Source of the DNA: Paludibacteraceae bacterium
GTDB taxonomy: Bacteria; Bacteroidota; Bacteroidia; Bacteroidales; Paludibacteraceae
NCBI GenBank assembly: GCA_017962085.1
Contig: JAGCWA010000045.1
Span: forward strand, 1 to 45,967
DNA length: 45,967 bases
Direction of reading: 5' to 3'
Shown here: positions 1 through 45,967 of the stretch, piece after piece
Position numbering within the stretch: the stretch's first letter is position 1
Layout of the letters: each line of letters opens with the position of its first letter
Position numbers and translations under genes: made by a program
Notes under the pieces: model-generated
The model's database searches: none
The model's input: the letters and a program-made list of their open reading frames with translations, nothing else
What the model was told of the DNA's origin: nothing

Positions 1-94
<94 letters not shown>

Positions 95-98
95 CTTC

Positions 99-131
99 GG
101 GGTCAATCCTTTCGGGTTGACCCCTTTTTTT
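99..131 (+). terminator. Intrinsic terminator of the rRNA operon
   Basis: A perfect 8-bp stem (99-106 GGGGTCAA with 117-124 TTGACCCC) has a 10-base loop and is followed by seven T residues (125-131). It lies directly after the 5S rRNA. Confidence 0.93.
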
Positions 132-207
132 GTGCCCGGACCGCACCGGAATGCTCCTGTCGATTGAAATTTTGTCACATCTATACAAAAAAAACTTCTC
201 TTTCCCT

Positions 208-215
208 TATCTTTG
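208..215 (+). promoter_or_regulatory. Candidate -7 box (TATCTTTG)
   Basis: This matches the Bacteroidota -7 consensus TAnnTTTG and lies 30 bases before the ATG at 246. No TTTG at the usual 19-21 base spacing is visible upstream, so the call rests on the -7 box alone. Confidence 0.45.
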
Positions 216-245
216 CTTTCTATAGAAACTATTTTAATCATAGAT

Positions 246-899
246 ATGAAAAGATACATCTTTCTTATATTGCTTGGCGTGTGCGCTGGCATCCATTTAT
301 CCTATGCGCAGGAATCCCTCGGTGGGGTGGCGTCTTCCGTAGACTCAACCGGGAATGAGGAAATCACCGTTAAGTACAAAGGGAAGAACCCATTGATGAC
401 GGATTTCATGGAAGCTGTCCTTGCTCTAAATAACACAGTCCCATTCTATAAAGATACACGTTTCGTTTGGGATGGATGGAAGAAGGGCCATATTAGTAAG
501 GGTAGGAGTATCAACGTGGACGAAAAAAATGGTTGCGTGAAGTATAATTCAAATTCTGTTGTCTCGGACGAAAATATCTTTTTGCTCGAACTCAGTCGCT
601 GGAATTATTCTGACGGTAAACATCTGTTGATTGTCACTAACCTGGATGTTCGTAGATCCACTCATTTGATTGATCCGAGAAATGAGGGACTGACCTTTTA
701 TCGGTATGATATCGCATCGAAAAAAATGAAGCGTGTACGACTCTCCGATCTGGGCGACTCTCCTAGCATCCCTTCGGATGCGACGGACATCCATTACCAC
801 TTGTCCTGTGATGGTGAATCCATCATTGATTATGAATACCTTTCGGGCTCGGTTATCAGGTCTTTGTCCTGGGATGGAGAAAAATTCGTGGACGAGTAG
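246..899 (+). CDS. Secreted protein of unknown function
   Basis: This 217-residue protein starts with a typical signal peptide: MKR, a hydrophobic core (about residues 4-16) and a cleavage-like site near SYA-QE (about 21). It is therefore probably periplasmic or surface exposed. I chose the ATG at 246 because the in-frame ATG at 213 would place 11 residues before the signal peptide and would sit inside the likely -7 box (208-215). I recognise no family. The mature part is mixed polar and hydrophobic with several aspartate-rich stretches and many Tyr and Trp residues, and has no second membrane segment. It stands alone between the rRNA operon and the glycosyltransferase gene, with its own likely promoter, so the neighbours do not suggest a role. 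Function unknown. Confidence 0.8.
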   Translation: MKRYIFLILLGVCAGIHLSYAQESLGGVASSVDSTGNEEITVKYKGKNPLMTDFMEAVLALNNTVPFYKDTRFVWDGWKKGHISKGRSINVDEKNGCVKYNSNSVVSDENIFLLELSRWNYSDGKHLLIVTNLDVRRSTHLIDPRNEGLTFYRYDIASKKMKRVRLSDLGDSPSIPSDATDIHYHLSCDGESIIDYEYLSGSVIRSLSWDGEKFVDE

Positions 900-962
900 G
901 TCGGATGGGTTGCCCTTTTTAGGGATACGACAAGATTTATGAATATATATTCTGGCATTTGT

Positions 963-995
963 TTTGCATATTTATAGAAAAATTGCATACCTTTG
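963..995 (+). promoter_or_regulatory. Bacteroidota-type promoter for the glycosyltransferase gene
   Basis: A TTTG -33 element (963-966), a 21-base spacer and a TACCTTTG -7 element (988-995) match the consensus TTTG-N19-21-TAnnTTTG. The ATG at 1023 follows 27 bases later. Confidence 0.8.
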
Positions 996-1022
996 CCCTG
1001 AGAAAAACGATGTTAGGACATA

Positions 1023-3068
1023 ATGAGTCGAAGGAAATTTTATTTTATAGGGTTGTTCTTTGTTGTCATTTTCGCTATTGTATATGCGTTGTATACGAAG
1101 CGGGAAGAGATCCTGATGTCTGTTATCCAGAAAAAGATAGATAAGTTGGAACAAACCACCCATGGAGAACTCTCCATCGGTTCGGTCCGGATGGATGGTT
1201 TCCGAAAACTGATGATCGGTGACCTCCTCTTCTTGACACCGACGAAGGACACGTTGGCGACGGTCCGCAAGGTGGGTGTTTCCTACAATTTGAGCAACTT
1301 GTTGAAATTCAAGGCGAATGTTGAATCCCTGGAGGTGGACGGTGTTCGCGTATACTACAACGAACAGGACGGTACCCCACGCTATTCCTTCCTGCTGAAG
1401 CATGAAGGGGATTCCACCGCATCCGGCAATGAAGGACATTCCTCTAAGATAGAGTCTTTTGTGCGTATCTACAAGAAGGCGTTGACCTATTTCCCTGAGT
1501 CTATGCACATCTCGGACGTGGTGGCCATCGGCTACCGGAACGGTAACCTGTGCAGATTCTCCTTCCCTGAGAATTCCTTGAAGAACGGTTATCTGGAGGG
1601 GCAGGTCATCTATCGTTTGTCTTCGCCTACGGGACAATTCACGGAGAAGAGCTTCGTGGTCACCGGCATGTTGAACGAGCCTGACGGTAGAGTGGGCTCC
1701 ATCCGTATTTACCCCGCCACGCAGAGCTCCATGCCTCTCTTTCTTCGGAAGGGAGACAACCTTGTATCCGTGCGTTTCGACACGATGGACATCTCTCTTG
1801 CCGCTGACAAACGGTGTGAGAATTGGAAGGGAAATATCCGCCTTGTGCCGTTCACGCTTTCGAACGAGCGGATCGCAGGCATTCCTGTGCAATTGGACTC
1901 TGTCTCGATGAACTATTCGGTGAACATCGTCATGGAACCATCCCTCAAGGTGGAGTTGGATAGCTCCAGTTCGTTGAGTGTCAATGGATTCCACTTTAAT
2001 CCGTATCTGTTGTATGAGAAAAGGGACACCGCCCCTCATCTACGGGTGGAGGTCCATCGTGATAGTTTTGTGGCGCAAACGCTTTTCAATGCCTTGCCGA
2101 AGGGCTTTTTCACCAATTTAGAGGGAATACAGACGAAGGGAACTCTCTCGTACCGTCTCTTCTTCGACCTGGATATGAGCCAGATCGATAGTCTATCGTT
2201 CCGTTCCTCGTTGGATAAGCGAGACTTCTCTATCGAAAAGTTCGGCAGGACGGATTTCACCACCGTGAATCGTCCGTTTACCTATCATGCGTATGACCAT
2301 GGTGAGGAGGATGCTAGCTTCGTCGTTGGCGAGCCGAACCCGGACTTTGCCAAGTTGGATGAGATCTCCCCTTACCTGAAAAATGCCATCTTGTACTCTG
2401 AGGATGGACTCTTCTTCTGCCACAAAGGCTTCCTTGAGACGGCCATGAACGCCGCCCTCGCCAAGGATATCAAGGAGAAACGTTTTGTCCGTGGGGGAAG
2501 CACCATCTCCATGCAATTGGTGAAGAACCTCTGGCTGAGCAGGGAGAAGAACATCTTCCGCAAGTTGGAGGAGGCGATGATCGTATGGTTGGTTGAGAAC
2601 AATAGACTGGTCTCCAAGAACAGAATGTATGAGATATACTTGAACGTCATAGAGTGGGGTCCGCATATCTACGGTGCCAAGCAGGCCTCCCACTTCTATT
2701 TCTCCAAGGAACCTTCCGAACTGACGCCTGAGGAGGCTATTTTCATGGCGAGCATCATCCCTCGTCCGAAGAAGTTCATGTGGTTCTTCGACAACGACCA
2801 TGAGTTGAAACCGTTCTTGGCGCCCTATTTCGATCTGTTGGGCGACAAATTGTTGCGGCATGAGATCATCACGGAGGCGCAGCGTGAGAAGCTAGGCCAT
2901 AGCGTGAGGCTTACGGGTGCGGCCCGCGTCTACTTGCGCAGTTCCGTGGCTAAGATGCAGTCCGGGGATGCTGTCGACAAGGAGGATGAGAACGTGCTCC
3001 TGGAGTCTCTGGATAAACCAAGGGAAGAGAATGAAACTATTTCAAACAGCACAGATAAAAACGATTGA
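1023..3068 (+). CDS. Membrane-anchored peptidoglycan glycosyltransferase (GT51 family)
   Basis: This 681-residue protein has one N-terminal membrane segment (about residues 6-24), a long periplasmic part of about 400 residues without a family I can name (it has an AsmA-like look), and a C-terminal GT51 transglycosylase domain (about 440-620). The hallmark motifs are present: the ED pair at 460-461 followed by FFCHKGF, and GGSTISMQL from residue 491 with KN after it. The segment EIYLNVIEWG (537-546) is also typical. GT51 enzymes polymerise lipid II into glycan strands at the outer face of the inner membrane. No transpeptidase domain follows, so it is a monofunctional enzyme with an unusually long extra region; a typical MtgA is about 230-270 residues. 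Its last 38 bases overlap nnr. The catalytic domain is clear; the role of the large N-terminal part is not. Confidence 0.9.
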   Translation: MSRRKFYFIGLFFVVIFAIVYALYTKREEILMSVIQKKIDKLEQTTHGELSIGSVRMDGFRKLMIGDLLFLTPTKDTLATVRKVGVSYNLSNLLKFKANVESLEVDGVRVYYNEQDGTPRYSFLLKHEGDSTASGNEGHSSKIESFVRIYKKALTYFPESMHISDVVAIGYRNGNLCRFSFPENSLKNGYLEGQVIYRLSSPTGQFTEKSFVVTGMLNEPDGRVGSIRIYPATQSSMPLFLRKGDNLVSVRFDTMDISLAADKRCENWKGNIRLVPFTLSNERIAGIPVQLDSVSMNYSVNIVMEPSLKVELDSSSSLSVNGFHFNPYLLYEKRDTAPHLRVEVHRDSFVAQTLFNALPKGFFTNLEGIQTKGTLSYRLFFDLDMSQIDSLSFRSSLDKRDFSIEKFGRTDFTTVNRPFTYHAYDHGEEDASFVVGEPNPDFAKLDEISPYLKNAILYSEDGLFFCHKGFLETAMNAALAKDIKEKRFVRGGSTISMQLVKNLWLSREKNIFRKLEEAMIVWLVENNRLVSKNRMYEIYLNVIEWGPHIYGAKQASHFYFSKEPSELTPEEAIFMASIIPRPKKFMWFFDNDHELKPFLAPYFDLLGDKLLRHEIITEAQREKLGHSVRLTGAARVYLRSSVAKMQSGDAVDKEDENVLLESLDKPREENETISNSTDKND

Positions 3069-4545
3069 CGCGTTAACCGCGCAATACGAGCCGATTCATC
3101 CGTATAGGCTGATGGAACGTGCCTCCCGTGTTTTTTTCGATGAGTTATTGCGTTGTGCCCCGTCCGACACCTCCTTTTGTGTGGTCGCTGGCAGTGGTAA
3201 CAATGGCGGGGATGCCTTGGTGATTGCCCGCTATCTGCTGACGATCGGACGACCGGTCTCCGTCTTCTTGGTGAATCCTAAGGGAATACTCTCTCCTGAT
3301 TGTCAATCCGCTTTTAATGATCTGAATGATAAGTTCCCTAACCATATCGTGGAGGTGGTATCGCCTGAACAGTTTGTCGTCGAAGGGGATTGGTTCATAG
3401 ATGGATTGTTCGGTTCGGGTCTTAACCGCCCTCTCTCTGGCATATACGCTGATATTGTCCGTGTCATCAACGAAAGCGGCAAGCATATTGTCTCCATCGA
3501 TCTGCCTTCCGGCTTGATGGGGGAGGACAATGACGCAAACGATCCGCAAACCATCGTGAAGGCGAATCGCACATTCACCTTCCAATTCCCTAAACTATCT
3601 TTCCTTTTGCCTGAGAATGAGCAGTATGTGGGTGAGGTGACGATCCTCGATATCCAATTGCACGGCAAGGCGATCGCGGAGGTGGAGACGGACTTCTTCT
3701 TGACGGAAAGGTCGGATGCGCAGGCTCTTTTGCGTCCTCGTAGCCGCTTCGCTCATAAGGGGACTTGCGGTCATGCTTTGCTGATTGCGGGTTCAAGGCA
3801 GATGACCGGTGCTGCTATCTTGGCTGCCCGCTCCGCAATGCGTTCGGGGTGTGGCTTGTTGACCGTTCAGGTGCCAAGCTCTTGCCGTCAGGTGTTGCAG
3901 ATCTCTGTGCCTGAGGCGATTGTACGGACAGACGATTCGGATGAGTGTTTCTCCACTGTTCCAGACTGTGTGAAATACAATGCGGTGGGTGTGGGACCGG
4001 GCCTTGGGACGTCCGATGCCTCTGCGCAAGCCTTCTCTCAGCTCTTGGATGTGCTGGGTGACAAGCCTTTGGTGGTGGATGCGGATGCGTTGAATCTATT
4101 GGGGAAGAATCCATCTTTGTGGAATAAAATACCGAAGGGGACGATCCTGACCCCTCATCCGAAGGAGTTTGAACGGATATCAGGCGTGAAAAGTGACGGT
4201 TACGTCCGTTGGATGAAACAGATTGAGCTATCTGTTCAGCATCAGGTCGTGGTGGTGCTGAAGGGTGCCTATACCTCCGTCTCCTTCCCTGACGGCTCGT
4301 TGCATTTCAATACTACGGGCAATGCTGGCATGGCGACGGCTGGGAGTGGCGACGTGCTGACGGGCATCATCCTCTCGTTGTTGGCCCAAGGCTATGAACC
4401 TTGTCATGCGGCTATGCTAGGCGTTTGGTTGCATGGGGCGGCTGGCGACTGCGCTTTGACGGAGCAGTCGGAGGAGAGCTTGGTGGCTGGAGATTTGATC
4501 GGCTCTTTAGGGAAAGCGTTTAGGGAATTAAGAATTTTGAATTAA
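3031..4545 (+). CDS. nnr: Bifunctional NAD(P)H-hydrate epimerase / ADP-dependent NAD(P)H-hydrate dehydratase
   Basis: Nnr repairs damaged NADH and NADPH. The N-terminal YjeF domain epimerises R- and S-NAD(P)HX, and the C-terminal ribokinase-like domain dehydrates the S form using ADP or ATP. Visible motifs are GSGNNGGDALV (from about residue 54) and DLPSG (157-161) in the epimerase half, and GSGDVLTG (438-445) with Asp441 in the dehydratase half, where this Asp is the expected catalytic base. The 504-residue length fits the fused bacterial enzyme. I chose the ATG at 3031 because the epimerase family begins right after it and GGGAAGAG precedes it; upstream codons in this frame belong to the overlapping glycosyltransferase gene. 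The 38-base overlap suggests translational coupling. It is a cytoplasmic housekeeping enzyme with no special link to cell wall synthesis. Confidence 0.95.
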   Translation: MKLFQTAQIKTIDALTAQYEPIHPYRLMERASRVFFDELLRCAPSDTSFCVVAGSGNNGGDALVIARYLLTIGRPVSVFLVNPKGILSPDCQSAFNDLNDKFPNHIVEVVSPEQFVVEGDWFIDGLFGSGLNRPLSGIYADIVRVINESGKHIVSIDLPSGLMGEDNDANDPQTIVKANRTFTFQFPKLSFLLPENEQYVGEVTILDIQLHGKAIAEVETDFFLTERSDAQALLRPRSRFAHKGTCGHALLIAGSRQMTGAAILAARSAMRSGCGLLTVQVPSSCRQVLQISVPEAIVRTDDSDECFSTVPDCVKYNAVGVGPGLGTSDASAQAFSQLLDVLGDKPLVVDADALNLLGKNPSLWNKIPKGTILTPHPKEFERISGVKSDGYVRWMKQIELSVQHQVVVVLKGAYTSVSFPDGSLHFNTTGNAGMATAGSGDVLTGIILSLLAQGYEPCHAAMLGVWLHGAAGDCALTEQSEESLVAGDLIGSLGKAFRELRILN

Positions 4546-4636
4546 GAATTTTGAATTAGGAGTTGAGTCGTTTTGGGGAGTTATTTACTATTTAGCTATT
4601 TACAATTTACTATTTGACGATTTACGATTTACTATT
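4529..4636. repeat. AT-rich intergenic repeats (GAATTAAGAATT type and 34-bp type)
   Basis: The region after nnr holds repeated AATTAAGAATTTTG units (about 4529-4559) that overlap the nnr stop. It is followed by a reverse-oriented copy (4581-4615) of a roughly 34-bp AT-rich repeat also found at 7987-8020 and 36460-36493, and by further ATTTACGATTTACTATT-like words to about 4636. No gene is visible here. Confidence 0.7.
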
Positions 4637-4693
4637 CTGGGAGGGTTTTGAAGTTTTTTCTTCCTAGTAGGCGGTTGTTATCTCTTAATTTTA

Positions 4694-4701
4694 TAAATTT
4701 G
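4694..4701 (+). promoter_or_regulatory. Candidate -7 box (TAAATTTG) for rnr
   Basis: It matches TAnnTTTG and lies 42 bases before the rnr ATG. A TTGT at 4675 is the nearest -33 candidate, but its spacing is short (16 bases to the -7 box). Confidence 0.5.
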
Positions 4702-4743
4702 AGCAACGTTTTTTACGTTACATTTTTTTTGAAATGAATTATT

Positions 4744-6942
4744 ATGGCAAAATCAAATAAGAAGTCGAGGGCTAGTTTGCCTTCAAAAAAGAGTAAACGA
4801 ACCAAGGAACCTGCAGGGGGCAAGCAGCTCACGAAGCAGGAGATGTTGAATCGGACGGTTCGTTTTTTTGAGCAGAATCCTACACAATCGTATAATTACA
4901 AGCAGGTTGCTTTCGAGATTGGTATCTCGAACATGACCCAGAAGCGCCAGTTGATTCAACTGATGGAGGACCTTGTGTTGCAGGAGTTCCTCTTCTCCCC
5001 TTCGAGCGGCAAGTACAGGCTTGACAATCGTAGCGGTGCCATCGTGGGCAAGTTGGAACGTCGTACGGGTGGAAAGATATTCCTCGTGCCGGAGGATGGT
5101 GGCGAGGAGGTCTTCATCATGGATAAGTACCTGAACAAGTCCATCGTGGGTGATACGGTTCGTGTCCGCCTCTTCGCCCGCCGCAAGGGATGCATACAGG
5201 AGGGACAGGTGTTGGATGTCCTGCAACGTGGACACGATACCTTCGTGGGCAAGTTGGAGGTCTCTAAGGATTATGCCTTCTTGCAGGTCGACAACCGTTT
5301 GCTGGTGAATGATATCTTCATCCCGAAGGATAACCTGAAGGGAGGAAAGACCGGCGACAAGGCGATTGTGAAGATCACGGAGTGGTCGAAGAGAGACCGT
5401 AACCCGGTGGGTGAGGTCGTTGAGATATTAGGCTCCGCAGGGGATAACAATGCGGAGATGAACGCTATCTTGGTGGAGTTCGGTTTGCCGTACAGTTACC
5501 CTCAGGTGGTGGAGGAGGCGGCTGACCAGATCTCTGACGAGATACCAGCCGATGAGATCGCCCGTCGTATAGACTTCCGTGGCGTCCCTACGTTTACCAT
5601 CGACCCTGCCGATGCGAAGGACTTCGACGACGCGTTGTCCATCCGTAAGCTGGAGGATGGCAAGTGGGAGGTGGGCGTGCATATCGCCGACGTGACCCAC
5701 TACGTCAAGGAGGGTGACATCATCAACGAGGAGGCGTTTAAACGTGCCACATCCATCTATTTGGTGGACCGTACCATCCCGATGTTGCCGGAGCGTTTGT
5801 GCAACGTGATCTGCTCGTTGCGCCCTGACGAGGACAAGTGTTGTTACTCCGTCATCTTCAAGATGGATGACGAGGCGAATGTGCTGAAGTATCAGATAGC
5901 CCACACGGTGATCCGTTCCAACCGTCGTTTCGCCTACGAGGAGGCGCAGGAGGTGATCGAGACGAAGCAGGGCGACATGAAGGAGGAGATATTGACCTTG
6001 GATGCCCTCGCAAAGAAGTTGCGGGAGCGTAGATTCGCCAAGGGTGCCATCGCGTTTGAACGGACGGAGGTGCGCTTCGAGATTGACGAGAAGGGCAAGC
6101 CTTTGTCGGTCTATTTCAAGGAGTCTAAGGATGCGAATAAACTGATTGAGGAATTCATGCTCTTGGCCAACCGCACGGTGGCGGAGCACATCGGCAAGGT
6201 GAAGAAGTCCGAGAAGGCCAAGACCTTCGTCTATCGTATCCATGACTTGCCGGACCCTGAGAAATTGTCCAACCTCTCTCAGTTCATCACCCGTTTCGGC
6301 TATAAGCTGAAGACGACAGGAAAGAACACGGAGGTATCCGCCTCCATCAACCGATTGTTGGACCAAGTGCAGGGAAAGCGTGAGCAGAACCTGATCGAGA
6401 CGATCACCATCCGCTCCATGGCGAAGGCGATCTACTCCACGGATAATGTGGGCCACTATGGTTTGGCCTTCGATTTCTATACGCACTTCACGTCGCCGAT
6501 CAGACGATTCCCTGATATGATGGTGCACCGTCTGTTGGACCGTTATGCGGCGGGACAGAAGAGCGCCGATCAGACTGTATTCGAGGACTACTGCAAGCAT
6601 TGTTCAGACATGGAGCAGGTGGCCGCGAATGCGGAAAGAGCCTCCATCAAGTACAAGCAGGTGGAGTTCATGTCGGACAAGATCGGGCAGACCTTCAACG
6701 GTGTCGTTTCAGGCATTCAGGAGTGGGGTATCTATGTGGAGTTGAACGAGAACAAGTGTGAGGGTATGATCCCTATCCGTGATTTGGACGATGACTTCTA
6801 TTCCTTCGACGAAAAGGAGTATTGCCTGACGGGAAGGAAGTATCGCCGCACCTACCGTTTGGGCGATGAGGTGGTTGTCCGTATCAAGAAGACGAATCTG
6901 GATAAGAAACAAATGGATCTTGAATTAATAGAGAAATTATAA
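4744..6942 (+). CDS. rnr: Ribonuclease R
   Basis: RNase R is a processive 3'-to-5' exoribonuclease that degrades structured RNA and takes part in rRNA and mRNA quality control. In order, the 732-residue protein shows a Lys-rich N-terminus (1-30), a winged-helix segment (about 32-90), cold-shock-like OB domains (about 95-230), the RNB catalytic domain (about 270-600) and a C-terminal S1 domain (about 640-730). The RNB metal site is intact: Asp287, Asp290, Asp293, Asp295 and Asp296 in the TIDPADAKDFDDALS motif. The segment HFTSPIRRFPDMMVHR, typical of the family, is present. Length and order are normal. The stop codon overlaps the ATG of the next lipoprotein gene by one base (TAATG), so the two genes are probably translated together. 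Confidence 0.97.
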   Translation: MAKSNKKSRASLPSKKSKRTKEPAGGKQLTKQEMLNRTVRFFEQNPTQSYNYKQVAFEIGISNMTQKRQLIQLMEDLVLQEFLFSPSSGKYRLDNRSGAIVGKLERRTGGKIFLVPEDGGEEVFIMDKYLNKSIVGDTVRVRLFARRKGCIQEGQVLDVLQRGHDTFVGKLEVSKDYAFLQVDNRLLVNDIFIPKDNLKGGKTGDKAIVKITEWSKRDRNPVGEVVEILGSAGDNNAEMNAILVEFGLPYSYPQVVEEAADQISDEIPADEIARRIDFRGVPTFTIDPADAKDFDDALSIRKLEDGKWEVGVHIADVTHYVKEGDIINEEAFKRATSIYLVDRTIPMLPERLCNVICSLRPDEDKCCYSVIFKMDDEANVLKYQIAHTVIRSNRRFAYEEAQEVIETKQGDMKEEILTLDALAKKLRERRFAKGAIAFERTEVRFEIDEKGKPLSVYFKESKDANKLIEEFMLLANRTVAEHIGKVKKSEKAKTFVYRIHDLPDPEKLSNLSQFITRFGYKLKTTGKNTEVSASINRLLDQVQGKREQNLIETITIRSMAKAIYSTDNVGHYGLAFDFYTHFTSPIRRFPDMMVHRLLDRYAAGQKSADQTVFEDYCKHCSDMEQVAANAERASIKYKQVEFMSDKIGQTFNGVVSGIQEWGIYVELNENKCEGMIPIRDLDDDFYSFDEKEYCLTGRKYRRTYRLGDEVVVRIKKTNLDKKQMDLELIEKL

Positions 6943-7793
6943 TGACGAAAAGTATTTTGTGTGGGGCGTTGGTGTCCCTTCCCTTGTTTTTCTTCTCTTG
7001 TGGAAGTGACAATGTTCATAGTGACCGCAGTGATTTGTCCCTTCGTGGGAATGTGAAGAGTGTGACGGAGAAACAGTTTCATGCGGTTGTGACGGCTGAG
7101 GGTGAAGTCGTGAAGGGCGCCTTCTTCCGTACGGATGGTGAGTGGGACTTCGTGGAGAAGTTCAACAAGGATGGTATGTTCACTTCCATCTCTTTCCTGG
7201 ACAGGGACGGGGACACAATCAGCAAGAGCATCTACGAGTATGATGAGAAGGGAAAACTTGCCTCGAAGAGTTTCTATGACCCGACATTGAAGATGAAGTC
7301 CGAGTATGAGTACGATTCGCAGGGGCGTGTCAAGTTGGCTTATGACTTCGACGGGGATGGAGACCTGATGCTCGCCACTTCCACGGAATACAACGACGAC
7401 AACCTGATTGAGACGACCACGACGTTCAACAAACAGGGCAAGTACCTGCGTCAGTCTGTTTCCCAAAAGAACAAGAAGGGTTTCGTGACGGATTATAAAT
7501 ACTATAACGAGGAACGTAAGTTGGGCAATTGGCGCAAGGAGACCCATGCGGACGATGGCAGGCTGATTGAGATGTCCGTTCTGAACCAGGACGAGACCGT
7601 AGCGTTTGTCGTGAAGTATCTGTACAATAAACAAGGCGATTTGGCGTCGTGCGAGCCCCTCTCAGAGGATGACGAGTACTTGGCGGACCGATATATCTAT
7701 GAGTATGATAAAAAGTCCAATTGGAGGAGAAAAATCCACTTTAAGGGAGATTCCGCCTATAGTGTGACGGAACGTATTATCGAGTATTATTAA
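6942..7793 (+). CDS. Lipoprotein with YD/RHS-like repeats
   Basis: This 283-residue protein begins with a lipoprotein signal (hydrophobic segment ending FFS-Cys20), so it is expected to be lipid-anchored in the envelope. The body consists of loosely repeated units of the type Y.YD..G.L....Y, for example YEYDEKGKLASKSFYD, YEYDSQGRVKLAYDFD, YLYNKQGDLAS and YIYEYDKKSNWRRK. These resemble the YD repeats of RHS proteins, which form beta-sheet shells, but here there are few and no RHS core or toxin part. The start codon overlaps the RNase R stop, a coupling that may only reflect compact packing. I know of no function for such short YD-like lipoproteins. Confidence 0.8.
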   Translation: MTKSILCGALVSLPLFFFSCGSDNVHSDRSDLSLRGNVKSVTEKQFHAVVTAEGEVVKGAFFRTDGEWDFVEKFNKDGMFTSISFLDRDGDTISKSIYEYDEKGKLASKSFYDPTLKMKSEYEYDSQGRVKLAYDFDGDGDLMLATSTEYNDDNLIETTTTFNKQGKYLRQSVSQKNKKGFVTDYKYYNEERKLGNWRKETHADDGRLIEMSVLNQDETVAFVVKYLYNKQGDLASCEPLSEDDEYLADRYIYEYDKKSNWRRKIHFKGDSAYSVTERIIEYY

Positions 7794-7949
7794 GATAAGC
7801 TCGGAAGGCCCATTGTTTATATTGGGCAAAAAAAATGCCTGGATAATCATCGGGCATGAACATAGAGGAGCATTGTATATTAATGCCACCTCTCTTTCAT
7901 AAAGACGAGCCAAAGGACTGCAATTCTTCACGGAGAAAAGAGTTCAATG

Positions 7950-7980
7950 AGTGTTGATGCGATAATTTCGCGTCAACACT
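7950..7980 (+). terminator. 12-bp hairpin, possible terminator
   Basis: AGTGTTGATGCG (7950-7961) pairs with CGCGTCAACACT (7969-7980) with one G-T pair and a 7-base loop. There is no good T-tract after it, only TGTTGT, so termination is uncertain. It lies between the YD-repeat lipoprotein gene and the promoter of the ABC-F gene. The rest of 7794-8060 holds no gene that I can support. Confidence 0.45.
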
Positions 7981-7986
7981 TGTTGT

Positions 7987-8020
7987 AAATAGTAAATTGT
8001 AAATGATTAAATAGTAAATA
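7987..8020 (+). repeat. 34-bp AT-rich dispersed repeat, copy 2
   Basis: It starts with AAATAGTAAATTGTAAAT and is nearly identical to 36460-36493 and to the reverse complement of 4581-4615. It lies just upstream of the -7 box of the ABC-F gene. Confidence 0.7.
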
Positions 8021-8024
8021 TTCG

Positions 8025-8032
8025 TACCTTTG
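8025..8032 (+). promoter_or_regulatory. Candidate -7 box (TACCTTTG) for the ABC-F gene
   Basis: It matches TAnnTTTG and lies 28 bases before the ATG at 8061, the same distance and sequence as the promoter at 988-995. The repeat at 7987-8020 occupies the place where the -33 element should be, and no clear TTTG is seen there. Confidence 0.55.
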
Positions 8033-8060
8033 CCACGAAAATTTATTAGCATAAGTTCAG

Positions 8061-9998
8061 ATGATTTCTGTAGATAAGCTGACGATTCGATTCGGGAGCG
8101 TCACGTTGTTCAATGATATTTCCTATGTGGTGAACCCTAAGGACAAGATTGCCTTAGTCGGTAAGAATGGTGCGGGCAAGAGTACGATGCTGAAGGTCTT
8201 TGCGGGGCTACAGCCTGCGACGAGCGGAAGCGTCTCTGTGCCGAAGGATGTCACGATCGGTTATTTGCCGCAGCACATGATCCACAACGATGGTGTCACT
8301 GTCATGGAGGAGGCGGAGAAGGCTTTCTCCGATATCTTCGAGCTCCAGAAGGAGATTGAACGCATGACGGTGGAGCTGGCCGAAAGGACCGATTATGAGT
8401 CTGCCTCCTACCAACAACTGATCGAGCGCCTGACGCACGCCAACGAGCGCCTGGACATGATGGGCGTGAACAACTTCAAGGGTGAGGTGGAGAAGACGCT
8501 CTTGGGCCTCGGCTTCGTCCGCTCCGATTTCACCCGCCAGACGAGCGAGTTCAGCGGTGGCTGGCGTATGCGTATCGAATTGGCTAAGATCCTGCTGAAA
8601 CGCCCTGACGTCCTCCTGTTGGACGAGCCGACCAACCACCTCGACATTGAGTCCATCCAATGGTTGGAGGAGTTCCTCAAATCGAGCGGTAGCGCCGTCA
8701 TCTTGGTGTCGCACGACCGTGCCTTCATCGATGCGGTCACGAACCGTACCATAGAGATCTCTTTAGGCAAGATATACGATTACAAAGTCTCCTATTCCAA
8801 ATACGTGGAGTTGCGCAAGGAGCGCCGCGAACAGCAGTTGAGGGCATACGAGAACCAGCAGAAGCAGATACAAGACACGGAAGACTTCATCGAGCGCTTC
8901 CGTTACAAGGCTACCAAGTCCAACCAGGTGCAGTCGCGCATCAAGCAGTTGGAGAAGTTGGATATCATCGAGGTGGACGAGGAGGATAACTCCGCCCTGC
9001 ACCTGAAGTTCCCGCCGGCGCCTCATTCCGGCACCATCACGGTCGATGCGCAGCACCTGACGAAACGATATGGTGACAATGTTGTCTTGGAAGATATTGC
9101 CTTAACGATCAAGCGAGGCGAGAAGGTCGCCTTCGTGGGTAAGAACGGAGAGGGTAAGTCTACCCTGGTCAAGTGTATCATGGAGCAGATTCCTTATGAT
9201 GGAACCCTGAAACTGGGCCATTTGGTCAAGATAGGCTATTTTGCCCAGAACCAAGCCTCTTTGTTGGACGAGAACCTCACGGTGTTCGATACGATCGATC
9301 GTGTGGCGGTGGGGGATATCCGTACGAAGATCCGTGACATCCTAGGCGCTTTCATGTTCGGTGGCGAGGCCTCCGACAAGAAGGTGAAGGTGCTCTCGGG
9401 TGGTGAACGTACCCGTTTGGCGATGATCCGTCTGCTCTTGGAGCCGGTTAATTTCTTGGTGTTGGACGAGCCGACCAACCACTTGGACATGCGTTCGAAG
9501 GATGTGCTGAAGGATGCCATCAAGGCTTTCAACGGAACGGTTGTGGTAGTTTCCCATGATAGGGAGTTCCTGGATGGTTTGGTGGACAAGGTCTATGAGT
9601 TCGGCAACCATAAGATCAAGGAGCATCTGGGAGGAATCTATGATTTCTTGCAGTCCAAGAAGATGGCTTCCCTGCAGGAGTTGGAGCGCAAGGCGCAGCC
9701 GCAGGTGACGGAGGCGAAGGAGGTGAAGCCATCCGATAATAAGCTCTCGTATGAGGCGAAGAAGGAGTTGACGAAGAAGATCCGCAAGGCCGAGAAGGCG
9801 GTGGCTGATTCAGAGGCGGAGATCAACGCTATCGAGCAACGCATCGCGGAGATTGAGACGGAGCTCCAGAACCCTGAGAATGCGACGAACACAGCCTTGT
9901 TCGACGAGTATAAGAAGAAAAAGCACGAACTGGAGCAGAAAATGTACGAGTGGGAGCTCCTTTCCGAGGAGTTGGAGACGGTGAAGGCGCAGGCCTGA
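8061..9998 (+). CDS. ABC-F family ATPase
   Basis: ABC-F proteins have two ATP-binding cassettes in one chain and no membrane part; they bind the ribosomal E site and act in translation, and some protect ribosomes from antibiotics. This 645-residue protein has Walker A motifs at about 34 (GKNGAGKST) and 360 (GKNGEGKST), two signature motifs (SGGWRMR and SGGERTR), and DEPTNHLD motifs with Asp188-Glu189 and Asp469-Glu470. A charged inter-domain linker (about 240-310) and a Lys/Glu-rich C-terminal coiled coil (about 545-640) are present, as in the Uup/YdiF-like group. Nothing in the sequence identifies it as a resistance factor. Its TGA directly abuts the stop codon of the convergent nuclease gene with no base between them. 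Confidence 0.95.
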   Translation: MISVDKLTIRFGSVTLFNDISYVVNPKDKIALVGKNGAGKSTMLKVFAGLQPATSGSVSVPKDVTIGYLPQHMIHNDGVTVMEEAEKAFSDIFELQKEIERMTVELAERTDYESASYQQLIERLTHANERLDMMGVNNFKGEVEKTLLGLGFVRSDFTRQTSEFSGGWRMRIELAKILLKRPDVLLLDEPTNHLDIESIQWLEEFLKSSGSAVILVSHDRAFIDAVTNRTIEISLGKIYDYKVSYSKYVELRKERREQQLRAYENQQKQIQDTEDFIERFRYKATKSNQVQSRIKQLEKLDIIEVDEEDNSALHLKFPPAPHSGTITVDAQHLTKRYGDNVVLEDIALTIKRGEKVAFVGKNGEGKSTLVKCIMEQIPYDGTLKLGHLVKIGYFAQNQASLLDENLTVFDTIDRVAVGDIRTKIRDILGAFMFGGEASDKKVKVLSGGERTRLAMIRLLLEPVNFLVLDEPTNHLDMRSKDVLKDAIKAFNGTVVVVSHDREFLDGLVDKVYEFGNHKIKEHLGGIYDFLQSKKMASLQELERKAQPQVTEAKEVKPSDNKLSYEAKKELTKKIRKAEKAVADSEAEINAIEQRIAEIETELQNPENATNTALFDEYKKKKHELEQKMYEWELLSEELETVKAQA

Positions 9999-10802
9999 TC
10001 ACCGTTCCCATTGCGATATGTCCGCACACTTCTCCAACCGTCTTTCCGTGCGGTTAGGCAACCAGTCGAAGAAGTCGAAACCTGTGATCCGTTCTATATC
10101 ATTCACGGAGCGGACAGCCTTTTCGTAAGGTTGTCTGTCATTGTTGTTCTCAAAGACGAAGCCTATCGCCTTTTCCTCCCCTTGCTTGAGGGAGAGCACC
10201 ACTTTGAAGAAAGCGTCCGGCACGGCCACTTTGTGCCTCTTCCCAATCGTTTCAGTTTTTTTCTCCCTGAAGATCGGTCCGCATACGATGTAGATGCAAC
10301 TATCCTTCATGGCCCATTTCTCCCTGCAGACGGTCTCTAAAGTGCCCCAGTCGCCTGCATTTAGTGTGGCGCTTTGCGGGCAGATGTTGGTCAGCAGAAA
10401 GCACTCGTCCGCCGCGGTGGAGTCGAAGCGCATATCCGCGAAGGGCGCCATGTGTCCACGGCTCAGGTGGATGCTCGTGTGCTTCAGTTCCCCCGAGTAG
10501 TCGGAGTCTTCCACCCTGTAATCCTTCATTACCTTAGGGTCGGGCAGGAACTTGTTGCGACGTTTGACGGTGATGGTGGAGGCCTCCTCACGGGTGAGTT
10601 GCCAGGAGACCCAGTTCGGGACCAGCCGCTCCGTGTTGAAGGAGAGGGAGTAGTGTTGGTGGTCGATGACGACGCTGTTCTTCGGGCGTTGGCGCACCAT
10701 CAGGTCGTTGGGTGTCCCTGCGTTCTTAGGCAAGTTCAGGCACGAGTTGAGTCCCGCCAGCAGGAGGAGAGGAAGGAAGATAAGTGAATACTTATGTCTC
10801 AT
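9999..10802 (-). CDS. Lipoprotein DNA/RNA non-specific endonuclease (NUC1 / beta-beta-alpha-metal family)
   Basis: This 267-residue protein starts with a lipoprotein signal ending in LNS-Cys21, so the enzyme is probably anchored in the envelope. The catalytic motif reads SRGHM (His117 as general base, Arg115 before it) instead of the more common DRGH; Ser in the first position is familiar in Bacteroidota members. The metal-binding Asn148 sits in PQSATLNAGDW and Glu156 follows in TLE, so the active site seems intact. Such enzymes cut DNA and RNA without sequence preference and may serve nutrient uptake. I chose the ATG at 10802 because the longer frame to 10841 would translate the arm of the terminator hairpin and spoil the signal peptide. 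The terminator at 10811-10850 almost touches this start codon. Confidence 0.9.
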   Translation of the reverse strand: MRHKYSLIFLPLLLLAGLNSCLNLPKNAGTPNDLMVRQRPKNSVVIDHQHYSLSFNTERLVPNWVSWQLTREEASTITVKRRNKFLPDPKVMKDYRVEDSDYSGELKHTSIHLSRGHMAPFADMRFDSTAADECFLLTNICPQSATLNAGDWGTLETVCREKWAMKDSCIYIVCGPIFREKKTETIGKRHKVAVPDAFFKVVLSLKQGEEKAIGFVFENNNDRQPYEKAVRSVNDIERITGFDFFDWLPNRTERRLEKCADISQWER

Positions 10803-10810
10803 GATGATTG

Positions 10811-10850
10811 AAAAAAGGAAAGGCGCATTGTACGATGACAATGCGCCTTT
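10811..10850 (-). terminator. Strong intrinsic terminator between the OMP and nuclease genes
   Basis: A perfect 13-bp stem (10819-10831 with 10838-10850, core AAGGCGCATTGT) has a 6-base loop. On the minus strand the stem is followed by CCTTTTTT (10818-10811). It ends transcription from the outer-membrane protein gene and lies 8 bases before the nuclease ATG. Confidence 0.9.
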
Positions 10851-10869
10851 GGATAGTTACGTTATTGAT

Positions 10870-12267
10870 TTAAAATCTCCATCCGAAGGTGGCGATGATG
10901 TTACGCGTCTTCAAGTCCTCCTTCTCAGGCATAGCCTCGCTCTCATCCACTGGGAGGGAAGGGTAGAGGTAATCTTTGTTGTTTTGGAACACGTAAGCCA
11001 AGTCACAATAGAAAGTCTTACCCTTATAACCTAAACCTCCAGTCACGAAGATAGACTCTTGAGGCAATGTTATGATTCTGAATTTGGCGGTTCCTTCCGC
11101 TTCTCTCCTTGTGAAATTCTTCACAGGGCTGGATGCGTAAGCGAGACCGCCACGGAGGAAGAATCCCTCGCATACTTGAACTTCTCCGCCCAATTTCACG
11201 GTGTGGGACTTATTCATTTGCTCTTCAGCCAAGTCGGCTTCACTGTCGATAGTGATGTCTCTGACTTTCATGCGGATCTTTTGAAAGTTCTCGTATTGGT
11301 AGTCGATTCCGACCATCGCTTTCTTTCCGATGACGAAACCTGCGCCAGCCTTAAACTTCAGAGGAGTTCTCAGATCATACTTAGACGAAACTTGGGTTGT
11401 GAGGTCAGCATTGTCGTCACCGATCGTCACCTCAGAGAATTCGTGTATGTCGTAGTAGGTTGGCGTCTCGAAGGAAGCGCCGATCCTAATCTCGTCGATT
11501 GGACGGAAGATGGAACCGATTCGGAAGTTGAATCCGCTACCGTTAGCCTCGTAGTAGTTGTCCAAGAACCAGTGGTCAGCCTCCTCGCCAGGAAGAGTGT
11601 TCTCGTCATACATGGCGGTCTGTTTGTATTCGACCACGTTAATGCCGAGAGCCGCGCCCACATAGACCATGTTGCTGATGTTCATGCCGTATGCGATGTC
11701 CCATTGTCCCACATGGCCTTTCTCCGACAAGGTGTAGCCTCTATCAACATATTTGCCTCCGAATAAAGAGTATCCCTCTGCGTCGAGGAGGTTCAATTCT
11801 TTGGCGTCTCTGTGGAGGTCGTTGCCGTCACCCATCCAACCGATGTGGTCGGTTAAGGAGAATGGCACCGTCTCGCCCTTAACCCTCGAGTACCTTGAGA
11901 TGTTATTCAACCTATTGTAGTTGATGGCGAGAGAGGAGGTGACGTAACCTTTCTTGTTCTTCTTGCTTCCGAAGTTGCATACGAAGGCGAAGTTGTCCAA
12001 GGCAGCCTTTACCTCTCCGTCGTTGTTGATGTATAAACTTGGAGTGAAGGTGAAGTCCTTGCTCCGGTACACACCCAACGCTGCAGGGTTGTCTTTGATG
12101 GCGGATGGGTTTCCGCCCAAGGCGTTGAATGCACCTGCCATGCCTGAGTACCTTGCCGTCCCCAAAACAGGGTTTGTCTGGCTTAACTTCAAGGCGTCGT
12201 AGGCATTCTGGGAGAATGCCGCACCGGACAAAGCCACGATGCCTATTGTCATCAATAATCTTTTCAT
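10870..12267 (-). CDS. Outer-membrane beta-barrel protein, OmpP1/FadL-like
   Basis: This 465-residue protein has a signal peptide (about 1-19, cleavage near AFS-QN) and then the N-terminal segment typical of the Bacteroidota OmpP1/FadL-type transporters: SQTNPVLGTARYSGMAGAFNALGG followed by NPAALGVYRS. Alternating hydrophobic and polar strands rich in Tyr, Phe and Gly run to the C-terminus, which ends in WRF, the aromatic ending used for outer-membrane assembly. FadL-type barrels let hydrophobic compounds cross the outer membrane; the substrate here is unknown. The start codon follows the YG-rich gene with a 54-base gap and no visible promoter, so the two may be cotranscribed, ending at the terminator 10811-10850. 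Confidence 0.88.
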   Translation of the reverse strand: MKRLLMTIGIVALSGAAFSQNAYDALKLSQTNPVLGTARYSGMAGAFNALGGNPSAIKDNPAALGVYRSKDFTFTPSLYINNDGEVKAALDNFAFVCNFGSKKNKKGYVTSSLAINYNRLNNISRYSRVKGETVPFSLTDHIGWMGDGNDLHRDAKELNLLDAEGYSLFGGKYVDRGYTLSEKGHVGQWDIAYGMNISNMVYVGAALGINVVEYKQTAMYDENTLPGEEADHWFLDNYYEANGSGFNFRIGSIFRPIDEIRIGASFETPTYYDIHEFSEVTIGDDNADLTTQVSSKYDLRTPLKFKAGAGFVIGKKAMVGIDYQYENFQKIRMKVRDITIDSEADLAEEQMNKSHTVKLGGEVQVCEGFFLRGGLAYASSPVKNFTRREAEGTAKFRIITLPQESIFVTGGLGYKGKTFYCDLAYVFQNNKDYLYPSLPVDESEAMPEKEDLKTRNIIATFGWRF

Positions 12268-12321
12268 GTCTGTATGTTTTAAGTTTTTTAATTCTAACTA
12301 ATTAACTCTCCATTCGAAGGC

Positions 12322-13431
12322 TTATCTACGTCCGCCGCCGCTACGTCCGCCGCCGCTATAACCGCCGCTGCTGCGTCCGCCACCGCTATGACCGCCACCG
12401 CTGAAGCTGCTGGATGAGCGGCTGGAGGATGGGGAAGAGTAGCTGGAACGTGAGCTGCTGCCCGAGTTGGAAGATCTTGAGCTCGAAGAAGAGCGGAATG
12501 AGCTGCTGTTGGAAGACCTGCTGGAGGAGCTTCCGCTTCTCACTGAACCGTTGCTGCTGCGAGTTGAGCTGTTGCTGCTACGTACGGATGAGTTGCTGCT
12601 GCGAGGTGCGCTGTTGCTGCTTCTAACCGATGAGCCGCTGCTGCGTACGGATGAGTTGTTGCTTCTAACGGATGAGTTGCTGCTTCTTACCGCAGAGCTG
12701 TTGCTTCTGCGTACGGAAGAGGAGCCTCTGTTGACGGAGGCGCTGGATCCGCTGTTCCTGATCACACGCGTGCCGCTGTTTCTAACCTTGTTCACCCTGC
12801 GAATGTCGTGGTGAGGAGATACGAAACGGTGTGGCTTGTGGTGTAAGTAGTAGTGATGAGGACGGTGGTAGTAGCCCCAACCATAACCGTATCCGTAGTA
12901 GTTGTAACCCCAGTATGGATCCCAGTGGTAACGGTAGTATGGCCAAGAGTAGTACCCAACATAATAAGGCCTTCCCCAGTAATATCCGTAGTAGTAAGGA
13001 TATGAGTTGATGTAGACGGTAGTGGTGGTCGGAGAATCAGATCCTTCAACCTCTTCAACGGTGTACATCGGGATGCCTGCATCGTGGAAACGATTCAGCC
13101 TGTCGGTGTAAGTGTAGTCATCCCCTTTCTCAACCATGACGGTATCCGTGTAGAACTCTCCACCTGCGATGGACGGATCCTCGACAAAGATCGTGTCATC
13201 GTTGACGCGGACGTTTTGCTGCTGCTTCGTCTTGAGCACCATGGTTTGGTATTGAGCCTTCTTTTGAGCCTCTTCCCTCTCCTTGGCTAACTTTTCCGCA
13301 CGGGCTGCCTCTTCTTCCGCTTCCTTGTCTGCATCCTCTGAATTGTAGTAGATGTCATCAACTACAGCGAAGGCATTGTACGGCAGGAATGTGATTCCCA
13401 ACACGTAGAACAATAATTTTAGAATTTTCAT
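12322..13431 (-). CDS. Secreted low-complexity protein with Tyr/Gly-rich and Ser/Asn/Arg repeat regions
   Basis: This 369-residue protein has a signal peptide (about 1-22, ending AFA). A charged helical stretch rich in Glu, Lys and Ala follows (about 30-65), then an ordinary segment (about 66-135). Next comes a Tyr/Gly/Trp/His-rich stretch of about 60 residues (for example YYYGYYWGRPYYVGYYSW). The last 150 residues are loose heptad-like repeats of VRSSNSS, ending in GGGxSGGGR. The C-terminal 130 residues use almost only Ser, Asn, Arg, Gly and Val. No enzyme domain is visible. It may be a structural or sticky surface protein. An AGGAGG ribosome-binding site stands ten bases before the ATG, unusual for this phylum. 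It heads a unit with the outer-membrane protein gene. Confidence 0.82.
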   Translation of the reverse strand: MKILKLLFYVLGITFLPYNAFAVVDDIYYNSEDADKEAEEEAARAEKLAKEREEAQKKAQYQTMVLKTKQQQNVRVNDDTIFVEDPSIAGGEFYTDTVMVEKGDDYTYTDRLNRFHDAGIPMYTVEEVEGSDSPTTTTVYINSYPYYYGYYWGRPYYVGYYSWPYYRYHWDPYWGYNYYGYGYGWGYYHRPHHYYLHHKPHRFVSPHHDIRRVNKVRNSGTRVIRNSGSSASVNRGSSSVRRSNSSAVRSSNSSVRSNNSSVRSSGSSVRSSNSAPRSSNSSVRSSNSSTRSSNGSVRSGSSSSRSSNSSSFRSSSSSRSSNSGSSSRSSYSSPSSSRSSSSFSGGGHSGGGRSSGGYSGGGRSGGGRR

Positions 13432-13464
13432 GGCTTTACCCTCCTATAATTTAAATCAAAAACG

Positions 13465-13472
13465 TAATTTTG
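13465..13472 (+). promoter_or_regulatory. Candidate -7 box (TAATTTTG), rightward
   Basis: It matches TAnnTTTG and points to the short frame at 13497 and to prmA. No clear -33 element is seen. Confidence 0.4.
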
Positions 13473-13489
13473 TATCATAAAGTTTTCGA

Positions 13490-13497
13490 CAAAGATA
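13490..13497 (-). promoter_or_regulatory. Candidate -7 box (TATCTTTG), leftward, for the Tyr/Ser-rich protein gene
   Basis: On the minus strand it reads TATCTTTG and lies about 58 bases before the ATG at 13431. A weak CTTTC at 13515-13519 is the only -33 candidate. Confidence 0.45.
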
Positions 13498-13622
13498 TGA
13501 AAAAATATCTTATTGAAAGCATCGTCCCTTTATTTCAACGTACCGAAGATATGAAGATATATTCTTTGTCGCAAGTGATGTGGACGAATGGCATCTTTTT
13601 ATCGACGAATCAACGCTATTGA
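13497..13622 (+). CDS. Possible small protein or leader peptide before prmA (41 codons)
   Basis: An ATG at 13497 opens a frame of 41 codons that begins MKKYLIESIVPLFQ and ends three bases before the prmA ATG. The product would be a mildly basic peptide with hydrophobic patches and no signal peptide that I trust. Tight spacing to prmA and the upstream -7 box at 13465-13472 fit a translated leader. Against it, the frame is short, I recognise no family and there is no clear ribosome-binding site. It should be treated as a candidate only. Confidence 0.35.
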   Translation: MKKYLIESIVPLFQRTEDMKIYSLSQVMWTNGIFLSTNQRY

Positions 13623-13625
13623 CCG

Positions 13626-14465
13626 ATGAAGTATATAGAAGTCCGTTTTTCTTTTTCTTCTGATGAAGAATATGTTAAGGATTTATTATCCAATGAGTTA
13701 GGTGATTTAGGTTTCGAAAGTTTCTCTTCGGATGAGAAGGGCATGGTCGGCTATGTGCAGGCCTCCGTTTTCGACGAATCCGCCCTGAAGAACGCTTTGA
13801 CGGACTTCTCCTTCGACCCGAATGTACGCTTCGAGGCTAAGGCCGCGGAGGATAAGGACTGGAACGAGGAGTGGGAGAAGAACTATTTCCAACCCATCGT
13901 CATCGGCGACGAGTGCGTGGTGCACGGCTCCTTCCATAAGGATGTGCCGTCCGCCAAATACGACATCGTGATCAACCCTAAGATGGCCTTCGGTACGGGC
14001 TACCATGCCACGACGACCCTCATGATGAAGGCGTTGCTCCGCCTCGACGTCGCTGGCAAACGCTTGCTCGACATGGGCTGCGGTACGGCTATCCTCGCTA
14101 TCCTCGCCGCTAAAAAGGGCGCTACGGAGGTGGTCGGCATCGACATTGACGAGTGGGCCTACGAGAACGCGAAGGAGAACATCGTCATGAACGGAACGCC
14201 CGACATCGAGTTGAGGCTGGGTGGCGCGGAGGCGCTGAAGAGGGAGTCCTTCGATGTAATCTTGGCTAATATTAACAGAAATATATTGTTGCAGGATATC
14301 CGCCATTATGTGGAACGGATGCGGAGCGGTTCCCTCTTGTTCCTGAGTGGTTTCTATGAGTCTGATATCCCTGTCATCGAAGTGGAGACGGCTAAGCATG
14401 GACTGAGGAAACTCTCCTACGAAATGCAGAACGATTGGGTGGCCGTCCAGTTTGAAAAAGTCTGA
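13626..14465 (+). CDS. prmA: Ribosomal protein L11 methyltransferase
   Basis: PrmA transfers methyl groups from S-adenosylmethionine to ribosomal protein L11 in the cytoplasm. The 279-residue protein has the family layout: an N-terminal L11-binding part (about 1-90) and a C-terminal Rossmann methyltransferase. Motifs seen are PKMAFGTGYHATT (about 118-130), the SAM-binding loop DMGCGTAILAI starting at Asp149, the acidic VVGIDID strand end, and LANINRNIL, which takes the place of the NPPY motif as is usual in PrmA. The TGA stop overlaps a possible ATG of the helicase gene by one base, so the two genes form a unit. Confidence 0.95.
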   Translation: MKYIEVRFSFSSDEEYVKDLLSNELGDLGFESFSSDEKGMVGYVQASVFDESALKNALTDFSFDPNVRFEAKAAEDKDWNEEWEKNYFQPIVIGDECVVHGSFHKDVPSAKYDIVINPKMAFGTGYHATTTLMMKALLRLDVAGKRLLDMGCGTAILAILAAKKGATEVVGIDIDEWAYENAKENIVMNGTPDIELRLGGAEALKRESFDVILANINRNILLQDIRHYVERMRSGSLLFLSGFYESDIPVIEVETAKHGLRKLSYEMQNDWVAVQFEKV

Positions 14466-14497
14466 TGTTTAATGTTTTATATAAAAACCTAACTGTT

Positions 14498-17059
14498 ATG
14501 ATGCAAACAAATTCACAATTGGAGCTTGCCTACCGGGTGATACGGGAGACAAACTCGAATCTCTTCCTGACCGGTAAGGCGGGAACGGGTAAGACAACTT
14601 TCCTGAAGCGACTGAAGGAGGAGTCGCCTAAACGTATGGTCGTGGTGGCGCCGACGGGCGTGGCGGCCATCAATGCGGGTGGTGTGACCATCCACTCGTT
14701 TTTCCAAATCCCTTTCGGTCCCTATCTGCCTGGACAAAAGAGCCTCTCTAAGGAGGTGAGTAAGCTGAGAAAGGAAAAACTGAATATCATGCGCACGCTG
14801 GACTTGCTGGTGATCGACGAGATCAGTATGGTCCGGGCTGATCTGCTGGACTGCGTCGACGATGTCCTGCGGAGGGTGCGCCGCTCTTCCTCCCCCTTCG
14901 GTGGGGTGCAACTGCTGATGATCGGCGATACGCAACAGCTGACGCCTGTCGTGAAGGACGATGAGTGGGCTATGCTGCATGAGGTCTATGATACACCCTA
15001 TTTCTTCTCCAGCCGGGCGTTGCGAGGAACGAACTTCGCCTGCGTGGAGCTGAAGCAGGTGTTCCGCCAGGAGGACGAGGCTTTCGTCGCCCTCCTGAAC
15101 AAGATACGTGACAACCAGGTGGACGACAAGACCCTCGCCGAGCTGAACAAGTGCTATCTTCCTCATTTCAACCCGGACGATAGCGAGGGCTATATCCGCC
15201 TGACCACCCATAATGCGACGGCGCAGCGTCTCAATGAATCGAAACTCTCCGCCTTGAAGACGAAGCCTCACACCTTCAAGGCGAAGATAGAGGGCACCTT
15301 CCCCGAGTATGCGTACCCTACGGATGCGGAGCTGGTGCTGAAGGAGAATGCGCAGGTGATGTTCATCAAGAATGATTCTTCCCCTGAGAAAAGATATTAC
15401 AACGGAAAGGTCGGTGTGGTGAAAAACATTGACGGTGAGGATATTGTGGTGGAGGACCGCCAGACGGGCGACCTGATCACCGTGGGACGTGAGTCTTGGG
15501 AGAATATGCGCTACGAACTGAATAAGACGACGAACGAGATAGAGGAGAAGGTGGATGGTCTCTTCGAGCAATATCCTCTGAAGACGGCTTGGGCGATCAC
15601 GATCCATAAGAGCCAGGGCCTCACCTTCGAGCGTGCCATCATCGATGCCGCCGCCTCGTTTTCGCACGGGCAGGTCTATGTGGCCTTGAGCCGTTGCAAA
15701 CGGTTGGAGGGCATGGTGCTGAGTTCGCCTATATCGCTTGCCGCCATCAGGCATGATAGCCGTGTTGACATGTTCAACCAAGAGGCGGAGACGCGTGTGC
15801 CGGACAATGATTCGCTCAAGACCATGCACCGTGATTACTTCGCGCAGCTGGCGGAGGAACAATTCACCTTCAACCCGATATCCATTCCGCTCCATTCCTT
15901 GCAACGCCTGATGGCGGAGTCTTTCTCCAAACTATACCCGGCCGTCCTCTCTTCGGTGGACGGGGCGGTGCCGGAGCTGGAGAGCAAGGTGACTAGCGTC
16001 GCGGTTCGTTTCGTGGCGCAGGTCCGTGTCATGGCGGCGGAGAGCTCCGACGTGGACCATGACGAGCGGATCAAGGAACGTACCCAAAAGGCTGCGGAGT
16101 ATTTCCTCCGTGAGTGCGAGACGATCATATCGCCCGTGCTCTCTTCCTTGGCTTCCGTGCAGACGGACAACAAGGAGTTGGCGAAGCACTTCAATGATTT
16201 GCTGACCTCCCTGCAGGAGGGCTACGATGGCAAGGTGGCGACGCTGCGGGCTTGCTCGGAGGGTTTTGGCGTGAAACGTTACCTGAAGGCGAAGTGTGAT
16301 GCCTTGCTGGAGCGTAAGTCTTCCCAAGCCGAGAAGCCTCAGAAGACCCCACCTCGCACGGAGGATGTCACGCACCCCGAATTGTACGAGGAGCTTCGGA
16401 AGTGGCGCAGGGAGATCGCTGACGATGAGGGTCTTCCCGCATATATGGTCTTGTCTCAGAACGCATTGATCGGTATTGCGAATTTTTTGCCGACGAATGA
16501 GAATGAGCTCTTGTTAATCCGTGGCATGGGTAAGCAGAAGGTGCGTACGTACGGGGAGGAGATCATCTCCATCGTGCAGGCGTGTATGGACCAATACGGA
16601 TACCAAAGGTCATCCCTGTTGGACGATTTTGCCACTAATGCGTCCGCCTCGTCGAAGAAGGCTGGCAAGAAGAAGAGGATGGTCGGGGAGACGTTCGCCA
16701 TCACGCTGAACCTCTTTAGGCAGGGGAAAACGGTGAAGGAGATCTCCGAGGAGCGTGGCTTGGTGGAGAGCACCATCGAGTCTCATCTGCTGCGTTGTGT
16801 GGAACGAGGCGAACTGGGTGCGGAGGTGATCTGCCCGCCGGATAGGCTGAAGGAGGTGTCTGCCTTCATCGCCCAACATCCCGACATGGGAGTCAGCGAC
16901 CTGCGCAAGGAGTGCGGGGAGAAGTACACTTGGGCGGAGATACGGCTGGCGTTGATGGAAAACAAAAAGGCGGCGGTGACCTCTGAATCACCTAAAGGGA
17001 AGGACGATGGTCTAGGCCTTTCCTCCGTTATGGATTGGATTAAACATATAAATATATAA
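14498..17059 (+). CDS. Pif1-like superfamily 1 helicase with C-terminal HRDC and helix-turn-helix domains
   Basis: Pif1-type helicases unwind DNA 5'-to-3' and can resolve difficult structures. Counting from 14498 the protein has 853 residues. The Walker A motif GKAGTGKTT is at 26-34, DEIS stands for Walker B, GDTQQLTPV for motif III, and WAITIHKSQGLTFERA with VYVALSRC for the C-terminal helicase motifs. An HRDC domain follows (about 630-705), which binds nucleic acids in RecQ helicases, and then a helix-turn-helix of the YpbB/HTH_40 type (about 735-815; GKTVKEISEERGLVESTIESH). I prefer the start at 14498 (MMQTNSQLELAYR) because known relatives begin just there; an ATG at 14465 overlapping the prmA stop is also possible and adds 11 residues. 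Its cellular task cannot be read from the neighbours. Confidence 0.9.
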   Translation: MMQTNSQLELAYRVIRETNSNLFLTGKAGTGKTTFLKRLKEESPKRMVVVAPTGVAAINAGGVTIHSFFQIPFGPYLPGQKSLSKEVSKLRKEKLNIMRTLDLLVIDEISMVRADLLDCVDDVLRRVRRSSSPFGGVQLLMIGDTQQLTPVVKDDEWAMLHEVYDTPYFFSSRALRGTNFACVELKQVFRQEDEAFVALLNKIRDNQVDDKTLAELNKCYLPHFNPDDSEGYIRLTTHNATAQRLNESKLSALKTKPHTFKAKIEGTFPEYAYPTDAELVLKENAQVMFIKNDSSPEKRYYNGKVGVVKNIDGEDIVVEDRQTGDLITVGRESWENMRYELNKTTNEIEEKVDGLFEQYPLKTAWAITIHKSQGLTFERAIIDAAASFSHGQVYVALSRCKRLEGMVLSSPISLAAIRHDSRVDMFNQEAETRVPDNDSLKTMHRDYFAQLAEEQFTFNPISIPLHSLQRLMAESFSKLYPAVLSSVDGAVPELESKVTSVAVRFVAQVRVMAAESSDVDHDERIKERTQKAAEYFLRECETIISPVLSSLASVQTDNKELAKHFNDLLTSLQEGYDGKVATLRACSEGFGVKRYLKAKCDALLERKSSQAEKPQKTPPRTEDVTHPELYEELRKWRREIADDEGLPAYMVLSQNALIGIANFLPTNENELLLIRGMGKQKVRTYGEEIISIVQACMDQYGYQRSSLLDDFATNASASSKKAGKKKRMVGETFAITLNLFRQGKTVKEISEERGLVESTIESHLLRCVERGELGAEVICPPDRLKEVSAFIAQHPDMGVSDLRKECGEKYTWAEIRLALMENKKAAVTSESPKGKDDGLGLSSVMDWIKHINI

Positions 17060-17065
17060 TTTGCT

Positions 17066-18109
17066 ATGAGACTGAAAACATGTATGGCGGCGCTTGCTTC
17101 TGTTTTGATGCTTGCTCCATCTTGTAAGAAAATTTACGAGGAGAATTATTACAACACAACGAATGAGAGTGTTTATAACTACGAGTATTACCAGAAGGTG
17201 CTTTTGGACCAGAAGGAGATTACGGATGACATCCGTCCGCCTTACCTGAAAAAGGGTGATACGGTGGCGGTGTTCGCCGCATCGAACAAGGTGACGAAAA
17301 GTGAGCTCTCCGCTGGTATCGCCAAGCTGAAGGAGTGGGGGCTCAATGTGGTTGAGGCTGACAACCTCTATGAGGACGACGGACGCTATGCGGGCACGCA
17401 GTCGCAACGTATCCTCGGTCTGCAGAAATTGATCGACAACCCTAACATCAAGGCGTTGTTCTCCGCCCGTGGCGGTTACGGGGCGGCGCAGGTGATTCCG
17501 TTCCTGGACTTGGAGAAACTGAAGGACCAGCCTAAGTGGGCCGTCGGCTACAGCGATGTGACCGCTTTGCATGTGGCCTTGAATAACCTCGGCATCGAGA
17601 GCATACATGGCCCTATGGTGAATAAGATGACTGATGCGGAGAGCGTGGAGACGCTTCGCAAGGCGTTGTTCGGCGAGACGGTATCCTATTCGTTCCCTAC
17701 CACCCAGGATTGTATCACTGGCAAAGGGGAGGGACGCTTGGTGGGCGGTAACCTCTCCCTCATCTATAGCTTGGGCGGCACGTTGTTCGACCTGAACGCG
17801 AAGGACGCCATCCTGCTGATTGAGGACACGGGCGAGAGCAACTACCACTTGGACCGTATGCTGACGAACCTGAAGCTGAGCGGTAAGCTGGACTGCATCA
17901 AAGGCTTGGTGGTGGGTGAGTTCACCAATATGAACCAAGGCTCGGACAAGCCGATCAATGAGATCATCCTGAGCAAGGTGAAGGATTTGGGTATCCCTGT
18001 GATGTATGGTTTGGGGGTCGGTCATGGAACCCCTAACTATGCGGTTTATATGGGACGTCAGGCGAAGCTGGTTGTCGCGAACGACAAGGCTACGCTCACG
18101 TTTGAATGA
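17066..18109 (+). CDS. Lipoprotein muramoyltetrapeptide LD-carboxypeptidase (peptidase S66)
   Basis: S66 peptidases remove the terminal D-Ala from muropeptide tetrapeptides during cell-wall recycling. This 347-residue protein carries an N-terminal lipoprotein signal ending APS-Cys20 and a short linker rich in Asn, Tyr and Glu, then the S66 domain (about 55-345). The catalytic triad is visible: Ser163 in GYSDVT, Glu253 in LIEDTGES and His320 in GVGHGTPN. LdcA of E. coli is cytoplasmic; a lipid-anchored form would work in the periplasm, which is a difference worth noting. The gene starts six bases after the helicase stop and lies 18 bases before radA, so it belongs to the same transcription unit, probably by packing and not by shared function. 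Confidence 0.93.
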   Translation: MRLKTCMAALASVLMLAPSCKKIYEENYYNTTNESVYNYEYYQKVLLDQKEITDDIRPPYLKKGDTVAVFAASNKVTKSELSAGIAKLKEWGLNVVEADNLYEDDGRYAGTQSQRILGLQKLIDNPNIKALFSARGGYGAAQVIPFLDLEKLKDQPKWAVGYSDVTALHVALNNLGIESIHGPMVNKMTDAESVETLRKALFGETVSYSFPTTQDCITGKGEGRLVGGNLSLIYSLGGTLFDLNAKDAILLIEDTGESNYHLDRMLTNLKLSGKLDCIKGLVVGEFTNMNQGSDKPINEIILSKVKDLGIPVMYGLGVGHGTPNYAVYMGRQAKLVVANDKATLTFE

Positions 18110-18127
18110 TTGATAAACTGAAAAATT

Positions 18128-19498
18128 ATGGCAAAGACAAAATCCGTATATGTGTGCCAGAACTGTGGCGCGGAGGCTCCGAAGTGGGTGGGCAAATGCC
18201 CTGCCTGCGGAGAGTGGAACACCTACGTCGAGGAGGTGGTGCGGAAGGAGAGTGCGAAGAGTGGACAATCGCTCCATTTCATACCCGACAACGGCAGCTC
18301 CAAACCAGTCTGCATCGATGATGTGGAGACCTCGGAGGAGGTGCGTGACGACACGGGCAACAATGAGTTCAACCGTGTCTTGGGCGGCGGCATCGTGCCG
18401 GGCTCCCTCACGCTGATCGGTGGCGAACCGGGCATCGGTAAGTCCACCCTCATCCTCCAAATCGTGCTGAGCCTCTTCAACAAGAAGACCCTTTACGTCT
18501 CGGGCGAGGAGAGCGTCAAACAGTTGAAGCTACGTGCGGATCGCCTCTCCGTGAAGTCCAACCCGAACTGCTTCATCGTCAGCGAGACCTCGCTGGAGCA
18601 GATCTTCGTGCACATCCAGAACGTGCAGCCGGACTTGGTGGTGATCGACTCGATCCAGACCATCAGCACGGAGTTGGTGGAGTCTTCCCCGGGCAGCGTC
18701 TCCCAGGTGCGCGAGTGCGCCGCCGCCATCTTGAAGTTCGCCAAGGAGAGCGGGGTGCCGGTCCTGATGGTGGGCCACATCAACAAGGAGGGCAACATCG
18801 CCGGACCGAAGGTGCTGGAGCATATCGTGGACACGGTCCTGCAGTTCGAGGGCGACCAGCACTACATGTATCGCATCCTCCGTTCCATCAAGAACCGCTT
18901 CGGAAGCACCTCCGAACTGGGCATCTACGAGATGATGCAGTCCGGTCTGCGTGAGGTCACGAACCCATCCGAGCTCCTGCTGAGCAATAACCATACGGGT
19001 TTGAGCGGTACGGCTGTCGGTGTGGCCATCGAGGGGGTACGTCCCTTCCTGATCGAGGTGCAGTCGCTCGTGAGCTCCGCCGCATACGGTACGCCGCAAC
19101 GCTCCACCACGGGCTTTGACATCCGTAGGCTGAACATGCTTTTGGCGGTGCTGGAGAAGAGGGTCGGCTTCAAGCTGGCGCAGAAGGATGTCTATCTGAA
19201 CATCGCGGGTGGCCTGCGGATCAACGATCCCGCATTGGACCTCGCCATCATCAGCGCCATCCTTTCGTCCAACATGGATATCGTGGTGGATGCCCATACG
19301 TGCCTCACGGGCGAGATAGGTTTGTCGGGCGAGATCCGTCCCGTGAACCGTATCGAGCAGCGCATCTCCGAGGCGGAGAAGTTAGGCTTCAAGCGGATCA
19401 TCATCCCTGAGTTCAAGAACTTGGACGTGAAGAAGTGGAACATCGAGGTGGTCTGCGCCCGAAAGGTGGATGAGGCATTCTCGGCCCTCTTCGGTTGA
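18128..19498 (+). CDS. radA: DNA repair protein RadA
   Basis: RadA is a RecA-like, hexameric DNA motor that helps branch migration in recombination and repair. All family marks are present in its 456 residues: a four-cysteine zinc finger (Cys10, Cys13, Cys24, Cys27), Walker A GGEPGIGKST (98-107), the RadA-specific KNRFG motif (255-259) and the C-terminal Lon-protease-like domain (about 280-450). Length is normal. It lies 18 bases after the LD-carboxypeptidase gene. Confidence 0.98.
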   Translation: MAKTKSVYVCQNCGAEAPKWVGKCPACGEWNTYVEEVVRKESAKSGQSLHFIPDNGSSKPVCIDDVETSEEVRDDTGNNEFNRVLGGGIVPGSLTLIGGEPGIGKSTLILQIVLSLFNKKTLYVSGEESVKQLKLRADRLSVKSNPNCFIVSETSLEQIFVHIQNVQPDLVVIDSIQTISTELVESSPGSVSQVRECAAAILKFAKESGVPVLMVGHINKEGNIAGPKVLEHIVDTVLQFEGDQHYMYRILRSIKNRFGSTSELGIYEMMQSGLREVTNPSELLLSNNHTGLSGTAVGVAIEGVRPFLIEVQSLVSSAAYGTPQRSTTGFDIRRLNMLLAVLEKRVGFKLAQKDVYLNIAGGLRINDPALDLAIISAILSSNMDIVVDAHTCLTGEIGLSGEIRPVNRIEQRISEAEKLGFKRIIIPEFKNLDVKKWNIEVVCARKVDEAFSALFG

Positions 19499-19597
19499 TT
19501 TGTATTTTTTAACGGATAGGAGGAAATACGTTGTGTTCCTTCTGCGTTATTAGGGTGGGGAAGAATGGATTCCCCCAGTTTTAGATTGCTAATGGAT

Positions 19598-21619
19598 ATG
19601 GATAAGAGACGGTTGCGCATTTTTTCTGTGTTGTTGGTCTGGACGGTGGCTTCGTTCGCCCAGATCAACACGAAACGTATGATGGATATAGGCAGGAATG
19701 CCATCTTCTTCGAGGATTATGTGCTCTCTATCCAGTATTTCAATAAAATCATCAATGTGAAGCCTTATTGGGCGGACCCCTACTTCTACCGTGGGGTGGC
19801 GAAGATCAGCTTGGAGGATTATGTCGGGGCGGAGGCGGATTGTAGCGCCGCCTTGGAGCGTAACCCCTTCATGGTGGACGCCTACCGTTGCCGTGGCGCC
19901 GCCCGTGCGTGCTTGGGAATGTACGACCAGGCTTTGGCGGATTTCGACAAGGGCCTGGAATTCGAGCCGAGGAACAAGTACCTCATGCTCTGCAAGGGCT
20001 CCGTCTATGCGGGCGAGGAACGTTGGGACACGGCCATCGTCGCCTTCTCCGAAATGCTGAAGGCTTACCCGAACTACAAGGATGCTTACCTCAGACGCGG
20101 ATATTGCTATTTCTCGAATGGCGACACGGCCAATGCGCTCGCCGATTTCGAGAAGGTGCTCTCGATCGACCGCTTCTCACCGGACGGTCATGCGGCGCGC
20201 GGCTACGTGCTCAGCGGACGGAAGGAGCATGATAAGGCGCTCTCGGAAATGAACGAGGCGATAAGGCTGGATCCTTACTGTGTGAACTACTACGTGAATC
20301 GTGGTGTGGTCCTCACGAATGCGGGCGATACGTTGGGGGCGATGTCGGACTATGACTATGCGATCCAACTGAACCCGACCTGTACCCATGCTTTCTTCAA
20401 CCGGGCTATCCTTCGGACAGAGCTGGGGCAGAAACGTCTTGCGCTGGAGGATTATGACGAGGTGTTGGACCTGGACCCGGAGAATCATTTCGCCGTCTAC
20501 AACCGTGCTTTGCTGAAACAGGAGCTGGGGCAGTATCGCTCCGCTATCTCTGACATCTCCGTCATCATCAAGGAATACCCGAAGTTCTATCCCGCCTACT
20601 TCGTCCGCTCGGAGCTGAAGAGGAAGCTGAACGACAAGCGGGGTGCGGAGTCGGACTATGTGAAGGCGCTCAGCGTGAAGCAGCAGGGCGAGAAGGAGGC
20701 TCAATCGCAATCTTCCGACAAGACTTCCTTGCCGAAGAAGGAGAAGAAGGCCAAGGATATGGGCAACCACAACAATATGGTCGTGATGGACAAGCAGGAG
20801 GAGATGCGTCGCCTCACCTACCGCAGCGAGTCGCGAGGACGCGTCCAGAACGTGAACTTCCACGTCGAACTGGGTGCGATCGTCAAGCTGACCTCCCACC
20901 CGAAGTCTGGCATGACTATGGGGAAGAGTACCCTGTTCGACAAACGTATCAGCGTCTTCAACGGCAAGGGAATCTATCCGGAGAAACTCACCCTCTCGTG
21001 TGACGAACAGCAGATCGACAACGACCAGCTGCTCCTGTGCTTCTCCCGCATCGAACAGGCTACCCGCACGTTGGCTAAGGATTCCTCTTCGAAGGTCTAT
21101 TTCGCCCGTGCCATGGATTATGTCTGCGTCTCGGACTACGAGAGCGCCATGGAGGATTTGGACAAGGCAATCGAGTTGGGCGATAAGGAGTATGTGTGGC
21201 TTTACTATTTCTGTAGGGCGAATGTGCGGTACCAAAAGTATCTTTCCGTCGTGGAACTTGTCGACAAGGGTGAACTGACCCTGCCGGAGGGCGTGGACCT
21301 AACCATGGTGGGTCAGGTGGCGTGCGATTTGGTGCAGAAGGATTATGACAAGGTGAAGGAACTGATGCCGGACTTCTCCCCTGCATGGTACAACAGCGGA
21401 CATGTCTATGTGCGGCAACAAAACTACCAGAGCGCTTTGGACAACTTCTCGAAGTCGATCACCCTGACCCCTTCGTTCGCCGAGGCCTATTTCAACAGAG
21501 GATTAACCCATATCTACTTGAAAAAGAAGGACGAAGGAATCTCCGACCTAAGCAAGGCGGGCGAGTTGGGACTCTATTCCGCCTATAATGTGATCAAACG
21601 GTTTGGTGGAAATCGGTAG
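19598..21619 (+). CDS. Secreted TPR-repeat protein
   Basis: The product (673 residues from this start) has a signal peptide (MDKRRLRIF, hydrophobic core, cleavage near SFA-QI) and about nine tetratricopeptide repeats in its first 360 residues. A Lys/Glu-rich linker (about 365-395) and a beta-rich segment of about 110 residues follow, and then two or three further TPR units up to the end. TPR units such as DPYFYRGVAKISLEDYVGAE show the conserved W/Y-G-A-Y-A pattern. Such proteins act as periplasmic scaffolds. I chose the ATG at 19598 for the signal peptide; 19592 and 19565 are in frame, but the latter lies in the loop of a small hairpin (19557-19575). It follows radA by about 100 bases without a visible terminator or promoter. 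Function unknown. Confidence 0.82.
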   Translation: MDKRRLRIFSVLLVWTVASFAQINTKRMMDIGRNAIFFEDYVLSIQYFNKIINVKPYWADPYFYRGVAKISLEDYVGAEADCSAALERNPFMVDAYRCRGAARACLGMYDQALADFDKGLEFEPRNKYLMLCKGSVYAGEERWDTAIVAFSEMLKAYPNYKDAYLRRGYCYFSNGDTANALADFEKVLSIDRFSPDGHAARGYVLSGRKEHDKALSEMNEAIRLDPYCVNYYVNRGVVLTNAGDTLGAMSDYDYAIQLNPTCTHAFFNRAILRTELGQKRLALEDYDEVLDLDPENHFAVYNRALLKQELGQYRSAISDISVIIKEYPKFYPAYFVRSELKRKLNDKRGAESDYVKALSVKQQGEKEAQSQSSDKTSLPKKEKKAKDMGNHNNMVVMDKQEEMRRLTYRSESRGRVQNVNFHVELGAIVKLTSHPKSGMTMGKSTLFDKRISVFNGKGIYPEKLTLSCDEQQIDNDQLLLCFSRIEQATRTLAKDSSSKVYFARAMDYVCVSDYESAMEDLDKAIELGDKEYVWLYYFCRANVRYQKYLSVVELVDKGELTLPEGVDLTMVGQVACDLVQKDYDKVKELMPDFSPAWYNSGHVYVRQQNYQSALDNFSKSITLTPSFAEAYFNRGLTHIYLKKKDEGISDLSKAGELGLYSAYNVIKRFGGNR

Positions 21620-21628
21620 GCGTTGAGG

Positions 21629-22696
21629 CTATTGCTCGATCGGTTTCAGGATGATGAGGGTCTGCCCGATCTTCAGCGCATTGCCTTTTAGGTGGTTCCA
21701 TCGTTGGATATCCTCCACGCTACAGCCATATTGTCTCGAAAGCTTGTAGAGCGTCTCTTTGGGTTGCACCGTGTGGGTGATGGTGTCGGTGACGACGGGT
21801 GTCGGCTCCTTCTTTTCTTCCTTCGGCGGAGTAGGCTCTTCCCTCCTGTTTTTCTCCTGGTCTTGTGCGGTAGGACGGGTGACGTAGAGCGATTGCCCGA
21901 TCTTCAGATAGGTATTTTTCAGATGGTTCCATTCCATCAGATCCTCCACGGTACAATCGTATTTCCTCGCTATCTTGAATAGTGTCTCTTTTTTCTTCAC
22001 GATATGGCAGAGGGGCTCCGTTGGTGCGGCGGGTTCTTCCTTTTGCGGCTCGGAAGGTTCCTCTTGCGGTTCCTGTTTCTTTTTCTCCTCCTTCTCCTCT
22101 ACAGGCTCCTGTTTCTTCTCCTCTTCCTGGTTCGGTGGTGTTATCTCCTGCGTCTCCTCTTCGGAGGTCTCGTCCGTGTCGGATGGGTATTGCTCCTTCC
22201 GTTCGTCTTCACCGATGATTCTGCGGATGCCGATGAAGCGGATGCGGTAGTAGTCCGATTCCGGGTAGTTGTCGATGGTGATGCCCTTGTTGACGGAGGC
22301 GTGGATGAATTGCAGGGTAGTATTCTTGCCGTCCGGGTTTACGTCGTAGATGATGCCCACGTGTCCCACACCCTTCGATTTGGAGTTGCTTCCTTTGAAG
22401 AAGATGAGGTCGCCCTTTTGCGCGTTCTCCAGCTTGACCTTTTCGCCTTGCAGGTATTGGGAGGCGGACGATGCGTAGAGTTCGTAGCCGAATTGGCGGA
22501 AGACGTAGCCCGTGAAACCTGAACAGTCGAATCGGTTGGGACCCTTCCCGGCGTATTGGTACCGCTTCCCGATGTGGCGGGTCGCCTCGGTGATGATGGA
22601 GTCCCGCAGCGTTAGGGTGGAGTTCTTCCCCCTCCTTGCGTATGAGGCGTAAGGCGAAATAATCAATAATATCAGTGCTATTATCTTTATTCTCAT
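21629..22696 (-). CDS. Secreted NlpC/P60 cell-wall hydrolase with two LysM domains
   Basis: This 355-residue protein has a signal peptide (1-20, YA-RR), an NlpC/P60 domain (about 30-160) and, after a Glu/Pro/Lys-rich linker (about 162-228), two LysM domains (about 230-272 and 308-350) joined by a second Pro/Glu-rich linker. NlpC/P60 enzymes cut the peptide between D-Glu and the diamino acid of peptidoglycan. The catalytic residues Cys58 (FDCSG), His112 (GHVGI) and His132 (IHAS) are all present. LysM binds glycan strands and would hold the enzyme on the wall. The -7 box at 22701-22708 ends only four bases before the ATG, so the mRNA may be leaderless. The gene is convergent with the TPR gene, whose stop lies nine bases away. 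Confidence 0.94.
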   Translation of the reverse strand: MRIKIIALILLIISPYASYARRGKNSTLTLRDSIITEATRHIGKRYQYAGKGPNRFDCSGFTGYVFRQFGYELYASSASQYLQGEKVKLENAQKGDLIFFKGSNSKSKGVGHVGIIYDVNPDGKNTTLQFIHASVNKGITIDNYPESDYYRIRFIGIRRIIGEDERKEQYPSDTDETSEEETQEITPPNQEEEKKQEPVEEKEEKKKQEPQEEPSEPQKEEPAAPTEPLCHIVKKKETLFKIARKYDCTVEDLMEWNHLKNTYLKIGQSLYVTRPTAQDQEKNRREEPTPPKEEKKEPTPVVTDTITHTVQPKETLYKLSRQYGCSVEDIQRWNHLKGNALKIGQTLIILKPIEQ

Positions 22697-22700
22697 GCGG

Positions 22701-22708
22701 CAAAGGTA
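22701..22708 (-). promoter_or_regulatory. -7 box TACCTTTG directly before the NlpC/P60 start codon
   Basis: On the minus strand TACCTTTG is followed by CCGC and the ATG. It is a perfect TAnnTTTG match and identical to the boxes at 988 and 8025. A start site at the usual distance would fall on or next to the A of the ATG. Confidence 0.6.
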
Positions 22709-22767
22709 ATCATTTTTTTTCAGAGAGAACGCATGCCCCGCTCTTCCCTCTTTCCAAGGGAGGGCGT

Positions 22768-23469
22768 CTAATCCCCGACCTGCACCTTCTCGCCAAGGTA
22801 TTTAGGCTTTTTGTGGAGCAACAGGTCGACGAACAATTTCACGCGGGCCAGCTTCTCCCTCAGCATGGTCTTGAAGCCATAGTATGCCTGCACATCCTTC
22901 GCATTGAAGCCAATGGCGGCTATGCCGTAATGCCTTGCCAGATAGATGGCCCGTTCGTTGTGGAACTGCTGCGACACGATGGTGAAGGAGGTCTGTCCGA
23001 AGATCTCCTTGCAACGCACCACCGAATCCAGCGTGCGGAATCCCGCATAGTCCAGGTAAATCCTTTCCGCCGGGATGCCAGCCGCCACCAAGTCGTTTTT
23101 CATGTCGGTGGGTTCGTCATATTCCTTCCGCGAGTTATCTCCGCTGACGATCACATAATCCACCTTATGGGCGTGGAAAAGCGCCGCCACGGCCTCGATT
23201 CTATATTGGTAGTAGAGGTTTTTCCTCCCGTCGCTCAAGTATTTGGAGGTGCCTAACAGCAGGGCGGTTTTGTTGTAGGGAACACTTTCGACAGACTGGT
23301 AGACCATCTTTTTAGTCGAGCAGGAAACGACAAGGTTCGAAGAGATGATCAAGACGAGAAGCGCACACAGCGAGACGATCAACCATCTTTTCTTCCTGAT
23401 GTTCTTAAAACTGACTTTAGATTTCAGCCATAGGACTGCCGCCCGTATTTTATCCAATTTCTTACCCAT
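22768..23469 (-). CDS. SanA/YdcF-like DUF218 membrane protein
   Basis: This 233-residue protein has a basic N-terminus, one membrane segment (about 29-48) and a DUF218 domain (about 58-225), as in SanA, ElyC and YdcF. Family features visible are LLLGTSKYLSDGRKNLYYQYR, VDYVIVSGDN, and the ERIYLDYAGFRTLDSVVR and FTIVSQQFHNERAIYLA segments. SanA and ElyC affect envelope integrity in E. coli, though the reaction of the family is still debated. I chose the ATG at 23469 because an upstream in-frame ATG (23508) would start only 11 bases from the -7 box at 23520-23527. Cys50 lies in the segment VVSCS, but the preceding segment is too far from the N-terminus for a usual lipoprotein. Confidence 0.88.
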   Translation of the reverse strand: MGKKLDKIRAAVLWLKSKVSFKNIRKKRWLIVSLCALLVLIISSNLVVSCSTKKMVYQSVESVPYNKTALLLGTSKYLSDGRKNLYYQYRIEAVAALFHAHKVDYVIVSGDNSRKEYDEPTDMKNDLVAAGIPAERIYLDYAGFRTLDSVVRCKEIFGQTSFTIVSQQFHNERAIYLARHYGIAAIGFNAKDVQAYYGFKTMLREKLARVKLFVDLLLHKKPKYLGEKVQVGD

Positions 23470-23519
23470 GTCCACCTGTGAGAATGACGAAGGTTGGTGA
23501 CCATCCACACAACCATTCG

Positions 23520-23527
23520 CAAAGATA
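23520..23527 (-). promoter_or_regulatory. Candidate -7 box (TATCTTTG) for the SanA-like gene
   Basis: On the minus strand TATCTTTG ends 50 bases before the ATG at 23469. It also marks the left limit of the AT-rich restriction-modification remnant. Confidence 0.5.
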
Positions 23528-23551
23528 AGTATTTGACGGTTAATGTTTGTT

Positions 23552-23692
23552 TTAGGGGAAATAAAACCGAATTTTGCCCTGAATATTTTTTAATCCCATT
23601 TCTGGCAACAACTCTGAAAGTAAGGTGTGAATATCAACCTCTTTGTTTATCTCTTTAAGAAACTGAAGTTTTTCTTCTTTGCTTTTAACCAT
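23552..23692 (-). pseudogene. Truncated N-terminal gene fragment (46 codons) in the restriction-modification remnant
   Basis: An ATG at 23692 opens a short frame starting MVKSKEEKLQFLKEINKEVD and continuing with IHTLLSELLPEMGL, then a few residues and a TAA. The pattern of a Lys/Glu-rich start followed by LLPEMG resembles the N-terminus of nuclease-like genes found in Bacteroidota defence loci. From memory I cannot name the family with certainty. The frame stops soon after this motif, near the left edge of the AT-rich patch, as if host sequence replaced the rest of the gene. Confidence 0.45.
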
Positions 23693-23720
23693 ATATTTTT
23701 ATTATATTATTTTATTTTAA

Positions 23721-23864
23721 TCATTCAACAGCTTTGTCCCATAATACATTCAATGCACATAAATAAGGACAATATGAACCTGTGTTTCTGCCTTCATCCG
23801 AGGTTTTACCCAGTTCACTATTGCAACATTCTCCCAATTCCTTATGTGCCCACTTCCCGTTCAT
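23721..23864 (-). pseudogene. Truncated type I restriction specificity subunit (hsdS fragment)
   Basis: The frame starts two bases after the stop of the DUF1016 gene and encodes 47 residues: MNGKWAHKELGECCNSELGK, a short spacer, and then GSYCPYLCALNVLWDK before a TGA. The pattern W..KELGE.C..ELGKT...G....YLCA.NV.WD is that of the first part of a target-recognition domain in HsdS. A complete HsdS has about 400 residues, so nearly all of the gene is gone. Order and spacing (DUF1016 then hsdS) match intact type I loci in Bacteroidota. Confidence 0.6.
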
Positions 23865-23866
23865 TT

Positions 23867-24952
23867 TCAATTATTCATAGAATTTTCGATTTCCTCAATA
23901 CTTGGCAGCGAAGATTTGAATTTTTCGGGGATGAGTTTCGACAGCGTATAGCCCGATATGCCAATGGGCTGGCTCGAAGACTCCAACGCATATTGCGCCT
24001 CAACTTTGTCCAATCCTTTGCACACCAAAATGCCAATGGTGGCGGCATCTTTTTCTCCTTTGAGCTGATGATTCACCGCCACCACGTAGGTGCCGAGCTG
24101 TCCCGCATACTCCGATTCAAACGGCGTCACCTTAACTTCGAGCACCACATAGCAATGCAGCTTGATGTTATAAAAGAGCATATCAACAAACTTCTCCTTA
24201 TTACCGACCATAATTCGCACTTCGCGCCCCACAAAGGCAAAGCCGTTGCCCAGTTCGAGCAGAAATTTTGTGATGTTGTCCATAAGTGCGTCCTTTAGCT
24301 CTTTTTCGTTGTAACGCTCGTGTATGGAAAGAAAATCAAAATTATACGGGTCTTTGGTTATCTCTTGAGCCAAGTCGCTGTCAGGTGCGGGCAACTGATT
24401 TTTAAAGTTCGATATAGCCCTCCCTTGCCGTTCAAACAAGTCGGTATCCATAAAATTGAGCAAAACAGCTCTCGACCAGTTGTTTTCCAATGTCTTGCTT
24501 GCATAGAAAATCGCTTTCTGAGGGTTGCCTTTGCACTTGTCAATTATATAACGATGATGTCCCCACGGTATTCTGAATAAATTTTCAAGTTGTATTTTTT
24601 GAGATTGCTCCCCAACTTGTGGAGTGATTTGCGCCGATTCATTTTTTGATTGCTCCATAAGTTGTGGAGCGTTTGTAATATATTGATAATAAAGAGTATA
24701 AAAATTTTTCATATAGAGCAGATTGGTCGGCGAAAAGGACTTCACATCAGGCAGTTCGGTCTGTAAATCTTTGCTGATTTTCTGCAAAACTTTGTCACCG
24801 TAAGCCGATGCCTCCGACAGCTGTAGAACATCCTTCCCCAGTTCCCAATAAAACCGAAGCATTTCTGCATTTACCTGTATGGCTGCCTTAATCTGTGCTT
24901 GCTTGAATCTGGCGGCAATGTTTGTTATCCAATTTTTATAGTTTATATCCAT
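23867..24952 (-). CDS. DUF1016/YhcG family PD-(D/E)XK nuclease-domain protein
   Basis: This 361-residue protein has the usual two parts of the family: an N-terminal DUF1016 helical domain (about 5-130, including FYWELGKDV and SFSPTNLLYMKNFY) and a C-terminal nuclease-like domain (about 135-335). The PD-(D/E)XK residues seem present: Asp257 in KFVDMLFYN and Glu272-Val-Lys274 in VVLEVKV. YhcG-like proteins are often encoded inside type I restriction-modification operons, and that is how this gene lies: a possible hsdM tail upstream and an hsdS start two bases downstream. Its AT-rich composition differs from both flanks. The gene is full length and may still be expressed, although its partners are lost. 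Its biochemical role is not settled. Confidence 0.92.
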   Translation of the reverse strand: MDINYKNWITNIAARFKQAQIKAAIQVNAEMLRFYWELGKDVLQLSEASAYGDKVLQKISKDLQTELPDVKSFSPTNLLYMKNFYTLYYQYITNAPQLMEQSKNESAQITPQVGEQSQKIQLENLFRIPWGHHRYIIDKCKGNPQKAIFYASKTLENNWSRAVLLNFMDTDLFERQGRAISNFKNQLPAPDSDLAQEITKDPYNFDFLSIHERYNEKELKDALMDNITKFLLELGNGFAFVGREVRIMVGNKEKFVDMLFYNIKLHCYVVLEVKVTPFESEYAGQLGTYVVAVNHQLKGEKDAATIGILVCKGLDKVEAQYALESSSQPIGISGYTLSKLIPEKFKSSLPSIEEIENSMNN

Positions 24953-24967
24953 AACAGCAATTATCCA

Positions 24968-25012
24968 TTAAATATACCCCAATTCTTTTAGGTAACTTTT
25001 CAGCTTAAAATC
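24968..25012 (-). pseudogene. Possible 3' remnant of hsdM
   Basis: Reading leftward, the last codons before a TAA at 24970-24968 give DFKLKSYLKELGYI. Many type I methyltransferase subunits end in a similar helix (..YLKELGY). The stop lies 15 bases before the DUF1016 start, which fits an hsdM-yhcG-hsdS operon. Upstream codons do not continue into recognisable methyltransferase sequence. The evidence is short and the call is tentative. Confidence 0.3.
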
Positions 25013-25177
25013 CCGTGAGGGGGAAAAACTCAAGACTACAAAATTATAAATATTTATTACCAAGTTCAAAGATAGAAAATAACCACTAATTATTTCGATG
25101 GTTGCTAAAAGTTTTATGATATTGCAAGATCTGAAATAAAATGAAAACCCATCCTAAAATCCTCTGGGATTGCTCAC

Positions 25178-25207
25178 AAAAAAAGCCCCCAAGCCAAGCA
25201 AGGGGGC
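25178..25207 (-). terminator. Intrinsic terminator after ddh
   Basis: GGGGGC/GCCCCC (25202-25207 with 25185-25190) is followed on the minus strand by seven T residues (25184-25178). It lies about 22 bases after the ddh stop. The stretch 25013-25177 holds no gene that I can see. Confidence 0.85.
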
Positions 25208-25229
25208 CTATGCAAATAGCCGATGGTTA

Positions 25230-26126
25230 TTAAACCAAGCTCTTGATCAATGTTTCCCTGTCGCCAGCCAACAGATCCATAGGAGCGATCTCAGGCAAAG
25301 CGTAGCAGCCAGGACGTTGTTTCACCACTGCGCGTGCGCAGGAGGTCAATACCTGAGCTGTCAAGGCAGGGTTGTTGATGTGCATGCGGAACTCGAACAA
25401 TTGGTTCTGAGTCTTGCCGGAAACACCCTTGCGCTCGATCAACACACCGTGGCCCATATCCTTGCAGTCGTCCACGCTGTTGACTGGGATGACGTGCAAT
25501 TCGTCGTGAGCGAAGTAGTCGTCCGCCTTCAATTCAGCGTACACTTGCTCTGCGGTGTAGCCAGGCTCCAGCTCCACGTAAACCATACGGCTGTGGATGC
25601 TTTGACCCTTAGGGATTGTCATGGAGAGAGCGTTCTTCACGCCCTTCTTGCCACGAGCCACTACGGAGTGTCCCATGCTCATGCCAGGACCGAAGTTCGT
25701 GTATGTCAAGCCCTTAGGAGCCATAGACATCAAGAGGGTACGGATGACAGAGTCAGTTCCCGGATCCCAGCCTGCGGAGATGATAGCGGCCACGTTATGC
25801 TTCTTAGCCACCTCGTCCAATGATTGGTGAAGATCCCACACCTGGCCGTGGATGTCGAAGCTATCCACCGTGTAGATGCCCTTCTCCAAAATGCTTTTAG
25901 CCACCTCTGGAATGTTTCTGGTCGGGGTGCAGAGGATAGCTACATCCACCTTGCCGAGCTCGTCGATGTTAGCGACCACCTTCACGTCAGCCAATTCGGC
26001 CGGCTTGTTGGATGGGTCACGGCGAACGACGCCCGCCAGTTCCATATCAGGTGCTGCTTGGATCGCTTCCACGCTGAAGCGACCGATGTTGCCATAACCG
26101 ACAACAGCAACTCTTAGTTTTCCCAT
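25230..26126 (-). CDS. ddh: meso-Diaminopimelate dehydrogenase
   Basis: Ddh makes meso-2,6-diaminopimelate in one step from tetrahydrodipicolinate, ammonia and NADPH, for lysine and peptidoglycan synthesis. The 298-residue protein starts with the Rossmann motif VVGYGNIGR (8-16), and shows the family segments CTPTRN, SAGWDPGTDSVIR and FGPGMSMGHSVVARG. Length is normal for this enzyme. The gene follows gdhA in the same direction, with a terminator between them; both enzymes use NADPH and ammonia, so the pairing makes sense for nitrogen assimilation. I found no good -7 box in the short gap, so ddh may depend on read-through from gdhA. Confidence 0.95.
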   Translation of the reverse strand: MGKLRVAVVGYGNIGRFSVEAIQAAPDMELAGVVRRDPSNKPAELADVKVVANIDELGKVDVAILCTPTRNIPEVAKSILEKGIYTVDSFDIHGQVWDLHQSLDEVAKKHNVAAIISAGWDPGTDSVIRTLLMSMAPKGLTYTNFGPGMSMGHSVVARGKKGVKNALSMTIPKGQSIHSRMVYVELEPGYTAEQVYAELKADDYFAHDELHVIPVNSVDDCKDMGHGVLIERKGVSGKTQNQLFEFRMHINNPALTAQVLTSCARAVVKQRPGCYALPEIAPMDLLAGDRETLIKSLV

Positions 26127-26151
26127 TGTTGTAATATTTATCGTTTTTAAT

Positions 26152-26188
26152 AAAAAATCCCCGAAGCGAGAACACGACGGGGATTTTT
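26152..26188 (-). terminator. Intrinsic terminator after gdhA
   Basis: An 11-bp stem (AAAAATCCCCG at 26153-26163 with CGGGGATTTTT at 26178-26188) has a 14-base loop. The A and T runs on both sides make it usable in both directions; on the minus strand a T run ends the gdhA transcript. Confidence 0.85.
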
Positions 26189-26204
26189 ATCGTATCGGAT
26201 ATTA

Positions 26205-27560
26205 TTATACCAATCCTTGAGCAAGCATAGCGTCAGCCACCTTCACGAAACCGGCGATGTTAGCGCCCTTCACGTAGTTAACTGTACCGTCAGCTTCCTT
26301 ACCATACTTCACGCAGTTGTCGTGGATGTTCTTCATGATCCATTTCAACTTGTTGTCAACTTCCTCAGCCGTCCAAGAGATACGTCCAGAGTTCTGGCAC
26401 ATCTCCAAACCTGAAGTAGCCACACCACCGGCGTTAGAAGCCTTACCTGGAGAGTAAAGGATCTTAGCGGCGATGAATGCGTTGACAGCCTCGATTGTAG
26501 AAGGCATGTTAGCACCCTCGGCAACCACCTTAACACCCTTAGCGAGAAGAGCCTTAGCGTCGTCACCGTCCAACTCGTTCTGAGTTGCGCAAGGCATAGC
26601 AACATCGAGAGACTTGATCTCAGCGATTTGCCAAGGACGTTGGTTCTCGTAGTACTTAGCTGATGGATACTTAGCTGCATACTCCTTGATACGGCCACGT
26701 TTTACGTTCTTCAACTCGAAGATGAAGTCCAATTTCTCCTTAGAGATACCATCTGGATCGTAGATAGAACCGTTAGAGTCAGATACGGTAAGAACCTTAG
26801 CGCCCAATTGAGTACATTTCTCAACTGCGTATTGAGCAACGTTACCAGAACCAGAGATGGCTACAGTCTTGCCCTTCAAGGTGTCACCCTTAGTCTCCAA
26901 CATATATTGAGCGAAGTAAGTTGTTCCGTAACCAGTAGCCTCAGGACGGATCAAAGATCCACCGAATGAAAGACCCTTACCAGTCAAAACACCTACGAAC
27001 TCGTTTCTCAATCTCTTGTATTGTCCGAACATGAAACCAACCTCACGTGCGCCAGTACCTATATCACCGGCAGGAACGTCAGTGTCAGCGCCGATGTGAC
27101 GGAACAACTCAGTCATGAAGCTTTGGCAGAAACGCATAACCTCATTGTCTGACTTGCCCTTAGGGTCGAAGTCAGAACCACCTTTACCACCACCCATTGG
27201 AAGAGTAGTCAAAGAGTTCTTCAATACTTGCTCGAATGCCAAGAATTTCAAAAGACCCAAGTTTACAGAAGGGTGCAAACGGATACCTCCCTTGTAAGGA
27301 CCGATCGCGCTGTTCATTTGAACGCGGAAACCACGGTTGATTTGGAACTCTCCCTTATCGTCGATCCAAGGAACACGGAAGATGATTACTCTCTCAGGCT
27401 CACACATTCTCTCAAGAATCTTAGCCTCTTTGTACTTAGGGTTAGCCTCGATGAATGGCATCAAAGACTCAACAACCTCCTGAACTGCCTGATGGAAAGG
27501 AGCCTCGCCTGGGTTCTTGGCGATCACCTTGTCCATGAATTCTTTTACTTTTGCATCCAT
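26205..27560 (-). CDS. gdhA: NADP-specific glutamate dehydrogenase
   Basis: GdhA forms glutamate from 2-oxoglutarate and ammonia with NADPH, a main route of ammonia assimilation in Bacteroidota. The 451-residue protein has the hexameric small-subunit GDH length and its landmarks: YKGGIRLHPSVNLGLLKFLAFEQ, the catalytic Lys segment PMGGGKGGSDFDPKGK, VPAGDIGTGAREVGFM and the Rossmann motif GSGNVAQ. The ATG at 27560 is the natural family start. Upstream, TATATTTG (27639-27632) forms a -7 box with a TTTG element 17 bases away. The DNA uses codons typical of highly expressed genes in this window. Confidence 0.97.
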   Translation of the reverse strand: MDAKVKEFMDKVIAKNPGEAPFHQAVQEVVESLMPFIEANPKYKEAKILERMCEPERVIIFRVPWIDDKGEFQINRGFRVQMNSAIGPYKGGIRLHPSVNLGLLKFLAFEQVLKNSLTTLPMGGGKGGSDFDPKGKSDNEVMRFCQSFMTELFRHIGADTDVPAGDIGTGAREVGFMFGQYKRLRNEFVGVLTGKGLSFGGSLIRPEATGYGTTYFAQYMLETKGDTLKGKTVAISGSGNVAQYAVEKCTQLGAKVLTVSDSNGSIYDPDGISKEKLDFIFELKNVKRGRIKEYAAKYPSAKYYENQRPWQIAEIKSLDVAMPCATQNELDGDDAKALLAKGVKVVAEGANMPSTIEAVNAFIAAKILYSPGKASNAGGVATSGLEMCQNSGRISWTAEEVDNKLKWIMKNIHDNCVKYGKEADGTVNYVKGANIAGFVKVADAMLAQGLV

Positions 27561-27631
27561 GATTTTTTAAATAATGCGTTAGAAATATATTTTTTTATTC
27601 GATTTAATAAACTTATTTTTCGAAATCGATG

Positions 27632-27660
27632 CAAATATACCACTTTTTTCTTTGCACAAA
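27632..27660 (-). promoter_or_regulatory. Promoter of gdhA
   Basis: On the minus strand a TTTG (27660-27657), a 17-base spacer and TATATTTG (27639-27632) stand 71 bases before the ATG. The spacer is slightly shorter than the usual 19-21 bases. Confidence 0.55.
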
Positions 27661-27725
27661 AACTTTTTTCCTCTTTTTTGAAATATTTTTTTTGGTTTGC
27701 GAAACAATTTGACAGAAAACATAGT

Positions 27726-27777
27726 GTTTTTGGAACAAAATGACAAACGGGGAGAATTGTGAAACGTTAGTTCGACG
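27726..27777 (+). repeat. Two short intergenic motifs shared with 38803-38867
   Basis: GTTTTTGGAACAAAAT (27726-27741) and GAAACGTTAGTTCGACG (27761-27777) recur with one and three differences at 38852-38867 and 38803-38819. A GAATT-rich stretch (27785-27840) like those at 4529 and 38530 follows, up to the aroE stop. Confidence 0.5.
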
Positions 27778-27833
27778 GAGTCAATTTTGAATTCTGAATG
27801 ATGAATTAAAACCTTGCTTTAAACTCTTAACTC

Positions 27834-28571
27834 TTAATTGTTCCACGTTTTCCACGCGGCGACCGCTTGCCCGTGCAACATCTCGAGTCCGTTCTTGGTG
27901 GCGGCCCCCTGTTCCTTCGCCAAACGGCAGAGGAGGGTCGTCTCAGGATTGTAGATCAAATCATAGACCAGATGTTCGCTGGTCAGCAGTTGGGTAGGGA
28001 AGGGTGGCATCTCGTCCACCTTCGGGAAGGTGCCTGCAGGCGTGCAGTTCACGATCAGCTTGTGGCTGGCGACGATCTCCTCGTCGAGCTCCTCGTAGGT
28101 GAGCATCCCGTCCCGCTTCTGTCTGGAGACGAGTTGGGGCGTTATGCCTAATTTATTTAATATATAGATGATCGCTTTGGAGGCGCCGCCGGTTCCGAGC
28201 ACCAACGCTTGCTGGTGGCAGGGTTTGAGGAGCGGACGCAAGGAGTTCTCGAAGCCGATGGCGTCCGTGTTGAACCCTTTGAGGGAGAGTTTCCCTCCTT
28301 TTCGGTTGAATTGGATGGTGTTGACCGCCCCGATCTCACGCGCGGTGTCGTCCAACTCGTCTAGGTAAGGCATGACCACCTCTTTGTAGGGGATGGTGAC
28401 GTTCAGTCCACATAGGCCCTCCGTCTCAAGCAGTTTCGGAAACTCCTCGATGGTAGGCAGTTCGAACAAATCGTAGCGGGCGTCGATTCCCTCGTTGGCG
28501 AATTTCTCCGTGAAGAAGTTCTTCGAGAAGGAGTGCACCAATATTTTCCCTATGAGACCGTATCTTTTCAT
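27834..28571 (-). CDS. aroE: Shikimate dehydrogenase
   Basis: AroE reduces 3-dehydroshikimate to shikimate with NADPH in aromatic amino acid synthesis. The 245-residue protein is near the family's lower size limit. Catalytic Lys63 stands in LNVTIPYKEV and Asp103 in FNTDAIGF. The nucleotide loop reads GTGGASKA. The substrate-binding segment near the N-terminus is HSFSKNFF, where many AroE have HSLSP; this variation is common in the phylum. The gene starts one base after the stop of the upstream lipoprotein gene, so it is the last member of a TPR - lipoprotein - aroE operon. Confidence 0.94.
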   Translation of the reverse strand: MKRYGLIGKILVHSFSKNFFTEKFANEGIDARYDLFELPTIEEFPKLLETEGLCGLNVTIPYKEVVMPYLDELDDTAREIGAVNTIQFNRKGGKLSLKGFNTDAIGFENSLRPLLKPCHQQALVLGTGGASKAIIYILNKLGITPQLVSRQKRDGMLTYEELDEEIVASHKLIVNCTPAGTFPKVDEMPPFPTQLLTSEHLVYDLIYNPETTLLCRLAKEQGAATKNGLEMLHGQAVAAWKTWNN

Positions 28572-28572
28572 G

Positions 28573-29361
28573 CTATTTCTTCTTTGTGGTAGGATGTAAT
28601 ATTTCGTCCACCTTCTGCATCCTCTCGCTGACGATGAGTTTGCAGGTGTCCTTGCCCGTTTCGAAGTGGGTGGTGTCCTTGCTCAGGTTGATTTCCACTC
28701 TTCCCTCTTTATATAGGAAGAAGATGGTGGAGAGTCCGGCCATTTTCTGTGTCTTGTACCGAGGTTCCCCAACGTGGTCCTCACTGTAAGTGTAGATGTC
28801 CACCGACCCGATGCTTTTCTGCGCTCCGGCCAGGATGGTGTCGGCTGAGCGGGTCATGTTCTCCCCCGATATCAGTTTCAGGTGGGAGGTGGAGAAGATC
28901 GTGTCCTGCAACTCGTTTTTGATCACGTAGGTGTAATCCTTCTGTAGGGAGAGGAGCAGTTGCTCGTCCGTGATGTCCAGTTGGTAGACACCGACGCCGT
29001 CCACGTCCGTCGGACCCTTCCAAAGCTTGCGGAAGGCGAGTTCCTCCGAGATGCGGGAGTGGTCTTGGTTGCTGGCGCGCATCTCAGTGATTTTGTAGAG
29101 GCTGACGCTGGTCTCGATGTCCCATACGCCCTTTCCCGGCACTTCGTTCCGTTGCGCGATCACGATGCTATCCCCTTGGGCGAGTCTCTTTTCCGTGTTG
29201 GTGCTATTCCCTGCCAGGCGGTAGGTGACAATCAGCGAGTCCTCTATAGAGGTCTTGTTGGTGATGACGTACCGATAGTCCTGCTCCGCGTCCTTGCATC
29301 CGATGAAGGCGGTGGCGAGCAGGGTGAGTAGGGCGAGCAGGGTGAGTTTTCCTTTTGTCAT
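28573..29361 (-). CDS. Lipoprotein with an internal duplication
   Basis: This 262-residue protein has a lipoprotein signal (hydrophobic core, then FIG-Cys22). The mature part seems to hold two related halves: YRYVITNKTSIEDSLIVTY with a later AQGDSIVIAQ in the first, and YTYVIKNELQDTIFSTSH with ILAGAQKSIG in the second. Each begins with a Y-x-Y-V-I-x-N strand, suggesting two beta-sandwich domains. I do not recognise the family. The ATG overlaps the stop of the TPR gene (ATGA), and aroE starts one base after its own stop, so it is tightly packed in an operon; the link with aroE is probably not functional. Confidence 0.82.
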   Translation of the reverse strand: MTKGKLTLLALLTLLATAFIGCKDAEQDYRYVITNKTSIEDSLIVTYRLAGNSTNTEKRLAQGDSIVIAQRNEVPGKGVWDIETSVSLYKITEMRASNQDHSRISEELAFRKLWKGPTDVDGVGVYQLDITDEQLLLSLQKDYTYVIKNELQDTIFSTSHLKLISGENMTRSADTILAGAQKSIGSVDIYTYSEDHVGEPRYKTQKMAGLSTIFFLYKEGRVEINLSKDTTHFETGKDTCKLIVSERMQKVDEILHPTTKKK

Positions 29362-30752
29362 GACATGAGTTGTTTTAGTTGCGGGTCGTCCATCGCCTCA
29401 GGGCATATCTCGTAGAAAGCCTTGAATGTCTGGCTGTCGGCGGCGGTCGATTCCTTTAGGTATTTGGCGCAGACAGGGTAGTTCCCCATCTTGTAGAATA
29501 CGATGGCCAGCAAGAGGGGCATTCCGCTGATGTCTTTCTGGACCATTTGAGCCTGTTGGTAGTGGTAGAGCGCGAGGTCGTACTCCCCGTTGTCGACGTA
29601 CAGGTTTCCCAGCGCCACGAGCGCGTCCACCTGTGAAGGGTTGAGTCGCAGCGCATGGTTGTAGCATTCGATGGCCTCCTTCTGGCGTTCCGAGTAGATC
29701 AGGGCCTCCGCCTTCTGCACCCATAGGTTGCTGTTGTGCGGACTGATACGGAGCGCCTCGTCGATGTATTGGAGCGCCTCCTCGGGTTTCTCCTGCTCGA
29801 TGCAGCAGGCGCAGAGTCCGGTGAGGGCGTCGATGTTGCCTGTTTCGAGGCCGATGGCCTTCTTGTAGAGGTTCATGGCGCTGACGAAGTCCTCCATCTT
29901 CTCGTAGCATTCGCCCATGAGGACGTAGTTATTGCTCGTCTCGCCCGTCAGGTCGGCATATTCCTCGTATGCGTCGGCGGATTCCTGGTACCTTTCGCAG
30001 AGGAAGAGCGCGTTCGCCTTCTGCAGCAGCGATTGGTAGTCGTTCGGGGTAATCACGTAGGCGTAGTCGAAGGCTTCGCTGGCTTCCGTGTACTGCTCTT
30101 GGTAGAAGTAGAGTTGCCCGATGTTGAACCAAGCCTCGTTGGAATATGGGGTGATGTCCAATATGTGGTTGTAGATATCGATGGCCTTGGAGAATTCCTG
30201 CTTCTGTTCGTGGCTGAACGCCTGTTCGAAGAGGATGTCCGTGTTGTTGGGCGCGATGGCGATTGCCTTGTCGAGGAATTGGAGCGCCTCGTCGTAGAGC
30301 CGGTTGTCGTTCAGCGCGTAGGCGATGTTGAGGTGCGTGCAGTAGTCGTCGTTGTCCGCTCTCTTCTCCATCTCCTTGAAAATGAGCATGGCGTCGTCGA
30401 CAAGTCCTTTCCGGAGGAATATCTCCCCTTTGAGGAGCGTGGCGTCCTCGTCCGATGAGTCGATGGTCTGGATGTAGTCGATGATGGAGAGGGCCTCTTT
30501 GGTCTTGCCCGTGTCGGCGTAAAGCCTCGCCTGTTTGGCCAGGAGGGTTGTGCTGTTGGGATGGAGCTTCCGCCCGTATTGGATGGCGGTCATCGCCTCT
30601 TCCGTCTTGGCGTCGTCCATATAGTGGTTGATGATGGTCTCTATCTCGTCCACTTCGAAGTAGCCGAGGCCACTTCCTTTGATGAAGTTTTCGTATCTTC
30701 CGACCACCTCGTCTTCTTGTTTTCTCGTATTTGGATTTCTGTCCCTTTTCAT
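29358..30752 (-). CDS. TPR-repeat protein
   Basis: The product (464 residues) consists almost wholly of about eleven tetratricopeptide repeats (from about residue 45 to 450) and has no signal peptide, so it is likely a cytoplasmic scaffold. Clear units include ALQFLDKAIAIAPNNTDILF and AWFNIGQLYFYQEQYTEASE. The N-terminus (MKRDRNPNTRKQEDE) is short and charged. I chose the ATG at 30752, since an in-frame ATG at 30785 would start only 10 bases after the -7 box at 30803-30796. It is the first gene of the operon with the lipoprotein gene (ATGA overlap) and aroE. The partner is unknown. Confidence 0.87.
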   Translation of the reverse strand: MKRDRNPNTRKQEDEVVGRYENFIKGSGLGYFEVDEIETIINHYMDDAKTEEAMTAIQYGRKLHPNSTTLLAKQARLYADTGKTKEALSIIDYIQTIDSSDEDATLLKGEIFLRKGLVDDAMLIFKEMEKRADNDDYCTHLNIAYALNDNRLYDEALQFLDKAIAIAPNNTDILFEQAFSHEQKQEFSKAIDIYNHILDITPYSNEAWFNIGQLYFYQEQYTEASEAFDYAYVITPNDYQSLLQKANALFLCERYQESADAYEEYADLTGETSNNYVLMGECYEKMEDFVSAMNLYKKAIGLETGNIDALTGLCACCIEQEKPEEALQYIDEALRISPHNSNLWVQKAEALIYSERQKEAIECYNHALRLNPSQVDALVALGNLYVDNGEYDLALYHYQQAQMVQKDISGMPLLLAIVFYKMGNYPVCAKYLKESTAADSQTFKAFYEICPEAMDDPQLKQLMS

Positions 30753-30795
30753 TTGGAGAATGGTGCGTCTTGCCGTTAAATCCACATATTTGGCG

Positions 30796-30803
30796 CAAAA
30801 TTA
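30796..30803 (-). promoter_or_regulatory. Candidate -7 box (TAATTTTG) of the TPR-lipoprotein-aroE operon
   Basis: On the minus strand TAATTTTG lies 43 bases before the ATG at 30752. No proper TTTG is seen at the -33 position. Confidence 0.45.
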
Positions 30804-30856
30804 ACTCATGTCGCTCTATTTTTTATTATTGTATAGGAAAAACTTATTAACATTCT

Positions 30857-30887
30857 TTTGATGATATTGTATAGAACATTATTTTTG
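30857..30887 (+). promoter_or_regulatory. Bacteroidota-type promoter for the FGE-like gene
   Basis: TTTG (30857-30860), a spacer of 19 bases and TATTTTTG (30880-30887) form a perfect consensus promoter. It would give a leader of about 150 bases before the ATG at 31045. A second -7 box, TAACTTTG, stands at 30923-30930 without a partner. Confidence 0.7.
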
Positions 30888-31044
30888 TGGTGATTTTCGC
30901 GTTGATGTTTTGCGAAGTTTTTTAACTTTGTGGAATTTAAAATGGACTTCTGTGAAGATGTCCGATGAAAAGTAGTTAATGATGGGAGGGGAGACTCTTC
31001 CTTAGTGATGTGAATTTTAACAATTTAATAACAATAAAGAGTTC

Positions 31045-32640
31045 ATGAGAAGGTTTTATTTAACGATGCTGACAATGTTGATGTCGGCGGCTGCCCTTTG
31101 GGGAGAGGCTCAGACAGATGTACTGACTGGGACCATCTCCGGTAAGGAGAAATATGCGGCAGGTAAGAACAGTTATCTAATGGATGGGTATGATATCAAT
31201 GTGACTTACAAGGAAGTCATGGGTGCGCCGGTTTGCACGGCTAACATGACATGGACCCGCAACAACAGTTACATGGTGAAGTCCAAGAAGGTCGCATACG
31301 CCCAGTTGGCGGAGTACCCTGATTTGAAGGCTCGCTACGATTTGATCACTCCGAAAGAGGTGGAGTGCACTTATACAATCATGTTCTATTCCGAGAGCGC
31401 CAAGACGTATATCGCTTCCGCTAAGACGAAGCTCACGCTCAATCTGTTGGAGAAGGCGGGCGCCACGGTCGCTCCTATGATCCCTGAGAACCTCTCTTGG
31501 AGGGATAATTTCACGGATGTGGTGATCGGTCAGCAAGACCCGAAGAAACCGGGTGTCATCATTCCGAACGCTACTTTGGAGGAGTTTTTCAAGAGTTCAA
31601 GGATCACTTCCGGCAAGTTGGATCCTAAGGCTGCTGGCTTCGCTTACTCGCTCAGCCTTCAAAGAATCTTCAGAAACTCTTCGAAAATCGATTTGGTGAA
31701 CACTTCCGTGAAGGTGAAGTGGAACGACGAGGACTACAACTTCATCTCCGAGGAGTATGGCAAGCGTAAATTGGCTGAGTCCTATATGGCGAAGAAGGAT
31801 ACCCTCAATGCGATGAAGACTTATACGAGCAACAGAAAACGTGAGATCCCGGTTAGCGTGAACGCTCCGTTCTTCTGGAGAACAACTTCTATCCCTTACG
31901 AGGTTTGCTTGGACGCTATCTCGACGGGTGATGAGCTCTACGCTCAGCAGAAGTGGGACGAGGCGCTTCCTTTCTATCAGAAGGCTGCTAAGTCTGACGA
32001 GAAATTCGCTTACCCTGCTAACCGTGTGGCTAAGATCCAAAAATACATGGAGTTCAAGTCTAACAGGAACGTACGTGACCTTGAGTTGATCTTCGTGGAG
32101 GGTACCGGTGGCATGAAGTCTTTCTACATGGGTAAGACAGAGGTTACGCAAAGACAATGGATGCGCGTGATGCATTCCAACCCTTCCAAGTTCGCCATGA
32201 GAGGCAACGGCGACGCTCCTGTTGAGAACGTCACTTGGGAAGAGGCTTTGGAGTTCGTGAAGAAACTGAGCGCCGAGACGGGCATGAAGTTCCGTTTGCC
32301 TCGCGCCGACGAGTGGATGTACGCCGCTAAGGGTGGTAAGATGGCTGTCAATACGCAGTTCAGCGGTAGCGACAACTTGAGCGATGTCGCTTGGTGCGCA
32401 TACAACTCTGAGGAGAAGACCCACAAGGTGGGCGAGAAGACTCCGAACGAGTTGGGTATCTTCGACATGACGGGTAACGTCAGCGAGTGGGTGGCTGATT
32501 CATATGACAAGGATAACCGTTACGTGAAGGGCGGTTCTTGGTCTGACGATGCGGCTAACTGCGTGATGACCGCCGACGAGAAGAGGTCTCCGAAGTACAA
32601 GAGTGGTAACATCGGCTTCCGTGTGTGCCAGGACGAATAA
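31045..32640 (+). CDS. Secreted protein with a C-terminal formylglycine-generating-enzyme-like (SUMF1) domain
   Basis: This 531-residue protein has a signal peptide (about 1-22, ending in GEA-QT), an N-terminal region of about 260 residues without a known family, a short TPR-like helix pair (about 285-330) and an FGE/SUMF1-like domain (about 345-531). The domain shows FYMGKTEVTQRQW, PVENVTWEEALEF, FRLPRADEWMYAA and LGIFDMTGNVSEWV, and ends in GFRVC. The active-site region, which in true FGE has a cysteine pair, shows one Cys (AANCVMT), so I expect a structural or binding role and not sulfatase activation. FGE-like folds of this kind occur in the type IX component PorK/GldK, but that protein is a lipoprotein of different layout. 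It lies 30 bases before the WG-repeat gene and probably shares its transcript. Confidence 0.85.
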   Translation: MRRFYLTMLTMLMSAAALWGEAQTDVLTGTISGKEKYAAGKNSYLMDGYDINVTYKEVMGAPVCTANMTWTRNNSYMVKSKKVAYAQLAEYPDLKARYDLITPKEVECTYTIMFYSESAKTYIASAKTKLTLNLLEKAGATVAPMIPENLSWRDNFTDVVIGQQDPKKPGVIIPNATLEEFFKSSRITSGKLDPKAAGFAYSLSLQRIFRNSSKIDLVNTSVKVKWNDEDYNFISEEYGKRKLAESYMAKKDTLNAMKTYTSNRKREIPVSVNAPFFWRTTSIPYEVCLDAISTGDELYAQQKWDEALPFYQKAAKSDEKFAYPANRVAKIQKYMEFKSNRNVRDLELIFVEGTGGMKSFYMGKTEVTQRQWMRVMHSNPSKFAMRGNGDAPVENVTWEEALEFVKKLSAETGMKFRLPRADEWMYAAKGGKMAVNTQFSGSDNLSDVAWCAYNSEEKTHKVGEKTPNELGIFDMTGNVSEWVADSYDKDNRYVKGGSWSDDAANCVMTADEKRSPKYKSGNIGFRVCQDE

Positions 32641-32670
32641 TCAATGTGTAAAAAATAATATTAGGATATA

Positions 32671-34050
32671 ATGAAAAAGATAGTATTGTTTTTCATGATG
32701 GCAAGCGCCTCCCTGATGGTGTGCGCCGACAATAAAAATATAAGCAAGGAGGAGTCCCTTGCTCGCAAGAACTATTTCAAGGCTGTGGATTATTTCGAGG
32801 CTGGCGACGCTAAGTCCGCTCTCAAATATGTCGATTTGGCTGAGAAGGCGTTGAACAAGACCAACGCGCGTTTGAGCTACGTGAAGGCGAAGGCTTTGTA
32901 CCAACAGGGCGACTTGGTGGAGACGCAGAAGGCTTGCTCCAAGTTCTTCTCTTCCAACCCTATGCAGGATAATGGTTATTTCGAGATGAAGCAAATCCTG
33001 GATGATGTGACGACTCAATTGAATGCCGCCGCCGCTCAACGTAGGGAAGAGGCCGCCGCTCAACGTGAGGCGCAGATCGAGGCTGCCGCTCGTGCGGAGG
33101 CTGAGGCTAAAGAGAGGGCTGACGTGATGGCTTCTGCGGCTGAACGTCGCGCGAAGGACGCTGAGAACCAAGCTGCCGTGGATGCTAAGATCGCTGATGA
33201 GTTCAAGGCTGTACAGGCTAAGAACAGCAAGGATGCTTATCAACAATTCATCTATACTTATCCTTCCAGCAAGTCCGCCGCTGTGGCTAAGGCTGAGATG
33301 CAGAAGAAATGGCCTGCTCCGGTTCGTGTGATGAGAAAGAACAAATATGGTTACCAGAAAGGCAACGATTTGGTCATCAAGGCTAAATATGACAACGCTT
33401 CCGAGTTCAGCGAGGGTCTCGCTCGTGTCGGCAAGGGTAACAAGTATGGTTTTGTCACTGAGGATGGCAAGGAGATCGTTCCTATCCAGTTCGCTGCCGC
33501 TAGCAACTTCAGCTATGGTTTCGCGGCTGTGAAGATGGACGAGGGCAATTGCTACTTCATCGACAAGACGGGTAAGAAGATGGATAACCAAGTATATGCT
33601 GACGCCCGCGCGTTCAACGAGGGCTTGGCTCCTGTTCAGGCAGGCGATAGCTACCTCTACGGATTCATCGACACGAAGGGTAACTCGGTTATCGAGCCTA
33701 AGTACAACAACGTTTCTTGGTTCTATGAGGGCATCGCGGCTGTCTGCAAGAACGTGGGTGGCGCTAAGCGTTACGCTTACATCAACAAGGACGGAAAGGC
33801 TATCACCGACTTCATCTTCGAGGAGGCTAAGGATTTCCAGAACGGTGTGGCCCGCGTGAAGGCGAACGGTAAGTTCGGTCTTATCGACAAGTTCGGTGCT
33901 CCTATCACGGAGTGCGTGTACGATTATATCTCCGACTTCGCTAACGATGGCTATGCGCTCGCTAAGAAGAGCAACATCAAGATCTACTTGGATAGAGAGG
34001 GTGGCTCTTGGGCGAAAGTCAATGGCAAGTATGTGGAGGTTAAGTTCTAA
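32671..34050 (+). CDS. Secreted WG-repeat protein
   Basis: This 459-residue protein has a signal peptide (1-19, VCA-DN), a TPR-like helical part (about 25-110), an Ala/Glu/Arg-rich coiled coil (about 115-185) and then about six WG-type repeats (about 215-445). The repeats follow the pattern KYGFVTEDGKEIVPIQF..ASNFSYGFAAV, and similar units are YGFIDTKGNSVIEPKYNNVSW and FGLIDKFGAPITE. WG repeats form beta structures thought to bind other proteins. The gene follows the FGE-like gene by 30 bases and ends in a strong terminator, so the two make one operon for envelope proteins. Function unknown. Confidence 0.87.
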   Translation: MKKIVLFFMMASASLMVCADNKNISKEESLARKNYFKAVDYFEAGDAKSALKYVDLAEKALNKTNARLSYVKAKALYQQGDLVETQKACSKFFSSNPMQDNGYFEMKQILDDVTTQLNAAAAQRREEAAAQREAQIEAAARAEAEAKERADVMASAAERRAKDAENQAAVDAKIADEFKAVQAKNSKDAYQQFIYTYPSSKSAAVAKAEMQKKWPAPVRVMRKNKYGYQKGNDLVIKAKYDNASEFSEGLARVGKGNKYGFVTEDGKEIVPIQFAAASNFSYGFAAVKMDEGNCYFIDKTGKKMDNQVYADARAFNEGLAPVQAGDSYLYGFIDTKGNSVIEPKYNNVSWFYEGIAAVCKNVGGAKRYAYINKDGKAITDFIFEEAKDFQNGVARVKANGKFGLIDKFGAPITECVYDYISDFANDGYALAKKSNIKIYLDREGGSWAKVNGKYVEVKF

Positions 34051-34071
34051 GGATATATAGATTAGTTTGGG

Positions 34072-34105
34072 ACAAGGCGGCTTTTGGGTCGCCTTGTTTC
34101 TTTGT
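34072..34105 (+). terminator. Intrinsic terminator after the WG-repeat gene
   Basis: ACAAGGCG (34072-34079) pairs with CGCCTTGT (34090-34097) around a 10-base loop and is followed by a T-rich tail TTCTTTG. It lies 17 bases before the rel start codon. Confidence 0.85.
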
Positions 34106-34121
34106 TTTGAGGAATGTGAAT

Positions 34122-36365
34122 ATGGATGAGTTACAGGTCCAAAAGGAAAACGAGTATATTGAGGCGGAGTATCAGGCGTTGTTGAACGATTATCTCTCTT
34201 CCGCCCACCGCCGTAAGGTGGCCATCATCGAGAAGGCTTTCAAATTTGCCCGTCAGGCGCATGAGGGGGTACGCCGTCGTTCCGGTGAACCGTACATTAT
34301 GCACCCGATCGCCGTGGCGCGTATCGTGGCGAAGGAGATTGGTCTCGGCTCCACCTCCATCTGCTCCGCTTTGCTGCACGACGTGGTGGAGGATACGGAG
34401 TATACCGTGGAGGATATCGAGAACCTGTTCGGCGCTAAAATCGCTTCCATCGTTTCTGGACTCACGAAGATTTCGGGAGGTGTCTTCGCTGACTCTACCC
34501 AGGCGGAGAACTTCAGGAACCTATTGCTCACCATGTCTGACGATATCCGTGTCGTGCTGATTAAGATGGCGGACCGCCTCCATAATATGCGCACGCTCGG
34601 TTCCATGCCTCCTGCCAAGCAGTATAAGATCGCTGGAGAGACGCAGTATATCTACGCTCCGCTGGCGAACCGCCTCGGCCTCTATGCCCTCAAGACGGAG
34701 CTGGAGGACCTGAGCTTCAAATATGAACATCCTGACAAGTACGAACAGCTCACCCAGAAGATGGAGAGCACGAAGCAGGAGCGTGATAAGGTCTATGAAC
34801 TCTTCTCTAAACCGTTGCACGATAAGCTGGAGAGCCTCGGCTTCAAGTTCGAGATCCACTCCCGCGTGAAGTCCATCTATTCGATCTGGCGGAAGATGCA
34901 GACCAAGAATATTCCTTTCGAGGAGGTGTATGACATCCTGGCCATGCGTATCGTCTTCAGCGTGGACGATGAGGCGGACGAGAAGAAGACGTGCTGGGCG
35001 ATCTATTCGGCCATCACGGATGTCTATAAACCGCACCCTGACCGTATCCGTGACTGGATCAGCACGCCTAAGGCGAATGGCTATGAGGCGTTGCACGTGA
35101 CCGTCATGGGTCCGACCGGACAGTGGGTGGAGGTGCAGATCCGTAGCCGACGCATGGATGATATCGCCGAGAAGGGTTTCGCCGCCCATTGGAAATACAA
35201 GACGGGCGAGAAGGACGACTCGGAGTTGGAGAAGTGGCTGCAGACCATCAAGGAGCTGCTGGAGAACCCGGAGCCGAATGCGATCGACTTCCTCGACACC
35301 TTTAAGCTGAACCTCTTCGCCTCCGAAATATTCGTCTTCACGCCGCAGGGTGACATCAAGACGTTGCCGCAGGGTGCGACCGCCCTTGACTTCGCCTTCT
35401 CGTTGCATACGGACATCGGTATGCAGTGCATCGGTGCGAAGGTGAACCATAAACTGGTGCCGTTGAGCTATGTGCTGAATAGTGGTGACCAGGTGGAGAT
35501 TCTGACCTCCAAGAAACAGAAACCTACGGCCGAGTGGATCAACTATGTCACGACCGCCCGCGCCAAGTCTAAGATACGCGTCTTGTTCAGGAAGGAGTAC
35601 AAGTCTTTCATGAATAAAGGCGAACATGACCTGAAGTCTTTTTTTGAAAAGAATAACCTGGCGCTCTCTCCTGACAATGTCGCCAAACTGTTGGAACATT
35701 ACCACGAGACGAAGAAGGAGACGTTGTTCTACAAGATCGGAAAGGGGACATACAACTTGGACGAGTTGATGAACACGGTCTTCAAGGCGAAGTCGCAGAG
35801 CCGTTTCATGAAGTATTGGAAACTGACCTTCGGGGGAGGCGGTAAGAAGGATGATTCCGCGCTCCTCAATCTGCCTATCTTCAGTAGCAAGAAGGTCTCT
35901 TCCAAGAATACATTGACGCTGACGGAGGACAACTCCGGCGTCACCTACCGTATCGCGGATTGCTGCTCTCCGATCCCTGGCGATGATATCGTCGGTTTCA
36001 TGGAGGAGGATGGTATGCTGGTGGTCCACAAACGCCAGTGCCCCGTGGCGATGCGTCTGAAATCCAACTATGGGGAACGTATCATCTCCGCCGTCTGGGA
36101 GAGCCATAGGATGCTTTCCTTCCCTGCCACCATCGAGGTGAAGGGAATGGACCGCATGGGTATCCTAGGTGAGATCGTGAAGGCCATCACGGAGGAGCAT
36201 GCCGTGAATGTCAACAAGGTGCATCTGGAGACCAACGACGGAATGTTCGAGGGCTTCATCACCGTCTATGTCCATGACGTGGAGGACGTGAATAACCTTT
36301 GTGTCACATTGGTGAAAATCAATGGTGTAAGCTCCGTGAATAGGGTGGAGAATGCGGACAAATGA
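34122..36365 (+). CDS. rel: Rel-type (p)ppGpp synthetase/hydrolase
   Basis: Rel enzymes make and break the alarmone (p)ppGpp in the stringent response. The 747-residue protein has the full layout: HD hydrolase (about 35-190), synthetase (about 230-360), TGS (about 395-460), a helical and zinc-finger-like region (about 550-655, with CCSPIPGDDIVG) and a C-terminal ACT domain (about 670-745). The hydrolase motif is intact (His86-Asp87 in LLHDVVEDT), so it is probably bifunctional and not a RelA-type synthetase only. In the synthetase, WISTPKANGYEALH and EVQIRSRRMDDIAEKGFAAHWKYK are typical. I chose the ATG at 34122 (after GAGGAATG); a TTG at 34107 is in frame but less likely. Confidence 0.95.
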   Translation: MDELQVQKENEYIEAEYQALLNDYLSSAHRRKVAIIEKAFKFARQAHEGVRRRSGEPYIMHPIAVARIVAKEIGLGSTSICSALLHDVVEDTEYTVEDIENLFGAKIASIVSGLTKISGGVFADSTQAENFRNLLLTMSDDIRVVLIKMADRLHNMRTLGSMPPAKQYKIAGETQYIYAPLANRLGLYALKTELEDLSFKYEHPDKYEQLTQKMESTKQERDKVYELFSKPLHDKLESLGFKFEIHSRVKSIYSIWRKMQTKNIPFEEVYDILAMRIVFSVDDEADEKKTCWAIYSAITDVYKPHPDRIRDWISTPKANGYEALHVTVMGPTGQWVEVQIRSRRMDDIAEKGFAAHWKYKTGEKDDSELEKWLQTIKELLENPEPNAIDFLDTFKLNLFASEIFVFTPQGDIKTLPQGATALDFAFSLHTDIGMQCIGAKVNHKLVPLSYVLNSGDQVEILTSKKQKPTAEWINYVTTARAKSKIRVLFRKEYKSFMNKGEHDLKSFFEKNNLALSPDNVAKLLEHYHETKKETLFYKIGKGTYNLDELMNTVFKAKSQSRFMKYWKLTFGGGGKKDDSALLNLPIFSSKKVSSKNTLTLTEDNSGVTYRIADCCSPIPGDDIVGFMEEDGMLVVHKRQCPVAMRLKSNYGERIISAVWESHRMLSFPATIEVKGMDRMGILGEIVKAITEEHAVNVNKVHLETNDGMFEGFITVYVHDVEDVNNLCVTLVKINGVSSVNRVENADK

Positions 36366-36395
36366 GGGTAATTAAGAATTTTCAAATTACCTAGG

Positions 36396-36414
36396 TGTCA
36401 CCCCTTCGGGGGTT
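36396..36414 (-). repeat. Palindromic intergenic repeat of the CCC-RAA-GGG-TGACA family
   Basis: On the minus strand it reads AACCCCCGAAGGGGTGACA, a short hairpin followed by GACA. It belongs to the same family as the elements at 38587-38606, 38704-38721 and 38773-38790. It lies between the rel and PorE-like genes. Confidence 0.6.
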
Positions 36415-36459
36415 GGGTTGTGCGTTCTATCGTAAATCGCAAATATCCACGAACGCCAC

Positions 36460-36493
36460 AAATAGTAAATTGTAAATGGTTAAATAGCAAATA
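36460..36493 (+). repeat. 34-bp AT-rich dispersed repeat, copy 3
   Basis: It starts AAATAGTAAATTGTAAAT and agrees with 7987-8020 at all but two positions. The rest of 36366-36540 holds GAATT- and ATTTA-rich words and no gene. Confidence 0.7.
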
Positions 36494-36540
36494 TTTAAAT
36501 GGATTCAATGCGGTAATCAGTCCAGCATCGGTCTCCTGTG

Positions 36541-38496
36541 TTATTTTCCGATGATAAGGATTTCCGTCCGTCGGTTTAGCGCCCTGCCCGCATCTGTTTT
36601 GTTGTCTGCGATCGGTTGCTCCGCTCCGAATCCCTGGTATTCCAGCCTGTTGGTTGGTACCCCCTTCTTGACGAGGTATTCGTAGGCAGCCTTGGCTCTG
36701 TCGTTGGAGAGGGTCATGTTGTATTCCTTGGTACCCTTGTAGTCGGTATGTCCGCAAAGCTTGATCCTTACGGTCGGGTTCTCCCTCATGAATTGGGCGA
36801 CACGGTTCAGCTCGAAGTGGGAGGCTTTTTTCAGGGTGGCCTTGTCGAAGTCGAAGAAGATGTTCTTTAGCGTGATCTTCTTGCCCACCTCGATTCTCTC
36901 CATTCTTACGTTATTGTCCTTGGTGAGGTCCACTTTCTTGGAGGATTTGTTCGTGCTGTTTCCCTGTTGTGAGGAGCCTCCGAAATTGTCCGAGAAGAAG
37001 AGATAACCCTTCTTGCTCACGTTGACGCCGTACTCCTCGTCGCTTGGCACGCAGGCGATGAATTCTCCGCTCTCCTTGTCCGAGACGGAGCGGAAGATGG
37101 TGCGGTTGCTGGTCGTTCCGTAGACGTCGATGGTGGCCTGCATAGGTTGTTTCTTGTCGGCGTCCACGATCTTACCCGTCGCATATTTCATCTTTTGGGC
37201 AGGTCTCATATTCCCTTCCGCCAAGGTGAGTTCATAGATGTCCCTTCCCTTCCAGTTCTTTTCCTGTCCGTCGGAAGAGAAGTAAGCTTTGTCACCGTAG
37301 GCGTTCACCACGAAGCCCGTTTCGTCCTTGCAGGTGTTGATAGGGTAACCGATGTTTTTGGGAGTGCTCCACTTCCCCTTTTCGTCCCTGTAGGTGACGA
37401 AGATATCATGTCCGCCCATACCCTTCCTTCCTTTGGAGGAGAAGTAGAGGGTGTGGTTATCCGCGTGGATGAACGGGGAGAGCTCATCCTCCGGCGTGTT
37501 GACGGTCGGTCCGAGGTTGACGGGCTCTGAGAACTTCAGTCGTCCGTCCTGTTGTATCTCCACGCGGCAAGCCCAGATGTCGCATTTCCCTTGTCCGTTA
37601 GGGCGGGTGCTGGCGAAGTAGAGGACGTCGCCTGTAGGGCTAAGCGATGGGGAAGTTTCCCAATGGCGGGTGTTGACGGGCGCTCCGCAGTTGATGGCGG
37701 GCGTCCAACCCTTTCCTTCATGGATGGAGTAGTAGATGTCGCAACCGCCCATTCCGCCTTGGCGGTCGCATGCCACGAAGAACATGTATCGTCCGTCCAG
37801 GGAGATGCTCTGAGCCCCTTCGTTGCCTATGCTGTTGATGGATTGTCCGACGTTTTGGGCGGTGCCCCAAGCCCCATCCTCACGTTTGCTGAGGTAGATA
37901 TCCTCGTGGATGCCCCGTCCGAAGTCCGACTGGCCTTGTCGTTTGTTCAGTTTCCGGGTGAGGGAGAAGTATCCCTCGTTGGCGGTCAGGCTGGGCCAGT
38001 ATTCGTCGAACTCCGTGTTGATGGCGTTGCCCATGTTGCGGAAGTTGAAGGGAACGGGTTCCTGCTTCAGCTCCAAAGCGTCCTCGCACTCCTTGATGCC
38101 CGCTTGCGCCCGCTTGTAGTAGGTGGTCTCAGAGGTGGGTATGAGTTGGTATTGCTTGATGGCGTTCGTGTAGTCGCACAGACCATGGTAGGCGCCGGCC
38201 AGACGCATGACCGAGTTGTAGTAGCGAGGCATTTTAGGCTTGGCTACGTTCGCCAATGTGGCGATTTGCTTCTCGCTGTCGCACATTCTCGAATAGAGTT
38301 CCGCCAGTGTCCACGAGGCGTCCACGAACTCCTTGTTGGAAGTCACCAACCCTTTGAGGAGGGGAAGCGCCTCTTTGTATTTCCCTTCGTTCATAAGGAT
38401 CACCGCGGTCTCGTAGGTCTTGATGTCTTTCTTGCTTTGCCCCCACATCGTGGCGCAAAACGCGGAGAGGAGGATGGCTATGATTATTTTTTTCAT
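36541..38496 (-). CDS. PorE-like OmpA-family protein (TPR, beta-propeller, carboxypeptidase-regulatory-like and OmpA domains)
   Basis: This 651-residue protein has a signal peptide (1-19, MWG-QS), TPR-like helices (about 22-145), five PD40-type propeller blades (about 165-430, with repeats such as ISLDGRYMFFVACDRQGGMGGCDIY and LYFSSKGRKGMGGHDIF), a carboxypeptidase-regulatory-like beta domain (about 440-510) and a C-terminal OmpA domain (about 540-651). The OmpA part has FDFDKATLKKAS and the peptidoglycan-binding LSNDRAKAAYEYL and NRRTEI segments. This order is the one described for PorE (PG1058) of Porphyromonas gingivalis, a periplasmic, wall-bound part of the type IX secretion machine. PorE is a lipoprotein, while here no clear lipobox is seen, and other OmpA proteins share parts of this layout, so I call it PorE-like only. 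A -7 box (TATCTTTG) lies at 38526-38519. Confidence 0.85.
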   Translation of the reverse strand: MKKIIIAILLSAFCATMWGQSKKDIKTYETAVILMNEGKYKEALPLLKGLVTSNKEFVDASWTLAELYSRMCDSEKQIATLANVAKPKMPRYYNSVMRLAGAYHGLCDYTNAIKQYQLIPTSETTYYKRAQAGIKECEDALELKQEPVPFNFRNMGNAINTEFDEYWPSLTANEGYFSLTRKLNKRQGQSDFGRGIHEDIYLSKREDGAWGTAQNVGQSINSIGNEGAQSISLDGRYMFFVACDRQGGMGGCDIYYSIHEGKGWTPAINCGAPVNTRHWETSPSLSPTGDVLYFASTRPNGQGKCDIWACRVEIQQDGRLKFSEPVNLGPTVNTPEDELSPFIHADNHTLYFSSKGRKGMGGHDIFVTYRDEKGKWSTPKNIGYPINTCKDETGFVVNAYGDKAYFSSDGQEKNWKGRDIYELTLAEGNMRPAQKMKYATGKIVDADKKQPMQATIDVYGTTSNRTIFRSVSDKESGEFIACVPSDEEYGVNVSKKGYLFFSDNFGGSSQQGNSTNKSSKKVDLTKDNNVRMERIEVGKKITLKNIFFDFDKATLKKASHFELNRVAQFMRENPTVRIKLCGHTDYKGTKEYNMTLSNDRAKAAYEYLVKKGVPTNRLEYQGFGAEQPIADNKTDAGRALNRRTEILIIGK

Positions 38497-38518
38497 GTCT
38501 GTGATAGTCTTATTTGTA

Positions 38519-38526
38519 CAAAGATA
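38519..38526 (-). promoter_or_regulatory. Candidate -7 box (TATCTTTG) for the PorE-like gene
   Basis: On the minus strand it matches TAnnTTTG and stands 22 bases before the ATG. GAATTAAGAATT-type repeats fill the place of the -33 element. Confidence 0.5.
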
Positions 38527-38529
38527 GTG

Positions 38530-38670
38530 ATTTGAATTAAGAATTAAGAGTTAAGAGTTAAGAATTCTATGCGATGCTCGTAACCCAGCCCTGAAGGGGC
38601 GTGACAAATATAGCCTGGGGCAACGCCCTAGGGAATTAAGAATTAAGAATTTTGAATTTTGAATTTTTGG
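38530..38670. repeat. GAATTAAGAATT / GAGTTAAGAGTT repeats around a hairpin element
   Basis: Runs of GAATTAAGAATT and GAGTTAAGAGTT (38533-38567) and of AATTAAGAATTTTG (38633-38668) flank the first palindromic element. They belong to the same simple repeat family as 4529-4559 and 27785-27840. Confidence 0.6.
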
Positions 38671-38844
38671 GAGTGCGCATTTCTACACGATGCGCAAACC
38701 CCAAGCCCCAACGGGGCGACATCCCCCAGGCAGGGGTGTCAACCCCTGTGTGAAATGGTGCGTGTGTGTGGGAACCCTGAAAGGGTGACACGTGAAAATT
38801 AAGAAACGTCGGTTCGGCGTAATTGATTAATAATTGACGACGTT
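38587..38844 (+). repeat. Cluster of palindromic elements in the gene-free stretch before the adhesin gene
   Basis: The cluster contains hairpins at 38588-38600 (GCCCT-GAA-GGGGC), 38614-38632 (8-bp stem, AAC loop), 38674-38696 (TGCGCAT stem), 38705-38717 (GCCCC-AAC-GGGGC), 38731-38748 (CAGGGGT stem), 38774-38786 (ACCCT-GAA-AGGGT) and 38805-38844 (AACGTCG stem). Three of them are followed by GACA. No reading frame of note lies in 38497-39171; the remainder is AT-rich leader sequence of the adhesin gene. Confidence 0.65.
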
Positions 38845-38926
38845 TTGGCGCGTTTTTGGGACAAAATAGTGTAATTTCCCCTTAAAAGAGTTTTTTTTCG
38901 TCCTAAACCCTTAATTTTCCCGCCTA

Positions 38927-38961
38927 TTTGCTTGGCTTTTCCCTTTTTTTTCGTACCTTCA
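38927..38961 (+). promoter_or_regulatory. Candidate promoter of the adhesin gene
   Basis: TTTG (38927-38930), a spacer of 23 bases and TACCTTCA (38954-38961, two differences from TAnnTTTG) would give a leader of about 200 bases. A further -7 box, TATATTTG, stands at 39077-39084 without a -33 partner. Confidence 0.4.
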
Positions 38962-39171
38962 TATTCTGAATACTGTTGTCAAGTTGCGAAAAACCGTTAG
39001 GAGTTTTTAAAATTCCGAAAGAAAGGTTAATTTCGCGGCTTGGAGCAATGTATTAGAAACAAAGTATATAAGTAAGTATATTTGAAGTATAGTGATGTGT
39101 GTTTCCTTCAAGGATGGGATGATGTGTCTTTTCAATGATAGGGAACAGCGTTTATTTGAATTGAATAGTTG

Positions 39172-42100
39172 ATGGATAATTTTATACATAAATTTTGGGA
39201 TATGGGTGTGATAGGAAGGAGTTGTGTGTCGGGACTCAAGCGATGTGTATGTTTTTGCCTGTTGCTTGTCTTCTCGGTGTCCATGGCGCATGCTGCTATT
39301 GTGATTCAACGTACGGGCGCTTCGTATAGCACTTTACTTGACGCTGTCAACGCTTCCCAAAATAATGATGTATTGGTGCTGACTTCCAATACGAATTTGA
39401 CAAATTCGAATGGAGATGCAGTTACTATAGACAAAACTTTAGCAATCCGTGGTAATGGATATTCCATAGTTAGAAACAACACAAGAAGTACACTTAACAT
39501 ACGAAATACTTTATCCGTACAGAATCTTACATTTAATGGAAATAATCTAACATCAAATAGTATATCTACGTATTTTATTTCTTTGGCAAAAAATGGAAAT
39601 AACACAGGAAGTCTCATTATGGATAATTTATCATCCATAAAAAACGTAGATGGTTCCCCTGCTGTATATTTAAACAATGGTTGTGTATTAATGGGAGGTG
39701 TTGTTGAAAATAATACAAACAATAGTAGTAAGCAAGGAATTGTTTTTATCAACAACAAGGACTATTTAATTAATGTAATTATTAGAAATAACACTATTAA
39801 TGCGAGTGATAATGCGACTGCAGTTGTATATATGTCTCAAAACGGAGGAAATTTAATTAATTGTTTGCTGTATTCAAATAAGAAAGGCAATGATACAAAA
39901 CAAAAGTCTGCTGTTAGGGTCTCGTCCAATTGTAACATCATCAATTGTACAATTGTAGATAACAATGGATTGTATGGCGTTAAGTCTGACAATGCAAATT
40001 CCAAAATTTATAATTCAATAATCTATGGCAATACATATGGTGTTTCTGGAAGTTATATAAAATCAAATTCTTGTATCCAAGGGGGTAATACAAACGACAA
40101 CTGCATCAACTCCAATCCACTCCTAAATGCCGACTATACTTTATCAGACAATTCGCCTTGTGTGGATGCAGGTGGTAATGGATACTACAACACATCCACA
40201 TATGGAAACGAGGATTTGGCAGGCAATCATCGTATTGAAGATGTCATCGATATGGGTGCATACGAGTTGAAAAAACTCCCACTTTGCGAAGTGAGGATTC
40301 AAGCGAATAAGACAGCGGATGTGCGTTGGGGCGATTGGATCGAATTTTCTGTCGAAAATGAAGGGGCTGTAAATATACGGGATGAATTCCAATGGCAGGG
40401 TAGCTTGGATGGTCATACGTGGACGGACATTTCTGGTGCGACGCTGGATGAACTTAAAACACAGGTCAAGAACGATTCTCCTCTGCTTTATCGTATGCAA
40501 ATCACAAGAAATAACGATGTTTGCTATACTAATGTCATCTCCCTTTCGCTTGCACCATGCAGCATATCATATGAGTTGGTGGGCCCAAGTGTGCGTAAAT
40601 TGAGCGATAAAGTCTACGAGGTGCAGGCGGGTTCGTCGTTCTCCGTCAAGATTAACAGTGTGAATGCCACCATCACTTCCGCTTCCTTGGAGAAAAAATT
40701 GTTGCAAAGGGAAGTCCTTGGCACTGCAACCGTTGCTGACCGTGTGGATGCCACCGGCAGCTGGTATTTCGACTTTAATAATTTGGATGATAGTTATGAT
40801 CTGAAACTTAGTTATAACTCAGATTGCGGCAGCCTAAGCAATCGATCCTTTATTGTTCGTCCGATTTATCAGTGTACGTCTACAAACTCGGAAGTGATAT
40901 GGTTCGATAATTTTGGAGACATCAGTAGCAGTAGAGGTCAATATACATATACTGATTACTCTAATCCGAATAACCTTGTAACCAGAACGGTCAATGCGGA
41001 TAGCCGTTCGTGCGACGGAGAAAATTTCTATTCTGTTAAGGATTACCAAAATGCGGTGGTGGAACATGCCTATGGGTACACATCCAGCTATGGGCACAGT
41101 GGTGATGGTGATGTGCAGGATGGGCACTATGCCATTTTGGAAAACTCGATCTATTCCATGTGTGGATCCCGGGATCAGACGGGAAATTTTGCGGATCATA
41201 CAACGGGACGTGGTGCCATGCTATTTGTTAATTTTGCGAAAAATTCCAGAAACACAAAAATATATCGCCGTCCTTTCTCTGTGAAATGTGATGATGCGTA
41301 TGTGATTATATCAGTTTATATCGCGAATGCGAACAAGTTGGTGAATGCGACATGGGAACAGCAGGCGGCCTTAGAGGAGGTGAACCTCCGTATGGATATC
41401 CGTGATGGAGTTGCGACGAATGCTCCAATTGTGGCGCGTGCGTACACAGGTAACATTCAAAGCCGTGATGCTTGCCCTGAGTGGCATAACTTATCCGCTC
41501 GTTTCAAAGCTCAAAAGGGACACACTTATTATTTGGAGTTGACCAACAATAAGAATGGTGGTGCGGGAAACGATGCCTTGATCGACGATATCTCCATTAC
41601 GGTTTGCTATCCGGAGGTGGCGGTCTCCGATAAGCCTGACTATGTGCTGGACGCTCCAAGACATTTGGATATTTGTGGTAGACGAAGTACGGAAGCCACA
41701 CTGTATGTTAACAGTGCGGAGGATGTCAGCAAGTTTTATGACACACCGACTTATCTGTTTCAATATGAAGAATCGGACGGTGTGTGGAAAAATTTGGACA
41801 CAGTTCCGCCAGTCTTCTCAACGGAGGATCATTATACCATCAGCACTTCGGATGCACGTTTGTCGAATGGAATGAAACTCCGTGCTTTTGTGGCGAAGGA
41901 TAGTGTGGATATCAGCTCTGTCATTGCTTATTACAATTCGCATAATAAAACATACCCTGATCCTACTTGCGACTTGCTATATGGTGTCTTTACGGGCTAT
42001 ACGGTCTCGTTCTTCCCTGGCATGGGTAGTCTCGACAATGTTTTGCAGGCTGCCTGTCCGTCGGATATTGTGACGTTAGAATCGGAGGGAGGAGCTGGAT

Positions 42101-45100
42101 TTGTCGAGTTCCAATGGTATGATAAGGATATGAACATGATAGAGGGTGCGACGACATCGTCATATAGTTTTGAGATGGGGAAAACGACCCAGACATATAT
42201 CCTTGTTGCTTCTGCAGAGAATAATGTCTGCCCAGATACCGCTGTCTATCGTACGTCATTGAAGCGGGATGTTTCTCTGATTTGCTCGGATACGACACTA
42301 TATTCGGAGTCGAATGGTTGCTTTGCGGATTATGAACTTAAACTCCCGGATGTGTTGGTTTGCGGTGCGGAATATATTTCGTATAAGTATAGAAAGGACC
42401 CTTCTTCCGCGTTCGTGGACTACGTGAATGGCGCACATCTTACTGTAATGGACGGCGATGATATAGAATGGTCCGTGATAGTGGATGGAGACGCAAGTTT
42501 GGCGGATATGTGCACCCAGCATGTAACCGTTGTGGATACGGTTCGCCCTGAGGTCCCGACTTTCGGAGATGTGCAGGCCTTGATGTCTGGAGACTGTCAA
42601 TATGAAATCCCTGATCTAAGGGATTTGGTTTTGGCTAGTACGACTGACAATTGCGAGGTGGACGAGTCATATTTTGTACAGAGCCCAAGTGCGGCATCTT
42701 TGTATCCTCAAACATCTTCCGAACAACGGGTTGATGTTTCGGTTGAAGTGAAGGATGTTTCGGGGAATATCCGTATGGCTACTATTACTGTGGTGATCCC
42801 TGCAAATGAACTTTTGGCGAAAGCGCCAGACGATGTCTCTGTCTGTCGGGGAGCGTCGGTCCTTTTGTCCTCAGAGGTGGAGAACCCTAATGGTGATGTG
42901 TCTTATGTTTGGAGTAATGGTTCAACTTCTAAAGACATTACTGTGTCACCAAACACAACGACTACCTATGAGGTGACGGTGACTGATGCGAATGGTTGTA
43001 CATCTTCAGATGATGTGACGGTGACGGTTAACCCATTGGTTGAACTCTCGGCGACGAATCTGGTGCAGACGGTCTGTGTGAATGTCTCCATCATGGATGT
43101 TGTCATCACTTCTGCTAACGCTATAGTGACAACAAACACTTTGCCGATTGGTTTGACGTTCAGCAACGGCAGAATTAGTGGCACGCCGACTACACCAGGA
43201 AATTATTCGGTTACCATTACCGCTAATAGCGATCAGATACCAGCCTGTGAATCGAAAACCTTGACGTTCAGCTTGGTAGTAAACCCTTTGCCAACATTTA
43301 GTGCCACGAAAACGGATGTTCTTTGCAAAAATGATGGGAATGGCTCAATTTCAGTCCTCTCCACCAGTGGCTCGATGCCATGCCAATATTCGATAGATGA
43401 TGGTGATAATTACCAACTGTCAAATGTATTTAATGACTTGGTGCCTGGCTCGTATGGGGTTAAGATAAAAGATGGGAATGGTTGTGAATCCAATACTTCT
43501 TCGATTTCTATCACAGAACCGAATGCTTTGTCTGTCTCTATTTCTGCCCCGGAGGAAGGTTGTCCTAATAGAGAATACTCGTTTAATGCTCTTGTGACAG
43601 GTGGAACGACTCCGTACGTATACCAATGGTCAGGTGATCTTTATGGTACGAGTAGCTCTGCCGTTTTGTCAACGGTGAAAGAGTGTAAAAGTTATTCGGT
43701 ACGATTACATATAGAAGACGCCAACGGATGCGTGGCGAATGCTTCTGATGTGACGTTCACAACGGTGGATGCGGTGGCGCCGACGATTTCAGGCACCCTC
43801 GCACCAATCACGGTGACGGGTTGCGGTCAGTCGGACGTGCCTGCTGCGACGAACACGATAGCCTATCTGACAGCCAATGGATTGACTATCTCGGACAATT
43901 GTACCGCTAATGCGGATCTGACGGTTACTTCGTCGGATGCGGCCATGACGGGCACCTGCGCGAAGACAGTCATCCGTACCTATACGGTAACGGACAAGTG
44001 CGGCAACTCCAGCACGGCGACACAGACCATCACGGTAAATATCGATGCGACCATCACGATGACGGGCGGCACAAACAACAAGACGGTGGAGTGCTTGGCG
44101 GATGTGGTGGCACCTGATCAACTGACACCGAGCGTGATGCCGACGGTGACGGACGCCTGCGGTACCCCGTTGGAGAACCCTGTCTATGTCAGGACACCGA
44201 ACATCAGCGGTTGCGAGGGTACAGTGACCTACACGTACACCTACATGAACTGTGATGGGAAGAGCCGTGATTGGACCTTCACCTACACGGTAAAACACAG
44301 TACGGCGCCGAAGGAGGAGGGTACGCCTGTATCCACATCCAGCACAGTGCAGTGCTTGGCTGATGCCACCGCACCTACAACGTTGCCGGTGGTGAAAGAT
44401 GTCTGCGGCAACACGCTGACGGCACCTGATCCAGTGGTGACGGACAATCCTGCGTCGCTGACCTGCGAAGGTACAAGAACCTATACCTACACGTATGAGG
44501 ATTGCGCGGGCAAGACGTTCGTTTGGGTCTACACCTACAATATCGAGAAGAACGCACCGGTCATCGCATCGGAAGGCTACGCAACCTCATCGTACATCAC
44601 CTGCATAGACGAGGACATCACTCCGACGTCGGCTATGATTCCTTCCGCAACGAACAGTTGTGGGGAGGTTGTCACCCCAACCATGGTACGCACCACGGAC
44701 TGGAGCGGCGGCAAGGAGAACTGCACCGGCAAGATCATCTATACTTATACCTACACGGACTGCGGAGAGAGCAGCGTCTGGACGTACACCTACAACCTGA
44801 ACGACAACGTGAAGCCGACGTTCAACGCTATCTCACCGTTGACCGTGAACTGTAGTGCGGCGGATAGGGATGCAACCATCTCGGCATGGTTGAACGGAGT
44901 GACGGCGACGGACAACTGCGGCACACCGACAGTCACCAACAACTACGCATCACTCTCCTTGCCGGCAAGCGGATGCGGCACAGTGGAGGTGACCTTCACG
45001 GCCACGGACGCCTGCGGCAACACCAGCACGACGACGGCCGACATCGTTGTGGAGGACAATACGGCCCCTGTCATCGGCGCAGTGTCTGACCTCACACTCA

Positions 45101-45967
45101 CCTGTGACGACACAGAGAACGACACGAAGATCACCTCTTGGCTGAACAGCGTGACCGCCACGGACAACTGCGGAGCGGTTACCCTGACGAACAACTATAA
45201 TTCCGCGAGCCTGCCGACGAACGGCTGCGGCACGGTGACAGTGACCTTCACGGCTGCGGACGAGTGCGGAAAGACCAGCACGGCTACGGCCAACATCATC
45301 GTGGAGGACAAGACGGACCCAGTCATCAGCATAGTCTCTAACCTTACACTCGCCTGTGACGATACGGAAAACAACACGAAGATCGCCACCTGGCTGAACA
45401 GCGTGACCGTCACGGATAATTGCGGGCAGGTTACCTTGACGAACGATTATGACGCAGCGAGCCTACCGACGAATGGTTGCGGCACGGTGACAGTGACCTT
45501 CACGGCCACGGACGCCTGCGGCAACACCAGCACGACGACGGCCGACATCGTTGTGGAGGACAATACAGCCCCTGTCATCGGCGAGGTGTCTGACCTCACA
45601 CTCGCCTGCGACGATACGGAAAACAACACGAAGATCGCCACTTGGCTGAACAGCGTGACCGCCACCGATAATTGCGGGCAGGTTACCTTGACGAACGATT
45701 ATGACGCAGCGAGCCTACCGACGAATGGTTGCGGCACGGTAACAGTGACCTTCACGGCTGCGGACGAGTGCGGAAAGACCAGCACGGCTACGGCCAACAT
45801 CATTGTGGAGGATGAGACGGCCCCTGTCATCAGCACAGTCTCTAACCTTACACTCGCCTGCGACGATACGGAAAACAACACGAAGATTGCCACCTGGCTG
45901 AACAGCGTGACCGTCACGGATAATTGCGGGCAGGTTACCTTGACGAACGATTATGACGCAGCGAGCC
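39172..45967 (+). CDS. Giant secreted modular adhesin-like protein, 3' end outside the window
   Basis: One frame stays open from the ATG at 39172 to the window edge (2,265 codons). An in-frame ATG at 39202 is an alternative. A signal peptide ends near MAHA-AI (about residue 41). A right-handed beta-helix domain follows (about 45-365), closing with VIDMGAYE, as in choice-of-anchor Q proteins. Next come Ig-like parts, a jelly-roll-like domain (about 565-820, ending LIDDISITVCYP), further Ig-like parts, a PKD-like module (WSNGSTSKDITV, about 1245), a putative Ig module with GTPTTPGNYSV, an SprB-like module (CKNDGNGSISV, about 1383) and then four-cysteine HYR-like repeats from about residue 1530 to the edge. 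Such build-up is typical of Bacteroidota surface adhesins, often type IX secreted; the C-terminal sorting domain that would prove it is not visible. Confidence 0.9.
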   Translation, partial: MDNFIHKFWDMGVIGRSCVSGLKRCVCFCLLLVFSVSMAHAAIVIQRTGASYSTLLDAVNASQNNDVLVLTSNTNLTNSNGDAVTIDKTLAIRGNGYSIVRNNTRSTLNIRNTLSVQNLTFNGNNLTSNSISTYFISLAKNGNNTGSLIMDNLSSIKNVDGSPAVYLNNGCVLMGGVVENNTNNSSKQGIVFINNKDYLINVIIRNNTINASDNATAVVYMSQNGGNLINCLLYSNKKGNDTKQKSAVRVSSNCNIINCTIVDNNGLYGVKSDNANSKIYNSIIYGNTYGVSGSYIKSNSCIQGGNTNDNCINSNPLLNADYTLSDNSPCVDAGGNGYYNTSTYGNEDLAGNHRIEDVIDMGAYELKKLPLCEVRIQANKTADVRWGDWIEFSVENEGAVNIRDEFQWQGSLDGHTWTDISGATLDELKTQVKNDSPLLYRMQITRNNDVCYTNVISLSLAPCSISYELVGPSVRKLSDKVYEVQAGSSFSVKINSVNATITSASLEKKLLQREVLGTATVADRVDATGSWYFDFNNLDDSYDLKLSYNSDCGSLSNRSFIVRPIYQCTSTNSEVIWFDNFGDISSSRGQYTYTDYSNPNNLVTRTVNADSRSCDGENFYSVKDYQNAVVEHAYGYTSSYGHSGDGDVQDGHYAILENSIYSMCGSRDQTGNFADHTTGRGAMLFVNFAKNSRNTKIYRRPFSVKCDDAYVIISVYIANANKLVNATWEQQAALEEVNLRMDIRDGVATNAPIVARAYTGNIQSRDACPEWHNLSARFKAQKGHTYYLELTNNKNGGAGNDALIDDISITVCYPEVAVSDKPDYVLDAPRHLDICGRRSTEATLYVNSAEDVSKFYDTPTYLFQYEESDGVWKNLDTVPPVFSTEDHYTISTSDARLSNGMKLRAFVAKDSVDISSVIAYYNSHNKTYPDPTCDLLYGVFTGYTVSFFPGMGSLDNVLQAACPSDIVTLESEGGAGFVEFQWYDKDMNMIEGATTSSYSFEMGKTTQTYILVASAENNVCPDTAVYRTSLKRDVSLICSDTTLYSESNGCFADYELKLPDVLVCGAEYISYKYRKDPSSAFVDYVNGAHLTVMDGDDIEWSVIVDGDASLADMCTQHVTVVDTVRPEVPTFGDVQALMSGDCQYEIPDLRDLVLASTTDNCEVDESYFVQSPSAASLYPQTSSEQRVDVSVEVKDVSGNIRMATITVVIPANELLAKAPDDVSVCRGASVLLSSEVENPNGDVSYVWSNGSTSKDITVSPNTTTTYEVTVTDANGCTSSDDVTVTVNPLVELSATNLVQTVCVNVSIMDVVITSANAIVTTNTLPIGLTFSNGRISGTPTTPGNYSVTITANSDQIPACESKTLTFSLVVNPLPTFSATKTDVLCKNDGNGSISVLSTSGSMPCQYSIDDGDNYQLSNVFNDLVPGSYGVKIKDGNGCESNTSSISITEPNALSVSISAPEEGCPNREYSFNALVTGGTTPYVYQWSGDLYGTSSSAVLSTVKECKSYSVRLHIEDANGCVANASDVTFTTVDAVAPTISGTLAPITVTGCGQSDVPAATNTIAYLTANGLTISDNCTANADLTVTSSDAAMTGTCAKTVIRTYTVTDKCGNSSTATQTITVNIDATITMTGGTNNKTVECLADVVAPDQLTPSVMPTVTDACGTPLENPVYVRTPNISGCEGTVTYTYTYMNCDGKSRDWTFTYTVKHSTAPKEEGTPVSTSSTVQCLADATAPTTLPVVKDVCGNTLTAPDPVVTDNPASLTCEGTRTYTYTYEDCAGKTFVWVYTYNIEKNAPVIASEGYATSSYITCIDEDITPTSAMIPSATNSCGEVVTPTMVRTTDWSGGKENCTGKIIYTYTYTDCGESSVWTYTYNLNDNVKPTFNAISPLTVNCSAADRDATISAWLNGVTATDNCGTPTVTNNYASLSLPASGCGTVEVTFTATDACGNTSTTTADIVVEDNTAPVIGAVSDLTLTCDDTENDTKITSWLNSVTATDNCGAVTLTNNYNSASLPTNGCGTVTVTFTAADECGKTSTATANIIVEDKTDPVISIVSNLTLACDDTENNTKIATWLNSVTVTDNCGQVTLTNDYDAASLPTNGCGTVTVTFTATDACGNTSTTTADIVVEDNTAPVIGEVSDLTLACDDTENNTKIATWLNSVTATDNCGQVTLTNDYDAASLPTNGCGTVTVTFTAADECGKTSTATANIIVEDETAPVISTVSNLTLACDDTENNTKIATWLNSVTVTDNCGQVTLTNDYDAAS
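44050..44808 (+). repeat. Three degenerate 84-residue Tyr/Thr-rich modules in the adhesin
   Basis: Modules start near 44050, 44302 and 44551. Each has the order C(L/I)..., a (D/N)xCG, a C.G....YTYTY, a DC.(G/E) and a W.(Y/F)TYN-like end. They diverge in sequence at most other positions, so they are older duplications than the repeats after 44809. Confidence 0.75.
44809..45967 (+). repeat. Tandem 252-bp repeats in the adhesin (4.6 units to the edge)
   Basis: Units begin at 44809, 45061, 45313, 45565 and 45817, exactly 252 bases (84 codons) apart. Each encodes four cysteines in the settings C(D/S), DNCG, NGCGTV (SGCGTV in the first) and D(A/E)CG. The units from 45061 on are very similar, the last one cut by the window edge. 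Subtypes alternate: 45061 and 45565 share VIGxVSDLTL and ADECGKTSTATANI; 45313 and 45817 share VISxVSNLTL and VTVTDNCG. Confidence 0.93.

Follow-up and report, generated by a model that had tools for sequence, protein, structure and literature searches.

The locus examined here raises two questions: what is encoded by the giant open frame at its right edge, and how have adjoining parts of one gene come to differ so unequally from those of a relative? The window, i.e. the whole stretch of 45,967 nucleotides that was analysed, is an entire contig (C21) of a genome of 59 contigs and 3.37 Mb, which from this number of contigs we infer to be a draft metagenome bin. The frame, on the + strand, runs from the ATG at 39172 (ORF 39169/39172) to the right edge through 2,265 codons without a stop, and since the window is a whole contig, the open edge is the end of the assembly. 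An open frame of 6.8 kb is far above chance and has a relative in Bacteroidales bacterium UBA1181, so the frame is real, and the initial annotation of an uninterrupted frame of at least 2,265 codons, open at the edge, is borne out by the ORF reading. The product is probably a Sec-exported, modular surface protein and likely type IX adhesin, which would bear a head and have been diversified by recombination between species. The features are collected in Table 1.

Table 1. Features of the giant gene and its surroundings (positions in the window; aa, residues of the encoded protein)
Feature	Position	Strand	Basis
PorE-like gene, divergent (TPR, PD40, OmpA)	36541..38496	-	domain searches
Upstream region conserved (~85%) with head B loci	38797..39080	+	blastn
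Giant surface-protein gene, 3' end cut by contig end	39172..45967	+	ORF and contig comparison
Signal peptide, aa 1-41 (next part begins at 39295)	39172..39294	+	read by eye
Right-handed parallel beta-helix, probable extent aa ~42-366	39295..40269	+	structure model and fold matches
Hypervariable segment, aa 75-440	39394..40491	+	comparison with UBA1181
Conserved region without Pfam family over cut-off, aa 561-1211	40852..42804	+	
Block near-identical to UBA1181, aa 741-1515	41392..43716	+	limits picked from identity profile
Ig_7-like domain, aa 1221-1288, sub-threshold here	42832..43035	+	Pfam
He_PIG Ig domain, aa 1316-1371	43117..43284	+	Pfam
SprB repeat, aa 1378-1413, under cut-off here, over in UBA1181	43303..43410	+	Pfam
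Stalk DNA common to head B genes at the same locus (84-88%)	43717..44547	+	
HYR_4C domains, four places over cut-off in genome-wide search	43882..44796	+	
HYR-type tandem repeats of 252 bp (84 aa), about 4 copies, into contig end	44970..45967	+	

The N-terminus, read by eye, consists of a basic region, a hydrophobic stretch and an AHA-A site. The part that follows is predicted to adopt the right-handed parallel beta-helix fold, in which the coiled short strands match solved beta-helices; the structure model is confident only at aa ~149-278, and together with the fold matches it backs the N-terminal beta-helix proposed initially. The choice-of-anchor-Q-like stretch (aa 322-366) scores below the cut-off of 25 bits of the NCBIfam family choice_anch_Q (NF041518), both here (21.8) and in the UBA1181 relative (19.6). 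Alginate lyases, epimerases and pectate lyases are among the top fold matches, and related rumen Bacteroidales secrete multi-modular carbohydrate enzymes via the type IX secretion system (T9SS), according to the available text of PMC5831590, which would fit a secreted polysaccharide lyase or epimerase in place of a binding head. The same fold list contains phage tailspikes and other beta-helix proteins, however, and the divergence of the helix by ~50% within a near-identical scaffold (see below) would suit a binding surface better, making an enzyme unlikely.

Among the other modules, the Pfam families HYR_4C (204 bits, cut-off 27), He_PIG (31.6, cut-off 24) and Big_3_2 (23.4, cut-off 23.3) are over their cut-offs, while SprB (23.3, cut-off 28) and Ig_7 (23.2, cut-off 27.3) are below; in the UBA1181 protein both SprB (33.0) and Ig_7 (27.9) are above. 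HYR_4C covers six stretches, which makes this an HYR domain protein, and a genome-wide search found four places over the cut-off compared to 0/14 in the controls. No PKD match at E<=1 was listed for the window protein, and that in UBA1181 stays below threshold (19.2, cut-off 23.5). Thus, of the mixture of modules described initially, the HYR and Ig (He_PIG, Big_3_2) parts stand, SprB and Ig_7 are sub-threshold in the window protein, and PKD is dropped. The conserved region of aa 561-1211 gave a structure model with a mean pLDDT of 29.1 and one match among PDB sequences (E 0.42); 30 pattern matches were found in viral contigs, none of which was confirmed as a relative. As a whole, the predicted architecture supports a modular, exported and adhesin-like giant protein.

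Type IX sorting domains abound in the genome. Its 73 Por_Secre_tail matches include 70 over the cut-off and two with an in-frame stop (2/14 controls match, one above the cut-off), and 25 of its 26 CHU_C matches are over the cut-off (controls 0/14). GldB, the sole gliding gene examined, scores 185.9 bits against a cut-off of 190, with 1/14 controls matching (Bacteroides ihuae, below the cut-off). The PorE-like neighbour scores 307 bits for the PorE family (cut-off 600) and 301 bits for the OmpA family CHU_0125 (cut-off 620). Since a PorE-PorP complex with type B cargo is described in the available part of PMC9143113, this neighbour is suggestive of a partnership and does not prove one.

These features bear on the idea of an SprB-kind gliding-motility adhesin with a type B sorting domain, which would be propelled along the cell surface. 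The SprB-like and Ig_7 (CHU_C-associated) repeats, the numerous CHU_C domains, the near-threshold GldB and the PorE-like neighbour all speak for it. The window gene is cut before its C-terminus, though, the only relative with a sorting domain over the cut-off (L202, below) has a type A end, and the same source postulates, in the part available, a non-mobile state for cargo linked to PorE-like proteins. A gliding adhesin is therefore improbable; the SprB-type assignment made at the outset is not established, SprB here being a 37-aa repeat family, with the C-terminus cut off and GldB just under its cut-off.

Several other giant frames are present in this genome. A 2,040-codon adhesin-like frame (L085) is cut at the start of contig C3 (1-~6120), and its last 39 residues are the first 39 of a 1,892-codon frame at the start of C39 (L121); both frames thus seem to belong to a single gene, whose repeats were judged by eye to be MBG-like and Listeria-Bacteroides-like. 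Contig C9 carries frames of 8,367 and 8,433 codons near each other (L091, L207, L208), with a CHU_C match in each, and C43 (79341-89469) carries two giant frames whose C-terminal regions are 82% identical; this end has relatives in the genus, often several per genome.

The missing 3' end was sought at the 118 edges of the 59 contigs, over up to 20 kb per edge (C6 is N throughout). The last 1 kb of the window is a tandem array of a 252-bp unit in about 4 copies (86% matches), which are pairwise 80-96% identical; from 44701 onwards, exact direct repeats reach 79 bp at most. Among the top 40 pairs of contig ends listed, eleven have 111 31-mers in common, equivalent to ~141 bases if these are contiguous. 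The exact repeats visible here thus fall short of the apparent assembly word; the array presumably goes on past the edge with more similar copies. The last 1,200 bases have no 21-mer in common with any other readable contig edge of the genome. Three candidates for the end were rejected. One end of C43 (223 aa) is similar to the final part of the 3,300-aa relatives, but it shares 82% identity with the end of a nearby 3,115-codon frame of that contig and was therefore assigned to a local tandem family; two type B ends (C24 start, C29 end) were judged by eye to be closer to other cut genes. Synteny with SecDF gave no route to the end either, as SecDF is on another contig in this clade and follows PorE in the sister clade.

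Relatives were searched in a genus set of 16 genomes, in which G000 is the window genome and G001 is UBA1181. A search with aa 372-1211 (840 aa) gave a match in each of the 16 at E<=0.001. The sole near-identity match is that in UBA1181 (DBYR01000007.1; 91% over the 840-aa core compared), itself a metagenome bin, as the other genomes probably are too; there the gene is a 1,887-codon frame likewise cut by the contig end. The next-nearest relatives over this region are in G007 (38%) and a group at 34-35%, followed by weaker ones. Four of this group (L202-L205) are closed frames of 3,300-3,375 codons, and the full-length relatives with frames of this length lie at G001:C29, G003:C7, G005:C14 and G013:C4, on contigs other than the PorE locus. 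A frame at G010:C158 first looked like a complete relative but was discarded, since it closes with no obvious sorting domain and inspection by eye showed nothing homologous beyond its stop codon. Of 150 genomes sampled from the wider family, 32 match at E<=1e-20, 13 of them members of the genus.

Both full-length relatives scanned open with choice_anch_Q over the cut-off (L203 32.5, L202 26.6). L202 ends in a type A Por_Secre_tail domain (23.8, cut-off 23); L203 gave no sorting-domain match at E<=1 (NCBIfam), and by eye the two ends are alike. Giant type IX proteins that open with a beta-helix are therefore not new here, and the suggestion that this combination is novel mostly falls. The full-length relatives are like the window protein in being 34-35% identical over most of the 840-aa query and, in L202 and L203, in their choice_anch_Q start, whereas L203, the only one scanned in Pfam, has no HYR or SprB modules.

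Proteins from rumen samples were mapped to Bacteroidetes bins that include UBA1181, as stated in the available text of PMC8026616, which cites Naas et al.; on this ground the uncultured window organism is probably rumen-dwelling. The available text of Naas et al. (PMC5831590) deals with a family of rumen Bacteroidales whose enzymes are linked to T9SS, and does not name UBA1181.

The surroundings of PorE differ across the genus. A giant adhesin-like frame is found there in 6 of the 16 genomes (G000, G001, G003, G005, G012, G013), cut by the contig end in every one, and SecDF follows PorE instead in 7 (G002, G004, G007, G008, G010, G014, G015). In G004 PorE is divided between two contigs, one of which has its N-terminal piece next to SecDF, and in G009 and G011 the contig stops just upstream of PorE. 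In G006 (C45, L229), a local rearrangement places the PorE-like gene next to an aroE-like gene, so labelled by eye, with neither adhesin nor SecDF.

The adhesin-like frames at the PorE locus carry three heads: A in G000 and G001, B in G003, G005 and G013, and C in G012. HYR_4C is present on both head A proteins, and the G007 relative of this head has HYR_4C and SprB as well. Head C belongs to a cut frame of 1,330 codons, the start of which has no blastp match among the seven proteins compared; beyond its start it shares 40-46% identity with head B and 48% with part of the window protein. The first 1,500 aa of head B match in 4 of the 16 genomes, namely G003, G005, G013 and G012 (40%, partial), with a marginal second place in G003 and nothing in G000 or G001.

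At the DNA level, blastn aligns the window with the head B loci at ~85% from the end of RelA through PorE and up to 39080 in the upstream region, finds no match of at least 120 bases from 39080 to about aa 1516, and aligns them again at 84-88% over aa 1516-1792. Because the blastn match of G012 covers PorE and not the upstream region, upstream conservation applies to heads A and B only. The sequence TATATTTG at 39077 resembles a Bacteroidota -7 box. The distribution of heads is at odds with the PorE tree: PorE of the window genome differs at 8.4% of bases from that of G005 (head B) and at 14.1% from that of G001 (head A).

The intergenic stretch 38520-38860 is similar to dispersed repeats (blastn gave 32 and 20 rows over ~1.8 Mb of own-genome DNA, self-matches and duplicates included), and its part 38534-38665 recurs at four places ahead of the adhesin-like gene of G003. 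Such upstream repeats could serve recombination.

The comparison of the two head A genes is a mosaic. Four-fold sites were counted only in codons with an identical amino acid and identical first two bases. The 10 kb of left flank is 86% identical between the window genome and UBA1181, and SecDF elsewhere 81%. Within the gene, aa 1-74 differ at 0/36 four-fold sites, protein identity falls to 50% over aa 75-370 and 59% over aa 371-440, and aa 441-740 are 86% identical with 24/108 four-fold sites different. The block of aa 741-1515 then differs at 7 of 2,325 nucleotides and at 0/387 four-fold sites, the protein being 99.5% identical, after which differences resume (9/95 over aa 1516-1680, 14/47 over aa 1681-1790). 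The control genes differ at 96/299 (RelA) and 103/246 (PorE) four-fold sites; the Fisher p of 9e-40 for the block against RelA is descriptive, as the block limits were set after viewing the profile.

A second pair, G005 and G003 with head B, differs at 29/788 four-fold sites over aa 701-2200 and 16/178 over aa 1-400, as against 92/235 in PorE. Here aa 401-700 are hypervariable (33-77% identity in 100-aa bins), and identity drops past aa 2300 (51-57%). G013 is nearer to G005 by PorE (58/267), yet its head B is only ~61% identical.

An ordinary modular type IX protein inherited vertically could account for the conserved block by strong purifying selection and for the variable beta-helix by fast drift, and giant frames with type IX sorting domains are indeed common in this genome, with aa 741-1515 99.5% identical as protein. 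Purifying selection at the protein level nevertheless leaves four-fold differences, which are 0/387 in the block and 103/246 in PorE, and the head types are incongruent with the PorE tree. As neither control gene checked (RelA, PorE) has equal synonymous identity, vertical descent is largely refuted and very unlikely.

The near-identity could also be an artefact of assembly or binning between two metagenome bins, as UBA1181 is a bin, the window genome probably is too, and both contigs break inside the gene. However, in each contig ~10 kb of left flank is just 86% identical, identity runs from 99-100% before the beta-helix to ~50% (protein) inside it and to 99-100% again from about aa 741, and the pair G003/G005 has a like pattern. 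Divergent flanks and beta-helix on the same contig, with the like pattern in the second pair, make a chimera unlikely, slightly more so than a gliding adhesin or an enzyme.

A diversity-generating retroelement behind the variable segment is disfavoured, as 45% of the bases are different over aa 75-370 and indels occur there. The window genome was checked as a cassette reservoir: DNA of the gene has a single match, the gene itself, besides which there are only weaker protein paralogues. A search of plasmid and phage collections for mobile carriers gave no megablast match.

Homologous recombination, bringing whole or partial heads onto a retained upstream region and stalk, would be the simplest account of these sequence comparisons. 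The protein would be exported by Sec and cross the outer membrane through the type IX system, and its architecture suggests adhesion by a polysaccharide- or surface-binding beta-helix head, held off the cell by an Ig/HYR stalk. At the PorE-linked locus, recombination with DNA of other species would replace the head, with the upstream region and stalk retained, and the beta-helix would vary separately inside an otherwise near-identical scaffold. Ligands, phages, protists or host factors may select for this variety.

A more specific proposal, tentative and a little short of an even chance, is that this fixed adhesin locus is a head-exchange site, where A and B, perhaps C, move between species, each head having a separately hypervariable part (the beta-helix in A, ~400-700 in B), with changes in binding or in recognition by phages or protists. 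The mosaic exchange is the unexpected part and is more interesting than the combination of modules.

Among the papers listed on giant T9SS surface proteins, HYR adhesins, SprB recombination and adhesin exchange, none was recognised as describing this protein or locus. Because metagenome bins resolve giant repeat-rich surface proteins poorly, their diversity easily escapes notice, and the assembly breaks here conceal a locus at which species of a single genus seem to exchange heads. If this holds, species trees tell little about which head a genome carries, and the locus is a concrete place to ask how gut bacteria alter their binding to fibre or host and escape phages.

SprB of Flavobacterium johnsoniae is similarly a giant repeated surface protein with SprB-type repeats (by family name). 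Unlike the window gene, which is cut before its C-terminus or any partner, SprB is a type B cargo co-expressed with SprF, as given in the available text of PMC9143113. A closer parallel is offered by the Porphyromonas gingivalis surface adhesins Kgp, RgpA and HagA, for which domain rearrangement and allelic exchange are reported in the part of PMC5266723 consulted. There, too, modular adhesin domains recombine and are incongruent with the genome phylogeny, and repeats defeat assembly and break drafts. That work concerns strains of one species (with some P. gulae), whereas at the window locus the exchange would be between separate species and would involve heads of ~1,450-2,000 aa made of different domains.
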